64,000 bases of DNA, taken from Planoprotostelium fungivorum. Lineage: Eukaryota; Evosea; Variosea; Cavosteliida; Cavosteliaceae. Positions 1 through 64,000 of the stretch are shown one piece after another. Under the pieces are notes generated by a model. That model saw only the letters and a list, made by a program, of their open reading frames with translations. It was not told the DNA's origin and ran no database searches. Location: the NCBI GenBank assembly GCA_003024175.1, contig MDYQ01000135.1, forward strand, positions 1 through 64,000. The letters are read 5' to 3'. The translations under genes were made by a program, and so were the position numbers. Positions within the stretch are counted from its first letter, which is position 1, and each line of letters starts with the position of its first letter.

Positions 1-680
1 TCAAAAAGAACAGTGTAGCGCGAAAATTTTATGGCACATTCGGGAGTCCTTCTTGGCCACCAACCGGAAAAATCGAAACAGTTGTTTGCGAGGTGCAGGA
101 AAGATCAAGTTCCCATTTATCGGATGAAGCTCAGAACGGTGGGGATTCGAAGTAAACCGACCCCGCTTGGAGGCGGAGGAGCTCTATCTAGAGTCATCTC
201 AAACGATCTCCACACCGGAATCATGATTATGTCAGAATGAGGCAAAGACACGGAACGAACAAAGAGAAGAGCTGAACGCACAGAGAGCCCTACATTCCAT
301 ACGAGCAAGGATCGTTTAGAGGATGAATATTACATATGCCAATGAACAATTACGGAGGTGAGACCAACCACTAATCTTCCAATCAGAAAGTGAGTACATC
401 GGAACGCAACAACCAGTTGTTGCAGTAATGCACACTGAAATGATTTACAATTGGCATGAAACATAATGTGGATCACTTGAGCCAGATCTAAGTAATGATT
501 ACACAACAATAGTCATTGTGCTCTGGTAGGGTACAATAATAAAAAAATAATACATTACAAAAAACCCCTTCTATAGACAATGTGAAATGTGTACATAAAA
601 CAAGGATGAAATGGAACAATTGTCTATATGTACACTGCAATGATAAACAAACAAAATCAGCTACAGGGGGGGGGGCTAGA
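1..680. other. No supported gene; left edge
   Basis: Only short overlapping frames occur here and none shows a recognisable domain or a convincing exon chain. The right end, about 665-677, has a run of G just before the 5S repeat array. It may hold the distal exon of a gene lying off the left side, but nothing in the window supports that. Confidence 0.5.
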
Positions 681-917
681 CCTGTCTTGATCTCTGTTTG
701 GCTGGTGTAAAAGGCATTCCCATGACCAGTTTTTCATTTATGGTTCCACACCTTTGAGGTAGGTCTGCCATCTGTCATGTGATAGAGGTCTAGCCTCATT
801 GTCACCCATGACCCTGACTTCCTATGTATTTCTCAAAATCATAGACTTTCTTTTCATAGATTTTCTTTTGCCCCAAGTGGTATGGGGTCACGGTAGGGGT
901 ATGTGGATGTAAAAAAA

Positions 918-1032
918 GTAGGACACGAGGGCTTTCCAAGTGGTCTCCCACCTTAGTACTGGCCTCGCCCATATCAGCTTACTTTCCGAGTTCGGCATGG
1001 GATCGGAGGTTATCTGATAGGTATGATCCTAC
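918..1032 (-). rRNA. 5S ribosomal RNA, copy 1
   Basis: Read on the minus strand this is a 115-nt 5S rRNA. The 5' end GTAGGA pairs with the 3' end TCCTAC. The core contains the universal CCGATCCCATGCCGAACTCG segment, which is loop B/C and the internal promoter (TFIIIA-bound C box). The 3' part holds the conserved TGGGCGAGGCC and TGGGAGACC helices. A run of seven T follows immediately on the sense strand at 917-911, the normal RNA polymerase III terminator. The RNA would join the large ribosomal subunit. One base near 935 differs from copy 2 (GGAAAGCC against GGGAAGCC). Confidence 0.93.
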
Positions 1033-1268
1033 CTGTCTTGATCTCTGTTTGGCTGGTGTAAAAGGCATCCCCATGACCAGTTTTTCATTTATGGTTCCAC
1101 ACCTTTGAGGTAGGTCTGCCATCCGTCATGTGATAGAGGTCTAGCCTCATTGTCACCCATGACCCTGACTTCCTATGTATTTCTCAAAATCATAGACTTT
1201 CTTTTCATAGATTTTCTTTTGCCCCAAGTGGTATGGGGTCACGGTAGGGGTATGTGGATGTAAAAAAA

Positions 1269-1383
1269 GTAGGACACGAGGGCTTCCCAAGTGGTCTCCC
1301 ACCTTAGTACTGGCCTCGCCCATATCAGCTTACTTTCCGAGTTCGGCATGGGATCGGAGGTTATCTGATAGGTATGATCCTAC
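1269..1383 (-). rRNA. 5S ribosomal RNA, copy 2
   Basis: This is a second 115-nt 5S rRNA gene in the next tandem unit, same strand and same T7 terminator (1268-1262). Terminal stem, internal control region and 3' helices are all present. It differs from copy 1 by one base in the 3' helix, where this copy has the GGGAAGCC seen in most eukaryotic 5S rRNAs, so this may be the better representative. Confidence 0.93.
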
Positions 1384-1603
1384 CTGTCTTGTTCTCTGTT
1401 TGGCTGGTGTAAAAGGCATTCCCATGACCAGTTTTTCATTTATGGTTCCACACCTTTGAGGTAGGACATGTGATAGAGGTCTAGCCTCATTGTCACCCAT
1501 GACCCTGACTTCCTATGTATTTCTCAAAATGATAGACTTTCTTTTCATAGATTTTCTTTTGCCCCAAGTGGTATGGGGTCACGGTAGGGGTATGTGAAAA
1601 TTC

Positions 1604-1671
1604 GAAAGTAATCTGATATGGACGAGGCCAGTAATAAGGTGGGAGAATACTTGGGAAGCCCTAGGACATTT
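1604..1671 (+). pseudogene. Inverted 3' fragment of a 5S rRNA gene
   Basis: About 67 bp match the 3' half of the 5S gene (GAAAGTAA, CTGATATGG, CGAGGCCAGTA, AAGGTGGGAGA, TTGGGAAGCCCT), but on the opposite strand to the two intact copies and with roughly ten substitutions or small gaps. The 5' half, including the box C region, is absent. It lies exactly where the third unit should carry its 5S gene, so it marks an inversion or broken junction at the edge of the array. It cannot encode a functional 5S RNA. Confidence 0.8.
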
Positions 1672-2601
1672 TATACACAATGTCTTGTGCTAGTTTTAGT
1701 GTTTACTGCCATAATCAGTACAAATAGCATTCGAAGTATATGAGGTGAAACACATTAACAGACTATTTCAAACTGGTCAGCAATAACAACAGAATTGTTG
1801 GAAGCCAATATTTAGAATATCAAGAATTTTTTTTGGAATCACCAGATGTCTCTTTCTTAAACTTTTCCACAAGTAGCATTCCACACCAAAGAATTTCAGA
1901 TCAATGTTAGACCAGTTGCAGGTGGTTTCTCCAATGATATCAACGCTTCCAAGCGCGCGTTATCTCTCATTACTGAGGAGGCTATTGTTATGTTTGGTTC
2001 ATGTCATGAAACTCAGAGTGACCAGTATCATCTTGGGAATGTATTGGTTAAGATACCATGACCCACATTCGTCATTCTAATAACAGTTACCCAAAATTTG
2101 ACCCAGACTGGTGTGAGGGCCACATGATGACAGAGTGCCTTATAACTCTAACTTCAGTGTTGAAGTTGTGAATGCCAAGTATTCTTGTGAAATGTCACAG
2201 GTGACTGCCATTCACACCTATTTGTTATGTTGCAAGGACAGATGTTGATACAACAGACAGGAGGAGCGTAGATCCCGCAATCCCTGTCTATCCGGACCAG
2301 TCTCTTGCATCTCTGACACTGTGTACCCTAGAGTAACAGGTGAGTTACCCAGTAATCCATCACATAAACCACAGATTGAAGAGAGTTTGTCTACAATTGC
2401 AGCACTGACAAAGAATTGCAGATTGTAGATCACACCAGTCTGGGCACGCCACCCTCAGTGCAATGAGAAGCGGTCTGGAAGAAGGATATGCTGGTGTAAC
2501 CAACCCTGGACACTTCAGGAACTGCTGGCTTTAAAATAAAATGTAATAGAAAACCGTTTTATTGTCTAATGGATGCTTCATGAGAAGTTGAGACAAATTT
2601 A
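1672..2601. other. Gene-poor stretch, possible decayed coding sequence
   Basis: No open frame longer than about 70 codons and no recognisable domain. Some short stretches around 1890-2060 and 2310-2420 read like protein for 30-40 codons before stopping, which would fit an old decayed gene or element. I cannot name a family. Confidence 0.35.
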
Positions 2602-2666
2602 GCCTTGGAATAACTGTCAGGAATGCTTGCAATGGATTTCAAAATGTAGTTTTTTTTTGATAAATC
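2602..2666 (-). repeat. Partial inverted copy of the 303-bp repeat
   Basis: This segment is the reverse complement, with about 10% changes, of the last 60-65 bp of the tandem repeat at 3738-4342 (shared landmarks GCCTTGGAATAAC, GTCAGGAATGCT, GCAATGGA, AAATGTAGTTTTT). Together with those copies it makes an inverted pair about 1.1-1.4 kb apart, as expected of a transposon end or a MITE family. Confidence 0.7.
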
Positions 2667-3737
2667 TGCAAAGCTCACAATTTTTCAAAATGTATATTCA
2701 ATGACGCAAGATCAATGATAATCTAACCAAAAATCCTTTATTTCACGGAGCAGAGCTCTCCAGACTGCAACTCAGCCTCTGGCTCAAGTGAACTGCCCTT
2801 GTCTTCTTGAAAATATGCAATCATCTGGGCATCCAGGACAAACATGCTTGTCCCCATCTCCTTGTGTTCAACACAATCCTGCATGCCATCAGATTGTCAT
2901 GGTAATCACCTCTTGGTTTGTTCTGACTGGGCACTGGTCCCCTCAAGCCCACATATAACTGTGTTGCTGTATCATCCTAGGATGTGACCATATGTGTGAT
3001 TTAATATTTGTGTTCAATCCTCTCACCTTTGCAACGTTGTTGGCCATTGTTCAGCCAGGCAGACTCTTTCTCCTTGGAGGAAACCAAAATGCACCATCCC
3101 AATCTTGGATCCCTGGGCATAGTGCATTGAATCTGTCGTCTCTTTGTTGGACAAGACAGATTGTGACAAAGGGAAGACCCCTGTGCCACGCATCAAGACG
3201 CTGAATTGGACCTCAAGTGTTTGATCTACACCTATTAATAGAAGAGAATAAAGTTATTGTTATCCAATCAACATCAACAACGATACAAACAAACATTACA
3301 TCCCAAACAGCGGTGAGCTCCATTAATTCATCAATACCTGCATTGTGTTCCTCTTTGAGTCAATAGCTAACAATATGTAGGAATCTTCAAAGTGGAAAGC
3401 CCTCTCGGTTACAGGACCCCCGCATTGTGTATTGTCTCACATGATTTAGGTTTGTTGATTAGTTGCCCTCTTTGTTGGTAATGTCATAATCTGATGAATC
3501 GCTTTTGAAATGCACAGGTTGTTGTAATATTCAGCAAGAGCACCTGAATCAACTGAAAGGTGAGAACAGAGTCTCATGTTACAGTCATTCACATGCAACA
3601 GACAGCTCACTGTTTTTATCTCAGATTGACAGTGACGTCAATGGTGTTATATTGACTGTATAGACAAGTGAGTCATGTGAGCAGGATTGATGTAATGATG
3701 TTGCTGATTCGACTCTGATTATTACCGATTAGATCAT
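2667..3737. other. No supported gene; lies between inverted repeats
   Basis: Short frames only, no domain, no splice-consistent exon chain. Its position between the inverted partial copy at 2602 and the tandem copies from 3738 suggests it could be the interior of a degenerate DNA element, but no transposase remnant is visible. Confidence 0.4.
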
Positions 3738-4342
3738 CCTCTACCGTTGGCTGGCAACCGTTGGGACGGCAGCATCCAATGCCTACTGAATAAATGATAA
3801 GACTGCCTAGTTATTCATCTGCATGCACGTGTCTCCCTTCAAACTGCATACACATTTCGAAACCTGATCAAGTAATTTTTGACACACAATTCGAAATGTT
3901 AGCTGGATCATCAGCCACTTCAAATTGCTAGAGAAACGGAATTGACATGGATTTCGAAATGTTTATCTGATAATGCTAATAAATCGAAAAACTACATTTC
4001 GAAGTCCATTGCGAGCATTCCTGACGGTTATTCCAAGGCCCCTCTACTGTTGGATGACAACTGTTGGAACGGCAGCATTCAATGCCTACTGAATAAATAA
4101 TAAGACTACTCTGTTATTCATCTGTATGCACGTGTCTCCTTTCAAACTGTGTATACATTTCGAAACCTGATCGTGTAATTTTTGACAACAATTCGAAATG
4201 TTAGCTACATTATCGGCTATTTTGAATTGCAAGAACGGCTAAATAGACATGATTTCGAAATGTTTATCAACAGTTGGCGATAAATCAAAAAATCAACATT
4301 TCAAAATCCACCGCGAGCATTCCTGACGGTTATTCCGAACCC
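3738..4342 (+). repeat. Two tandem copies of a 303-bp TTCGAA-rich repeat
   Basis: Copy 1 runs about 3738-4040 and copy 2 about 4041-4342, roughly 85-90% identical. Each begins CCTCTAC(C/T)GTTGG and ends near GACGGTTATTCC. Inside each copy the motif ATTTCGAA or its complement recurs four to five times, so several short hairpins can form. No coding capacity. The divergence between copies suggests an old duplication. Confidence 0.85.
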
Positions 4343-4732
4343 TTAATTCGAGGAAGGCAAAGAATTTGGCGCGATATCTCGAATTCTGATGTATATTCGC
4401 AGAATTTATAGCATAACGAGCATATTCGCGGAATTTGTAGGCAGTCGAAGTTCGCCAAAAATTATTAGCATCTGTATTGCCGCGGATAATATGCACGATC
4501 GGGTTTGTTTCCAAAAATGCATGAGATGAGGCACAGCGTGATCTTATCGTCTGGTCCGTCACCACAACAGGGTGATTAACCTCTACATTGTGTCACACGA
4601 TGATGACACGATGTAGATCTCAACCAAGAAAAATGGGACGGCTTTCTCCGAAGTTCATTCAGATAACCGAAACAACCAAAACAACATGCCACAGACGCTC
4701 CACCACCTCAGTATTGTACATAGATCCGATTG
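4343..4732. other. Upstream region of the RBR gene
   Basis: AT-leaning and rich in ATTCG-type words (ATATTCGCAGAATT, ATATTCGCGGAATT), possibly a further diverged piece of the neighbouring repeat family. The 3' part must hold the promoter and 5' leader of the gene starting at 4733. I cannot assign a TATA box. Confidence 0.4.
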
Positions 4733-6119
4733 ATGTCTATATCATTGGCCGATTACCACGAAAACGCAGCCAGTCAGAGAGATGGGTTTTACATGACTGG
4801 AATGAGCGCCAGTAAGATCTCATCTTACCTCCTCGCTGATGATCTACACTGGCGTGACGAATCATACGATGGTGAACATCGATATCGTCCAAACATGCAT
4901 CTGAATTCTCCAAAGATGCGGGCGAGTGGGAGGAAGAGCTTCGTGATTATTTTATTGAAGAGGGTAGAACACCAATCGTCTTCGATTTGTTTGAATCATC
5001 TCAACCCCTCTCCCTTCACAACAGTACGACATCACTCGCTGGTGGAAGTACCATCCCGTCCATCAGTAACACGGAGAATCTGAAACGGTGAGTAAAATGC
5101 AGATCGAGAGATGAAATAACGATGGAACAGATCGATGGACGCCCTCTGTCGTAGTTTTGGACAGTACGAAGAGGATGAAGACGATGTCATCATCATCGCA
5201 AAATATGCTCAATCGCGTTGCTTCATCTGTTTGGAGGACTTGGTGGATTGCCAAGATCTCATCACGATCAAGGTCGTCACGATCACATCTTCCGAATCTC
5301 TATCGACTGATCCCCTCGCAGGGCTGTTCTCATGTGTTCTGTCAGGAGTGTCTGTCCTCTTACATCGCATTCAAATCGAGAGATGTGGCCTGCATCTACC
5401 ACCGCGTCACGCTCCTCAACCGCGAGGCAGAGAAGGTGAGAACTCGATCTCCCTCCACTCCTCACGCGTTACAATCAGACCATTCGAATCGAGAACGTCA
5501 ACGCCTACGGAATCCCATGCGCTGCCATGGGCTGCACTCACGTCATGCTGATCAACGAACTGGTGCCCGTGGCAGACATGGACACCATACAGAGATTCAT
5601 CGACATGTCTAAGATCCACCGCGCGAACGAGGCCGTCATCGCAGAGAACCGAGCCAACGCAGCGCCGGAGCCGGCACAAGACCGACGTGAGTCAACCTGC
5701 GCGATCGCATCTTCGATGAGATGCGCCATCGCATCTTCCAATGAGAGACTCAAATCTGTCCAGACTGCCTCGACTGTCGTTCGACCGACCTGCGTGTCCT
5801 CCGATCCGGCCGCCTGGCCTGCCTGGCCTGCCGCGCGGTGATGTGCTCCGACTGCCTCCAGCGTCATCCAAAGTGGAGGGCTTGCACCGTTCCCGCTTCA
5901 ATAGGAGAAGAAGAGATCCATTTGGTTCGATGTCCTTCTTGCAGGATGCCCGTGCAAAAGAACGGAGGGTGTGATCACATGCACTGCCGCTGCGGCGCAC
6001 ACTTTTGCTGGCTCTGCGGTAGGGAGCAGGACCCCGGCAGCGTCTACCGCCACGTCAACACTTGTAATGGGAAGAACATGAGAAAGACTTCACGGGTGGA
6101 CATGAGAAAGATGAAATGA
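4733..6119 (+). CDS. RBR (RING-IBR-RING) E3 ubiquitin ligase
   Basis: Six exons (4733-4871, 4916-5087, 5131-5272, 5322-5435, 5479-5686, 5746-6119) give about 382 residues. RING1 begins with CFICLEDL near residue 137 and continues with GCSHVFCQEC after the third intron. The IBR follows (CPDCLDC, CLACRAVMCSDC). RING2 near the C-terminus reads CPSCRMP, KNGGCDHMHC, FCWLCGRE; the Cys of GGCDHM is the catalytic Cys that accepts ubiquitin from E2 in this family (as in parkin and HHARI). The N-terminal 130 residues are acidic and unassigned. No ubiquitin-like, UBA or Ariadne domain is seen, so its subfamily is open. All exon phases match, which supports the model. The start ATG is the first in frame. 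Confidence 0.9.
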
Positions 6120-6223
6120 AGGCCTCGACAGTCTCTATTTATGTCTCTTTCGCGATTCACTCGTTCGACACCGGCGGGTGGTGCCGCACTTTGACTTTGG
6201 TATTTCTTCTCTCGGTATAATTC

Positions 6224-8296
6224 TCAGTAGGACGATTCTTTCAAGTTCCTCGTGGACGGATTGCGGCTGTCGTGACCTCCTCGGTTCCTGGGAACGCCCA
6301 CGTCAAATCTTCCCACCTATTCTCCATCAGCCTCTTCGTGATGTACATGTGAGATATCGTATGTCACGTGATCTTTGTAGATGGAGCCTCACCTTCATCG
6401 TGACACACGTGGCGTGATCCATTTTTCCGGGATATTTGATGTAATCGTTCGGCAGCTTCTCTCTTGGATTCTGCTCCATCCACTCTCTTCCGTTACCTGG
6501 ACAATGTCACAAAAAGTCGACGAAATTTCGTCTCACCTGTCATACTCAGGCAGAACTGGATGATGCGTGTCGTAATAGAATTCGGTGACATCAGCTCTTC
6601 CTCTTGCTGTACAAGATCAGACTCGTTGTAGTTCGGATCGTGGCGAGTTGTAGATCGACCTACCTGTGTGGGAATGGAAAAGACTTTCGTTCGCAATTTG
6701 TGCTCCTGCTGGCCTCCGCAGATGAGATCTTCCGACAAGAGCTTCAGCATGTATTGTGTCTTCAGGTTTTGGACCTCGTCGAGCGATTCGATGTCGTTCC
6801 AATCCTAGATCTGTCAGAAATTGTCCCACCGATTCTTCACGAGATTCCCGGGAATTCACCTGAACCGAGGAAAATTTCGGACCGAGGTCGGCGGGAACTT
6901 TTCCCAGAGTCTGTGGGTCCAAATTGTCGTGCACCCCGTCGGACAATATGAGTATGATGTCTCCAGGCGAGCACAGCTGAAAGTTGAGCGACACGTTGCG
7001 TAGATCGGGCGCTCCCTCCTCCACCTGCGGTCCCAGCCTTCCACCACAGTCCTTCGCATCGAAGACGTTCTGTCCACCTTTCAATTCCCGTTCCCGGCCT
7101 CTTTTTTTCACCTGGCGATTACCCTCGGTCAAGTCCGTGACGGCCTTCGATTCCTTGTTGAAGTGGTACGATTTGCAGTCTCCGATGGTGACAAAGGCCC
7201 ACACCCACGTCTTCATCTTGTCCTTGTCTTTCTTCTCCTTTTTTTCAGACTTTTGCGCTTCCTGATCGACGCATCAGATGATGGTGAGATGCACGATGGT
7301 GATCACCTTCTTCTTTCCTTCCTTCTTCTCCTTCTTTTCCTTCTTGACGGGTATGAGAACTCCTCCCAGTAGTGTCGTTGTGCCGGCCTCCCACTGATCT
7401 TTGCCCTCCGTGATTTTGAATTGGCAGGCAGAGAGAGCTTGCAATAAATAATGACCGACGTCTCTCAGGTCGTTCATCTCGTGGAGATGACTCCTGATGC
7501 GAATGAGATGATGTGAGATGGAGATGGATCACCTGAGGTAGTCCACAAAGGCACTCTTTGCCGTATTCGATGCTTCCATCGGTCCTTTGCCCCAGCTGCA
7601 GCCGTCGGCGACGACCGTGATGACCATGTTGTCCTCTAAGAGCTGGATGCAGTAGGAGTCACATATTGGATCACCCTCCCGAATGGTTCGTGTGGGAAGG
7701 TGGGGATAAGTCGAGATGGCTCGTCCGTATACCTGGTTGAAGTCAGAATGATATGGGCGATGGGAATGCAATGTTGAGGGTGAATCGGAGAAGAAGGTCG
7801 AATCGTATGGATGAACGTGGCTCACCCAAGGTGTGTAGGCATCATCGACAAAATGGGGATCATACGGTCCCATTATGGTGTCTATGATCTGCGGTTTCTT
7901 CTTCGGTTTCTTGACGAATTTCAGTGGAGGAAAATGGTAATAGAGGAGGCTCTTTGTGTCTAAGTCTAAGGCTTGAAAAATGTCCGTGAACTCATCCTGC
8001 TTATACTTTCTCGATTTGACCTTCTCTAACTTCTTGATGTCGATCATTCTCTGCATCTGACTGATGATAAATGGGACATTGGTGGGCAGTGCGAGGGGCG
8101 ATTCAGGCATCATGTGGTGATCCAAGCCGTTGCTCGATTTGGGGGGAGTTGAAGTGGAAGCTTTTGGTACTCTCGTCTGTGGAGAAGAGAATTCGGTCGC
8201 AGCCGAAGTTGATTTGGTGAGACGGGTTGGAGGCGAGGTGAGTGTGGATCCAAAGAGGTCGCTTGAGCCATCAGATTGTTCCGAGAAGTTGGACAT
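6224..8296 (-). CDS. PP2C-like (PPM-fold) protein, probably catalytically degenerate
   Basis: Eight exons (8296-7826, 7732-7533, 7493-7307, 7261-6860, 6804-6664, 6606-6537, 6496-6393, 6316-6224) give 555 residues with consistent phases. The N-terminal 90 residues are Ser/Thr/Pro-rich and low complexity. The PPM fold starts around residue 200: VVADGCSWGKGP takes the place of the classical DGHGG metal motif, LILSDGVHDNLDP matches the family's SDGxxD motif, and DHATCVTMKVG matches the DN-type C-terminal motif. The first of the paired metal ligands is changed, as in the PP2C-like CG9801/PP2D1 branch, so it may bind but not dephosphorylate. A lysine-rich insert (KKEKKEKKEGKKK, then KSEKKEKKDKDK) lies mid-domain. 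The 93-nt first intron has no in-frame stop, so retention would add 31 residues. Confidence 0.8.
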
Positions 8297-9279
8297 TATG
8301 TATAATGTCTATATGAGATTCGTCTGTGAGAAATCGTCATTCGAGATAGAGATAAGGAGAGAGCAATATTCCGAATACAAAGATGGCTCACATTGTGTGC
8401 AACGTTGTTTGTCTTTGGAATCCTAAAACAGTTCCCCTCCCGATAACACCAGATTAAGGATGTCTGTATATACACGGCGAAATGAGAGGGTTCAAGCCGA
8501 AAGATAAAATGCTACCAGAGACAAATGTGTGAGAGGAGGGCAGTCAAGCCGTCAGTTCTGCTCGGCTCTTCCTCTTTCTCTTCACGATCGCCGTGGAGGG
8601 TCTAGATGGGAGGGACGTCTTCCAGTTGAGGGAGGGAAAACTGAGTGTCGGTTATGCAACAACCGATTTCCCGAGTTTTCTACGTGTTGTCACTAACGAA
8701 TAGAAGAGCAGCAGCCCGCGGACCACTTCGGAACTCCTTCTATCCTCTTCTCTTGATCCTCTCACATTTTCAGGGGATATAGTGTTAAGACGGACCGCTG
8801 CATCTTTTCGACAGGTGCTTGAGAGGTTCCAGATTAAATAATCGAGAGATGACAAAGTAGAGAGATTCCAGCCGTTCCCCTCTCTTCCCTTTCATACCGC
8901 AAGTGAATAACTGTCTCCGGTGGGCAACAATACAAGGATAGACCCCGCATGATCTCGAATTGGGCTCAACGCCGCGAGCTGAACAACGACACAGACGTGA
9001 TCAGAGAGGAACAATTTCTCTCGCTTCGGTGTTCGTGTGAAAGATTTGAATGACCCTTCTTGAGAAAGAGTTCAATCTGGATCAATCCAAGACAAACAGT
9101 TCCAATCACACATTTTGAAGCGACCACAGCGACACAGTCGACACCTTCTCCGAGGTTGGGGCGATCATCGACTATTTTTTATGATTCACATGGCCTTCGT
9201 GTGCCTTCCAATCGCAGCCAACTTGCCATCTGAAACGCGGTACAGACTGACCTACCCAGATTGAGGAACGGGAGAGAGA
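8297..9279. other. Intergenic region, about 980 bp
   Basis: No convincing gene. It separates the start of the PP2C-like gene (transcribed leftward) from the 3' end of the thioesterase gene (also leftward). About 9160-9279 is 3' flanking sequence that recurs, inverted, at 22740-22850, so the duplication that produced the thioesterase fragment included this downstream DNA. Confidence 0.5.
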
Positions 9280-10050
9280 CTACCGTTCATTCTTCACCTC
9301 TGTAAATCCCAATGTCTTTCCTAATTTGAGGACCTGCACCTCATCAGCACCTGCATCATGTTCACGATGTCACCTTCCCCTCAATTCGAACAGAGTCACC
9401 CACGGAGATGGCTTGGAGATAGTTGACGTTGATATCGACGGACACTCCACCGCGAGAGTTATCTACGGCAAGAAGAGCCATCGTGCCTGATGATATCAGA
9501 TCGTCCACACTCTCTGATCGTCAATCACCAACGATGTCCACCTGAAAGTCGTGTCAGTCGATGGTCGATAGAGGACCATCACTCACAAGGGTAGAAATGC
9601 AACCACCGTGCAGCGTTCTGATTCAATGGTCAATCATCACGGAAAGCGCTCGAATTTACCTGTATGAATTGCCTAGCTGTAATCGTGAGTCTTCTAATTG
9701 CATTTCACATCACCTTTTCATCGACAGGTAACAGGCAAACCGCGTTGACCTGTCGTGTTCAGATTCTGTGACTGAATTATAATTCTATTCACTGGCTTGT
9801 CTTTGGACATCTCAAGAACTTGCATTTGTTCGAATGGTCCATCCCATCCATTGCTCGCTAAGAACGGACCCAGTATCGATTGAGCACCATGTTCTTTCGC
9901 CTTGTTGATGAAAGAAGTTGGCGGCTGTTGATTGGATGTGTGACGAATGAAGGGGGTCTGCGTGGACAGTAACGTTGGTGAGAGAATAGTTCGAATCGGT
10001 TGACTCAATGGAGCTCGAGATAGTCTGTGAATCAGCCTCGTGGCATGCAT
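9280..10050 (-). CDS. Mitochondrial-type acyl-CoA thioesterase (ACOT13/PaaI-like hotdog)
   Basis: Six exons (10050-9750, 9693-9660, 9617-9587, 9541-9529, 9486-9374, 9333-9280) give 181 residues; two exons are only 31 and 13 nt, and every phase fits. The first 50 residues are Arg/Ser/Thr/Leu-rich without acids, as in a mitochondrial presequence. The hotdog domain shows RTLHGGCISTLVDIVGT (the Asn/Thr-x-LHGG catalytic turn and central helix), TMALLAV, GVSVDINVNYLQ and VGDSVRIEGKV, then VLKLGKTLGFTEV, all characteristic of ACOT13/THEM2 proteins that hydrolyse medium and long-chain acyl-CoA. It ends soon after FTEVKNER, slightly shorter than usual. A damaged copy of the last exon lies at 22690. 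Confidence 0.88.
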
Positions 10051-10576
10051 GGTGTCACCGTGCCAATGTTCTACAACCTATCGCATCTACAGCGGATAAA
10101 AGTTTCATCCACTTCAGCTCTGTCCGAGAAGATTATAGAGGTCAGAGGGCACGCGTCTGTGGTCGCACTGATGCTGTCCAGACATCCACCTCAGGGTATA
10201 GGGGGGACAAGATCCACTTCTGATTGATCGTGTGAGAAAAATGCCGGAAAGCGCCCTTGTGGATGAGCTGTAAGATATCCATGGCAACGCGAATCTCTTC
10301 CTCTCACTTTCAGTGCGTCCTCTCTATCCATTGAATCGACACGGTGAGAGGCATCAGCTCACTTGTGGATGAAGACTGTCCATGCAGATCATGATGAATC
10401 TTGAGAAGTAATTGAGATCGACGAGGTGACAAAGATGTTGTTGTATGGCGTGACGCGATGATGATTCCGAAAAAATTTCGACGGAATCTCAAATGAGAGG
10501 GTCCTCTCAAAGTCCTCGCAGAACTCACACATCATCACACGCCACGCACCTACGACGCACCAACGAACGAAGAAAT
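10051..10576. other. Divergent promoter region with short unresolved frames
   Basis: Lies between the leftward thioesterase start and the rightward start at 10577. Both strands carry frames of about 60-70 codons (for example plus strand from 10045) but none has a domain or a consistent exon chain. A small gene here cannot be excluded. Confidence 0.35.
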
Positions 10577-10972
10577 ATGCCCTCCTCCATTTATACACCA
10601 GGTTTTAGCAACATCTCCCAGAGATTGAACGAACACAACGGCTACATCCAGGTTCCCCCTCAGATCTTGAGCAAGTTGTCCTCCAACTCCAGTGACAACC
10701 ACAGCAACATACCCGTTATTCAAAACCAAGAGGTCAGCCAGACGAGAGGCCTCTACCGACCCAAGACCCACAAGAGGGGCAATAGCCGCGACCTGGACAC
10801 CACCCACCATGCCCCTGGCATGCACATTAGAGCTCACGAGCACGTACAGACCAACAGCGAGGGGTATCCTCTCATCTGGTCCAGACTGACATTTGGACCG
10901 GGGGAGGATTTTTGCTCCAATTTCTTCAACCAATGGAGTGGTTCCTCTGCCACCCAACGCCTACTTTTCTAA
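10577..10972 (+). CDS. Hypothetical protein, 131 aa
   Basis: Single exon, ATG with an A at -3, ending TAG. The protein is rich in Asn, Ser, His and Thr and has no recognisable domain, signal or membrane segment. Codons end in C far more often than not, as in better-supported genes of this window, which favours this strand. The antisense frame (10957-10550) is also open because the two frames are codon-aligned, so the strand call is not secure. Confidence 0.35.
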   Translation: MPSSIYTPGFSNISQRLNEHNGYIQVPPQILSKLSSNSSDNHSNIPVIQNQEVSQTRGLYRPKTHKRGNSRDLDTTHHAPGMHIRAHEHVQTNSEGYPLIWSRLTFGPGEDFCSNFFNQWSGSSATQRLLF

Positions 10973-11236
10973 TAGAGGTCAATATATCACGGTAAACTGC
11001 CGTCGTTTCACTGGAAGTTCTATTCATTTGGATCATTGTTATTGTACTGTATTATGACGTTGGCGACTGTTTTCGTGTGTGAATAGATGAGACGAGACGT
11101 TGTTTCGCTTGGACGGTAACGCAGTCCATGATATGCAGTTCATACATGAAAATCATACCAACAACCAAACGCACGAAATTCCAAATTTTAGAAACGCATC
11201 GACATCAATCATTACGCATCACAACTAACAACAACC

Positions 11237-11878
11237 ATGCCCGAGAGAGTACTCGTACGTCCAACCCCCAGAGGTAAATTCACCATCCATTCTGTGCTCA
11301 CATCTCACAGGAAGAACCTCTTCACCTTCTCTCCCAATCGATAACTCGAATGGGATATTGAGCACACTGAGACAGACGAAAGATAAAGTCGTCCGCTCTA
11401 TCTCCTCCGGTGTTCAGACAATCATCGAGAAGACGAGAGAGGTATCTCAACTCGCACGTGACAAGCTGAGAGAGAGCTCAGTATCTATAGCCAGGTGAGA
11501 GATGCAGCATGGTGCATTGGAGGTGACGTCACACAGATTCGTCTTGGATCTTCAGCGTAAGTTTGGCCTTGGTGTAAGCACCATCACGGGTGCAAACACT
11601 TCAAGAATCACGGGACCAACCTCCAATACGGCCATATCACAGCAGCATCCAGAGGCAACGGCCGCCGTCCAATCACAACTGAAGGAGACACCTACCGGTG
11701 AAGAGATGGTAGATATCTCTCAAGATGTGAGGAGAAAACATTCACGTGCACGACTCATAGTACTCATCAGTTGCCCGTCCGTCCATTAGAAGACATCGTC
11801 GGATCAGACCAATCATTTGCAGCCGACATCAAGAGTGCAAGAAAGCAGGTCTTCAACGCGAGGAAGTCTAACCAATAA
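11237..11878 (+). CDS. Hypothetical protein, 172 aa
   Basis: Four exons (11237-11273, 11311-11494, 11537-11726, 11771-11878) with introns of 36-44 nt and consistent phases. The N-terminal third contains an amphipathic helical stretch (RQTKDKVVRSISSGV, then EKTREVSQLARDKLR) of the kind found in membrane-surface or apolipoprotein-like helices. The middle is Thr/Gln-rich and the C-terminus is basic (FNARKSNQ). No domain recognised. It is followed after only 59 bp by the convergent 3' end of the methyltransferase. Confidence 0.6.
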
Positions 11879-11937
11879 ACGAAACCGTTGTACACGTGTC
11901 GATCTTCTCCATGAAGAGACGACATCGATCGTCTATT

Positions 11938-14900
11938 TCACGATGCAACATGTTTCGGTCGTTTGATGACATCCTCTTTCTGCAGACCTCTCATGTTCCT
12001 CAATATACTCGTTCCAATCGCTTTCGCCAGTAATGGTGGAACCGCATTTCCGATCTGATCGACACAAATCAGCCCGCACATCATGCAACATCGTCTTCCC
12101 ACCTGCTTCTGTTGAGCGGTTCTCTTCCCCTTGAAACGAAAGGAGTCTGGAAAAGATTGGATTCTGGCCAATTCCCTGACCGTGAGCGTGCGATCTCCTT
12201 TACACAATAGAGTTCGCGAGGGCTTCTTCCACTCTGGATCGTTTGTGGGGGGTGATCTCTCTTTGTCCCATCCTTCGTATAATTCTGTTCGACAGTCATC
12301 TTCTTTCGACATGGTGTTCCATCTCGCCTTGCATGTCGGGGTCGATGCCTCTCATCTCACACTGGAAGGCATTCTTAGGTCCACTGTAATACTTGACGTC
12401 GGCTGTAGACTTGAGCTTTCCTCTCTCAGATGAAATGACCCACCATCGAGATCGACCTCCTCCGATCGGTCGTAGATATCGCTGATGGCGTTCCATTTTG
12501 ACACGGGTAGGCTGCATTCGAGTCAATGTCTCAAACGAAGACGAATGTGATACCAGGGAGGTGGTTTGATGGTGGTCAGCTGATAACCTCGCTTGGCTGC
12601 GATGAGAATGAACCTCTTTCTATTCTGTGGGACACCATAGTCACTGGCCAACAGTCGCTGCTTGATCACCTGTCGTTCCATCAATCTCACACTCATCACA
12701 CATCATCACAATGACATCATCACACATCACATCACACCACATGAGATCACATCACATCACCATCGTCTATCTCACTTGATAATCGTTGTGAATCAACATC
12801 CTCAACATCCCCCTCACGAGCGTCTTGTTCTTTGGAAACTCGATGGCCTCCACGTTCTCGAATATAACGTACTTTGGCTGCACGGTGGACACGATCTCAA
12901 AGAAGACGACCATCATTCTCGTGATGGCCTCTTCAGCCGGCTCGGCAGAAGCATCTGCGTGGTTTTTCGAACGATTTGCCGGGGAGATGGACTGGCAGGG
13001 TGGACCACCGACTACGATGTCTACGTTGTCGTCCGTGATCATGTTCCTGCGATCCATCCAGTACTTGAGTTTGTGGCGGACGAATTGTTCTTCGATCTGG
13101 TCCCTCACGCTGGAGATGAGAGAGCTCCAGGGAAGTTCGATGAGTTGGTCGCGATCAGAATTGGGGAGTACGAAACGGACGGTGACCTGACTGGATGAGA
13201 TTTCCGCGAGATTTCGACGAGATTTCTATTCGATTTCGTACGATGAGGTTGGACTCTTCTTCCGCTCTCTGTCGAGGTCAGTGGAAATTTCGATGAAATT
13301 TGGTATTCACCTTGAATAGGCCGTTGAATCGAACTTGAGTGATCTCATCCACAACGGCACCTTCTCTCCATCAGATAATTTACGGAATACAAACGGATGA
13401 GAGTGTGAGATTTCGTCGATATTTCGACGGAATTTCATCAAACACCTGCTCGTAAGAGGTCGAACAGTTTGACGAATGTGGGGTGGATTTCGGTCTGCCA
13501 CGTGTCGTGTTGTTCGGACCATCCGGCCCAACGAATCTTGAATTCCCTCTTTCCTCCACTCGCTCGGTGGTCCACGATGTGGCTCACCTTGTATTGTCCT
13601 TCGTCTTCTTCTTGATTCGGATCGAAGATCTCTGGATGAGGTCACGATGAGAAGATCGGATGGTGATGCGATGGTGGTGCGATGGTGGTGCGAGATCGTA
13701 AAAGTGACGAACAAGAAAGACGAATAGCTCCACACTCGATCCAAACGAATCTCACCTCTCTCGATGATCTGCGGCCTTCCCTCCTTGAAAGCTTTCAGCA
13801 AGTCCGGACAGTTCAGATTTGACAGAGGCTGCCACATGGCCTGAGCGTAAGCGTATCCCTTCCAGTAGATGAGATACTCTTCCTCCCCCGTCTCTTCGTT
13901 CTATGACGGCTCAGTTTCACATCCACATCCACATCATCTCACGATCTGTTCATCGGTGATCTCTTCGACGTCGTATTCGTCCGAACTGTCTTCATCTCTC
14001 AGCCACATGCGAGGGTCCCCTCTCTGAATGACGATATCCTGTTCAAAAGAGACATTTATTTTCCGTCTACAACGCGCCGTCGCCTCACCTTCCTCGCCTT
14101 GCTTCCACCTATGGCTCCCAGTAGGATCTGAGTCTTCCTCTGCATGATCTCAGCTTCTCCATACATCTTGACGTGGGGAAAATTCTTTCGATAAGTCTTC
14201 GTGGCAGCTTCATCGCTCTCTACTGCCCACTTGGCTTCGATTCCGGCCATTCTCAAACCCTGAGAGAGTCCTCCAGCACCACTGAAGACGTCGAGCATCT
14301 GTCTGTCCATGAGATGGAGATCGTCTCGTCGCGATGGACGTACCTTTGGTTTGTAATGGGGAGGGAATTTGGTGGGGGTACCCGGCTCTGCATCTAGAAA
14401 GGATTTCGTTTTCTCGTCGTAGTAGAAACGATAGAACCATCTGTCTTTTGTTCGATGGAGATCGGGTATCTGTTCGAATCAGGTGGGGATGATACATGTG
14501 AGATGATGGAATCGTCACGGGAGAGCCGGGAGGGACATAGTTGACCGTGCATTGACCTTCGATCATCTGAGTGTCGAATTCGTGCTGCTCTTCATCGAAG
14601 CCTAAAAACAGCTATGAGGGATCAGACGACGGCATTGCATGCGGAAGATGATACCTCCTTGTTATTTCCCATCAATCCGATACGTCCCAACTCGGTATCG
14701 TGATTGTTATAGAACCACCTGCCTCTGAAGTAAATGTTCTCATCTGGATCCTGTATTACTGTCAAACCTATGTTGCTGTGAGGGTGATACCTTATAGATT
14801 CGATCGATTCGGAGGATCCAGAAGGGTTCTTCCTCGACTTCAGGTTTCAAATAGACACAATCGCCGACATAAAATTCTGAACCCAATAGATCGAACTGTG

Positions 14901-14961
14901 TTATATTTATGGAACCAGAGTCCACTCTACTACCTGGTCTCTGCCTCGATCGCCTTCCCAT
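11938..14961 (-). CDS. Chromomethylase-type DNA (cytosine-5) methyltransferase, BAH plus two chromodomains
   Basis: Sixteen exons (14961-14791, 14750-14655, 14611-14519, 14469-14344, 14298-14089, 14038-13943, 13900-13756, 13631-13446, 13363-13311, 13268-13242, 13186-12776, 12669-12554, 12511-12444, 12402-12311, 12258-12103, 12054-11938) give 720 residues. Order: BAH ([13 protein letters not shown] to about residue 165); motif [14 protein letters not shown]; chromodomain 1 ([24 protein letters not shown]); chromodomain 2 ([26 protein letters not shown]); motif [16 protein letters not shown] with the catalytic Cys; motif VI FENVEAI; motif [13 protein letters not shown]; target region with AISDI and FQCEMRG; motif [17 protein letters not shown]; motif [15 protein letters not shown]. 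Chromodomains between motifs I and IV are the hallmark of chromomethylases, which methylate DNA on H3K9-methylated nucleosomes. The junction at 12310-12259 is the least certain splice. Confidence 0.9.
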
Positions 14962-15353
14962 CACATTGATGTTTCAAATTGTTTTGCGAGGAGCGAAAAA
15001 TTTGACAAGTACGTCTACGAAGCTGCATTCATACTTCTGAACTATGCAGGTCGCACCGTCGCGACCTCCAACACAGGCTAGAGGCTCACCATAGGGAGAG
15101 CAGCGTTCTAAATTTGAAAATAGAGACAAAGACAAATTCTCCGGAGCCTTGTAAACTGTCTTACTCCGTTCTTGAGGGAGAGCGTCTGAGGAGTCCGACC
15201 TCTAAGGTGTGAGAAATTCTTAGCGCAATGAATCAGGTCTGTTGCCGTACCGGTGTGACGAGCTAAGAAGTTTCTCCTTTTTCCCTCAACCCGAAATCTC
15301 CTGCGTCAATCTTCTCCTGCCGAACACAACTTCCGCACCTCTCGACAGGCAAC
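14962..15353. promoter_or_regulatory. Divergent intergenic promoter region
   Basis: About 390 bp between the leftward methyltransferase and the rightward Cys-rich gene, so it should contain both promoters. An upstream ATG immediately followed by TGA overlaps the methyltransferase start (14965-14960), a possible brake on translation. No specific factor site can be assigned. Confidence 0.4.
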
Positions 15354-16126
15354 ATGAGAACCACTCTCTTCACCATCCTCCTCTCCACTCTGCTCGTCGC
15401 ACAGGCTCAGACCAAGTGCGGAGGATTCGCCGGCCTGGCTTGCCCTGCTAACCAGTTCTGTCTGACTGCCTCCATGCCCGGTATGGCTGACGAATTCGGT
15501 GTCTGCGGTGAGATCGCATCGGATCTGTCGTCGCATCTTCTCATCCTCTATAGTTGAGACCGACGTCACCTGCGGCGGATTCGCCGGCAAGCAGTGCCCC
15601 ACCGGATTCACCTGCTACACTCCAGAGCCCAACAGAGACGGAACCAACCACGCCGATGAGATGGGCTTCTGCAGTGCGTAACGCAATGTCATACGAACGT
15701 ACCATCTGATCTCATTCAGTTATGACCCAGCCCATCCTCGTCAAGAAGCCCGAGCTCTCATGCCCAGAGAAGCCACTCCGCTGCCCTAGCTGCCCAGAGA
15801 CCCACGAGTGCAAGAGATTCGCACGGACCGCCACCAATTGCTCATACGCCGCGTGCGTTCCCAAGAGAAGAGAGCCCGTCATCTGCCCCCAGCATGTCCC
15901 CACCTGCCCCGCCTGCGTCCACGGACAGACATGCAAGGTCACCCCCCAGACTCGCACCAAGTGTGCCGAGGCCAAGTGTGTCCCTGTGTCCTCCGTCGAG
16001 ATGTTCGGATGTGTAATGTGCACCGCCGACATTCCATCTTGCCAAAACTGCCAGGCCGGACAGAAGTGCACTATCACTCCCAGAACTTGCAAGCAGTGCG
16101 CCTCTGTCAAGTGCTCTTCCTTCTAA
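15354..16126 (+). CDS. Secreted cysteine-rich repeat protein
   Basis: Three exons (15354-15507, 15554-15673, 15720-16126) give 226 residues. A clear signal peptide (MRTTLFTILLSTLLVAQAQ) precedes two short modules of the form CGGFAGxxCPxxxxC, each with a further CG or CS after a run containing DEFG or DEMG, then four CPxCxxxxxC modules with regular spacing (CPSCPETHEC, CPACVHGQTC, CQNCQAGQKC) that each finish in a CxxAxCVP-like turn. All Cys are even in number, consistent with disulfides outside the cell. No membrane segment or GPI signal. The repeated CGGFAG module resembles short secreted antistasin/WAP-like knots, but the family is unassigned. It could be a cell-surface, cyst-wall or defence protein. 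Confidence 0.8.
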
Positions 16127-16417
16127 AAGAGATCCACACGAATATGAATCGAAAATAAATTAAATGAGTCAATTTGAGTTCTTAGATGGCCTTGTCACCC
16201 TCAAAGCTTCGGCCCTCTTCCATTTCATCGAAGTCTCACAAGATGATGATGATGATCTCTCTTGAGGGACGCAAAGAGGGACGATCGATTGAGGTGGAAT
16301 GAAGGATGGATCTCTCGCATTCCTTTATCTTGGGGTTTCTTCGGTACAAACAGATGGAAAACGCTGATCGTTCGATAGATGATGCGTGCAGATAGAGGAG
16401 TCAGCCGATGTCTCTCG

Positions 16418-18207
16418 TCAGAAGGCTCGCACGGGTAGCAATCGCCACGTCTGTAATGGCTCTTGCTTCTTCTCTTCTGTCAGCTGCATCTCTTGTCTTT
16501 CCATTTGGTTCGTACATTTCGTACACTCTAAGAACTTGCCCGTGCCAACGTTTCTCAGCGTCCAAAATCTGTCCATGTCACTCTCTCTTCTCTTCTCTTC
16601 TCTTTCTCACTTTCCCATCGACTTCTTCTGCTTGTCTTCTATGTCCACCGAAGTGACGTCCCACTGCTGATGCACGCTCTTCGCATCATCTTCTGTCGCA
16701 GACAGCTCTCCCGAAGCTTTCGCGCCAAAATACTTCTTCGTCTCTCGATTCATGAACGTGTGGTGTCCCTCATCGTTCGCCTCCACCTACCCACGTCAGC
16801 AAGAAATCCCGTAAAAATCTCGTAGAAAACTCACCACCCATTGGTCTTTACCCTCCCCTGTTTTCACGGGAGCAAAAGGTCTTTCTGTCAATAGATAAGA
16901 CGTGACGTTCTGATTCTCCAATCGGAAGTATGTCACTGGCCCTTCCAGTTGCTCTCTACCGGGTGGCTTTCTGATGCGAAAGGCTGTAAAGTTGAACTGT
17001 GCCGTGTCTTTGTACTCGATGTACTCTGTCAGAGCCTCTCTCATGTCTTTCTTCACGTAATCGATGTATTCTGCTTCCAGTCACTCTCTTTCCTTGTTTT
17101 CGCGTAAAGATGAGATATAGAAGGGAGGCCGTCATCGAAGTGAAGACACACCTGCCGCTCTCATCGGCTGATCGACGACGTCGAACCATCGTCTCAGATA
17201 CTTCTTCACTGGATCTCTCGCGTGTACCTTCCTGCCGATCCAGTACACTGAACTGTACAACACATCCATATCACCCAGGCCATAGTAGCATGGACTGTAT
17301 CTTCTTTCAGCTTCTGTGCGGCAGATTTTAGCGGAATTTCGAATCTCACCTGCTACCTGTCCTTTCGTTCTGGTATGTACGGCAGGGTGAGTTCCAATAG
17401 GTGAAGAGGTGATAGTTGAGAACGGTCCAGTGCCTCCACGGTGAAGAGTACAAGATACTGGCCCAAAAGCTCTATCTCTCTATCAGTACACGAAACATCC
17501 ATGCGTGTATTGTATAGCGTGGAATGAAGAAGAATCCTTCTCACCTCGTCTGGGTACATGTTCCACTTCAAGAAGTTCGTCCAAGGTCCAAGTATGGCTG
17601 GACTCAAAACGTGAACTCCAAACTCGTAAGGAAACATGACCCAGTTGACCGACGGTACCACCACTGCGTGATAAGGTGAAGTTGTCATGGCGTTACAGTC
17701 GACGTCCATGCACCTACCCCTCGTCAATTTGAAAGACGATCTCCTCGTCGTCACCTGGCTGAAGTTCTCCAGCACTTTGAAGAAACTGACTGTAGTACTC
17801 TTTCATCTCACGATATGTCTCACTGCTCAGTGCCTTCGCGGCGAGGATGAAGAAGAGATCATCGGTGTGATTCATTGCAGAAATGAGCTCTGTGGCGCTG
17901 GCCACTGTATCTGCACTGTGCACGACCATCAGATAGGCGATGGAGAAGCGTTTCGGATTTGTCTCCTGCGTCAGTTAATCAAGTGGAAGACATCATTCCG
18001 AACCTGGATGATGGACAACGAGGCGCTGTCCTCTGAAATCGGCTGCATAGTCTGCCATTGTTCAGAGCCAGCAGTCAAACTTCTTCGGAGGTATATAACC
18101 AGAAATACGAATGTTAGTGCCACTGCAGACTTCAAGAGGAGGGGTGAGTTCTACATCATGTCAATCGAACAACATCATCGACGATGGAAGATGAAGCATA
18201 CCTTCAT
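16418..18207 (-). pseudogene. GT14-like glycosyltransferase paralogue A, lacking the catalytic exon
   Basis: Tandem paralogue of the gene at 18900-20945. Start 18207 (two codons, then an intron), a type II membrane anchor (SAVALTFVFLVIYL) in exon 2 (18150-18004), then the conserved YLMVVHSADTVASATELI segment. The roughly 340-bp block that in copy B encodes the WASWRQVEATL sugar-nucleotide region is missing: the text jumps from YYSQF straight to the next exon, and the reading frame after the junction is shifted and ends within about 25 codons. The downstream exons (CMDVDCN to GPWTNFLKWNMYPDE, FWASILYSSPW, and the C-terminal trefoil-like part ending LLPVRAF) remain open and about 85-90% identical to copy B. 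Either a recent pseudogene or a gene with an unseen splice route. Confidence 0.65.
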
Positions 18208-18899
18208 TTGTGCGAGCTATGAAGAGTGCTGGGGAAGCTGCTTCCGCATAACAACTATCATTTCTCGGGAATTGAGTTTGGTCAAAATCCGACAGTGCCT
18301 CGGTAAGTGACGAGACAGTACGTTTAGTATGACATTGCGACCCCAGTAAAGATTAAGAGATTAACCCCGAAAGAATGAGGGATCGACAGGGCCCTTGAGA
18401 GGCCCATGAGATCACGATGGTCTATCTGGCATAATATTTCGATCTCATCTGATCCGTAGGTCATTTGAAGGACAGTGAGACGGAGGCGAATTCTACGGTC
18501 CCCTTATTCATCGAATCACCTTTGCAGGTGGGCACGTTGCTCATTGAGATGGGGAGGCAAGTTTGTGAATCTCGTCAAGATCGAGTCAAGGACCCACAAA
18601 AGAGGAGAAGAACATGAATGACAACAACAGAGAGACACAACCAAGGGAATTGTATCCTCAGTGGTACCACCGTCAAGTTGAAAGACTTTCTGAATAAGAA
18701 CTCTCCTGGATGTGGCGCCACAGAGTTCATCTGTTCGACAAATCACACCGAGCTTCTTCATCTTTGCCGATCCTGACGAACGCCAAGTCTACACCCGAGT
18801 GCAAGAGATCCAGCAAGAAGAAGTCGCAAGGATTTTGAGGAAAGCTGAGATGAGAGCAGATCGGTGATAGAATGTATGCAATCAATGCATCAAATTTCA
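18208..18899. other. Spacer between tandem glycosyltransferase copies
   Basis: About 690 bp with the promoter of copy A at its left end and the 3' flank of copy B at its right. No gene is supported; short frames near 18600-18850 read like coding text for about 30 codons and then stop. Confidence 0.4.
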
Positions 18900-20945
18900 T
18901 TAGAAGGCTCGAACGGGTAGCAGACGCCACGTCTGTAAGCGCTCTCTCTGCTTCTCTTCTGTCAGCTGCATCTCTTGTCTTGCCAGCTTGCTCTTGCACT
19001 TTGTGCACTCTAAGAACTTGCCCGTGCCAACGTTTCTCAGCGTCCAAAATCTGTCCATGTCACTCTCTCTTCTCTTCTCTTCTCTTTCTCACTTTCCCAT
19101 CGACTTCTTCTGCTTGTCTTCTATGTCCACCGAAGTGACGTCCCACTGCTGATGCACGCTCTTCGCATCATCTTCCCCCAAAGATAACCCTCCCGAAACT
19201 TTCGCGCCGAGATACTTCTTCGTCTCTCGATTCATGAACGTGTGGTGTCCCTCATCGTTTCGTTCCACCTGCATCCATCACTCAAAATTTTAATCTCGTA
19301 GAAAACTCACCACCCATTGGTCTTTGCTCTCTGCCGTCCGAACTAGACTGAACGGTGCATCGGTCAGGAGAGTCTGAGTCACGTTCTGATTCTCCAATCG
19401 GAAGTATGTCACTGGCCCTTCCAGTTGCTCTCTACCGGGCGGCTTTCTGATGCGAAAGGCTGTAAAGTTGAACTGTGCCGTGTCTTTGTACTCGATGTAC
19501 TCTGTCAGAGCTTCTATCATGTCCTTCTTCACGTAATCGATGTACTCTGATTCCCGTCAATGAAAGAGACAGATGTACGGCGGATGTGAAGGAGATGTCA
19601 TCACGAGCGTCACCTGAAGAGCTCATCGTCTGATCGACGACGTCGAACCATCGTCTCAGATACTTCTTCACTGGATCTCTCGCGTGTACCTTCCTGCCGA
19701 TCCAGTGCACTGAGCTGTACAGCACGTCCATGTCACCCAGACCGTAGAAGCATGGACTGCGTTTTCTCTCAGTTTCTACGCGAATTTCTGCGGGATTTCA
19801 AATATCACCTGCTGCCTGTCCTCTCGTTCTCGTATGTACGGCAGGGTGAGTTCCAATAGGTGAAGAGGTGATAGTTGGAAATGCTCCAGTGTCTCCACGG
19901 TGAAGAGTACAATATACTGGCCCAGAAATTCTGCTCTCCGTCGGTACACGAGACGATGGTTGATTCTCACCTCGTCTGGGTACATGTTCCACTTCAAGAA
20001 GTTCGTCCAAGGTCCAAGTATGGCTGGACTCAAAACGTGAACTCCAAACTCGTAAGGAAACATGACCCAGTTGACCGATGGTACCACCACTGCGTGATAA
20101 GGTGAAGTTGTCATGGCCGTACAATTGACATCCATACATCTATCCTTCGTCACTCTTCACGGGTTCCTCTGTTTCATTCACCTGGCTGAAGTTCTCCAGC
20201 ACTTTGTCTTTCTCGTCTCTGCCGTCTCGTTGTATTTACAGATCGGCTCGTACGGCCCGACGTAAGATGCGAAGGGGTGCAGCGACTGCATCCACGAACG
20301 ATAGTCTGCCGGCCGCTTGAGAGGATACGATCCTCCGTCTACAAACACTGCCTTGTCCCACTTGTGCGGATGCTGCACGGCCACTCGCAGCACCTCTAGC
20401 GTCGCCTCTACTTGTCTCCACGATGCCCAGCTCCCGCTCATGCGCGATTCGCAGAGCTGAGAGGTAGAATGAGATGAGATGAAGGTGATTCACATGGAAG
20501 GTCTCACGTGTGTGTTGGGAAACTGACTGTAGTACTCTTTCATCTCACGATATGTCTCATTGCTCAGTGCCTTCTCGGCAAGGATGAAGAAGAGATCGTC
20601 GGTGTGATTCATCGCAGAGATGAGCTCTGTGGCGCTGGCCACTGTGTCTGCACTGTGCACGACCATCAGATAGGCGATGGAAAACCTCTTTGTGTTGGTC
20701 TCCTGATCTCATTTAGTTAAAAGAAGAAGGAGATCAGTACGAACCTTGATGGTGGAAGATGATGTGTTCTGCATCAAATAGACGGACTTGGTGGTCTGAC
20801 ATGAATGAGAACCGTAGAACCAACCAGTTTGAAGGTGCAATACCATTAAGAGACCCAAGGCCGTCGCAGCCAACCGCATGAAAAAGGATAACTGCTGCGT
20901 CCCGTCATTCAGACATTAGAACATCGATCGGGCGATCACCTTCAT
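18900..20945 (-). CDS. GT14-like (core-2/I-branching) glycosyltransferase, type II membrane, copy B
   Basis: First exons: 20945-20940 (Met-Lys only), 20894-20745 (membrane anchor LAATALGLLMVLHL), 20702-20508, 20456-20182. The catalytic region has YLMVVHSADT, then GSWASWRQVEATLEVLR and FVDGGSYPLKRPADY, matching the WaSwsqVEA and D-x-YPLK motifs of beta-1,6-GlcNAc transferases (GT14) and plant DUF266 proteins. Next come GPWTNFLKWNMYPDE (acceptor region) and FWASILYSSPW. The C-terminal third (GHHTFMNRETKKYLGAK, KFWTLRNVGTGKFLEC) looks like a ricin/fascin-type beta-trefoil, possibly a glycan-binding module. The splice near 20181-20140 is unresolved. An in-frame upstream extension (ATG at 21140) carries another hydrophobic stretch (VTVIIIAITTLTILL) and may be the true start. 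Golgi location is inferred. Confidence 0.75.
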
Positions 20946-21298
20946 GTGTGTATTAAAGAGTATGCGCCCCGAAGAGGTGCCAACTCTACGGGCGAGGCAT
21001 TTCACAAGAAACGGGAGCAAAATCGTTAACGTGGTGATTGCGATAATAATCACGGTAACTGCCGACAGATGACCCAAAACGGGTCGGTTCATGTGTTTCC
21101 GGCAGCAAGGCTTTCCCAACTCTTCCTCTTCGGGTGACATGGTAACCTTCCCAATAAAAGGTGCGAACAATCGCGGTAGCTATCACTCGATCTACGTTTA
21201 CTACCGAGTCATGTCCAAAGTTTTGCCCGATCAATAGACATTACCTTAATTTCTGTTCAGCACACTCTACCTCTTAACTATTGGATCTACCATTCAAC

Positions 21299-21487
21299 AT
21301 GCCCGTGAACGCGAACAACGTTTCGCCCGAAAGATCTCCACGACTGACACCTAGCATTGCTGCTGCTGTCCATGATTCGCATGTAGGTGTGATACATAAA
21401 GAGGCTGTATCGTTGTTGGAATGCGACAGAGAGAGAAAAAATTATGGATCTACAATGCTTTCGAAAATTGACGTCATCGGCAAATAG
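21299..21487 (+). CDS. Small hypothetical protein, 62 aa
   Basis: One open frame beginning MPVNANNVSPERSPR and ending 45 bp before the proteasome gene start. Ser/Pro/Asn-rich at the front, basic later, no domain. It could be a short independent gene, an upstream exon, or the leader of the proteasome transcript; the start context (CAACATG) is acceptable. Confidence 0.3.
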   Translation: MPVNANNVSPERSPRLTPSIAAAVHDSHVGVIHKEAVSLLECDRERKNYGSTMLSKIDVIGK

Positions 21488-21532
21488 TGTGAGGTGGCAT
21501 CTTTACATCTCGCTCAAGCACATCATTCCAAC

Positions 21533-22443
21533 ATGCAAACTGTAGAACCTGTTCTAGCTTGTGCTCCTCTTCCTAACGTCAAAGAACAAGGTAGATTTTC
21601 TCCTTACACAAACAATGGAGGGTATGTATATACAGATGAGTGATATGGAGAGTTGATGGAATGCAGTACCGTTATTGCCGTTGCTGGCAAAGACTTCTGT
21701 GTGATTGCAGGAGATACACGTATGAGCGAGGGATATTCCATCACCTCTCGAAATGTCTCAAAGGTCATACAACTGTGAGTGTCACGTAGTCTTTCGTGTG
21801 TTCATCTCCTCACATTTTTCAAGAACAAGCAAATGTGTCCTGGCCTCTTCAGGCATGCAGGCTGACATTGCCACACTTCACAAACTGCTTCTCATCCGTC
21901 TGGAACAATACAAACATCAGAACGGACGTGAGATGAGCACGACGTCCATTGCACAGCTGTTGGGCAACACCCTCTACGGAAAGAGATTCTTCCCGTATTA
22001 CACGTTCAACGTCTTGGGAGGTGAGAACACGTCTCCAACATCCCACATTGATACCATTTCAATCATCGATTGGAATGAACTGATGCATCTCAGGCGTCGA
22101 CGATAAGGGTGTGGGTTGTGCATACAGTTACGACGCCGTTGGTTCCTTCGAGAGAACTCCATACTCTTCATCTGGAACCGGACAACAACTCGTGCAACCT
22201 CTATTAGACAACCAGGTCATCCATCGCCATCATCATCACATCGACTCACCCCCACAGGTGGCCAAGAAGCACCAACCCAACGTTCTAAAGGTAGACGTCT
22301 CTGCTAAAGAGGTGGAAGAGTTTGTGCGTGATGCCATGACATCTGCCGGAGAGAGAGACATTTACACTGGAGACCACGTTGAGGTTAAGACGGTCACTGC
22401 TAATGGTGTCGTCCATCAGAGGTTCGATCTTAAATTCGATTAA
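21533..22443 (+). CDS. PSMB1: 20S proteasome subunit beta type-1 (beta-6)
   Basis: Five exons (21533-21621, 21667-21774, 21824-22020, 22094-22215, 22258-22443) give 233 residues, the normal length. After a short propeptide the core starts [20 protein letters not shown], then [40 protein letters not shown] and [12 protein letters not shown], all diagnostic of beta-6 (PSMB1/PRE7). The residue at the mature N-terminus is not the catalytic Thr context of beta-1, beta-2 or beta-5, as expected for this non-proteolytic structural subunit of the core ring. Starts 45 bp after a small upstream frame. Confidence 0.95.
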
Positions 22444-22599
22444 ATAGTTTGTCCGATTGATTTATTCTCCTTTGTTTTCTGGTGAAGAGATGATGAATGT
22501 CTGTGATGCACGTGAAGACTGATATTGGAGACGATACGACCAATGCCTCGCATAGTGATCGGGAATTTGTACTGGCTTGATGAAGGCCATCAGTTGGCC

Positions 22600-22850
22600 A
22601 GTTTTCCTCGCGGTCGTGCAGGTTGATCAGAATGCTTTCCGTGATGATTGTCCGTTGAGTGATCCTCCATCGGTCATCGACTGTTGAGTCCTCAGATTTT
22701 CAAAGACATTGGGATTTACAGAGGTGAAGAATGAACGGTAGTCTCTCTCCCGTTCCTCAATCTGGGTAGGTCAGTCTGTACCGGTTTCAGATGGCAAGTT
22801 GGCTGCGATTGGAAGGCACACAAAGGCGATGTGACCGATAATAAATCGTT
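22600..22850 (+). pseudogene. Decayed 3' duplicate of the mitochondrial thioesterase gene
   Basis: From about 22690 the plus strand matches the last exon and 3' flank of the gene at 9280-10050 (KTLGFTEVKNER then TAG), nearly base for base to 22830. Upstream, 22625-22680 resembles an intron and exon border region of the same gene (CTTTCCGTGATGATT, CATCGACTG) but the LHGG exon, the 13-nt exon and the long fifth exon are absent or unrecognisable. It has no start and no complete domain. The better conservation of the end suggests a recent local duplication followed by loss, or gene-end homogenisation. Confidence 0.75.
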
Positions 22851-22915
22851 GATTATCCCAACATCGATGAAGTGTTGAACGATTTGAAAGTTAGACATGG
22901 GATGTGTTCTGTTCT

Positions 22916-23122
22916 TTATATCTCTCTGGTGAATATCTCTTGGCGACGAGCGGGAGAGGGTAATGTGGTTCTCTGCATTCTGGCCTTGGATTTCGCTTCC
23001 TTCTGGAAATCTTTGACCACACGACCCACCATCTGCCACGCACCGGCGAAACTAGCAGTAGCTGCGACGGTGGTGGTAGGAACGCTGAGAAAATGGTCAG
23101 CCATCACCATATATGTGATCAT
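22916..23122 (-). CDS. Small hypothetical protein, 68 aa
   Basis: Intact frame MITYMVMADHFLSVPTTT with a moderately hydrophobic middle (VAATASFAGAWQMVG) and a basic, Arg-rich tail (PARRQEIF). Composition fits a small mitochondrial inner-membrane protein, but no family is recognised. An overlapping plus-strand frame of similar length exists, so this is tentative. It is convergent with the thioesterase fragment. Confidence 0.35.
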   Translation of the reverse strand: MITYMVMADHFLSVPTTTVAATASFAGAWQMVGRVVKDFQKEAKSKARMQRTTLPSPARRQEIFTREI

Positions 23123-23329
23123 TTCGGCTCACTTCCAATCCTTCGGCGCCTGGAACTCATTAAGCTTGCTGACTCTTCTCATGAGGCGCCCCCCCATTCC
23201 AGAGTAGGCGGTCCTTGTGATTTGTGATGAGTTCATTGTTGGGTTTGAATTATTTCTGAACGAGAATCGTTTTGATTTGTGACTTACGTATATTCTACAA
23301 CACGACCGAGCTGCGTGACGCAGGCAAAC

Positions 23330-23632
23330 ATGCTGAGAGCCATCCGCATCGGCAGCTCATTGGGTCGGTCGATACGTCAGCCACGTCCCTTCAGAAGATG
23401 TGTCATCGATCCGCATATAGTGCATTCTCGACCGTTCAGACGTCACTTGTGGGGATTACCTATATTCAATAAGAATGGTGAGGTTGAAAGAGAAGATGGA
23501 AGAAGAATGACGTCATTCGAAGCTAAGACTGAGGAGAAAATTGAGTACGAGGAACATTCTACAGAAGAGCTGGCTGCGTACGAGAGGGCAAAAGCGAAGG
23601 CGGAGGAATACAAGAAGAGGGTGAGCGTGTGA
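23330..23632 (+). CDS. Small mitochondrial-type protein, or N-terminus of the SMYD gene
   Basis: One hundred residues. The first 60 are Arg-rich without acids (MLRAIRIGSSLGRSIR, RPFRRC), a strong presequence-like start; the rest is a charged helix (ELAAYERAKAKAEEYKKR). Read alone it stops at 23632, 20 bp before the SET-MYND start. However a GTGAG donor at 23624 and an AG at 23660 are phase-compatible with the next exon, so it could be spliced onto the SET-MYND protein and send it to mitochondria. Both readings are open. Confidence 0.5.
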   Translation: MLRAIRIGSSLGRSIRQPRPFRRCVIDPHIVHSRPFRRHLWGLPIFNKNGEVEREDGRRMTSFEAKTEEKIEYEEHSTEELAAYERAKAKAEEYKKRVSV

Positions 23633-23651
23633 GTTGTATCATGATCTGAAG

Positions 23652-25698
23652 ATGTCACAGAGAGAAGCGGCCGTACAGAGATTGAATGATCAGAATCATC
23701 CCAAAGGAGTTGAAATTCGAGAGCATTTGGAAGAGCAGCAGAGTGAGTTCATGACGTCTTATCCCCATCCACACTCATCACATTATCCAATGACATATGA
23801 GACATCTATCTAATCTCTTTCCACATCATCATCACGACAACCATCATCTCCGTTCCATCCTCCTGATCTGGTGACATCCTCCTGATCTGATGACATCAGG
23901 TGTCGGATTATTCAACCTCAGGGGGAGAACAAAGGGAGAGACCTTGTTCACAGAGACTTCCCTCGCAACTGCACCCATCGACTCGCAGCACTGCCACCAC
24001 TGTTGCAAAGACATCGGCCCAAACGCCATCGTCTTACCATCCGGTGCCCACGTGACCGCAATCGATCAGTTCGGCGTGGGTGTACGTAACTCGAAATCTC
24101 ACGGTGCGACGACATTTCACCGACTTTTCGCAGGTTCCCAAGGTGCTGAAGAATAATCCGAAGGTGAAGAAATTATCCGAAGAGACCGTGTCATGCCCGG
24201 TGTGTCTGTCCTCGTTCTGCAGTCACCAGTGCCTAGAAGAGTCGACCAAGTATCACGATGTCTATTGTGCACCCGCGGGAGCAGAAGGTGAATCTACAAC
24301 CAGCCACCGATACATGATGACGTCATCTGACGTCATACGGAGGTAGTGCACAGTGGGAGATGATATCGAATGCACCGGAACCGAAGATAGGGGCTTTGTC
24401 TGCGAGATTGTACGGGATATTGATCAACGAAGAGAAGAAGGGAGAGCTAGAGGTGACTCCACTACCTTCATCATCCATCACCATCGCGTGTCATCATCCA
24501 TCTCATTTCAATCATCTCATTACCTCATCATCATCTCATTACCTCATCATCATCTCATTACCTCATCATCATCTCATTACCTCATCATCATCTCATCATC
24601 ATCTCATCATCATCTCATCATCATCTATTCACATCATCACCACGATCATCATCTCATCATCATCTCATCACAATCATCATCACATCGAATCGATGTTGAC
24701 CACCCAATCAGATCACACTGGAAGAAGAAGGAAGGAGTGTGTTCGGTGCAAACGCCACGAAACAAGAGGATGCCATCACTCTATTCACTCGCAGTCTATT
24801 GGGTACTGCCACGGAGGACCCGCAGGCTCTGGCTGTACCGGAACCGCAGGAGAAGAAACTCTACACCATCGTGAGAGGAGGAACGTGGGACGTCTTAGAT
24901 ACGATGGACAGAGCACCACCCTTCCCAGAATTAGAGAGGGTGAGTGACGATGGAGATGATCGCGATCGCATGGTGATCGTGATGATGATTGCGATCAGAT
25001 CATCCAAGAAGAGTACAGAGATCTGAAGGACTTGTTGACCATCCGAGGTCACGCCGACTCCAATATCCTTTCATCATCATCATCATCATCATCACTTTCC
25101 TCGACTCTCTCACAGCTGCTGGACGAACAAGTCTATCGAGACCTCCGCCTCATCTGCACCCAAAACAGCGCCAAGTTGGAGACGCAGGTCGAGCATCTAA
25201 CGGAGAACGGTTCAAATTTCGAGACGGAGACGCGTTTTCCATCGAATGGAGTGTTCATTGCAGTGACGGGGTCGTTCATCAATCATTCTTGTGAACCGAA
25301 CGTGTCCATGTCGAATCTGTACAACCACGAGGTGATCATCATCGTACGGCTGTCTTCACATGATCGAGATGTGAAGATGACACGAACACGTTCATCATAT
25401 CAGCTTCATCGTCATATCATCAATCTATCATCAACATCCTTGTGTCATCATCCTAGAACTGTATCATCAACACATCATCATGTTGCATGCGATGTACCTG
25501 GGTTGATATAGAGGATAGATCCGTTGGGAGGCAGAGAGAGAGATCGGAGCAGGAGAAGAACTGTTTGTGTCTTACGTGGACAACAGCATGTCTCTCGATG
25601 AGAGGAGAGAGGAGCTGTTCAATCGCTACAGCTTTTGGTGTCAGTGTTCTCTCTGTAAGAAGCAGCAAGAAGAGGCGGAGAATGAAGAAGAGGGCTGA
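23652..25698 (+). CDS. SET-MYND protein, SMYD5-like
   Basis: Seven exons (23652-23742, 23900-24075, 24134-24287, 24343-24452, 24712-24939, 24999-25331, 25519-25698) give 423 residues, close to human SMYD5 (418). The SET N-part shows GLFNLRGRTKGETLF; the MYND zinc finger follows (CHHCCKD, then CPVCLSSFCSHQCLEES with H-x3-C). The SET core has FINHSCEPNVSMSNL (the AdoMet-binding NHSC and PN) and GEELFVSYVDNSM (the catalytic Tyr), then a post-SET Cys cluster (WCQCSLCKK) and an acidic tail as in SMYD5. SMYD5 proteins methylate histone H4K20, H3K36 or ribosomal protein L40 in animals; the substrate here is unknown. A Ser run near residue 290 is encoded by a TCATCA microsatellite. Confidence 0.88.
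24480..24711 (+). repeat. Imperfect CATCATCTC microsatellite in an intron
   Basis: Most of the 259-bp fourth intron of the SET-MYND gene is an imperfect array of CATCTCATTACCTCAT and CATCATCTC words. It makes this intron about five times the usual length. No coding or structural signal. Confidence 0.85.
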
Positions 25699-25747
25699 TG
25701 GTGTAATGATGTGAAGGATAATCATGTTAATGATGTGAAGTTGTCGA

Positions 25748-26077
25748 ATGGTCTACTTTAGATGTCATCATGGTCGCTGCTGTGATGAACTCGATCGAAT
25801 CACCGATTCAGGTGAAGCCTTTATAGAGAAGTCCGTTGGCAATATTAATACACGATTCGGGGCGGTTCAACTTCCCCTCTTCACACTCGTCGGGGCCAAA
25901 GTCTGTCTCGATGCACCTGCACCTGATGGAGGAGAAGTTCATGGAAAGGAAGTCGGGCTGGGTGTTATGTGGAAAATTGCACGAAAATTACCTCCGAAGC
26001 TGGCTCTCATTCATCTCTCCACGCGCGAGCGCATCATCCTGAACGAACTTCTCCGCCTACAACGATTCTTAATGTGA
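25748..26077 (+). CDS. Weak open frame, 109 aa
   Basis: Frame MVYFRCHHGRC to RLQRFLM between the SET-MYND gene and the surface glycoprotein. A second frame (about 25836-26042) is also open and reads more like protein at its end (MHLHLMEEKFMERKSGW). Neither has a recognised domain and no intron reconciles them, so this may be a short gene, a pseudogene or chance. Confidence 0.25.
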   Translation: MVYFRCHHGRCCDELDRITDSGEAFIEKSVGNINTRFGAVQLPLFTLVGAKVCLDAPAPDGGEVHGKEVGLGVMWKIARKLPPKLALIHLSTRERIILNELLRLQRFLM

Positions 26078-26129
26078 GAGACCTTCTTTATTTCCAATTG
26101 TGAGTCAGCTGTCTCACGAATCACATCAG

Positions 26130-27137
26130 ATGAAGTCCATCTTCGTGGTACTCTTAACATTATGTCTATTCCAATTTGGAAGTGCAGTCACTGGGTTTCT
26201 AGGGACACCCACTGCTTTCAATCATCTAGATACGGTGGTCAACATTGAGGATTCCAACAACAACACTGTCCTCACCATTTCATTCTCCGTCGAGAGAGCA
26301 TGTGTCAATGCCTCGTGTTACATGAACGTCGGCCTCCTGAGTTCAGTCCCCCGCAGTGCCAAGACCAATCTGCCCTCTTCTTCCACCATTCTACCCCTTG
26401 GATCGAGTCTCCAGAATGCACTGGCCCTCAACATCACAATGACACCCCTCTCTGCCCTCCTCAATGGAACCGTGATCACCATCCCAGGATTCGGCAGCAA
26501 CAGCAGCTCGTATGCCAGTTTCGTCTACGATTCAGTCTACGGACAGTTTGGCCGCATCAAGAGCGGTGGTAATTCCATTCCAGTCCCCTCAGACTATCTC
26601 GTCCCCGGCATCTTCCTCTTCGCCACGACATCCTCTTCAGATGCATACCCTCTCGTCAACAGCCAATACTACAACTTGGCTGGAAGCGTCGCCAGCAACT
26701 TGGCCCTTGGAAATGGACTCTATCTCAATGTCACATCCACCTACGATAACTCCATTCGCATCTTCTACTCGACGAGCAACCCGGTGACCGCCAGCGCTCC
26801 CTCTGGATACGTCTCTGCCGGTAGCTACTATCAAGTCGAGCTTCGCAATCCATCTGGCTCCATTTCTGGATTATGGAAGATCACAAACTCTTCCGTCTCT
26901 GCCACCGTCTTGAACTCGACCGCTTTGGGTTACGTTTCAACCACAGGCACTCAGTATGTCATCCCAACCTACAGCAACATCACTCGTTACTTTGTCAACA
27001 CCACGAACGCCAACTCGGTCGTTCAGACATACGACCAACTGCTGGGCACGTGGGCACTCTACAACTACTCGGGTGCGTCGAACATGGTCCCCTCCATCAT
27101 GATGGTCGTTGCCATCTTTGCCGTGCTGTTATCATAA
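26130..27137 (+). CDS. Secreted or GPI-anchored surface glycoprotein
   Basis: Single exon, 335 residues from the ATG at 26130. Signal peptide MKSIFVVLLTLCLFQFGSA; body rich in Ser, Thr, Asn and Tyr with about a dozen N-glycosylation sequons (NNT, NAS, NIT, NGT, NSS, NVT, NST, NTT, NYS); C-terminus ends in a hydrophobic run (IMMVVAIFAVLLS) preceded by small residues (SGASN), the pattern of a GPI attachment signal. No intron, unlike nearly all neighbours, and strongly C-ending codons suggest high expression. Family unknown. Its stop lies only 33 bp from that of the convergent ribosomal gene, so the 3' ends must overlap. Confidence 0.8.
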   Translation: MKSIFVVLLTLCLFQFGSAVTGFLGTPTAFNHLDTVVNIEDSNNNTVLTISFSVERACVNASCYMNVGLLSSVPRSAKTNLPSSSTILPLGSSLQNALALNITMTPLSALLNGTVITIPGFGSNSSSYASFVYDSVYGQFGRIKSGGNSIPVPSDYLVPGIFLFATTSSSDAYPLVNSQYYNLAGSVASNLALGNGLYLNVTSTYDNSIRIFYSTSNPVTASAPSGYVSAGSYYQVELRNPSGSISGLWKITNSSVSATVLNSTALGYVSTTGTQYVIPTYSNITRYFVNTTNANSVVQTYDQLLGTWALYNYSGASNMVPSIMMVVAIFAVLLS

Positions 27138-27170
27138 AGGAGATGGATACGAATTGATTTTGGATTTTAT

Positions 27171-27823
27171 TTATTGAGCTGGCAACGCCTCTGGGTGGAT
27201 GTCACACGATGAGAAACGATCGTGATGATGAGATGTCACATGATGTGTAGTAGAGGAGTGAAGATGGCTCACCTTCTGTGTTGTTGCTTTCGAGAGAGAA
27301 CTGAACGGTAGATGATGGTGCATCGTACAGATCGCTTCCATCGAAGAGGGTGGTGATCTGGGCTCTCATTCCAACTCCGGGAGGTAATCCCTTCTCAACC
27401 AACGAGAAGAACTTTTCGAGTCAGTTGTCTCTCTATCATGATACACAATTCACCTGCTTGGCCAGATCTTCAGTTTCTGAGTTGACAGAGACAAAACGAG
27501 AGTGAAGTCTAATCTCGAATTGATCTCTCGCCCTCTTGTTCACGTGAGGTGATCTGTTGATTGTCCACCTGAAATGAGATGTCGATATCGAGTGATATCT
27601 TCCATTCGATCATCACACACCTCGTGATTCTCGTGGGAAGCATGACGGGTCCTCTCATGTTGCTGCTGATGCCCACAGTGTGGTGAGCCTGCAGGAGAAC
27701 TTTCTTGGCAGCGAAATCGAGAATACGTGTGGGGCCCCACAGACGGAAACGGACAGTAGCCTTCTGTGCATTGAGCAGGGGACTGAGAGAAGACATGATT
27801 CGATCTTTGTTTGCTGATCTCAT
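27171..27823 (-). CDS. Mitochondrial small ribosomal subunit protein uS10
   Basis: Four exons (27823-27621, 27568-27454, 27411-27273, 27190-27171), 158 residues (149 from the second ATG at 27796). The uS10 core is clear: VRFRLWGPTRILDFAAKK, GPVMLPTRITRWTINRSPH and VNKRARDQFEIRLHSR, matching the bacterial S10 signature. A 60-residue C-terminal extension (FSLVEKGLPPGVGMR onward) is typical of mitochondrial forms. Cytosolic eS10-type uS20 versions lack this arrangement. The protein would sit in the head of the mitoribosome small subunit. The last exon is only 20 nt. Confidence 0.9.
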
Positions 27824-28102
27824 CACATCGGAGATTTTTGGTTAGACCCGATGATGAGGTCTAACCTGATGAAATTTCAAGCTTGCATGAACGAAAGAAC
27901 GAAGACGATGAGAAGACTAGAAGGATGTAACAAGTGCATCCCATTCCATTCTTCTCCTTCAAATTAAACAAGTCTCGCCCTCAGACATCATCTTCTGATG
28001 CACCGGTGTCATTCTTCATCCCTCTCCTTCCTCCACCTCCACACGACCGTCACACCCAACGACAGACACGTCTAATGACCATCTCATGTGCACACATCTT
28101 TA

Positions 28103-30828
28103 TCAATCCACGTCACTGTTCTCCTCTTCTTCCCTCGTTCTGCTCTTCACCCTCCGAACCTTTTCACCGCAGTCGGCTCTGTGTCTCTGCCAATCTCCCT
28201 GCTGCGTCATCGTCAATCCGTGTGTCACACGATCATCTCGTCTCCACGATGATGATGACGATCACCTGGCACGTCTTAGAGCAGTATCTGACGGCATGGC
28301 AACGAGAACACTTGTTCTTCGCTCGCTGAGAGCACCCCGGGTGGTGACATATCCTCTCCGGCCTGTGGTCACCCGTGGGTTGAGAAATTTCCGAGAAAAC
28401 GTTGAGGTCCAAAAGATTGGACCACTTTGCACCGATACCACTTCCCAGGCGCTCCCGGATCCTCCCGAAATCTTCACGTTCTCCCTGAAATTTCGTCACC
28501 ACGAGTCGAAATTTCGACTCGAAACCCTTTTGGGACTCCACACCCACCTCCTCCCAATCGTACCCCGTCACGGCAACGACCGCGAACAGAGCTTCGACCC
28601 AAGCTTCTCTGCACTTTGGCGACCTCAACAGCTCGACGGCAGTCTTGTGCAGCTCCTACACTTCCATCACCCTCTATAGACGTACCTCCCCACCTTCTCT
28701 CGCAAGACTTGCCCGTGTTGAGGTGAATGCAATACGAGATGTACCAACACGAACAAGTGATCTTCTAATATCGTCTCGTTGAAGCAGTCACCGTGTGGTG
28801 ACCGGCAAGAGCAGGAGGTGTCGTAATCTACATCGAGCCATTTTCCTTCTCGGATGAAGAGCGTCGTTGTAGATACGATGTCGGGGCTCTTTGCGAGGCA
28901 GAATTTCGCGCGAATTTCGTCGCCGCGCTCGAGCCAGCGGCGGAGGGTTCGACTGCACCGGGCAGCGATGTGTATGTCTTTCGTGGAGAAGAGGTAGAGG
29001 AGCTCGGGGATACCTAGGTGGGGTGTCAGATGGATCGCATGACGATGATGGTGATGGTGATGATGATGGTGATCGAGATGGAATGATGATCGAGATGGAA
29101 TGACGATCTGGGAGATGACGATCGTCATCATGAGGACGATGCCATGTGATCGCACATCACACGATGCATCATCCGATCACGATCCAAGTCGATCGGTGAT
29201 GATCGAGAATCCATCGTGATCATCATCATCCCCTCACCCGTTGCATCTCCCAACGTATCGTACGTAACATCCCCCTCCAAATCCATCCAAGCGTCTTGCA
29301 TCGCAGACAGAAACCTTCCCGATCGAATGGCATCTTCCCCGTGTCGGTTGACTTCGAAATATTCCGCGGCACTTCTGCCGCACAGCGCCTCGTGTGGAGT
29401 GAGATCTTCCGAGCTGTACCTTTTGAAATTTGAATCTCTCGATCGGGCGGGAAAATGGGTCACCTCGACAGTAAGATCTGATCTATGCCTGTGTCCCTGA
29501 TCTGCTGTACGGTAGTTACGTCCGTGAAGATGAACAGAGTGTGAATGGTGTGCCAGAAGACATAGTGAGCATTCCTCTTGTTGTGAATCAAGTAATATGC
29601 AATTTTCTGCGAATGGTCAGATCGGAAATTCCGAGGAAAATACGTGGATAAATCGGGTGTCGAATATGGTCTTACGCCACGTGCTCTTAATCTTTGGATT
29701 TTTATCCCAGTGAGGACAGAGTCTATCCTTGTCAGTGGAATATTCATTTGTATGTAAAATATAATACAGATCATACATAATACATTACAAATGACATGGT
29801 GTGTCACAGACATGATGATCGTATGGTTATCACGGGCTTATTTCTATAGATAGTAATGGCACGAATCGAATATCTCCATCCATATTTCTCTTCATGGATA
29901 TGGAAAGAAAACGTATATGCGATCGATACAATGAACTATGTACAATGATATACACGGTACGATGAAACGTGAACATTCGAAGGTTTCCATGACATGTGAA
30001 AATCCACATCACCTCTCGATGATCTGCGAAACCAATACGAGATAATCCGCCCTCTGTAATTGTTCACAGCAATCGAGCAACAGCATGCAAGCTCTGAACA
30101 GATCCTCTTCGTGTCTCTCTATGGCAGCTTCGATGGGTGGTGCCTCGCAGAAATCGTCCGCACAATCACCAAAGTAGACGATGGCTTGTAAACACTCGTA
30201 TAGGATCTTGTGATTCTTTGAAGTCGACGTGCGATAGACCATGACGACAATCTTCTCCAAGGTTTCTGCATCTCCACACCTCTGGAACATGATGAGAAGA
30301 TGGGATGATAGAGGAGGAGATGAAGACGTGGGAGGAATGGATGTGTCTCACATCGGTCGAAGTGCGAATTCGTGAGATGAAATTACACATGATCTGGGGA
30401 ATCAGTCGAGGACGATATGATGTGACATCTCACTCTCAACAGACGCTCGTGACCTTTGGTGAGAGCCAGACGAAATATAGCGCTCATCTTTCTCATAGCC
30501 TCCGGTTGTGAGATGAATAGGTCTGTTTCCTAAAATGCATCGGAAATTGATCACCCATCTGATCTCACCGCTTCGACAACGTACAAAACATCCTCCGCGT
30601 GGTCGACAACCTCATCGATTGGTGCATTCGTGTTAATCGACTCGACAAACTATCAGTAATTTCAGAGAGGGTGACACGGCGTTCGATGCGAAGTGTGACC
30701 TGCTTCATTCGAAATGCACGTTCGATCCAGCCCAGTTTTTCGAAATTGGCCGGATAGACCTCCCTTCCTCTCAGCTTATTCCATTGACCGATGTCAATTT
30801 CGAGCTTGATGGAGTCTTGGCTCTGCAT
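28103..30828 (-). CDS. MYND zinc-finger protein with helical N-terminal region
   Basis: At least ten exons. Start 30828 (MQSQDSIKLEIDIGQW), then helical segments (FVESINTNAPIDEVVDHAE; MCNFISRIRTSTD; EKIVVMVYRTSTSKNHKI; QAIVYFGDCADDFCEA) resembling armadillo-like repeats, a module YSSEDLTPHEALCGRS, a segment with GIPELLYLFSTKDIHIAARC, and at the C-terminus a canonical MYND finger CHHPGCSQRAKNKCSRC, RYCSKTCQ, then QGDWQRHRADC, completed across an intron. MYND fingers bind proline-rich partners in corepressors. No SET domain is present. One intron (about 30003-29732) is AT-rich and near 270 nt, far above the usual size. The gene ends AAC AGT GAC GTG GAT TGA at 28103. Confidence 0.75.
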
Positions 30829-31034
30829 GGTGATCGTGTGATGTTCCTCAGGAGTCGAGAATCAAGACATGTGATCTACAACGAGACATTCCCAGAAAAC
30901 ATTAAAATTCCTGTCGTGTCTCTTTACGGCTATCCACCAGCTGGCGCTACCCTTGTATAAGATGTATTTTGCTTCTGAAGATCGTGTGAAACCAGTATCA
31001 AGATTGAGTGAAAACACCAATATGATCTGTCTCG

Positions 31035-31035
31035 N
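31035..31035. other. Single N: assembly gap or unresolved base
   Basis: The only ambiguous base in the window. Sequence to its right is the 3' end of a tRNA; sequence to its left does not contain the matching tRNA 5' half. It most likely marks a contig join of unknown size. Confidence 0.7.
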
Positions 31036-31058
31036 CACAGGTTCGAGTCCTGTAGGTG
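31036..31058 (+). tRNA. 3' end of a tRNA gene (tRNA-Ser-like), truncated at the gap
   Basis: ACAGG-TTCGAGT-CCTGT is a perfect T arm with the B-box promoter, followed by a 3' acceptor strand AGGTGTC and discriminator G, then a TTTT terminator within 6 nt. The ending matches eukaryotic tRNA-Ser genes, whose 3' ends read CAGGTTCGAGTCCTG plus a GTGTCG- or TTGTCG-type acceptor. The expected partner GACACCT for the 5' acceptor strand is not found upstream, so the rest is missing at the N. Confidence 0.65.
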
Positions 31059-31121
31059 TCGATTTTGTTAGATTTTGTCATTTATTCCTACTCTATAAAC
31101 CAAACCATTACAAACGTGTAG

Positions 31122-32525
31122 ATGGAGAAATGCGAAATTTCGAGACAACCCAGTTCGGGGGTTCATCACGTACGAAACATGATGGAGGAGGAAGGAGAGC
31201 ATGAATTACGAAATAGAACCGCACCGTATTCTCTTCGCTCTTCTGATGGCTTGACTATGAGTCATGGGATCAATTCCATTTCCAAAGTGGAAGATACGAT
31301 AGAGATCAAGCTGGTTGCCCTCTCAAAACATCATTACATCCGAATATCGCCCACCGCTACTATATTGGAGCTGAAGACGAAGGTGCCATCTAATCATTCA
31401 ATTTCTCAAGTCCTCCATCCATCGACATCGTAGAGATGCATACAATACACCTGCAACGTTCTTCCATTCATCGAAGCGATTTCCATCTTTACAACCCGAG
31501 CCCGACTGATTATCTTCAAGACACGAGAAAGCGGCTGGGTTGCCCCCGGAAAGAACATCCGTCTCATCTTTGGAGGTAAAATCCTCTCCGATACACAGAC
31601 GTTATCCTCGAGCGGCATACACAATGGGTCATCCGTTCACTGTTCTGTCTCCGATTCGGTATCAGTGCCGGTGATGCAAGACCCGCAGGTGTGTGATCGA
31701 TCGTAGACCTCCTCATTTATATTTCACCTTGACCCATGATGATCTTGTCTTACTTCAAATTTATCTTATCTATATCGATCTGAATAACATCTTTGTATCG
31801 CGCAGCAGTGCAGTTGATTCAATAGACGAATTATTATCTTATTTCCAAGTCGCGTCACAGTCGTATGTCATCGCAATGATGAGCTCGAATTAAATGATGA
31901 ATAGGAGGAGATCAGAGGTTTCAATCGTTTGAGAACGTTCGGATTCAACCAGAGCGAAATCGATCACATCAGGACACAATTTCACACACACAGGTTGGTC
32001 AACAATGGATTCCTCCACGCAAGTGTGTCTCTTCATCCTCTTCTCATTTAAATCATCGATGTATTCCAATTCCATACATGATAACGAGTCTCTGTGAATC
32101 ATCTCATCACATCTCGATCATCACGATGCAGTCATCTCATCATGCAACAGACACGAACGTAGAGCAGCAACTGTCTTTAGAGGAAGAATGGATCAACAGT
32201 GAAGGTCTCAACGCAAATCGCGACGTTCAAGCCGGTGACACAAACTCTTCACCTCCACATCATGCTGACGCGAACAGAACAACCACCGATAGAAGAGACG
32301 AGCACAGACACAGGCGACAACGAAGACATCTTCAAAGGTCTCGTGATGGGTTTCGCCCTGGGTCTAGTCATGTTGCTGTGGGTGAGAGCGACACGTCCTC
32401 ATGCGAAAGTTTCTAAACGCGAACAGCTGCCCGATCGATCGCTTCCGTTCAGGATGAAGTTGGGCATCGTGGCTGGGCTGAGCGCCTCGTTTCTCTTCGG
32501 AACGATGAGGTTAATGAGTCAATGA
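31122..32525 (+). CDS. Ubiquitin-like-domain membrane protein, Dsc3/TMUB-like
   Basis: Exons 31122-31382, about 31434-31690, 31806-31848, 31905-31997, 32132-32234 and 32278-32525 chain with consistent phases, about 334 residues. The ubiquitin-like domain has IEIKLVALSKHHYIRI and NIRLIFGGKILSDTQTL, then GIHNGSSVHCSVS. A linker contains GFNRLRTFGFNQSEIDHIR and LEEEWIN, followed by two membrane helices (GLVMGFALGLVMLLWV; IVAGLSASFLFGTM). This order is that of Dsc3 (DUF2407 plus DUF2407_C), a subunit of the Golgi/ER Dsc ubiquitin ligase that handles membrane proteins and, in fungi, SREBP processing. The start codon and the 29 residues encoded before 31521 are uncertain; a later ATG at 31258 is possible. 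Confidence 0.75.
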
Positions 32526-33005
32526 TGAGACGTCGAGCGTGATGATGATCTCGGAGGAGGGTATGGCTGGTTGTAGATCGATTGGATGGGAGATATCACT
32601 CGATAAAGAGACTGGCTCGAATTGTTCTTTCGTGATCGTCGTGCGATCGTTGACGGTGGCTGATCGAACAGAGTCTGATGAACATGGCAAGTTATACGGT
32701 TACACTATGCCGAATCGAAAGGAAAGACGAAACATGATGCTGTCATTCAGAGAGGTTTTCTTCGAAGAAAAAGCGATATAAACGAGTGCAAGAGGATTTA
32801 TTCTACTTACATGAATGGACGACACTGCCAGATTCAGCGTGAAGTTGATTCGCGAGTTCAGATGATCTCCAAATGTCAGATGGATCGTCTGTACCTGTTG
32901 TGTACAGAATAAAATTCGGAGGTTGATGAGAATGAGATTGTGATACGAAACAGACGAACGCAGACACGGAATCGATCGAAGAATTGGACAGACCGAATGA
33001 ACGAT
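32526..33005. other. Convergent intergenic region
   Basis: About 480 bp between the 3' ends of the Dsc3-like and Dug3-like genes. An 80-codon frame at 32539-32781 has no domain. Presumably 3' untranslated sequence of both genes. Confidence 0.4.
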
Positions 33006-34794
33006 TTATTTGACGATCAATACACATATCAACACAAAAATACAAGCAGTGATCCACACTGCATCCTTCCTCCCAATTCGTATGACGAGGTCTCCTCTCT
33101 TCTCCTCTTGTCTCTTCTCTTCTGCTCTTTCCTCTTGTCTCTTCTCCTGCTTCTTCTCTTGTCTCTTCTCCTGCTTCTCTTCTTCTCTCTTGTCTTCTAT
33201 TCTGCCTCTAAACTCGCAGGTGATGTCTTCTACTCTTAAAGTGGGTAACTGAAAGGCCTCTTGACTTGAGAATCTCATCTTCCTCGGAAATCCCGATTTG
33301 TAAAATCCGAGCCCGGGCATCGGTGATCCCTACCCCCATCAGTTTTCCAAATTTCCCCCAAATTTCCACGAAATTTCACTCACCACGTCCCCCTTGCGGG
33401 CCAATTCTCGATCTACAACTCTCTCGAGTCGATGTATCGCGTCCGCTTTTCCCTTGTATATCTCGTCTTGTGCATCTTCTAAGTGGTTGTGGAAGAAGAG
33501 GCCGGGTCTGAATCGAATGGGCTCCAGGAGGACTCTGTGTGTCTTCGTGATGATGACCATGTGGTTCTTTGGAACGAGGGCCCAGTCTTCTTCGTTGTAG
33601 CTGAGGGGTTCGGATGCTATGACGACGGAGTGGTTCGTGTCTTCCATGGAAATCTGAGTGGAATTTGAGTTCGTGGGAGTGTGATTCGTGATCGCGATGA
33701 TGTGATGGATCGTGATTGGATCACGATCATGATCCGTGAATACGATGAGATGATGAGATGAGATGAACGAAGACTCACTATGTTGGGCGACTGCGACACG
33801 CAGACGGAATTTCCGCTCAGACTCCTCTTCCTCTCACAGCTGTACCTTGGCTGCTTCGTGTAATACAGAGACGGTGGCTCTTCGTTCTTTGAATTTCGAA
33901 AACGTGTGGCCACGACCGCCTCTCCGTTCGTAACGGCTAAATTCAGAGAAGAAGGTTTCGGATCATCTGATGATTGGGCGGTCAGCTCCAAGATCAACTC
34001 CATGGTGTCCAGCAGAGATTTCTTCATCGACTGGAAATGGTCAATAATAGAAGAGTCGTATCCATAGATGGATGTGAAATAGGTGGAGAGAAGATGTTCA
34101 TGATGTGATGTGTACATGGTGTATTGTGTGTACCTGCCATGTCGGATTTGGATCAGTTCCCAATCTTTCCATGAAGAGTGCGGCTACAAATTCAGAGTCC
34201 GTGCTGCCGTTGATGTTCTGAAAGGTCCTATCACTGAGATGATCGATGATCAACTTTCGTTTCCAGCTGTTGTGATGAGATAGGGTCGATGATTCATCAA
34301 ATTCGAATCTACCTCTCAAAATTGAAGATGCAACCGTTGTGCATGAAGAGGATGCGACCAAACTGGAACGGGTGGCAGTTGCTTTCGACGATGGCCGAGC
34401 CAGGCGAAGCGGCTCTCACATGAGCGAAGACACATTTGGACTCGATGGCTTCTGATAATCTCTTGAGATTCAGATCGTTCCAAGATGGTTTGACGGACAC
34501 AAAAACACATGGATTCTCCTGTTGGGAATGATACCAACCGACACCCTGTAGTTGATCAGAGGGGAATTTTGTCTTACGTTACATACAAAACCGTCTCCAT
34601 TGATCCTGTGATTGAGACGGAGTGGGTGTGATTCTAAGATATACGGCATGTATGGATTGGCAAAGCTCTGCTGTATCATCTGATATCGTCAGACGTGATG
34701 TGACTTGCACTTGACTCACGGAATGCTTCGGGTTCGTGACTAGATCGGCCAGAACTACCGATTCATCACCGATATAAACGAGCCAGCGACACAT
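33006..34794 (-). CDS. Class II glutamine amidotransferase, Dug3-like, with tail anchor
   Basis: Starts MCRWLVYIGDES at 34794; the Cys after Met is the Ntn nucleophile of the GATase_4 family. Exons then give QQSFANPYMPYIL, INGDGFGVGWYHSQQ, CVFAHVRAASPG, NCHPFQFGRILFMHNG and NHSVVIASEPLSYNEEDW, all hallmarks of Dug3/YafJ-type amidotransferases; yeast Dug3 works with Dug2 in glutathione breakdown. Unusually the last exon (near 33290 to 33006) adds about 35 residues of Glu/Lys/Arg/Gln repeats (KREEEKQEKRQEKK) and a final hydrophobic helix (AVWITACIFVLICVLIV) followed by Lys, i.e. a tail-anchored form. The splice joining the core (ELARKGDV) to that exon was not fixed exactly, so the tail could instead be a mis-assigned frame. 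Confidence 0.8.
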
Positions 34795-35063
34795 GCTGCG
34801 GGTGATTCTTAATGATGTTCGCGTTTTGTAAAGCAGTTCGGGTTGGAATTTCGGGTTGTTTCACAATCTGGAGTGGATGTTGCCAAGAGACCACGTTCTC
34901 ACACTTTGATTTGTCAGTGAGATCATCTTCACACATCACCAACCAACCAACCGATACAGACCTTCCGTCGCTCCCAAAGATCATGAACATCGATGAACGC
35001 AAAATCACCAACTACCTTCATATTCTGCGTCATGCGATGCACATTGAAAAGTGTCGTCTCATC

Positions 35064-35461
35064 TGATGACGTTCCAGATCGTAGGATTCACCATCTTGTC
35101 CAAAATCAATAACGGTTTCGTCGAGAAAAACTGCATCACCTTCCCTCCTCTCCAAAAGGATGTTCCGAGCTCATGCTGTCCACCATCATCACCGACGCCA
35201 GAGTCGCCAGCGTTCGCCTCCTCACCTACCTTCTCCGCCTCCGCAGCCGAGCGATTCGAACCCATAGACAACCTATCTGGATGGAAGGTCAATTTCTTAT
35301 CCACCATCTTCCATCAGATCGCGTCGAAGGCAGGTCTGGCCAAGCGACACTCGTTCAGAGCCAAATTCGGAGCGAGAGACGCACCACTGTATGTAGCCTT
35401 CTCTCCGGAGGCGCCACCAGGGTTGAGCGCCAAGTTGATGACGGGTGTATTTACGCAATAA
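35064..35461 (+). CDS. Hypothetical protein, about 131 aa
   Basis: Single open frame MTFQIVGFTILSKINN to LMTGVFTQ. A central Pro/Ser-rich stretch (CCPPSSPTPESPAFASS) is followed by an amphipathic part (NFLSTIFHQIASKAGL). No domain recognised. Upstream, 34989-35060 also reads as coding (MNIDERKITNYLHILR) in another frame and could be a first exon. Overlapping minus-strand frames exist, so confidence is limited. Confidence 0.4.
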
Positions 35462-35510
35462 AACGTGTGAATTGTAGAGGTGTTGATGTATGAGACAGGT
35501 TCGTTGTCTA

Positions 35511-38500
35511 TTACTTCTTGCCTTGGACGACCTTCCTCTCTGACTGGACTTTCTTCTTGCCATACTTTTTCTTCTTCTGTGCAGGATCCATTTTCTCTTT
35601 CGCCTCTTCTATCTTCCCCGCTTGGAACTTCTGTTCTCGTTTCGCCGGTTTTTCCTTCTTCGTTTGCACTCGTTCTTTCTTCTCTTCCACTGGTATCTCT
35701 GACCTCGTTTCCTTCACTTCAGCATGAACTTCTTCCTTCTTTGACGCTCCTCCCTTTTCTTCTTCTCTCGTTCCTGCGACACGTGAGCACCTTCCTTGTC
35801 ATCTCTCCATCACCTCGCATGAGCTCCTCCACGCGAGTGCCTCCCTTCTCAAAACCAGATATGAGCCATCCATCGGCCTCCCTCGTCACATCTTGACCAC
35901 AGACGTTGACTAGTGTGTAGGCGATCTTCGGTACTGGATGCACCACGACTCCCATGATGACGTGGACTTCATGAGATGTCTCTAGAGATGTCTCTGCTCT
36001 CCTCCATTCGTTCTTCGACATGCGGAAAGCGGTCACGTGATCAGTCACGTGACCTTTGACCTGTCTCGATTCAGTCGGAGGTAAGTCGTGGTACTGACTT
36101 CGAAGAGAAATTTCGACGGTTTTCCGTTGAAAACTCCTTCCATGTCATCGATGAACAGATCGTAGCCCAACCCATCGTCGCAGGTTTCCCGCCTTTTTTC
36201 CGGGAAAAATCTCGTGGAATATCTCGAGACCCAGTTGTACTCGTCGAATTCCACCGATTTTCCCCTACACACTTGCAGGAGCGTACGGTACGCATAGCAC
36301 TCCCCCATCTTCCCCAACAGATCGGCAAAGTCAGATTCGATCTGTGGGAGTGCGGCTCCACGATCTGATGGAGCTGCAGACTCCACGGTGGTGGACGGAG
36401 GGGCAGCTACTGTCTTCAGAAGAGGTGAAGAGAAGGAACTCACCCTCGTTCGAAGGAGATAAAGAGTGGTACAGGTCATCGTGAGGCAGGCGTTCGAGTT
36501 GTTTCAGTCGGTGTCTCATACCTGCGTACGCTACGTACGTCAGGGGTGATGAGACGTAACGATTCGACTCACATTTGAAAGAAGGTGTGTCGTCGTCCAT
36601 CTGCACTGGATCTTCACCTTCATAATCCATCCATTCAGCCTGCATGTTGGAATCGTCCTCCCTTACGTAGCCTACGTACGTATCATTGGATAGGTCGTCC
36701 GTCTGTGATGAACGTAAGTTACGTAACGTTACGTCCGTATGATGCTTCACCTCCTGGATGTGTCTACCTCCTGAAGGTGTGTGCATGTCGGCTTCTTTTT
36801 CTCCGGAGTAGTGTACGTACTCATCTGGTGAGTCGTTCATCTGTATTAAACGTAAGTTACGCAACGTTACGTCCATACGATACTTCACCTTCTGGATGTG
36901 TCTACCTCCTGAAGAGATATAGTCTAAAGATGCAATTCCAGTAGTCGACGATTTTGTCGACACGTAGATAGTCGACGTTGTCTCACCATCATCACGAGTT
37001 CCGTCTACCTTCACGGGGGCAGATGGATTCTTCCTCGTCGGCAGGGTGATGACGAGATCTCCCGCCTCTTTGAGTAGAGTGTACTGATCCTGATGACGTC
37101 AGATGACGTCATCACTTCCATGTGTACTACCTCGATGACGGGCCGCCTCTCCTTCATCTTCTCTTGTTCCATGAACTCTCTCAATATTCCATCTGTGAAG
37201 CTGATACCTTCCTCCCCTCCCACGATCTATGACAGAGTCAGTCACGTGATACGTAAGACGAAATTTCGCGGAGATCTCGTGAGAATCTGACTCACTTCAG
37301 GTATCAACAGTCTGGCGAGGTCTTCTATCTTGGAGTTTTCTCTCTTCTTGTCGATCATCAGGACTCCTCTCTCTCCATCTACGTAATGATCCGCACGTAC
37401 TCTACGTGTCAACCCCTCTCCCAGGGAATATTCCACCTGCATCGCATCAGCTCAATCAAATTCAACCACCACTCGCCTCCATGTGCTGCGTCACCATCAC
37501 TCTCGTTCTGTCTGCGATGTCTTCTAATCTCTCTTTCTCTTCCTTCGTCAGAACTCGGCCGGATACTTTCAAGATGAAACGAGCGGACGATCTCAATCGA
37601 AGGGTGAGAGAGGTGGACTCGTACGGCTTCGTAGAAGGTAGAGGGCGGGAGACGTTCCTCTCGGATATCCTGGGAATATTGTGGAGCTGTGGTGGGTGAG
37701 TCTCATTCGTATGCGACTCATCACCTTCAGTAGTTCGGGAAATTCGGACAGTAGTCCGAGATCGTGCAAAGACAAATTAGTCTACGCCGTGCCCGGCACT
37801 ATCGACGACAAGCTGGTCGACATTTATTACGGCAGAGACGGCAAGAGATATTTTCCGTTCAACATGGTCCACCCACGATCTCGGACTGAAGAAGATGCAT
37901 CGATGGGATAAGATCCACAGTGTAGATTTACCCTGATCATCCGATACGTCGTTCAACATCCGATAGATCTATCGTAAGAGTGAGATCTACTCGAAATCTC
38001 GTGGAAATCTCGCGGAGATTTTTACCTTCTGTATGACAGGCAGCATGGGGGGTATCTCTTCTTTGGGTCTGAATATCCTAGCATCGAGATCTGACCAGAC
38101 GATGTTGAGGGTGCCATGTAACAATCGTGAAAACTCGGGGTGGTCCTCACCTTCACCACTTGAGTGAAGTAATTTTCCATTTTTGAATAACGATCCGCGA
38201 GCTTGGCGAGTTGTAGTACCTTCATGACTTCATCATCACCTAGAGACATGAGACAGATCGTTCAAGTGAAGATTCACCGTCCCAGATGACCTTGCTCAAT
38301 CTGAGATGTGATCCGTCGATGTATACATCTTCGCACGGATGGTTGAATTGTTCACACAGAATATAGTAACCGTTCCAAACCTATTCATCATCAACCTCCA
38401 TCGTCACGATCGCGATCGTCGGCAATGACACGGTGATCATCATCGTGATGACAAAGACGTTCACCTCTCGTCTCTTGTCTTCTGGTATGTTTGATCTCTT

Positions 38501-39544
38501 CAGTTGGTTGTTGATACGGTCCAAGACGTATCCCTGACCGGTGCGAGACCTTTCAAAAGAGGAGGATGAGTCAATACTTCCAAATTCAAGCAAGGAAGGT
38601 AAGGAGAGAAAAATTCTAATTTCGGATGATCGTATGTGGCCGAGATGCACTGCGAGACGTTGAATATCCACGTAGATTTCGATGAGATTTCACCTCGTAC
38701 ACGTTCGAGGTGGTACGCAGGCGAACGTGTTCGTTTACGTGACGAGTGACTACGTTGGCCTCTGCCGCGTTGTAGTGCGTGAACTGCTTATTGATGTACT
38801 GATGATATTGAATTCGTTGTAGATGAGATGATCCATCACCTCCAGAGCACCAGAATCTTTGACTGCGAGGCATGACACCAACTCGGGTGACACTTCGCGA
38901 CCTCTGCCTGAAATATGTGAGAAATTTCACGTTACATACACCCACCCGCTATGTGGTTGACTTTCGGTACGACCGACACACCCATCATCATCGTGAACTC
39001 CATCCATTCTCTATCTTCTCTCTTCTCTCCGTACAAGTACTGTACTCTTTCATTCTTGAATATCTGTCTCGATTGAGTCACATTGTTGTTGTGTTCACCT
39101 CACCCTCTTCAGATCATGATCTGGATGGTACAATTCTTCTCCTCGGTACATCTTCCCCTCTTGACAAGGCATCCACAGTGTATCTCTCAAGACTCTGACG
39201 TTCCCACCGATTTCCTTGATGTGATCACAGATGAATCTGAGATGCTCCATCACCGTCTCAGCCTCGCACACTCGATCGAAATCTCCATCGTGGAGGCTGT
39301 GACGCAGTAAGATGATCTCGCTGATCTTCCTGGAATCGGCAGAGTAGACGTTGCACTTTTCGAGGAAAACTCGCGTTCTGTCGTTGACCAGGGTGGGATG
39401 CAAGATCTGAATGAAATCTCCCAGATTGTAATGGAGTACGTCTGAAGGTACGTCTCGGAGAATCTCTCCCTCGGATAAACTCTTGAGCTGGTGACCGTCT
39501 GTTGCAAACCGAGGGCCATCAGGCTTAACACAGACCCGTTTCAT
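35511..39544 (-). CDS. DUF3883 (NO VEIN-like) large protein, N-terminus missing or short
   Basis: A long chain of exons with short introns. Near the left (C-terminal) end is DUF3883: FADLLGKMGECYAYRTLL, GLGYDLFIDD, FLFEVKG, FRMSKNEWRRAE, matching the GE-x-Y, GYD, EVK and S-x-x-EW motifs of this nuclease-like fold. The protein ends in a Lys/Glu-rich coil (KKKKYGKKKVQSERK) at 35511. Toward the N-terminus, NVRVLRDTLWMPCQEGK and GEELYHPDHDLKR resemble the sacsin/NO VEIN IPxxxG and LYHP motifs that follow an HSP90-like ATPase domain. That ATPase is not found: the open text stops at 39544, where Ty3/gypsy fossil sequence begins. A 46-residue module is duplicated in frame (36711 and 36849). Exact exon borders were not all resolved. 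Confidence 0.65.
36711..36918 (-). repeat. In-frame 138-bp internal duplication
   Basis: Two copies of a segment beginning AACGTAAGTTACG(T/C)AACG start at 36711 and 36849, exactly 138 bp (46 codons) apart, about 88% identical, within the DUF3883 gene. Each encodes a SGGRHIQ-x-VK, DVTLRNLR module. TACGT words are strongly enriched here and in nearby parts of the exon. Confidence 0.8.
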
Positions 39545-39559
39545 TTCATTCTAGAGACG

Positions 39560-40345
39560 GCAATAGTCATTTGCATCGCTAACATCCTGAAGAAGGCTGT
39601 CGTGAGGCTCTCGCCAGAGAAGTGCCGGTAGCACTACCAATTCCTTGTTCGAGTGATATCACCATAGGTATCTCATTTCAACACTCTTCGTCCATCGGAC
39701 CGTCGTTCAGACACTTGTTCACCAAGACAGAAGTGGGTTCGGCCACCTTCAATGGAGCCCAGACTACCATAGGAAGAAGTCACCTGATCTCGCGATGATC
39801 GTCATCTCATTCGTGAATTCCACCACCACCATCATCACACATCACTTGGATTGACCTTTTTAGAAACAAAGGAGGATCTCAAATCCTCATCTAATTTCAA
39901 CCACTCGATCAACGATTGGCAATGAGTATCGTCTTTGTACGATTCCACAATCGACTTAATCAGATTGTTATGTTTAACATCATCGTTCTCCCGTATGACA
40001 CGGAGCTCTTCCCGCTCTATTGGTACAAAGACCTTGGGTTGGAGGAGACATCTCTCTTGCGATGCTCTGTCCCCCCTGTCGAGTGCATCTTGAGGTCGAC
40101 GCGATAACGCATCCGCGCATACGTTTAATTTCCCCGGACGATGATGAATAGTCGGAAAATATCTGTGCCGCCTTATGGTTGGCATCTCAACTTCGTGCCC
40201 CAGCAGTTGATGTTCAAGGTGAGAGCATTGGAGGAGAAGATGTTCAAGGGCAGCGAAGATCGTGGGGCAGCACTGTGTGAAGACATCACACATTTTTTTT
40301 CTTCTCCTGCAAGGGAAGAAAATGAAGTTTTGTTGATGTTGCATT
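39560..40345 (-). mobile_element. Ty3/gypsy retrotransposon fossil (pol fragment)
   Basis: A pol-derived remnant on the minus strand. The right part carries the end of the RNase H domain with the HRPGKLNVCADALSRRP signature typical of Ty3/gypsy; the left part, toward 39560, resembles the N-terminal zinc-binding part of an integrase. No gag, protease, most of reverse transcriptase or LTRs are visible. It is broken, with several interruptions between the parts, and clearly not a whole element. It abuts the DUF3883 gene. The good match of the RNase H motif suggests moderate rather than great age. Confidence 0.75.
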
Positions 40346-40547
40346 TGATAAACATAAACATTCGTTAGCTACCAGGTAACCCCGATGCTCTACGGTTAAG
40401 TAAGCACTTTGTTGGTCAACTCTATAAATGAACGAATGGACCTGTCATGACATTGATTCTGTCTGTCTCGACAATTCGACCTATTATTCCGGTGTAGCGT
40501 CGTGAAAAGAATACCCAACAAAAACCAACAACAGAACAACATCAAAG

Positions 40548-42333
40548 ATGAACAAGATTCTCGGCCTCTATTCTCTTCTATTACTCGTTTTCGCCTGTCA
40601 GGCGGATTCCCTTGTTGGGTTGGGCATCTCTATGAGTGATGCCACCACCACCTCTGACGGAGACATCCTCTGTGGAAGAAGCGCTGGAAACCAGACTGTC
40701 TTCTCAGTATCCAGCAACAGAGTCCTACAGGTCTTGGACGATGCTGAGTTTTCGGCCATCTCGGGTGACGGCAGCTGTATTGCCACTCTCTCGGCCAGAG
40801 GCAATGGAACCCTTTCTGTTTATGTTCGTCAGCAGTTCAATTGGACTCTCGTGGTGAGCTCTCCGCATTTAGACCGGAAGAGGGTTGACGCGTTACAGAG
40901 TCAGTATGAGGTTCTTTTGGGCAATAATACCTCTCTCCACCCCTCTGGTGTTCTGATGAATCCCTCAGCTTCTCGCATTGTTGTCTCCCTCTCAGACAAT
41001 CAAACTTTCTCCTTCTACGTCAGAGAGAACAGTACCCAGACGTTCTCTTTCTCTTGGATTCAGAACCTGACCAGCAGCTCCATCTGGAGATGGAGTGGAG
41101 ATCTGTCGGCGGCCGTCTCTCCCACACACAGATCTCTCTTCTTCTACACGGCCGATTACCAAAAGAGAAGAGTTACATACTTCCAGGTGAGGAGAGATAG
41201 AATCCTTGATCTGATCGAGCATCAAGGAATACAGTCAAGCTGATCCTCCCATCTACTGGGTCGATTTAGATCACACAATCATCAACGCCGATGGCTCTGG
41301 GGTGGCCATCGATAACTCTGTGAATCTAAATATGCTGAAATCGTGAGCTCAATGCAACTATCGTTACACAGTTCACCGACTCCGTAGAGGTCTCCCAATT
41401 ACAAGCAGCTTTCTGCCAACTCTTCACATTTTGCCTTCTCTTATGGCGGAGACTTTCTGTTCTCCAAAGAAGAGGGTGGCCCTCTTATGCGTCGTTACAT
41501 CGGCAACTCGTCCCGGGGTTATTTACCGCAGGAAGTGTGAGCGAGACATTCTGTCGATCATCGACGTCATATTCCTCATCATCAACCTGTCCCTCATCGT
41601 GATGTCATGACAGAGTGATCACGGATGCAACCCTCTCTTCTAACTTCGTGACCAACCAAGACGGTTCCAAAGTCTTCTTTCTCTACGCCGCCGGCCCCGT
41701 GCAGCTCTTGTCCATCCCCTCTACCAATCGTACGACTGCCAGTCTGTGTCTGAACGACACTTGGTGCCAGAGTGGCCTCCGCTGTGGACCCGCCAGCTAC
41801 TGCTACGTACCAGGAACTATCTCTAAGCCTGATCGTTACGAACTAAGCTACTTGACCGTCTCACAGAACATCTCGCGTGAGTGCTGTCATCATCACCACT
41901 CTCATCTTCCTCTCTAACGTGCATAGTTTCTATCGTTTACACCGATTCATCTACTGTCAATTGCATCGATGCCGGCTCCAGCCCTGCGGCCAATTCTCAA
42001 GTGTCCTTTGATGTCTACAACGACAACATGCTACAGATCGCCTACTTCAACAACATGTCCACGTCAAGAGTCGTCAACGTTCGATACCTCAACGCATCGG
42101 GTGCCTCCATGGTGCTCTCCTCTCCTGATGACGTGAGGGCTCAAGTGTGGATCACTCGCATCTGCGCCGACGCGTATGCCAATTCGAAGCCTTATGTGTG
42201 CTTTGGAATCATATTTGGAAACAAGACGGACATCTCGAACAAACCGAAACCGACCGTTCACGAGGGCTCTGCTTGGAGATTGGGTGGAGTCAGTGGAGTG
42301 CTCTTCTTGGGTTTGGCTTTCTCTCTCTGGTAA
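40548..42333 (+). CDS. Secreted or GPI-anchored surface glycoprotein
   Basis: Exon 1 runs 40548 to about 41187, followed by several exons interrupted by short introns; the last, about 41929-42333, ends SLW-stop. A signal peptide (MNKILGLYSLLLLVFACQADS) starts the protein. The luminal part is rich in N-glycosylation sequons (NQT, NGT, NWT, NNT, NST, NLT, NRT, NDT, NMS, NAS, NKT) and has a Cys cluster CLNDTWCQSGLRCGP and SYCYVPG. The C-terminus is a hydrophobic run (GGVSGVLFLGLAFSL) fit for a GPI signal. The repeated short aromatic/Ser blocks (VFSVSSNRVLQVLDD, RIVVSLSDNQTFSFYV) could be beta-propeller blades. Family unknown. It is different in sequence from the glycoprotein at 26130. Confidence 0.75.
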
Positions 42334-42604
42334 AGACATCATCTGATTAAAGACATCATGTGCAGATGGTGCATGAAAGAGTGTTTCTGATGATGATGAC
42401 ACAGACTTCATCGAGCGCATCTTTATGAGACACCAGACGTACGGTTGGGATTGACATTTTTAATGGATAGAATTGATTTGTGCAAGTCGTGTGGAGCAAG
42501 CTTGACGTGAAATGAATATAGCTTAATACATAGCAGCACATCGTGTCTTTATTTAGCCACACCAACATTTTCGATTGCTCATACATTTAAGACACAACGT
42601 GAGC

Positions 42605-43199
42605 GCAGTTCTGAAGGGAAACAAGTGGCACCTGGTGGGCTCACACTCCATCGGCTTCGTCTCGTTCTCTTTCAGATCGATGTCAAGGGTAGCCAGGTCG
42701 AGGCAAAGCAATCTGTTTTCCTCTACAAGGTCGAAGATTCCACCGTCACCATCAAGGGCGGGGTTGCCTCTGTCTGCATCGGTGGGAGATCGATGGAAAC
42801 GCATGCGAATCGTCTGACCGATGCAGACACTTGCAAGAAGGTCAGAGCCGTCTTCGATGACGTCACCTCAAGCGTCGAAGTCTTAAACAGCCAGAAAATC
42901 CAGGCTCAAGCCAACGGTGCCATTCCATCTCTCGCCATCGACATGTCCCAGAGTGTTACGTTCTACGTCCAATCTGAGTCCGGAAGAAAGGTGATCGTCT
43001 CATTTCAGCATGAATGGAGACTGAATGTCTTACGCAGGTTGGGATCACTACCTGTAGATCCTCAGAGGTCAACGTCATCACTCCCGGTAAGACCGAGAAA
43101 GACAGCCCTTCTGAGCAGCCCATCCCCCAGCAGCTCTTCACCACCTTCGATGACAAGGGAAAGCCGTCCACCAAGACCGTCGAGCGCGTCGGTATGTAA
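42605..43199 (+). CDS. CAP (adenylyl cyclase-associated protein) C-terminal domain gene, 5' end unresolved
   Basis: Three segments: up to 42634, 42676-42990 and 43038-43199. They encode the actin-binding beta-helix of CAP: KGNKWHL, VEAKQSVFLYKVEDS, TVTIKGGVASVCI, CKKVRAVFDDVTSSVEVLN, IQAQANGAIPSLAID, then the strand EVNVITPG and the C-terminal QLFTTFDDKGKPSTKTVE. In CAP this domain recharges ADP-actin with ATP. The N-terminal cofilin-actin-binding helical domain, proline stretch and WH2 are absent, and no in-frame ATG is seen before 42605. Either a truncated duplicate (pseudogene), or a CARP-only gene with a tiny unseen first exon. The frame is intact, which argues against long-dead status. 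Confidence 0.7.
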
Positions 43200-43468
43200 G
43201 TTTTTCAATAGAATCATGTCTGTAAAGAGTCTTTATCATCGTCCATCTTAAACAGACCGACGTGTCATCTCGTGCCCAACCTTGATCTCGTGATGTGACT
43301 TTCTCTCAAGTGCAATTCTCGACATGTTGGAGACGACACACCAAGGAAAACTCTGTCGTCATCGATCAGACACCTCTTCGCGTGCGATGATCACCTGATC
43401 TGCATCTCTCATCTTCTGATTAGACGTCACGATGCAATGAAGTGACGTCTCTTCTCTTCGTATATGAA

Positions 43469-44119
43469 TCAATGATAGACCGCATGTTTGATGATCTTGT
43501 CTCTCTCCTTCCTCATGGCTTCCAAGTCTCTCTGTGAGATCCTGTCCTTCCTGCATTCCATCAGACAATGTGATAGCGGTTGTGATCGATCGACTGACTT
43601 GATACTCTTCTGTAATGGCACTTGATTGGGGAAATGAGTCACTCGGTATGGCAGATCCTTCTTCCCCAGACCACTCTTGTCCCTCCTTAATTGAGTCTTG
43701 ATGGGATCTAGTGTGCCTTGATTTCTCGCACCCAGCCCTTGTTCTTCGTTCCACGACATGTTTTTCAGCATTCGATAGCCTTTGTTGCTCTCCTGTATGT
43801 GATATTGTTTGCGAGCTCCATGTGTGCTCAATCGATGAGAGAATGCCGATTCGTGTTGTTCTTTGGATACATTGTGATCGATGGACTCTCCACACTCTTC
43901 ACAGATCCATTTCTTGCTCGTATCTTCCAAGGGTGGTGGTAATTTCAGCGTCAATGAGAGGTAAAAATTGGAGATGTCTTCTCCTGTGGGCTTAGGTGGT
44001 GGAATGATTTGACAATCTTCGTCCACTGGTACCTCCGGTTCAGATCTCACAAAGAGTGTCCTCTTGAAGCCTTCTATGATGGGACTCTGCGTTCTGACGA
44101 ATGATATCTCTTCATCCAT
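43469..44119 (-). CDS. G-patch domain protein with zinc finger (GPANK1-like)
   Basis: Single exon, 216 residues. Residues about 75-105 hold a C2H2-like finger (WICEECGESIDH, then H-x4-H in SAFSHRLSTH). The G-patch follows: NKGYRMLKNMSWNEEQGLGA with GTLDPIKTQLRRDKSGLG, the canonical glycine pattern that docks on DEAH helicases such as Prp43. A basic C-terminus (MRKERDKIIKH) ends the protein. The same finger plus G-patch order is seen in animal GPANK1 and fungal relatives; ankyrin repeats are absent here. Likely a spliceosome or ribosome-assembly helicase cofactor. Confidence 0.85.
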   Translation of the reverse strand: MDEEISFVRTQSPIIEGFKRTLFVRSEPEVPVDEDCQIIPPPKPTGEDISNFYLSLTLKLPPPLEDTSKKWICEECGESIDHNVSKEQHESAFSHRLSTHGARKQYHIQESNKGYRMLKNMSWNEEQGLGARNQGTLDPIKTQLRRDKSGLGKKDLPYRVTHFPNQVPLQKSIKSVDRSQPLSHCLMECRKDRISQRDLEAMRKERDKIIKHAVYH

Positions 44120-44277
44120 GCGGTGCGTTCGTTATGTGATGCTGCGAGTGTGACCTTTCTGTCATCAGAGGAAAGTTCTTAAAAAAAGACTTGCGTCACT
44201 TTTCCTTGAACGAGAAGGTTCATGATGGGCTCATCTTTGTCACCCTTCTAAAGATAACCTCCATTTCTCGATTTTAT

Positions 44278-46039
44278 TCACAAGGAAAAAGAAAAATTGA
44301 CCTGGGGCATGTGATCTCTCGCGATGCGACCCAGCTCTTCTCTCATAGTCTCCTCCGTCCACTCTCCATCCCATTCTAAAATCATCTTTCTCTTCTTCCC
44401 TCCTTCCCTCTCTTCTCCCTTCTCTTCTTCCTTCTCTTCTCTCTCATCTACCTCCTTCTCTTCTCTATGTTCTCCTTCCTTCTCTTCTTCCTCTCTCTTG
44501 TCTTCTCTCTCTTCTTCTCTCTTCTCTTCTCTCCTATCAACGTCCTCTTCTGGAAGTGTCTCTTCTGTCTTTAACACGACGTCTCTGATGGTGGGTGGAG
44601 GTGTAGTGTGAGCGTTCAGAGTCTTCGGAGGTGACGTGGCGGGGACGATGGAGTTGATGATGGAAGGTGTCGCGATGATGGTCGGTGATGGACTCGTGTG
44701 CGGTTGATTCGGATGACTCGATGCCGGATTCGACATGTTGGTCAGAGAAGTTGCATGAGCCATCAGATCATCTAGAAGGGGTGATGGTGGTCCGTTCACG
44801 ACGGTGGGGGGTTTAGTTCCTCTCTGCAGAAAGTCTACGGCGTCACCGAGAGCTAAGAGAGCGGCCGATACGGAGGTACCCTCTTCATCATCGTCGGATG
44901 ATGTCGCTGATGCGTTCTGTGGCAGATCACTGTGAGCCGTCTTGGACCACTGGACGAGCCAGCATGCCCAGTACTCTCTCATGTGAATGGATTGGGACAA
45001 GCGGTAGATAGACATCTTGACCACTAGATGGGTCAGTTTTGGCGGGAAACGACGATTTGGGACTCTCAACTCACCTCCCGTGTCTTCTGGTGGTCTGGCA
45101 TGCACTCTCTGCACCTCTAACCCTTCCAGTCTCGTGCTACTGAATTTACTGCTGACTGTGATGATGCCATTGAGAGTCCTCCTTGCCGGAGGTTGTATGA
45201 TGATACCGTAGTCCTCTTGAAGGGAGACGAGTGGTTCCCGATCGTTGTATAATGTAGTCCCATTCCATCGGAGATGAACCGGTGGGATGAAGTTGTGCTT
45301 CTCTGTGACGACGGGGAGGAGGTCCAAAATCGTCTTCACGAGGCGTTCGGTGGTTGCCGTATCGCTGTTGGTGGACATCTCTGCGTAGAGACGATCTTGG
45401 AGGTCTCTCAATTGTGTATGGGGTGAATAGAGCGGTGTGTTGTCTGTCGGGAGGTCAGATCATGTTTTCGTCGGAGGTCCGGAAAATGGATGATGGATGG
45501 TGATAGATTAAGACGTGTGGAAGAGAGAAGAGATACCTGGTATGGGGTCCGTTTTGAGTTTCTTGGGTGTGATTGATTTTCTATCTGAATACTTGACCTT
45601 TCTTGCTTCCCTCGAATCTGAAGGAAGGTACCGTGTATGAGCGTGGATATAGAATGGAGTCGTTCGATAACGGATGATCCGATTAGAACCTGGCAGTGTC
45701 GGACCGCTGATGGTCAAGGCCCATTCGCGCTTTGAGACTTCTCCTCTAAGGTTGAATTGATGGGCAAGGGTTTCCATCTTGGGTAATCTCAAGCCTTTTC
45801 TTCCTCCCTTCTCCAGGGCGATGGGTTCTCGACTGCCATTCGGTTGAGAATGTTTGATCGATTTGTATGACTCACGCATGGGTGGTGTCTATCGTTCCAT
45901 TCTCAAGAATATAAGAGTGCGGTGTGATATAGACGGTCGCTTCGTTGGTAAATAATGGAACCGGCTCGTGTTCGAACTGGATGTATCGGTCCGCTACCTG
46001 ATGCGGTAACGGATTCGGCTTGAGGAACAAGACTTCCAT
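44278..46039 (-). CDS. Unknown protein with charged EKR-rich region
   Basis: At least four exons: 46039 to about 45890 (MEVLFLKPNPLPHQVAD), about 45835-45541 (MAQFNL-like text, RGEVSKREWALTISGP), and then the long exon ending at 44278, with one intron near 45075-45025. The N-terminal 300 residues look globular (YIQFEHEPVPLFTNEATVYI, NFIPPVHLRWNGTTLY, SIHMREYWACWLVQW). The C-terminal 200 residues contain Ser/Pro/Thr-rich sequence, then a 60-residue stretch of Glu/Lys/Arg (EEKREEEREDKREEEE), and finally ILEWDGEWTEETMREEL. No family recognised. It could be a nuclear regulator, but that is only composition. Confidence 0.6.
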
Positions 46040-46229
46040 GAGGATCGTCTGTCAGAGAAGATGGGACGGGACCATGAAGAATTGGGAGCGCATCTCAACA
46101 ACAACAGAACATTTAATATGTTTTATTTCTATTTTAATGTCCAGAATTGGTCAATCCTCGTGCAGGCTTCTATGGCCTTGCACCTCCAACACACCTACCC
46201 TCTTCACTCTCTTTATTCACGAAACACTT

Positions 46230-47740
46230 CTATTGCTTCATCATCCTCTCGACCTCTTTGGCAAAGTCCTCCTCCTTCTTCTCGATGCCCTCTCCGCAGT
46301 TGACTTTAATGAACTTTTCGATGGTAACGCGTCCTCCCAATTCCTGCGAGAGATCGGCTAAGACCTCACGGACCTAGATGATGTCAGACGATTTCGATGC
46401 GATCGGTGGATGATTCGATGTGATGTGAGATGATGTCGTCTCCTCTACCTTCTTTGTTCCGTGAAGTGAGAACTCCTGCTCTAAGAGGACCACGTCTTCA
46501 AGGGATTTGGTTCGGCTGAACTTCATCTGCTTGTCCGCCAGCTTGTCCTCTTGTTTTTTCTACACCGGTGAGTCGTGTGGCGTAACACTAAGCTCACCAT
46601 GAAAGCTGCCTTGAAATTTTCGTAATCCTGCTCGGTCACCTGCATGATGTCACGATCATCAGACGCGTCTCATCTTCACCTCCTCTGGGTTCAGAAATTG
46701 GGGGTTGAATCCCACGACGTGAACTGCCAACTTGTTGGCGAGATCCCTCGCCTTCTCTGAGCCGGCGGCAGATCCTTCACACTTTAAAGAGACGAGAGAG
46801 GCGATCTTGCCCAAAGTCACGGGCTTGACCTTCTCGCTGTCTTGCACTCTGTGCATGTAACCACCGATGACTCCACCAGGAGTCGAAGTCAAGCTGGGGT
46901 TTGTGTCAGTGATGTCCTCTCGAAAGATGATGTCCTCTCGAAAGAAGATGATGTCATCTCACCAGTGAGCTCTTCGCAGGCGAATGTTTTCTCCCAACTT
47001 GCTGATGGTGTCCACGATGCCTGTATAGGATGAGTGATGATGATGCTGATGGATAATCACCTTCACTTACGCTCTTCTGAGCAGTCAGATCGTTCAATAG
47101 ATCGTGAGCTCCCGCGGCGCGACCGGCAGCCAGCTGGTGGGCGGCTTGTGTCGTATCGCCGGACAATTTAGAGAAGCTGTCACCTCTGGATACGAAATCG
47201 GTTTCGCAATTGAGCTGTGGATAATGAGTCATCGATGGAGAAGATGAAGACTTCACCTCTGTGATGACGCCTTGAGTGCGTTCGGGGTTGATCAACATAC
47301 CCAAGACACTGACATCGACCGTCAATCCAGACGATCGCCAGAATGAGATGATCGTTGTCTTTCGACTCACCCGTCTGCTGCAATGCGATCGGCCTTCTTT
47401 GCGGCCTTGAGGATTCCCTTCTTCTTCAACCATTCTGTGGCCTTGACAATGTCGTTTCCTTCGGCCGCCAGCGCTGCCTTACAGTCGGAGTAACCGGCCA
47501 AAGTCTGAGCTCTCAGCTCTTTCAGCAGGTGGGTGGGCACCTTCACTTCCTCGGTGGCGAATGATCTGGAGAAAGATCGAGCGTTGCTCACTGCAAGAGA
47601 ATGAGCATGTGTTGTCGAGAGAGAGGAGTGGGTGTATGATGTGATTCGACACCTCTGTTCAGCGAGCGAGGTTGGAAAACAGCATTGCAGGACTTGAAAG
47701 CTGATTGGGTGGGGAGGCTCAGACGAAGGAGTGAAGACAT
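46230..47740 (-). CDS. TSFM: Mitochondrial translation elongation factor Ts
   Basis: Eight or so exons. Start 47740 (MSSLLRLSLPTQSAF, a presequence), then after one intron the EF-Ts UBA-like domain LLKELRAQTLAGYSDCKAAL, DIVKATEWLKKKG, followed by the core: NCETDFVSRGDSFSKL (the TDFVA-type signature contacting EF-Tu), GGVIGGYMHR, and near the C-terminus VTEQDYENFKAAFM, FSLHGTKKVREVLAD and IEKFIKVNCGEGIEKKEED. EF-Ts exchanges GDP for GTP on mitochondrial EF-Tu. The stop at 46230 follows FAKEVERMMKQ. The coiled-coil region is shorter than in bacteria, as is usual for mitochondrial forms. Confidence 0.9.
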
Positions 47741-47840
47741 GTTGGTCCGGAATGCGTTATGATCGCGATCACATTCTGCCGTCTCGTTGTATGAGGCTGG
47801 GTGATTACCCAAGAACGTGACAAACCAAGTAACACGCAAC
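47741..47840. promoter_or_regulatory. 100-bp divergent promoter between EF-Ts and MMAB
   Basis: Only 100 bp separate the two opposite start codons, so both mitochondrial genes must share this promoter DNA. No TATA box is obvious. Shared control would suit co-expression of mitochondrial functions. Confidence 0.5.
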
Positions 47841-48870
47841 ATGCTGACGTCCAACGCCATAAAGTGCTCACGCCTATTGGGGTCTCTCAACAGACCTATC
47901 GTCTCTGTGTCGAAATGTCACCCCCTTCCATTCCCTTCGCTACATTCCCAACTGAAACAAAGAAATAGCCTCATCATAATTCCTCATAGGTAGAGAACCT
48001 CTTCGAAGATAAGACATGATCGAATCACATCGAAATCTGATAGTGACAACAGAGGAAAGGTATACACAAAAACTGGTGACAAAGGTGATTACGCCCTCTG
48101 GTCCCCCTACATCTGTTCATCATTTCAGGTACGAGCAGTCTATTCAATGGAGAGAGGAGACCCAAAACAGACCCCATCTTCGACGCTCTAGGAGATACAG
48201 ACGAACTCAACAACGCCGTAGGGTGAGACATGGATCATCGTCACATTATGATGTGATAACGTCCATCAGCATCGCGAGAGAATTTGTTTCCGAGAATGAG
48301 ACCCAAATACACCAACAGTTGGAGCAGGTGAACTCCAACCCACTATCATCATCCATCGACGTCACCTCATCCGTTCACTCGCAGATTCAAAACGTACTAC
48401 TCGACGTGGGAGCCAACATTGCCACTCCACGCAATCGCTCAGACGAGAAGCGGTTGGGTGAGTCAGAATCTTCCGCGAGATCTCCTCACGATCTACAGAG
48501 AGGACGGCCTTCGCTGAAGGTCACGTGACCGACCTGGAGCATTGGATCGACGAGATGGAGAAGGAGCTCCCTCCCCTCCGCAATTTCATCCTGCCCGTAC
48601 GTAACGTTTCGTTTGAATGCGACCGTGGCTGACGTAAACTGTCAGTCTGGGGGTAAGGGTGCCGTGTTCCTTCACAGCGCGAGGTCCATCTGCAGGAGAG
48701 CAGAGAGGGCCGTTGTAGATCTACCAGAAGAAGTGGCCACCGATGAAGCCGTGAAGAGGTACATGAATCGGCTGAGTGACTATCTATTCGTTGCGGCGAG
48801 ATATTCTGCCTTCAGAGAGGGAAAGAAGGAGATCGTTCACAATAAACCAACCCCCGTCACGAGGGGATAG
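47841..48870 (+). CDS. MMAB: Cob(I)alamin adenosyltransferase (MMAB/PduO type)
   Basis: Seven exons (47841-47989, 48044-48084, 48129-48222, 48270-48327, 48385-48457, 48499-48596, 48646-48870), 245 residues, all phases consistent. The N-terminal 50 residues form a mitochondrial presequence. The core has [20 protein letters not shown] (ATP-binding KTGDxGxT), [44 protein letters not shown] and ICRRAERAV, the PF01923 signature with the Arg-x-x-x-Arg-x-x-E set that binds ATP and cobalamin. It makes adenosylcobalamin, presumably for methylmalonyl-CoA mutase, implying B12 use by this organism. Confidence 0.93.
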
Positions 48871-49119
48871 AGGTCGAATGACTATGTGTGGTGTGGAGAT
48901 GGCAAGTGATATTCTTCGTGATGGAAGTGCACATTGAATTGAACGAATTATTCTGTGTTCAGGCACATATGAACTCGATGCCAATCGATAACATCTCCCT
49001 TCACCGATGTACAAGCTCAAACGGAAGGATGGCGTGTTGTATAAATGTCAAGATGACATTCAAGTCCTAGAATATTCAGCTTTCTTTATTCTGAGTGTAT
49101 ATCAGAGGACCAGCCGACG

Positions 49120-51296
49120 ATGACGAATGGAATCATCTCCAGTCACGACAGCACAAAGATTATCTTGAGATCAGCTCTCAATCACATTCAAGAAAAACAC
49201 CGATCAGATCGGATCACGTGGAAGAGACACTTCGCCTCTCTTCGTAGCACCTGCAAATTCTGGAAAGATATCGGTGAGATGTCGACATCCTTCTGTCTCC
49301 TGATGATCTTCGCACAGTGGACAACTTTGTCGATTTATTTCGTTACGCCGATCTATTAGATGCCATGGCTATAAGTTCGATCGATTCCGTTCGTTTCCTC
49401 GTCAGCCGGCCCGTCGAGCTCACCGACGATCCCCTTTTCAGATGGAAAAGAGATGAGAAGATCACCACGTCACATGCAACGGAAATCTTGAGAATACTCT
49501 TGACACATCCTCGCATCAATCCATCCGCCAATGACAACTCAGCCGTGAAGGCGGCCATCATCAGAGGAGAATTCGAAGCCGTCAAGCTGATCGTGGCTCA
49601 CCCCAATTTCGATCCCACCCCGCACACCTATGACGATTCACCTCTGGGATACGCATTCAAGAGAGACTCCACGAAGGTCATACACCTGCTCTTGAACGAT
49701 CCTCGAGCAGATCTATCGGCACGAAGCAACGAAGCCATTCGATTGGCCAGCAGTTATCGCCGTATGGACATCCTCCAGATGCTGTTGAACAACCCGAGAG
49801 TCGATCCATCAGCAGAGGACAACTTTGCAGTCAGGAGAATATCTGACTTTGGAGCATCTGAGGCATTGCTGATGCTATTGAACGATCCTCGCGTGGATCC
49901 ATCAGCGGGAGACAACGAAGTCATACGAGGGATAGCCCACCACATCGATAACGATCACACGGCCGAGGTCGTCAGGCTGCTGTTGGCCGATCCTCGTGTG
50001 GATCCAACAACGAGGGACAACTATGCGATACGAAATGCATCGAGTTCAGGTGCCACCGAGATGGTACAGCTGCTGTTGGCTGATCCTCGTGTGGATCCGT
50101 CAGCAGGGGACAACTATGCCATTCGAAATACATCTTATCTGGGTAGAATTGAGCTAGTCCGGTTGCTGCTGTCCCATCCCAGAGTCGATCCTTCAGCAAG
50201 AGACAACGAGGCCATCCGGAGGATCAGCTCATACATGTCCGCTGAGCTCGTGGGTCTGCTCTTGAACGACCCTCGTGTGGATCCATCGGCGAGGGACAAT
50301 GAGGCCATTCTAGGTGCATGTCATGTGGGTAAAACGGAGGTACTACGATCATTATTGGCCCACCCTAGAGTCGATCCTTCTGCCAGAGACAACGAGGCCA
50401 TCCTGATCGTCTGTAAGTCGAACGACATCGAAAAGATCAAGCTCCTATTGGCCCACCCCAGAGTCGACCCTTCAGCAAGAGACAATGATGCCATCCGAAC
50501 AGCCGTCAGGATCGACGTCGTTCAACTGCTCTTATCTCATTCCAAAGTCATTCCACCGGCCGGTGGTTCAGAAGGCGTGCAATGATGGATCGATCGAAAT
50601 GGTCCTAAGCATCTTGGCTCACCCTCGCGTGGATCCGTCTGCAAGGGACAACGAAGCCATCCTTTTGGCATTGAAGAAAGGATAGACTGCCGTGGTGCAG
50701 TTCTTATTGTCCCACCCCAAAGTCGATCCATCAAGCGGCAACAATCGAGTCGTGAGAGGAATATTGGAGTACAGCTGGTACCCTCGCATCGAGACGATCA
50801 AACTGCTCCTGGACGACCCTCGCGTGGATCCATCCGCGGAGAACAACTGGGCCGTACGGAAAGTTTGCCACTGGGGTTTTGAAATCCAATTGGTCCAGCT
50901 CATATTGGCTCATCCTCTCGTGGACCCGTCAGCAGAAGACAACGAGGCCATCCAAACTGCCTGCAGGTATCGTGACGATCGAGTCGTTCGACTGCTGTTG
51001 AATCACCCCGCGTTGACCCGTCCGCAAATCACAACAAGAGTATACGCATCGCATCGCTCAACGGCTGCACCGATGTAATGCGCCTTCTCTTGGCAGATCC
51101 CAGGGTAGATCCATCGGCTGAGAACAATGAGGCAGTCAGGAACGCATCGAAAGGGAACCACGAGAAGGTCTTACGAATGCTTTTGGACGACCCTCGTGTC
51201 AATCCATCACCCGATGTGATCGCTGAAGCTGTCAGAGAGGCATACGCCAATGGACAAGTCACGATAGCGAGGATGTTGTTAGGAAGAGAGATATAA
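49120..51296 (+). CDS. Ankyrin-repeat protein with a broken 3' tail
   Basis: Exon 1 is 49120-49273; exon 2 starts at 49318 and stays open to 50585, together about 473 residues. From about residue 130 the protein is an array of 33-residue ankyrin units with a very uniform core (LLLADPRVDPSARDNEAI) in at least twelve copies. Downstream to 51296 the same repeats continue for about seven units but in three different frames, with one in-frame TAG near 50685 and frame changes near 50560 and 51010. So either the intact product ends at 50585 and the rest is decaying, or the assembly has errors. The intracellular partner is unknown. The N-terminus (TWKRHFASLRSTCKFWKDI) resembles an F-box-type start. 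Confidence 0.8.
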
Positions 51297-51409
51297 AAGG
51301 ATGAAATGGTGTACAACGTCGGTGCAATCTTAATCGTCCCCTCACAACCATCATCATCTACAACGTGCAGTTCTCAGAACGAGCTCAGCCGAATAACGGC
51401 AGCATCTTC

Positions 51410-53325
51410 ATGGGGCGGCTGACGGACCGATGGAGGGAGGTTAAGAGCTTCTTCGAGAACAGGTCACAAAAGGGAAGACACGACACCTCTTCACCACCTC
51501 TTCAATCACCATCACCCGTCGTCTTTAAAAAGTCCGGCACAACAAAACAATTGGAGAGACTGAGAGTAGAGGCATCACTCGACGCAGAATATTACTATGT
51601 TGGCTCCACACTATCATGTGAAATCAAAATCACTCGTTTAGAAGATGGAACGTCCGTCGATTCTCCTGAGATCGTCGAGGGAGACTCTTACGAAGAGCCT
51701 GGCATCGGTTGGATCTGTGTCTCCGTCTGGGGGACAGTCAATTGGGACTCCTCTCTGATTCGAAATGAAGTCACTCCGGAGAACAGCATCACCCCTACCA
51801 ATACGTTAGAGGCAGTCAGACCGACAACAGTTTTCTCACATCACCCTGACTTTCAGTTTCATCCGGAACAATTATCTCCATCTCTTCTCAACATCATCGA
51901 CCCTTATTGTGGTATGGGTGAGTCGTCTTCATAATGTGATCAATTCACAATTTCTGATCATTTGGCAGCTGATGATACCGAGATGATATTCTGTACACCC
52001 CTTTATTTCTTGACTGGCTATGCACCACTGAAATGCAAGCAGAGCAAGACATGTGAGCCACCATCATCCATCCGATCCTACTGCATCATCTCACTCACCC
52101 GATCAGATCGCTTCCAATGCGCTCTACCTTATCACGTTCCACCGTCCTTCAAAGGAGTCTACGTCAAGTACAGATACAGTGCATCCGTATCCGTTCAAGC
52201 ACACGACATCTCTGCCGATTCGACCACACTACCCGTCGCCACCTTGACTATGCCCTTCAGAATGATCAACCCCACTAGTGGTGATCCATCTCTCGTCATT
52301 CTCTCTCGTCTCATTCATCTCTAGCGGTGCAGCGAACAGACATACCTCACAATTTGCGCTCCGATTTTGAATACGACATAACGAGTAGAGAATTGATGAA
52401 CGACACGAGTCAACAGAAACCGAAATTAGAACGATCGGTGAGCGACGATCGTGATGATGATCGAGTTGACGAGTTTAGCATTCTGAAGTCAAGAGTCCGA
52501 CTCGATTGCTTGCAGAATGTGAATACTCCCACCTGTTGAAACAAGTCAACACTGCGGTGAACGGTGCCACCAGACCCGTGAGATTCTGTCGTTCTTCGTT
52601 CATCATAAAAAGTGATCGTCCGTTCACGATGTTGATGATCGTGACAGATGCACATGACGATACAGAAGGGAGGTGTTCTCCTGGGCACGCTCATTCTGAG
52701 CCAAACTGTACTGAGCTTCGGTGATTATCTCCGCGGTATACTCAATTTCTCCGAAGGAGGATTGCACTGTCTGCAGGTACAGTCCTCTTCCTCATCTGAT
52801 CTCATCCACGTCATCATCTGATCATCATCTCACTTGATGTCACGATCTCATCATTGTGCCACGATCTCATCATCTCATCATTGATCTGCGCATCATGATC
52901 TCATCGTCTCGCGTCTTAATCTCACCGTCCTCCCAGGTGTCCATCCGGCTAGAGACCGTCGAACGTCCCACGTACGAAGAGAATTCAAAGACGGCGGGAC
53001 ACTTTCGAACCATTTCAGAACAACACCAACTGACACACAACCACACGAACGCACAATTCTCCCTCCAGATCCCACACGATGGTCCATCAGAGATGACGAC
53101 TGATCTCGGTGAGACTACATCAGATGACACATCGTCTATACGACCATCATCATCTGATCTCATGTCACAGTGAGTTTGAGATGGAGATTATCTTTCGAAT
53201 TTGTCACGAGTTCTCCCGGCATCACCAGCGCCCAGATGTTAAAGTGGAATCTGCCCATACGAGTTTTAGTCAGTCACTCTCCTCCCATGAACATATACAG
53301 CACGCCCAACGTCATCATGTGCTGA
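51410..53325 (+). CDS. Rgp1-like arrestin-fold subunit of the Rab6/Ypt6 GEF
   Basis: Exons 51410-51917, 51969-52052, 52107 onward and several more to a stop at 53325. After a linker come VEASLDAEYYYVGSTLSCEI (first arrestin-like strand block of Rgp1), IFCTPLYFLTGYAPLKCKQSKTYRFQ, CALPYHVPPSFKGVYVKYRYSASVSVQ, LTMPFRMINP, then GDYLRGILNFSEGGLHCLQVS, VERPTYEEN, QIPHDGPSEMTTDL and WRLSFEFVTS. These blocks occur in this order in yeast Rgp1 and human RGP1. With Ric1 it activates Ypt6/Rab6 at the Golgi. The exon path between about 52270 and 52700 was not fixed in detail. Confidence 0.82.
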
Positions 53326-53454
53326 TTTTCATCCATTGTATAAGGCATCGAAGAATAAACTGTAAATTGTCTCGTTTTATTCAGAGGCAGATCGTGCAGT
53401 CACATACGATTCGAACGCATCATCTGCGTGACACACCAGCACATCACATTGAAG

Positions 53455-53616
53455 ATGTCGCTCATAACGAGAGGATTAGTAGCCACGGGGTTGGCAGTCG
53501 GATTAGGTTACATCGTAGCACCGACATTTCGAGCTGCTCCAACATTCGCAGACGAAGACGAAGCTCCACGGCCGAGGAGGGTGGGACTCCATGACCTTGA
53601 ACGAATATTGATGTGA
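53455..53616 (+). CDS. Small membrane protein, 53 aa
   Basis: MSLITRGLVATGLAVGLGYI begins a 20-residue hydrophobic helix with a GxxxG-like pattern, followed by an acidic/basic tail (DEDEAPRPRRVG). It resembles small single-pass mitochondrial inner-membrane proteins, without a firm family. It lies between two genes and has a reasonable start context. Confidence 0.5.
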   Translation: MSLITRGLVATGLAVGLGYIVAPTFRAAPTFADEDEAPRPRRVGLHDLERILM

Positions 53617-53855
53617 AGCAGACGGTGCCCGCACAAAATGCGAATGGACAACGACCGGTCACACAATCACCTCGCAGAGAGGACGAAGGATCACGGAAGA
53701 AATGAACTTTGTACAGACTTCGAAGTCTAATTCGTCAAATGCATCTAATCTTGCAGCCGTCATCGATGTGTCGGCTTGTGTGTATGAACGAAGAACATGC
53801 AGCCAGATCGCGAAACCATCATCACCAATCACCGACGACAAAGATGATCTCTCTT

Positions 53856-55251
53856 TTAATTCTTCTTTTTCGTCATCTGCAACATCTCCTCCAGCTGATT
53901 GAAAAACTTGAGATCCTTGCCCAGAGCATCCCTCTCTAACACATGGTCCGCCAGCTTACACGTCATCTGATTGATGTCCAAAAAGTCCAACATGTCCGTG
54001 ATGCGATCCTGACGTCACGTCAATCATTGCGATCCCATCTCGATCGTCTTCTCACCGATGCGTCTTCATCGATGGTGGCGCCGTGCGAAAAGTGATCTCC
54101 TTCGACAAAGATCTCCTTGTCCTCATCGTCCATGGCTTCGAATCCTCTCGCGGTGATGCACATGCGAACCATCTGATCGGATGAGTCGATCGGAGAGTCA
54201 AAGACGCACCTCGAAAGCTCCCTTTGGGCTTCCCTTGATTTCAACCAACCATTTCTTCTCCTTCTGAAGATGAAAGTCAGTTGAAAGACGATGATGATGA
54301 TGGAAGACTGTGATCACGATGGAGATGACGATCGTGATGGTGATGTACTCACTCCCACATCGATCATGACATCGAAAGTTCTGTATCCCTTTGTGAGGCT
54401 CTTCTCTCCGTCTTCACCTTCCTCCACCTCATCTTCATCCTCTGTCTCGGGTGAGAAAAACTTCACGATGACTCTTCACCTTCTTCGTTTTTCTTCATGT
54501 CTCCCAATCTGAACTCCTCTTCGTCCATTCCTTCGTTATCTGGATCGTCTTCGGTGTTCTCTATCTTCTTGTGAAATCGCAGAAGAACTCTATCATTACA
54601 TCAGATCATGGGTATCTCGATGAGTGATGTTTGCAATTGAATGTGATGTGGAATGGTCTGCCATGTCGAGTGATGAATGAGATGTGATGTGCCATGTAAA
54701 GTGATAATGAGATGTGATGTTGGATGCATGGCGAGTGGCTCTCACTTGAATCCAGGACGAGGTGTTCGAGACATGATGACGTATCGAGGGTCGTCAGAGA
54801 CGAATTGATGACTCTCGATGTAACCTTTCAAGTAGGCGGGCATGGTGGGGGAAGGCTCGGCCATCATGTTCCAAGTGTCCCTCATGGCAGCGACCTGGAC
54901 TGTCTTTGAGAGACGAGACCGGCATCTCTCATCTTCACCTGTCTTAAGAGTGATTTCTTTGCATCTTTCATCTTCTGTGCGGGACTAGCTGCTATGGCCT
55001 GGTTCTTTCAGCTTTCACGATTCAGTGACACACATCACCTTCTTTAAAACTTTGGCATCAATAGGATCTGTGATTATTAATGGAAGGTTAAAACAATCAT
55101 GATTGGACCCACCTGCGACAGAAAGAGGGGACCTTCTCGTGACAAAACTGGCCGTGGGAGTGAGCGGTGATGATCGAAAAGCATGAAGTGTATAACATGT
55201 CTTGTTGATTTGGACTCTGCTCAGAGTTGATGATACCTTCAATGCAAGCAT
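53856..55251 (-). CDS. p32/MAM33-like acidic mitochondrial matrix protein
   Basis: Start 55251: MLALKVSSTLSRVQINK to RRSPLSVADPIDAK is a long presequence. Then KKMKDAKKSLLRQ, VAAMRDTWNMMAEPSP, YIESHQFVSDDPRYVIM and KVLLRFHKKIENTEDDPDN. An acidic loop follows (SPETEDEDEVEEGEDGE), next YRTFDVMIDVG, KKWLVEIKGSPKGAFEMVRMCI, an EDKEIFVEGDHFSHGATIDED strand and C-terminal helices (DMLDFLDINQM, KLADHVLERDALGKDL). Acidic loop, strand order and terminal helices are those of the doughnut-shaped p32/C1QBP/Mam33 family, which aids mitochondrial translation. The assignment is by pattern and is moderate. One intron near 54746-54600 is about 145 nt. Confidence 0.6.
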
Positions 55252-55380
55252 GATGATGTGATCGTGTGATGGAGATCTTCTGCAAATCTCATTGTAGATG
55301 AGCACAATCAAAATATCAATTTTTAACGATTATCCATCAAAGAAAGCAGAAGCCCTTCTCTTCAACTTTATTTTGGTGCA

Positions 55381-55943
55381 TCAGTAGTAGTGGCGGGTGA
55401 CTCGAATTGCGAGCAATGTGATGTCATGAGACCTTCGTCGATCAATGAATGGAGATGATGTCAACTCACCCCGCATGAAGTTCAGTGTCTTGACAAACTC
55501 TTGCCTCTTCTGATTGAGCATCTTGATCTTGTCTTCCGTCGCATGTCTGGCTTTCAATTCTCTCTCATTGTATTTGGCCTCCTGAACCAGCTCCGCCTCT
55601 AAAGCCCTATCGTTGCATTCAACGGGACATTTCTATGGATGAGATGAACTCACTTTCTTCTCGTGTGAGACTCTGGATACTTTCTGAGAGCCTTCAACTG
55701 TGCCGTGATGCGCATCATGTTCTCCTGATATAGCTGCTGCTCACTCTTGCTCATCTCGATGTATTGTTGCTGCTTATCTTCTCCCTCGGTATAGAACCTC
55801 TCGATTCGACTGATGGCCGCTTGTAATGTCTTGCATTCGTTGGCGGTAGGTGGAGTTTGAGTATAAGAAGGAAGACACATCTTCATGATTTTGGGGTCTG
55901 ACATCATTTCCCATCCTTGGCTGTGAGCGTGTGACGCATCCAT
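55381..55943 (-). CDS. Small coiled-coil protein
   Basis: Start 55943: MDASHAHSQGWEMMSDPKIM, followed by a long helical stretch (ECKTLQAAISRIERFY, DKQQQYIEMSKSEQQLY, MMRITAQLKALRKYPE) and, after an intron, ALEAELVQEAKYNERELKAR and EDKIKMLNQKRQEFVK. Heptad-like leucines run through most of its length of about 145 residues. No domain is recognised; composition suggests a structural or tethering coiled coil. The last exon is short and the stop at 55381 depends on the splice chosen. Confidence 0.6.
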
Positions 55944-56153
55944 GTTTGATGATTTTGTGATTGCATCACATCACCCGTTGACGGTCCAAAACTTTGTGCT
56001 CACTTTTCACCTATTATTTATGAACCTACTGACGGATTGGATGCATAGACACACAATCGGGCAGGTGAGTTAACACTTCAAGATGCTTCCATCATGAGAT
56101 GATTGTGACGAAGAAGTTAGTTTTTTAACAGAGCGCAAGGCACAGACATCATC

Positions 56154-59100
56154 TTAACGCAGTTTATCCAACACAGAGTTGAGGACAGATCCAGGTGAAG
56201 AGGAGGACGAGCTCCTCGTCAACTCGTTCGAATTCTTCAGACCTGTCGTCTGCCTCAAGACGGGCATGCGCTGATGTTTCGGCTGATCCAAGAGGAAACA
56301 CTTCATGATGAAGGGCTGCATGGGCAAGACACTCTTGAACGTCTTAACGTCCACTCTGTCGGTGTCCCCCTTGTTCTCTTCTCGGCTCATCTTGAAGAGG
56401 AGATCGACATAGAAGGTGACCTCCGTGCTGCTGTCGTCGCGGTGGTAGAGGTGATAGATGGCCGAGAGGACGTTGTGCATGTTGTCCTGGCTGATGCCTT
56501 GGACTCTGTCGGTGTCGAATGTTTGGAAGCAGACTGCTCGTAGATCAGTGAGAAACGAGATAGGGTGAAATAAAACAGAATAAAATGAATATCACATGAC
56601 GAAAGGTGAAAATTGTGGAAATGAGAATAAATGAGAATAAATCGAGGATATCGTATCAACTCACGATCCATCCTCTCATCTATGGACCCTCTGCACAGTG
56701 ATGACAACCCTCCGATGAGTTCCTTAAAGTGCAAGTGATGCTTGTGACTCTCATCCAACGTATCAAACAGTCGTGTGATGAACGTCTCCTCTTCTGGCAG
56801 CCATTCGGGGAAGGTCTGATGCATGATCTTTGAAAACTGTGCATTGTCTAATTGTTCGTGCTTGAGATCCAGACAGTTGAACTGCCTCCTGAGCTCCACG
56901 ATCTCTTTCAATTCAACTGTAAATGTGAGACGTCTCACATTTACAGTTGACCACGTTTGGTTTCATTTCAATGGAAAGGGCGCGTTGCAGATGATCACTC
57001 ACAGTGTGTGCTCTTGACTAGTTCTTCGTGTTCGAAATTGCACGTTCTCTGTTTCGTCTCCATTTCAATCTCTCTCATGATCTCTTCCCTCATCTTTGTA
57101 ATTTTTCTCGCGTCCAGTGGTTTCAGCGTCGTCTACAACGATTAAATCTTCCAAATTTCCTCGAGCTCTCTGTGAACGTTCTGAATATTCACCTGAAAGA
57201 TTTGGTCTGCATCGAACAGCTTGGAGACTTCTTCACCGATAAAGACACCGATGTCTGTCTCGTCGTTCATCTCCAAGAGGGGTTTCTCTAACAGGTGAAG
57301 AATCGACAGAGCTACTTCGAAGATAACCTTCGGTCCCAGATAAAAGATGACGTCCCAAATGCGGAAGGCCGTCTACAACGCGTCAGAGGGATAGTGTACG
57401 ATGGAGAAATTTGGCGGAAAAATACCTCGTTGGGAACTGTAATGAAGTGAGAAGAGGTTCGAATTGTAGATTTGAAAAGGTTGGAAAAGGATCGATCTTG
57501 CTGCTCACCTGATGTGATGAAGAGACACATGAGCCATTGTGCACTGAATACCAGCACGTTGAATTGCACTTGATTGAGGTGTTTGTATAATTTAGGCATC
57601 CGCTTGCTGATGTACTTGTTCAGGATGACTGCATCCACCCTCGATCCACTGACCGTCTGAACATCTGATCAGTCTCTCGTCACATCTCACATCATAGAAT
57701 CACGATCATCATCACGATCGTCATCGCGATCATGATCACGATCATCATCACGATGACACACAGACACGTAGATCTCACCTCGTTGAAATAATTCGGCAGC
57801 AGTCTCTCTACGACAAAAGCCAACATCCAAAAGGCTTCTTCTTCACTCATAAAGATCAACAACCCAGCGGCAATAAAGTTCATCGCCTGACAATATCCCA
57901 CCCTCGGATTTTTCCAAGAATAAGCCACCAGAACTACAACGCTCAGCCTTACGTACGACAACAAGTCACGTGACGTACGACATTGGTCACGTGACATACG
58001 ACAACGTCTCACCCCTCTTCAGTGATTCTCTCGAGAAGCTTCCGATGTTGGTGGAGAATGTTCTGTTGATGTCCTTTTCGATCTGCTGCACGGCGAGCGA
58101 CACTTCTTCACTGTGATCGTCTAATATCTGCTGGTATAGACCTTTGCTCATGGTCATGACTTGATCGGTTCCAGAGAAGACCCGCCAGAAGGTGGGTCTG
58201 TACTGTGGAGGTATACCTGCGATAGACGTCAGAGGGAGCATGATGAGAATCGATGATGTCGATCGATGGTGGATGTGATGACGACAACGACATCATCGCG
58301 ATGATGTTCTATCTGACAAAGAGGAACGATCGAAATGGACGATTCGATGTCACGGAGACACATCATGGTGACGATCGCGATCGACATCATGACGTTCGAT
58401 CACTCACCCTTCTTCACCATCTGTAAGAACTGTTCTTTTGGCGATGGGCTGAAGATGGTCTCCGAAGACTTTGAAGCCGACATGAGGTAGTTGCTCACTC
58501 TCAGACCCAGCTTCTCTAGACTCTTGACCGATGGACTCGCGATGTCCGGTTGTGTTTGGTGTTTGGTTGGTGTGTTTGTGATATAAGTCGCTGTGACCTC
58601 GATGGGACTCTCGTTCAAGTCTTGAGAGCCCTTTCTCTCTCCATAAGGCGTGGAGGGCCGGCTGTCTGGACGAGCCCAAGGTAAATGACCTTCGTTGAGA
58701 TCGGATTGATGGGCTTCGACAAAGTGACCGAAACTGTGAGACGTGTCAAGGAGAGAAGAAGAGAGTGATGGGAGGAAACGATGGAGATTGCCGATGAGAT
58801 ACCTCTCGATCTGATTCTGAAGTTGGACAATGTAAGAGTCCATGAAATCACGGTATTCGTCGCTGTATGCACTCTTGATGACGAACCCGTACAAGTCCCT
58901 CTGCTATGCACACGTCACATGTAAATCGTGGAATGAATGTATTACGAAACCCACATTTTCAATGTCTTGGCTAGAAGCAGAATTCGTCAGTGACGGTGAC
59001 GACTTCTTTTGTTGCCGGATGATTCTATCCGAATGTATGCCAGACATGATGGCAATGGGCATCTCCGACTGAGAAGAAGATGATGAGCTCATCGTCCTGT

Positions 59101-59218
59101 TTCTGATCTCGAGGCCATTGGGATTGGAAGAGCTCTTTGCTCTCAGACGCGAGTTCAATTCTGGCAGTGTCGATAATTTGTGACCCTCCTCATCGCTGGA
59201 CGACTGATCCTCCCACAT
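56154..59218 (-). CDS. TBC-domain RabGAP (TBC1D8/9-like) with EF-hand region
   Basis: Start 59218 ([15 protein letters not shown]). A Ser-rich N-terminus is followed by [21 protein letters not shown] and another Ser/Thr-rich linker. The TBC domain begins [16 protein letters not shown], contains IEKDINRTF (the Arg finger in I-x-x-D-x-x-R) and [12 protein letters not shown] (the Gln finger, YCQ), and ends with [21 protein letters not shown]. After it come an EF-hand-like segment ([26 protein letters not shown]) and a C-terminal part with [13 protein letters not shown] and [13 protein letters not shown], as in TBC1D8/9. GRAM domains expected at the N-terminus are not recognised. Exons are many and short; the stop is at 56154. 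It would stimulate GTP hydrolysis on an endosomal Rab. Confidence 0.85.
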
Positions 59219-59350
59219 TGAATGATGAAAGCGTGATGTTGATCACCCAAGCGATGTGTTGATAGGGGTGTTGTATTGTAGATGCCATATCATTTATTTT
59301 CCCGCCACATTTACAGTTCGATCAGACCAGCGATCCATACGACGCAAGAC
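59219..59350. promoter_or_regulatory. 132-bp divergent promoter, RabGAP and FACT subunit
   Basis: The two start codons are 132 bp apart on opposite strands, leaving room for one shared nucleosome-free promoter. No specific element recognised. Confidence 0.45.
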
Positions 59351-61395
59351 ATGGTCCAAGCCGAGTTTCCGGGTATCCTAATAGAGTCCTCTGTACGTCC
59401 TACCTTCATCTTCATTCCATAATGCTGATGTACCCTCAGAACACATCTGGAGTTCTGAAGATATCCTCCAATGGACTGACCTGGAAGAACAAAGTCACCA
59501 ACTTTGAGGTGAGGCCAGACAACCTCAAGGGAGCCAGTTGGGTTCGCGTGGGGAGACCCTTCCAACTCGAAGTGCAATTGAAGAGAGGAATCACTCGATT
59601 CGATGGTTTCAAAGAACAAGTGAGGATCACAATGCATATGATAAGATCTGATATCACCTCCATCGTTTTTTTTGCCATGTGATGGATGTCTCATGTTCTC
59701 AGGACTTTGAGGCTGTGGAGAGTGCTCTCAAGAGCGAATTGAGCATCGAGTTAAAACAAGTGGCTGTGTCTACGAAGGGCTGGAATTGGGGAGTCGCTGA
59801 ATTCCAAGGTGAAAAGATGGGGTGGACTGCAAAGTTGACTCTCTCCAGGACCCAATCTGTTGGTCAACATAGATAACAAGAGAGGATTCCAGATTCCATT
59901 GATGCAGGTGATGATGATATGATGATCTGGATGCAGTGATGGATTTTGACTCTCTTCAGGTCTCTCGATGTGCGACATCCAACCAACCCGGAACAAAGAG
60001 CGACATCTCTCTCGAATTCCACACCTACGACACACTCCCAGACGAGGTGAAGATGATCATGGACGATGAGACCGTCTCGTATTGAAACCAACGAAGCAAT
60101 CCCTCATTGAGATGAGATTTCACGTTCCATCCACGTCAGAGGAGGGTGAGCCTCAGAGCACAGTCTTTCACGACAAGGTGAGAATCAATTCGATTGGAAT
60201 TCGAAATCGACTTTTCTCGATCTACAACGCTGACAGGTCGTGGCCGAGGCTGACATCGACGCTGAGTCTGGAAAGGGTATCTTCAACTTCAAGCAGGTGG
60301 ATGGACATGCATCACATTTAATTCATTTAGACTGTGTCTACACGCACGTAACACGATACGTACCTCATCTCTGACATGACATCACATCGTCACATCATAT
60401 CATGACATCATCACATCGCATCGTCACATCAACCTCATGAAATCACATCATGACATCGCGCAGATCCATCTCCTCACACCAAGAGGCCGCTACGACCTCG
60501 AACTCTTCCTCCAGATGGCCAAACTCCGCGGAAAGAGTTACGACTACAAGATCCAATACAATCACGTGGCCAGATGCCTCCAGCTGCCGAAACCGGACGA
60601 GAAGCACATCCTCATGGTGCTCACTTTAGACCCTCCAATCAAACAGGGACAGACGCGATACCCTCACCTCGTTCTGCAGTTTGAGAAGGACGAGATCATC
60701 GATATGGAATCGGCCATGGGAGAGTGAGTCGTGGAGAATCGGTGGGAGAGTGATGGAGAATCAGGGGGAACAACGAGAAGTTGAAGGAAGTGATGGGAAC
60801 TCTGGGAAACGTGAAGAAGGGGCCGACGTACAGCATCATTGGACAGATCATCACGGCCTTCAGTGGAAGGAAGATCATCACTCCCGGTTCGTTCAGAAGG
60901 TGATGGAATATCTTGTCTTCGTATGTCATACAGTTCTTTCATTTTTACGTTCGTTTTGTATGGTATCGATCTGGCCATCTATACTTTGATTCAGGTTTCA
61001 CTCATCGTGATGTCTCATCATCATCTATCTAATCATCTCATCATCTAATCACATCATCACATCATCACATCATCACATCACCTGATGTCTCATCAGCGCC
61101 GGAGGTGCCACCGCCGTCAAATGTACCGTAAAGGCCAACGACGGACTCCTCTACCCCCTCGAACGTGCCTTCATGTTCGTCCACAAGCCTCCCATCTACG
61201 TCCGCCACGAGGAGATCGCCAACGTAGAATTCTCTCGCGTTTCCAACTCTGCCGCAAATAAGACTTTTGATTTGATCTTCACGCTGACCAGTAGCACGAC
61301 CCACACTTTCTCTGGTATTCTACAGGGAGAATACGATCTGTTGTTTGCCTTTGTCGTGGCAAAGAAGATCAAGATCAAGATGTCTGAAGGAAGGG

Positions 61396-61426
<31 letters not shown>

Positions 61427-61726
61427 GTGTGGAGGTCGTCGAATTGAAGAGCAAGCAATTGGAGCAGGAGGTTGATGATGATGATGAGTCGTCCGCGGAA
61501 GATGAGGATTTTATCGCCGGAGATGAAGATGAGGACGTTCCAGAAGAGTGAGTTGATCACATCGTGGATGAGGATGAGATGAGACTGATGATGATGAAGG
61601 TTCGATGCAGAATACGAGCACCCTTTGGACGGTCAAGAGAAGGAGAAGAAGAGAAAGAAGGAGAAGAAGGAGAAGAGAGAGAAGAAGGAAAAGAAGGACA
61701 AGAAGTCGAAAAAGTCTAAAGAATAG
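59351..61726 (+). CDS. FACT complex subunit SSRP1/Pob3
   Basis: Exons 59351-59392, 59440-59619, 59703-59808, 59873-59907, 59960-60046, 60097-60177, 60237-60296, 60464-60723, 60765-60886, 61097 onward, ending at 61726. The dimerisation domain starts GVLKISSNGLTWKNK and has WNWGVAEFQG and GFQIPLMQVSRC; the middle PH domains show SLIEMRFHVPS, IHLLTPRGRYDLELF, YKIQYNHVARCLQLPKPDEKH, PTYSIIGQIITAFSGRKIITPG, LYPLERAFMFVHKPPIYV and FDLIFTLTSSTTHTFSGIL. The C-terminus is acidic (DDDDESSAEDEDF) then Lys-rich (EKEKKRKKEKKEKREKK). There is no HMG box, so it is Pob3-type rather than animal/plant SSRP1. FACT reorganises H2A-H2B during transcription and replication. One splice between 60886 and 61097 is unresolved. 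Confidence 0.9.
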
Positions 61727-61923
61727 ATGATGAATCTCATCCCGATGTTTACATGATGACATCACACGTTCATCATCCTCTTCATCTATACGTTATTGGA
61801 TGAACGCTTACAGCATTCTCCCTCCATTTAGACGTCAGCACAAAATCCGGATATTTCACCGAGTTTCTCCGGTAGTTCTGACGTGAGCAGAAAGAACACA
61901 ATCAGCCAGTCATCCATCCGAAC

Positions 61924-64000
61924 ATGTTCGATCTCACCAGCATACCTGTCCTCGTTGGAGGTGCAGTCGTGACGTTATTATCTGCTACTCTCCTCCTTCT
62001 GCGTCCCAAGAGGGTCTATACCGTAGAGGTTGGAGAGAAGAAGAAGGGAGAAGGCCGTGCGAGAAGATACTACAAGACAGCCGACGCCATCTTGGCCACC
62101 CCCAATGATTCCATTCATACCCTCTATGATCTTCTGACGTACTCCGCTCAGAAGAGACCCACTCTCAACGCCTTTGGAACTCGTCCTCTCATCAAGGTGG
62201 GGATCTTCTTCAAATCTTCCCTTCTTCGCCGCCGCGTCACTACCATCGTACATTTTCTCAATCCCATCAGGTCCACGTTGAGGAGAAAGACGTCAAGAAC
62301 TCCCAAGGCGACGTAGAGAGAAAGAAATGGACTTACCTCGAGCTCGGCAAGTACGAGTGGAAGACATACAAAGTAAAACTCTCATCCATCTTCCATTCTC
62401 ACCTCGATAGGAAGTGTTGGACCTCGTCCAACACGTTGGAACCGCTCTCACTACCGAGAAGCTCGGATCGCTGAAGAAGGGAAGCATGCTGGGTATCTAC
62501 GCCGAGACCTCCGAACAGGTGACATCCTCTTCTCCTCTACTTCTCATCCCCTCCTTCTCTTCTTCTCCTTCTCATCTTCTCATACAGTGGCTCACATTCG
62601 CCCACGGAGCTTTCTCTCAGAGCATGACCGTCGTCACCATCTACGCCAACTTGGGTGAAGAAGGCCTCGTCTACTCCCTCAACGACACCAACTTGTCTCA
62701 CCTCTTAACCGATGGCAACCTCCTCGAAGTCATCGTCAAGGTGAGAACATCACCGTCTCATCCTCCTCCATTCATCTACCCAACTGACATCTTTAGAACA
62801 TCAAGCAACTCCCCAAAATCAAGTACATCATCTACACTGATCATCGCGAGGCCGCCAATCCCAAATCCGTCCAAGCCCTCAAAGACAGTGGCATCACCGT
62901 ACGTAACTCGAAATATCCACCTCTCACCCTCTCAGGTTCTCTCTTACACAGAGATGGCAAAATTCGCCTCTTCACTCCAGGCCAAGCCCAACCCACCCAA
63001 GAAGGACGATCTTGCCGTCATCATGTACACATCAGGTACCACCGGTAATCCAAAGGGAGTCATGATCAGTCATGCAAACATCGTCGGTGTCGTGGCGGGT
63101 GCCGTCGTTACCGTGGGAGAGCCCCTTGGTATCAAGGAGGGAGACACCTACTGCTCTTTCTTACCTCTCGCCCACATCTTAGAAGTCGGTGTGGAGCACA
63201 CGATCATCATGAGAGGTGGTTGCCTCGCGTTCGGTTCCCCCAGGTGAGATCACCCATCTACAACCCGCCCGTCCCAAATCCGTCCCAAATCTGACCCGTT
63301 CAGAACCATGATGGACAACCTCGTGAAGAACTGCAAGGGAGATCTGATGGAGTCGAAGCCTACGCTGATGGCCGGTGTCCCCGTCCTGTGGGAGAGAATC
63401 AGAAAGGGAGCTTACGAGAAGCTAAAGACTCAGCCTGCCATCACCCAGCAGGTATTCAAAGTCGCCTTCGCCATCAAGGCCTTCTTACTCAACCACGGCT
63501 TCCACCACGCCCCCCTGCTCGACCAGGTCAGTTCCCGCCAAAATTCGAATGTAACGGTCGCAGGTCATCTTTTCGAAATTCAAACAGACCGTGGGTGGCA
63601 GGTTGAGAGGACTGGTTTGTGGTGGTGCACCTCTGTCTGCATCGACCCATCAGTTCTTACGCGTCGTCTTCAATGTTCCCGCCCTGCAGGGTTACGGTAC
63701 GTACTTTGAAATCTCCCGTTACGTATGTGACGTCATCTTACGTCATAGGTCTGACCGAGACGACCGGTCTGTTGACCTGCCAGCCCATGGATGACTTGTC
63801 TTACGAGACGGTGGGTGCTCCCTTCCCCTGCGCTGAGATCAAGCTTGTCGACGTTTCTGAGATGGGATACACTTCTGAAGACAAGCCTTACCCTAGAGGA
63901 GAGATCTGGGTCAGAGGAACTGGTATCACTCTGGGCTACTACAACCAGCCAGAAAAGACGAAGGAAGAATTCAAGAACGGATGGTTCTCCACCGGTGACA
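61924..64000 (+). CDS. Long-chain acyl-CoA synthetase (5' part; runs off the window)
   Basis: Exon 1 61924-62196 opens with a membrane anchor (PVLVGGAVVTLLSATLLLL). Exons then give WTYLELGKYEWKTYKEVLDL, WLTFAHGAFSQSMTVVTIYANLGEEGL, the AMP-binding motif VIMYTSGTTGNPKGVMISH, FLPLAHILEVGVEH, RLRGLVCGGAPLSAS, LTETTGLL and GEIWVRGTGITLGYY, the standard series of ANL-superfamily motifs with the long-chain (ACSL/LACS) type linker. It activates fatty acids to acyl-CoA at a membrane (ER, mitochondrion or peroxisome). The C-terminal lid with the second catalytic Lys is beyond the window end. It may feed the acyl-CoA pool acted on by the thioesterase at 9280. Confidence 0.93.

Follow-up and report, generated by a model that had tools for sequence, protein, structure and literature searches.

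A putative histone-guided DNA methyltransferase with two chromodomains in Planoprotostelium fungivorum, probably a sister of the DNMT1 and chromomethylase group

Gene model and domain order

The window analyzed here is a 64,000-nucleotide (64-kb) stretch of a Planoprotostelium fungivorum contig. Six-frame reading of the minus strand from 11800 to 15250, with exons joined manually by GT-AG sites and phase, yielded a gene at 11938..14961 with 15 exons and one open frame of 710 amino acids. On the minus strand, exons 1 to 5 lie at 14961-14791, 14750-14655, 14611-14519, 14469-14344, and 14298-14089; exons 6 to 10 at 14038-13943, 13900-13756, 13631-13446, 13365-13311, and 13190-12776; and exons 11 to 15 at 12669-12554, 12511-12444, 12402-12361, 12299-12103, and 12054-11938. 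All 14 introns are of the GT-AG type and 40 to 124 nt long, and a TGA at 11938 closes the reading frame. An earlier sequence-only reading had described the gene over the same span, which stands, but had put the protein at 720 residues. Introns 4 and 14 are stop-free and divisible by three in length and could be retained in the transcript; removal of intron 14 is favored because of the homology at motif X. As far as sequence can tell, the gene model is sound.

Three families alone exceeded the Pfam-A cut-off in the whole protein: BAH (1.5e-17, one stretch), Chromo (1.8e-20, two separate stretches), and DNA_methylase (2.8e-53). Together with the motif positions (first residues: I, 163; IV, 454; VI, 504; VIII, 546; IX, 648; X, 672), these matches give the order BAH, motif I, chromodomain, chromodomain, motifs IV to X, confirming on the 710-residue model the arrangement that had been claimed. 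The BAH domain (PF01426; residues 29-146 in exons 1 to 4, 14392..14877, minus strand) ends 16 residues before motif I, just ahead of the catalytic domain as in DNMT1 and MET1. Its scores against solved domains were 41 bits with EBS and SHL, 35 with PBRM1, 34 with DNMT1, and 18 with ZMET2. The catalytic part matches both PF00145 and TIGR00675 and has motifs I, IV, VI, VIII, IX, and X together with the catalytic Cys. By its build, the protein is most likely a cytosine-5 DNA methyltransferase of the DNMT1 superfamily.

DNMT5 enzymes carry a C-terminal SNF2 ATPase; here no SNF2 Pfam match was found and the protein ends about 30 residues past motif X, which rules out DNMT5. DNMT1 and MET1 have a replication-foci domain, two BAH domains, and, in holozoans, a CXXC domain. 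By its Pfam domains the protein is of neither kind, having a single BAH and no replication-foci or CXXC match, and unlike them it holds chromodomains within the catalytic domain and a short target-recognition region (TRD). Its layout is that of plant CMT3, CMT2, and ZMET2, in which the order is BAH, motif I, a chromodomain lying between motifs II and IV, and motifs IV to X. Passages of PMC9861306 describe chromomethylases (CMTs) as exclusive to plants and defined by a chromodomain at that position. In our protein the chromodomains occupy residues 254-304 and 326-360, between motif I (163) and motif IV (454), behind a BAH that is N-terminal as in CMTs and only weakly ZMET2-like; plant chromomethylases, in contrast, have one chromodomain.

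CMTs are reported across Viridiplantae and as absent from sister groups (PMC5410703, in part), and Chlorella CMT-like enzymes are described as lacking the chromodomain (PMC9861306, in part). Haptophytes are said to have CMT-like DNMTs in a portion of PMC12344493, and excerpts of PMC9998398 report haptophyte enzymes that cluster with CMTs, naming no chromodomain there, and nine diatom DNMT4 proteins with N-terminal chromodomains. The accessible sections of PMC10538959, PMC11244446, and PMC3145265 contain no double-chromodomain DNMT. Among the titles and abstract beginnings listed from open-licence PMC, we found no DNMT with two chromodomains, and the papers listed there on Protostelium or Planoprotostelium included nothing on DNA methylation in these amoebae.

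The two chromodomains

Chromodomain 1 (residues 254-304, exons 6 and 7, 13781..13975, minus strand) and chromodomain 2 (Pfam stretch at residues 326-360, 13489-13593, minus strand) were tested apart against PF00385, the search that the sequence-only reading had proposed as a check. They scored 48.4 bits (9.1e-13) and 34.2 bits (2.4e-8), respectively, against a cut-off of 25.1. A chance or artefactual origin of the architecture is ruled out, because each chromodomain passes the Pfam cut-off by itself. In a four-row alignment all three aromatic-cage positions are aromatic in both domains, Y-W-Y in the first and Y-W-W in the second; the HP1-family row has Y-W-F there and the MPP8 row F-W-Y. The cage tryptophans noticed earlier are thus real. 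Trp at the third cage position is the Polycomb pattern, and because of this resemblance it is possible that chromodomain 2 reads a second mark such as H3K27me.

The nearest solved chains to chromodomain 1 are of the HP1/CBX type (one chain reaching 49.7 bits across two stretches and the next 43.0), and those to chromodomain 2 are HP1-alpha (37.8 bits) and MPP8 (37.5 bits). The likeness to HP1/CBX and MPP8 extends to sequence and cages alike, but here the domains are built into a methyltransferase, and the second has the third-cage Trp and lacks the NL-CP segment. CHD1 also has two chromodomains in tandem; its chains fell below the best HP1 chains for both chromodomain 1 (27 versus 50 bits) and chromodomain 2 (24 versus 38 bits). 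Aligned with each other the two domains score 53, compared with 121 and 102 against HP1 and 70 and 68 against the ZMET2 chromodomain. These scores weakly disfavor, for both domains, a recent duplication or descent from a plant CMT chromodomain; the argument is weak because the ZMET2 chromodomain likewise scores high with HP1 (111). Among viral contigs, a search for chromodomain relatives gave 19 pattern matches, of which 0 were confirmed. A chromodomain search of one further genome and 14 control genomes also came back empty, a negative that carries no weight.

Chromodomain 2 has an exon to itself. Exon 8 (13446..13631, minus strand) is 186 nt long and symmetric (phase 1-1), so skipping it would keep the frame and leave 648 residues. 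The exon might normally be skipped, the usual protein then having one chromodomain like plant CMTs. The clean shortened frame is what this reading would need, but exon 8 encodes a chromodomain with an intact cage between GT-AG sites (CAG acceptor, GTGTTT donor), and the equivalent loss of all of chromodomain 1 (exons 6 and 7) would shift the frame; we consider routine skipping very unlikely. The predicted structure of exon 8 (exon 7 being the second row) comprises 61 residues at pLDDT 53.6, with three strands and a short helix; that of exon 10 has pLDDT 69.8. Foldseek returned 0 PDB matches for the exon 8 model at E ≤ 0.001. An HP1-alpha chromodomain stood at rank 3 (E 0.77) amid unrelated folds, and we give it no weight.

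The catalytic domain and its descent

Conservation in the catalytic core was measured in an alignment of 50 rows, comprising the double-chromodomain DNMT and 49 of 160 fetched prokaryote and viral relatives; a further alignment of such relatives covered 19 of the 160 loci. All 22 columns invariant in the 50 rows are kept by our protein. They include F167, G169, G171, and G172 of motif I (PF00145; residues 163-172, start of exon 5, 14269..14298); G455, P457, Q459, and the catalytic Cys458 of motif IV, GGPPCQ (454-459, 12992..13009), where G454 and P456 are conserved in at least 90% of rows; and ENV of motif VI (504-506, 12851..12859). R548 and R550 of motif VIII, QNRKR (546-550, 12613..12627), are invariant, with Q546 at 90% or more, as are R648, E649, and A651 of motif IX, RELARIQ (648-654, 12157..12177), and G674, N675, and P678 of motif X, QIGNAVPP (672-679, 12034..12105), which intron 14 splits. 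All of these lie on the minus strand.

The TRD (residues 579-647, 12178..12486, minus strand) is the shortest among 53 compared. Motifs VIII and IX are 102 residues apart, as against 104 to 160 in the 49 prokaryote and viral rows, 199 in MET1, 223 in ZMET2, and 243 in DNMT1, and an alignment that kept the TRDs of the eukaryote references puts the loss in mid-TRD. Passages of PMC9256654 place loop I of the ZMET2 TRD at 770-787 and loop II at 799-810 and describe how Y776 and H808 form a pocket for the template-strand methyl group; the numbering agreed with the chain for 8 of 8 named residues. The loop I segment (Y776, F780) faces a gap in our protein, whereas a loop II-like TNDPEW stretch is kept, so the pair of loops by which ZMET2 reads CHG/mCHG is incomplete. 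Because loop I, part of the ZMET2 pocket for template 5-methylcytosine, has no counterpart, we infer that preference for hemimethylated sites is weak or absent.

Such a short TRD could also mean low or lost activity. The gene might be expressed as a chromatin adaptor or weak enzyme whose TRD is too short for DNA, with the chromodomains and BAH doing the work. A motif VIII-IX spacing below that of 49 of 49 prokaryote and viral rows and 3 of 3 eukaryote references invites this explanation, yet the spacing is just two residues under that of the shortest relative, and all the elements that loss of activity would tend to erode (the catalytic Cys, ENV, QxRxR, motif I, and motif X) are intact. We regard an adaptor as distinctly unlikely.

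Scores against solved chains gave mixed indications of kinship. The catalytic part scored 114 bits with DNMT1, 108 with MET1, 95 with the bacterial 3g7u, and 93 to 94 with ZMET2; a fungal enzyme solved together with HP1 (9baq), which we take to be Neurospora DIM-2, scored 36.6 bits versus the 114 of DNMT1. Over motifs IV to VI, ZMET2 is the best match (58.2 bits, rank 1 of 162), and over motifs IX and X it ranks last of 161. When each sequence is represented by its one best match across the catalytic part as a whole, DNMT1, MET1, and ZMET2 rank 160, 161, and 163 of 163, low places that arise because their long TRDs split the matches; the ranking is also biased toward prokaryote rows, since the 160 prokaryote and viral sequences were kept for likeness to our protein.

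Bacterial and phage enzymes match the double-chromodomain DNMT in one collinear stretch of up to 158 bits, with about 28 to 33% identity over the whole catalytic domain in the best 25, a score equal to the summed pieces for ZMET2, MET1, and DNMT1 (151 to 158 bits, smallest piece excluded). A bacterial or viral C5-methyltransferase may have been captured and fused to a BAH and chromodomains, making the protein an "orphan" DNMT and a CMT analogue without particular kinship to DNMT1. Its compact TRD is of bacterial size, PF00145 and TIGR00675 both match, and orphan DNMTs are described in part of PMC12344493 as common through transfer; that source also has them generally without companion domains, whereas this protein has three. 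Asn-Arg after PPCQ, a DNMT1-type feature, is shared with 3 of 3 eukaryote references but is rare among the prokaryote and viral relatives (4 of the 139, out of 160, in which the motif was found), and the selection of those relatives for likeness itself favors the capture reading. A pattern search of viral contigs for relatives of the 535 residues from motif I onward gave no match.

Four trees were displayed, and in 4 of 4 a clade of ZMET2, MET1, and DNMT1 excluded the double-chromodomain DNMT (support 100/97 to 100/99). Tree 1 (69 rows, all columns) drew on 65 of the 160 loci, the best 38 bacterial or archaeal and 28 viral ones minus one protein under 300 aa; the eukaryote clade had 100/99, and our protein joined two viral rows (94/90, with a long-branch warning). 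After tree 1 was inspected, ten loci were removed, eight with long branches plus L087 and L088, the viral rows grouped with our protein, leaving 37 for trees 2 and 3. Tree 2 (42 rows, all columns) again united the eukaryotes without our protein (100/99). In both all-column trees it lay among prokaryote and viral enzymes, with support that was weak or unstarred. With TRD columns dropped, in contrast, it became sister to the eukaryotes, both in tree 3 (the loci of tree 2; 75/83) and in tree 4 (41 rows; 92/82, bootstrap not settled), where the eukaryotes without it had 100/98. Tree 4 used 37 loci, every fourth remaining one of at least 300 aa, and eukaryote rows from databases only. AU tests did not reject the grouping with the eukaryotes in the sets of tree 1 (p 0.537, three eukaryotes) and tree 2 (p 0.525, all eukaryotes). 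Considering the dropped-column trees and these tests against the collinear match, we judge capture improbable.

The second kinship to be weighed is that of a true chromomethylase inside the CMT clade, fast-evolving, with a second chromodomain gained and part of the TRD lost, perhaps acquired from a green alga by transfer or inherited within a green lineage. The chromodomain position and the BAH are those of CMTs, motifs IV to VI are closest to ZMET2 of the 162 ranked, and the two share PPCQxIS, ISxxNRx(R/K)N, EP, and PKYV-ENV. The AU test did not reject grouping with ZMET2 alone in the sets of tree 1 (p 0.252) or tree 4 (p 0.248). It did reject grouping with two CMTs in the sets of tree 2 (p 0.0118) and tree 3 (p 0.0103), ZMET2 being the sole chromomethylase taken from a database and the second CMT row not being a database sequence. 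Against membership also stand the clade that excludes the protein, the BAH that is more like EBS and SHL (41 bits) than ZMET2 (18), the chromodomains that are closer to HP1 than to ZMET2 (a weak point, the ZMET2 chromodomain being itself HP1-like), and motif X, which differs from that of ZMET2 (VGNAVAVPVARALG) and is of the DNMT1 or bacterial type, with GNAVPPxLAKAIG as in DNMT1. A true chromomethylase is, in our view, unlikely. The absence of a clade shared with known CMTs is provisional: exclusion from the family rests on thin sampling, as the AU result with ZMET2 alone (p 0.25) indicates, and the trees were built without DIM-2, DNMT5, DNMT3, algal CMTs, and haptophyte CMT-like enzymes.

Placement inside MET1 plus DNMT1 was rejected in the tree 3 set, which includes the CMT row of non-database origin (AU p 0.0101). 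The double-chromodomain DNMT is probably a sister of the DNMT1 and chromomethylase group and not a chromomethylase proper; we read it, tentatively, as a deep branch beside that group. Of the chromomethylase label given by the sequence-only reading, the architecture holds (BAH, and chromodomains between motifs II and IV), but family membership is not supported, given the position outside the clade in all four trees and the type of TRD. Nor did the catalytic domain fall firmly within DNMT1 in a protein devoid of chromodomains, the outcome named at the outset as fatal to the proposal. Most likely, the protein represents an early-branching or convergent chromomethylase.

Proposed working and surroundings

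Histone-guided DNA methylation, proposed from the outset, stays the best guess because the catalytic core is conserved, and the architecture and aromatic cages also point to it. On balance we favor a histone-guided cytosine-5 methyltransferase that would be chromomethylase-like in working and, by descent, a sister of the DNMT1 and chromomethylase group. Its BAH, in front, and its two chromodomains, set in the loop of the catalytic domain between motifs II/III and IV, would bind methylated H3 tails. H3K9me is the likeliest mark, because of the cage residues and the similarity to HP1 and MPP8. Such binding would hold the enzyme on repressed chromatin, where the catalytic core would methylate nearby cytosines, DNA being the presumed substrate; a CG context and a role in silencing are likewise presumed.

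A broader proposal, which we hold only tentatively and with more doubt than belief, is that the chromomethylase design did not originate in plants and that a deep sister lineage of DNMT1 and CMTs bears it with two chromodomains. On that view, the insertion of chromodomains would either have been present in the common ancestor, with loss from DNMT1, or have been acquired on two occasions; each course takes two steps and is equally cheap on the tree. If the proposal is true, histone reading, not parent-strand copying, would place CG methylation on repeats in this organism, through an enzyme that lacks the hemimethyl-reading loop. An enzyme of this kind outside the CMT clade would show that the coupling of a histone mark to DNA methylation in one protein is wider or older, and it would offer a natural test of whether hemimethyl reading can be replaced by histone reading. 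Splicing of the cassette-like chromodomain exon would allow the dose of histone reading to be tested.

Elsewhere in the window, a repeat island at 501-3700 that contains 5S rRNA repeats has a CpG observed/expected ratio of 0.29, compared with 0.79 to 1.15 in 142 equally sized, overlapping windows beyond it, the stretch having been picked after the CpG profile was inspected. CAG/CTG is not depleted there (1.41 versus 1.05 outside), and both TpG and CpA are elevated across 1-4000. The depletion fits CG methylation of repeats. Its GA/TC use departs from that elsewhere as well (1.04 versus 1.27 to 1.64), so the island may instead have a foreign origin or mark a chimeric end of the contig. Of the 37 listed open frames, ten long ones were scanned, and no other methylation gene was recognized among them. 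One open frame holds a SET piece just below the cut-off (21.9 versus 22.4 bits), and ankyrin repeats of the form DPRVDPSARDN lie at 49278-50585.

Possible repeats in the methyltransferase introns

Introns 8 (13366-13445) and 9 (13191-13310) of the predicted DNA methyltransferase gene hold stretches resembling CGTCGAAATnTCGnCGAAAT that are common to both. With up to three mismatches allowed, CGTCGAAATnTCGnCGAAAT is matched nine times in the window against 0.05 matches expected, and five of these nine matches, some overlapping, fall within the two introns. The stretches could be intron-borne repeats.

A CpG-poor island with 5S rDNA repeats

At 501-3700, a stretch picked after the profile had been seen, CpG observed/expected is 0.29, compared with 0.79-1.15 elsewhere in the window. 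The island has the appearance of either a footprint left by methylation or DNA of foreign origin. 5S rDNA repeats of 351 bp lie inside it (∼680-1596). The island is also richer in AT than the rest of the window.

Other repeats and coding pieces

A direct duplication joins 16415-17968 and 18897-20705, with a spacing of ∼2.4-2.7 kb and an identity of 87-95% between the duplicated pieces. An ankyrin-repeat protein (49278-51153) carries a 93-bp coding repeat with units of the type DPRVDPSARDN. The minus-strand open frame at 39835-40368, which contains GKLNVCADALSRRP, was read by eye as a putative Ty3/gypsy RNase H remnant; it returned no Pfam match at 0.01. A piece of a SET-domain protein bearing NHSCEPN (24960-25511) scored slightly under the Pfam cut-off, and an acyl-CoA synthetase-like AMP-binding enzyme was found at 62411-63247 (E 1e-34).
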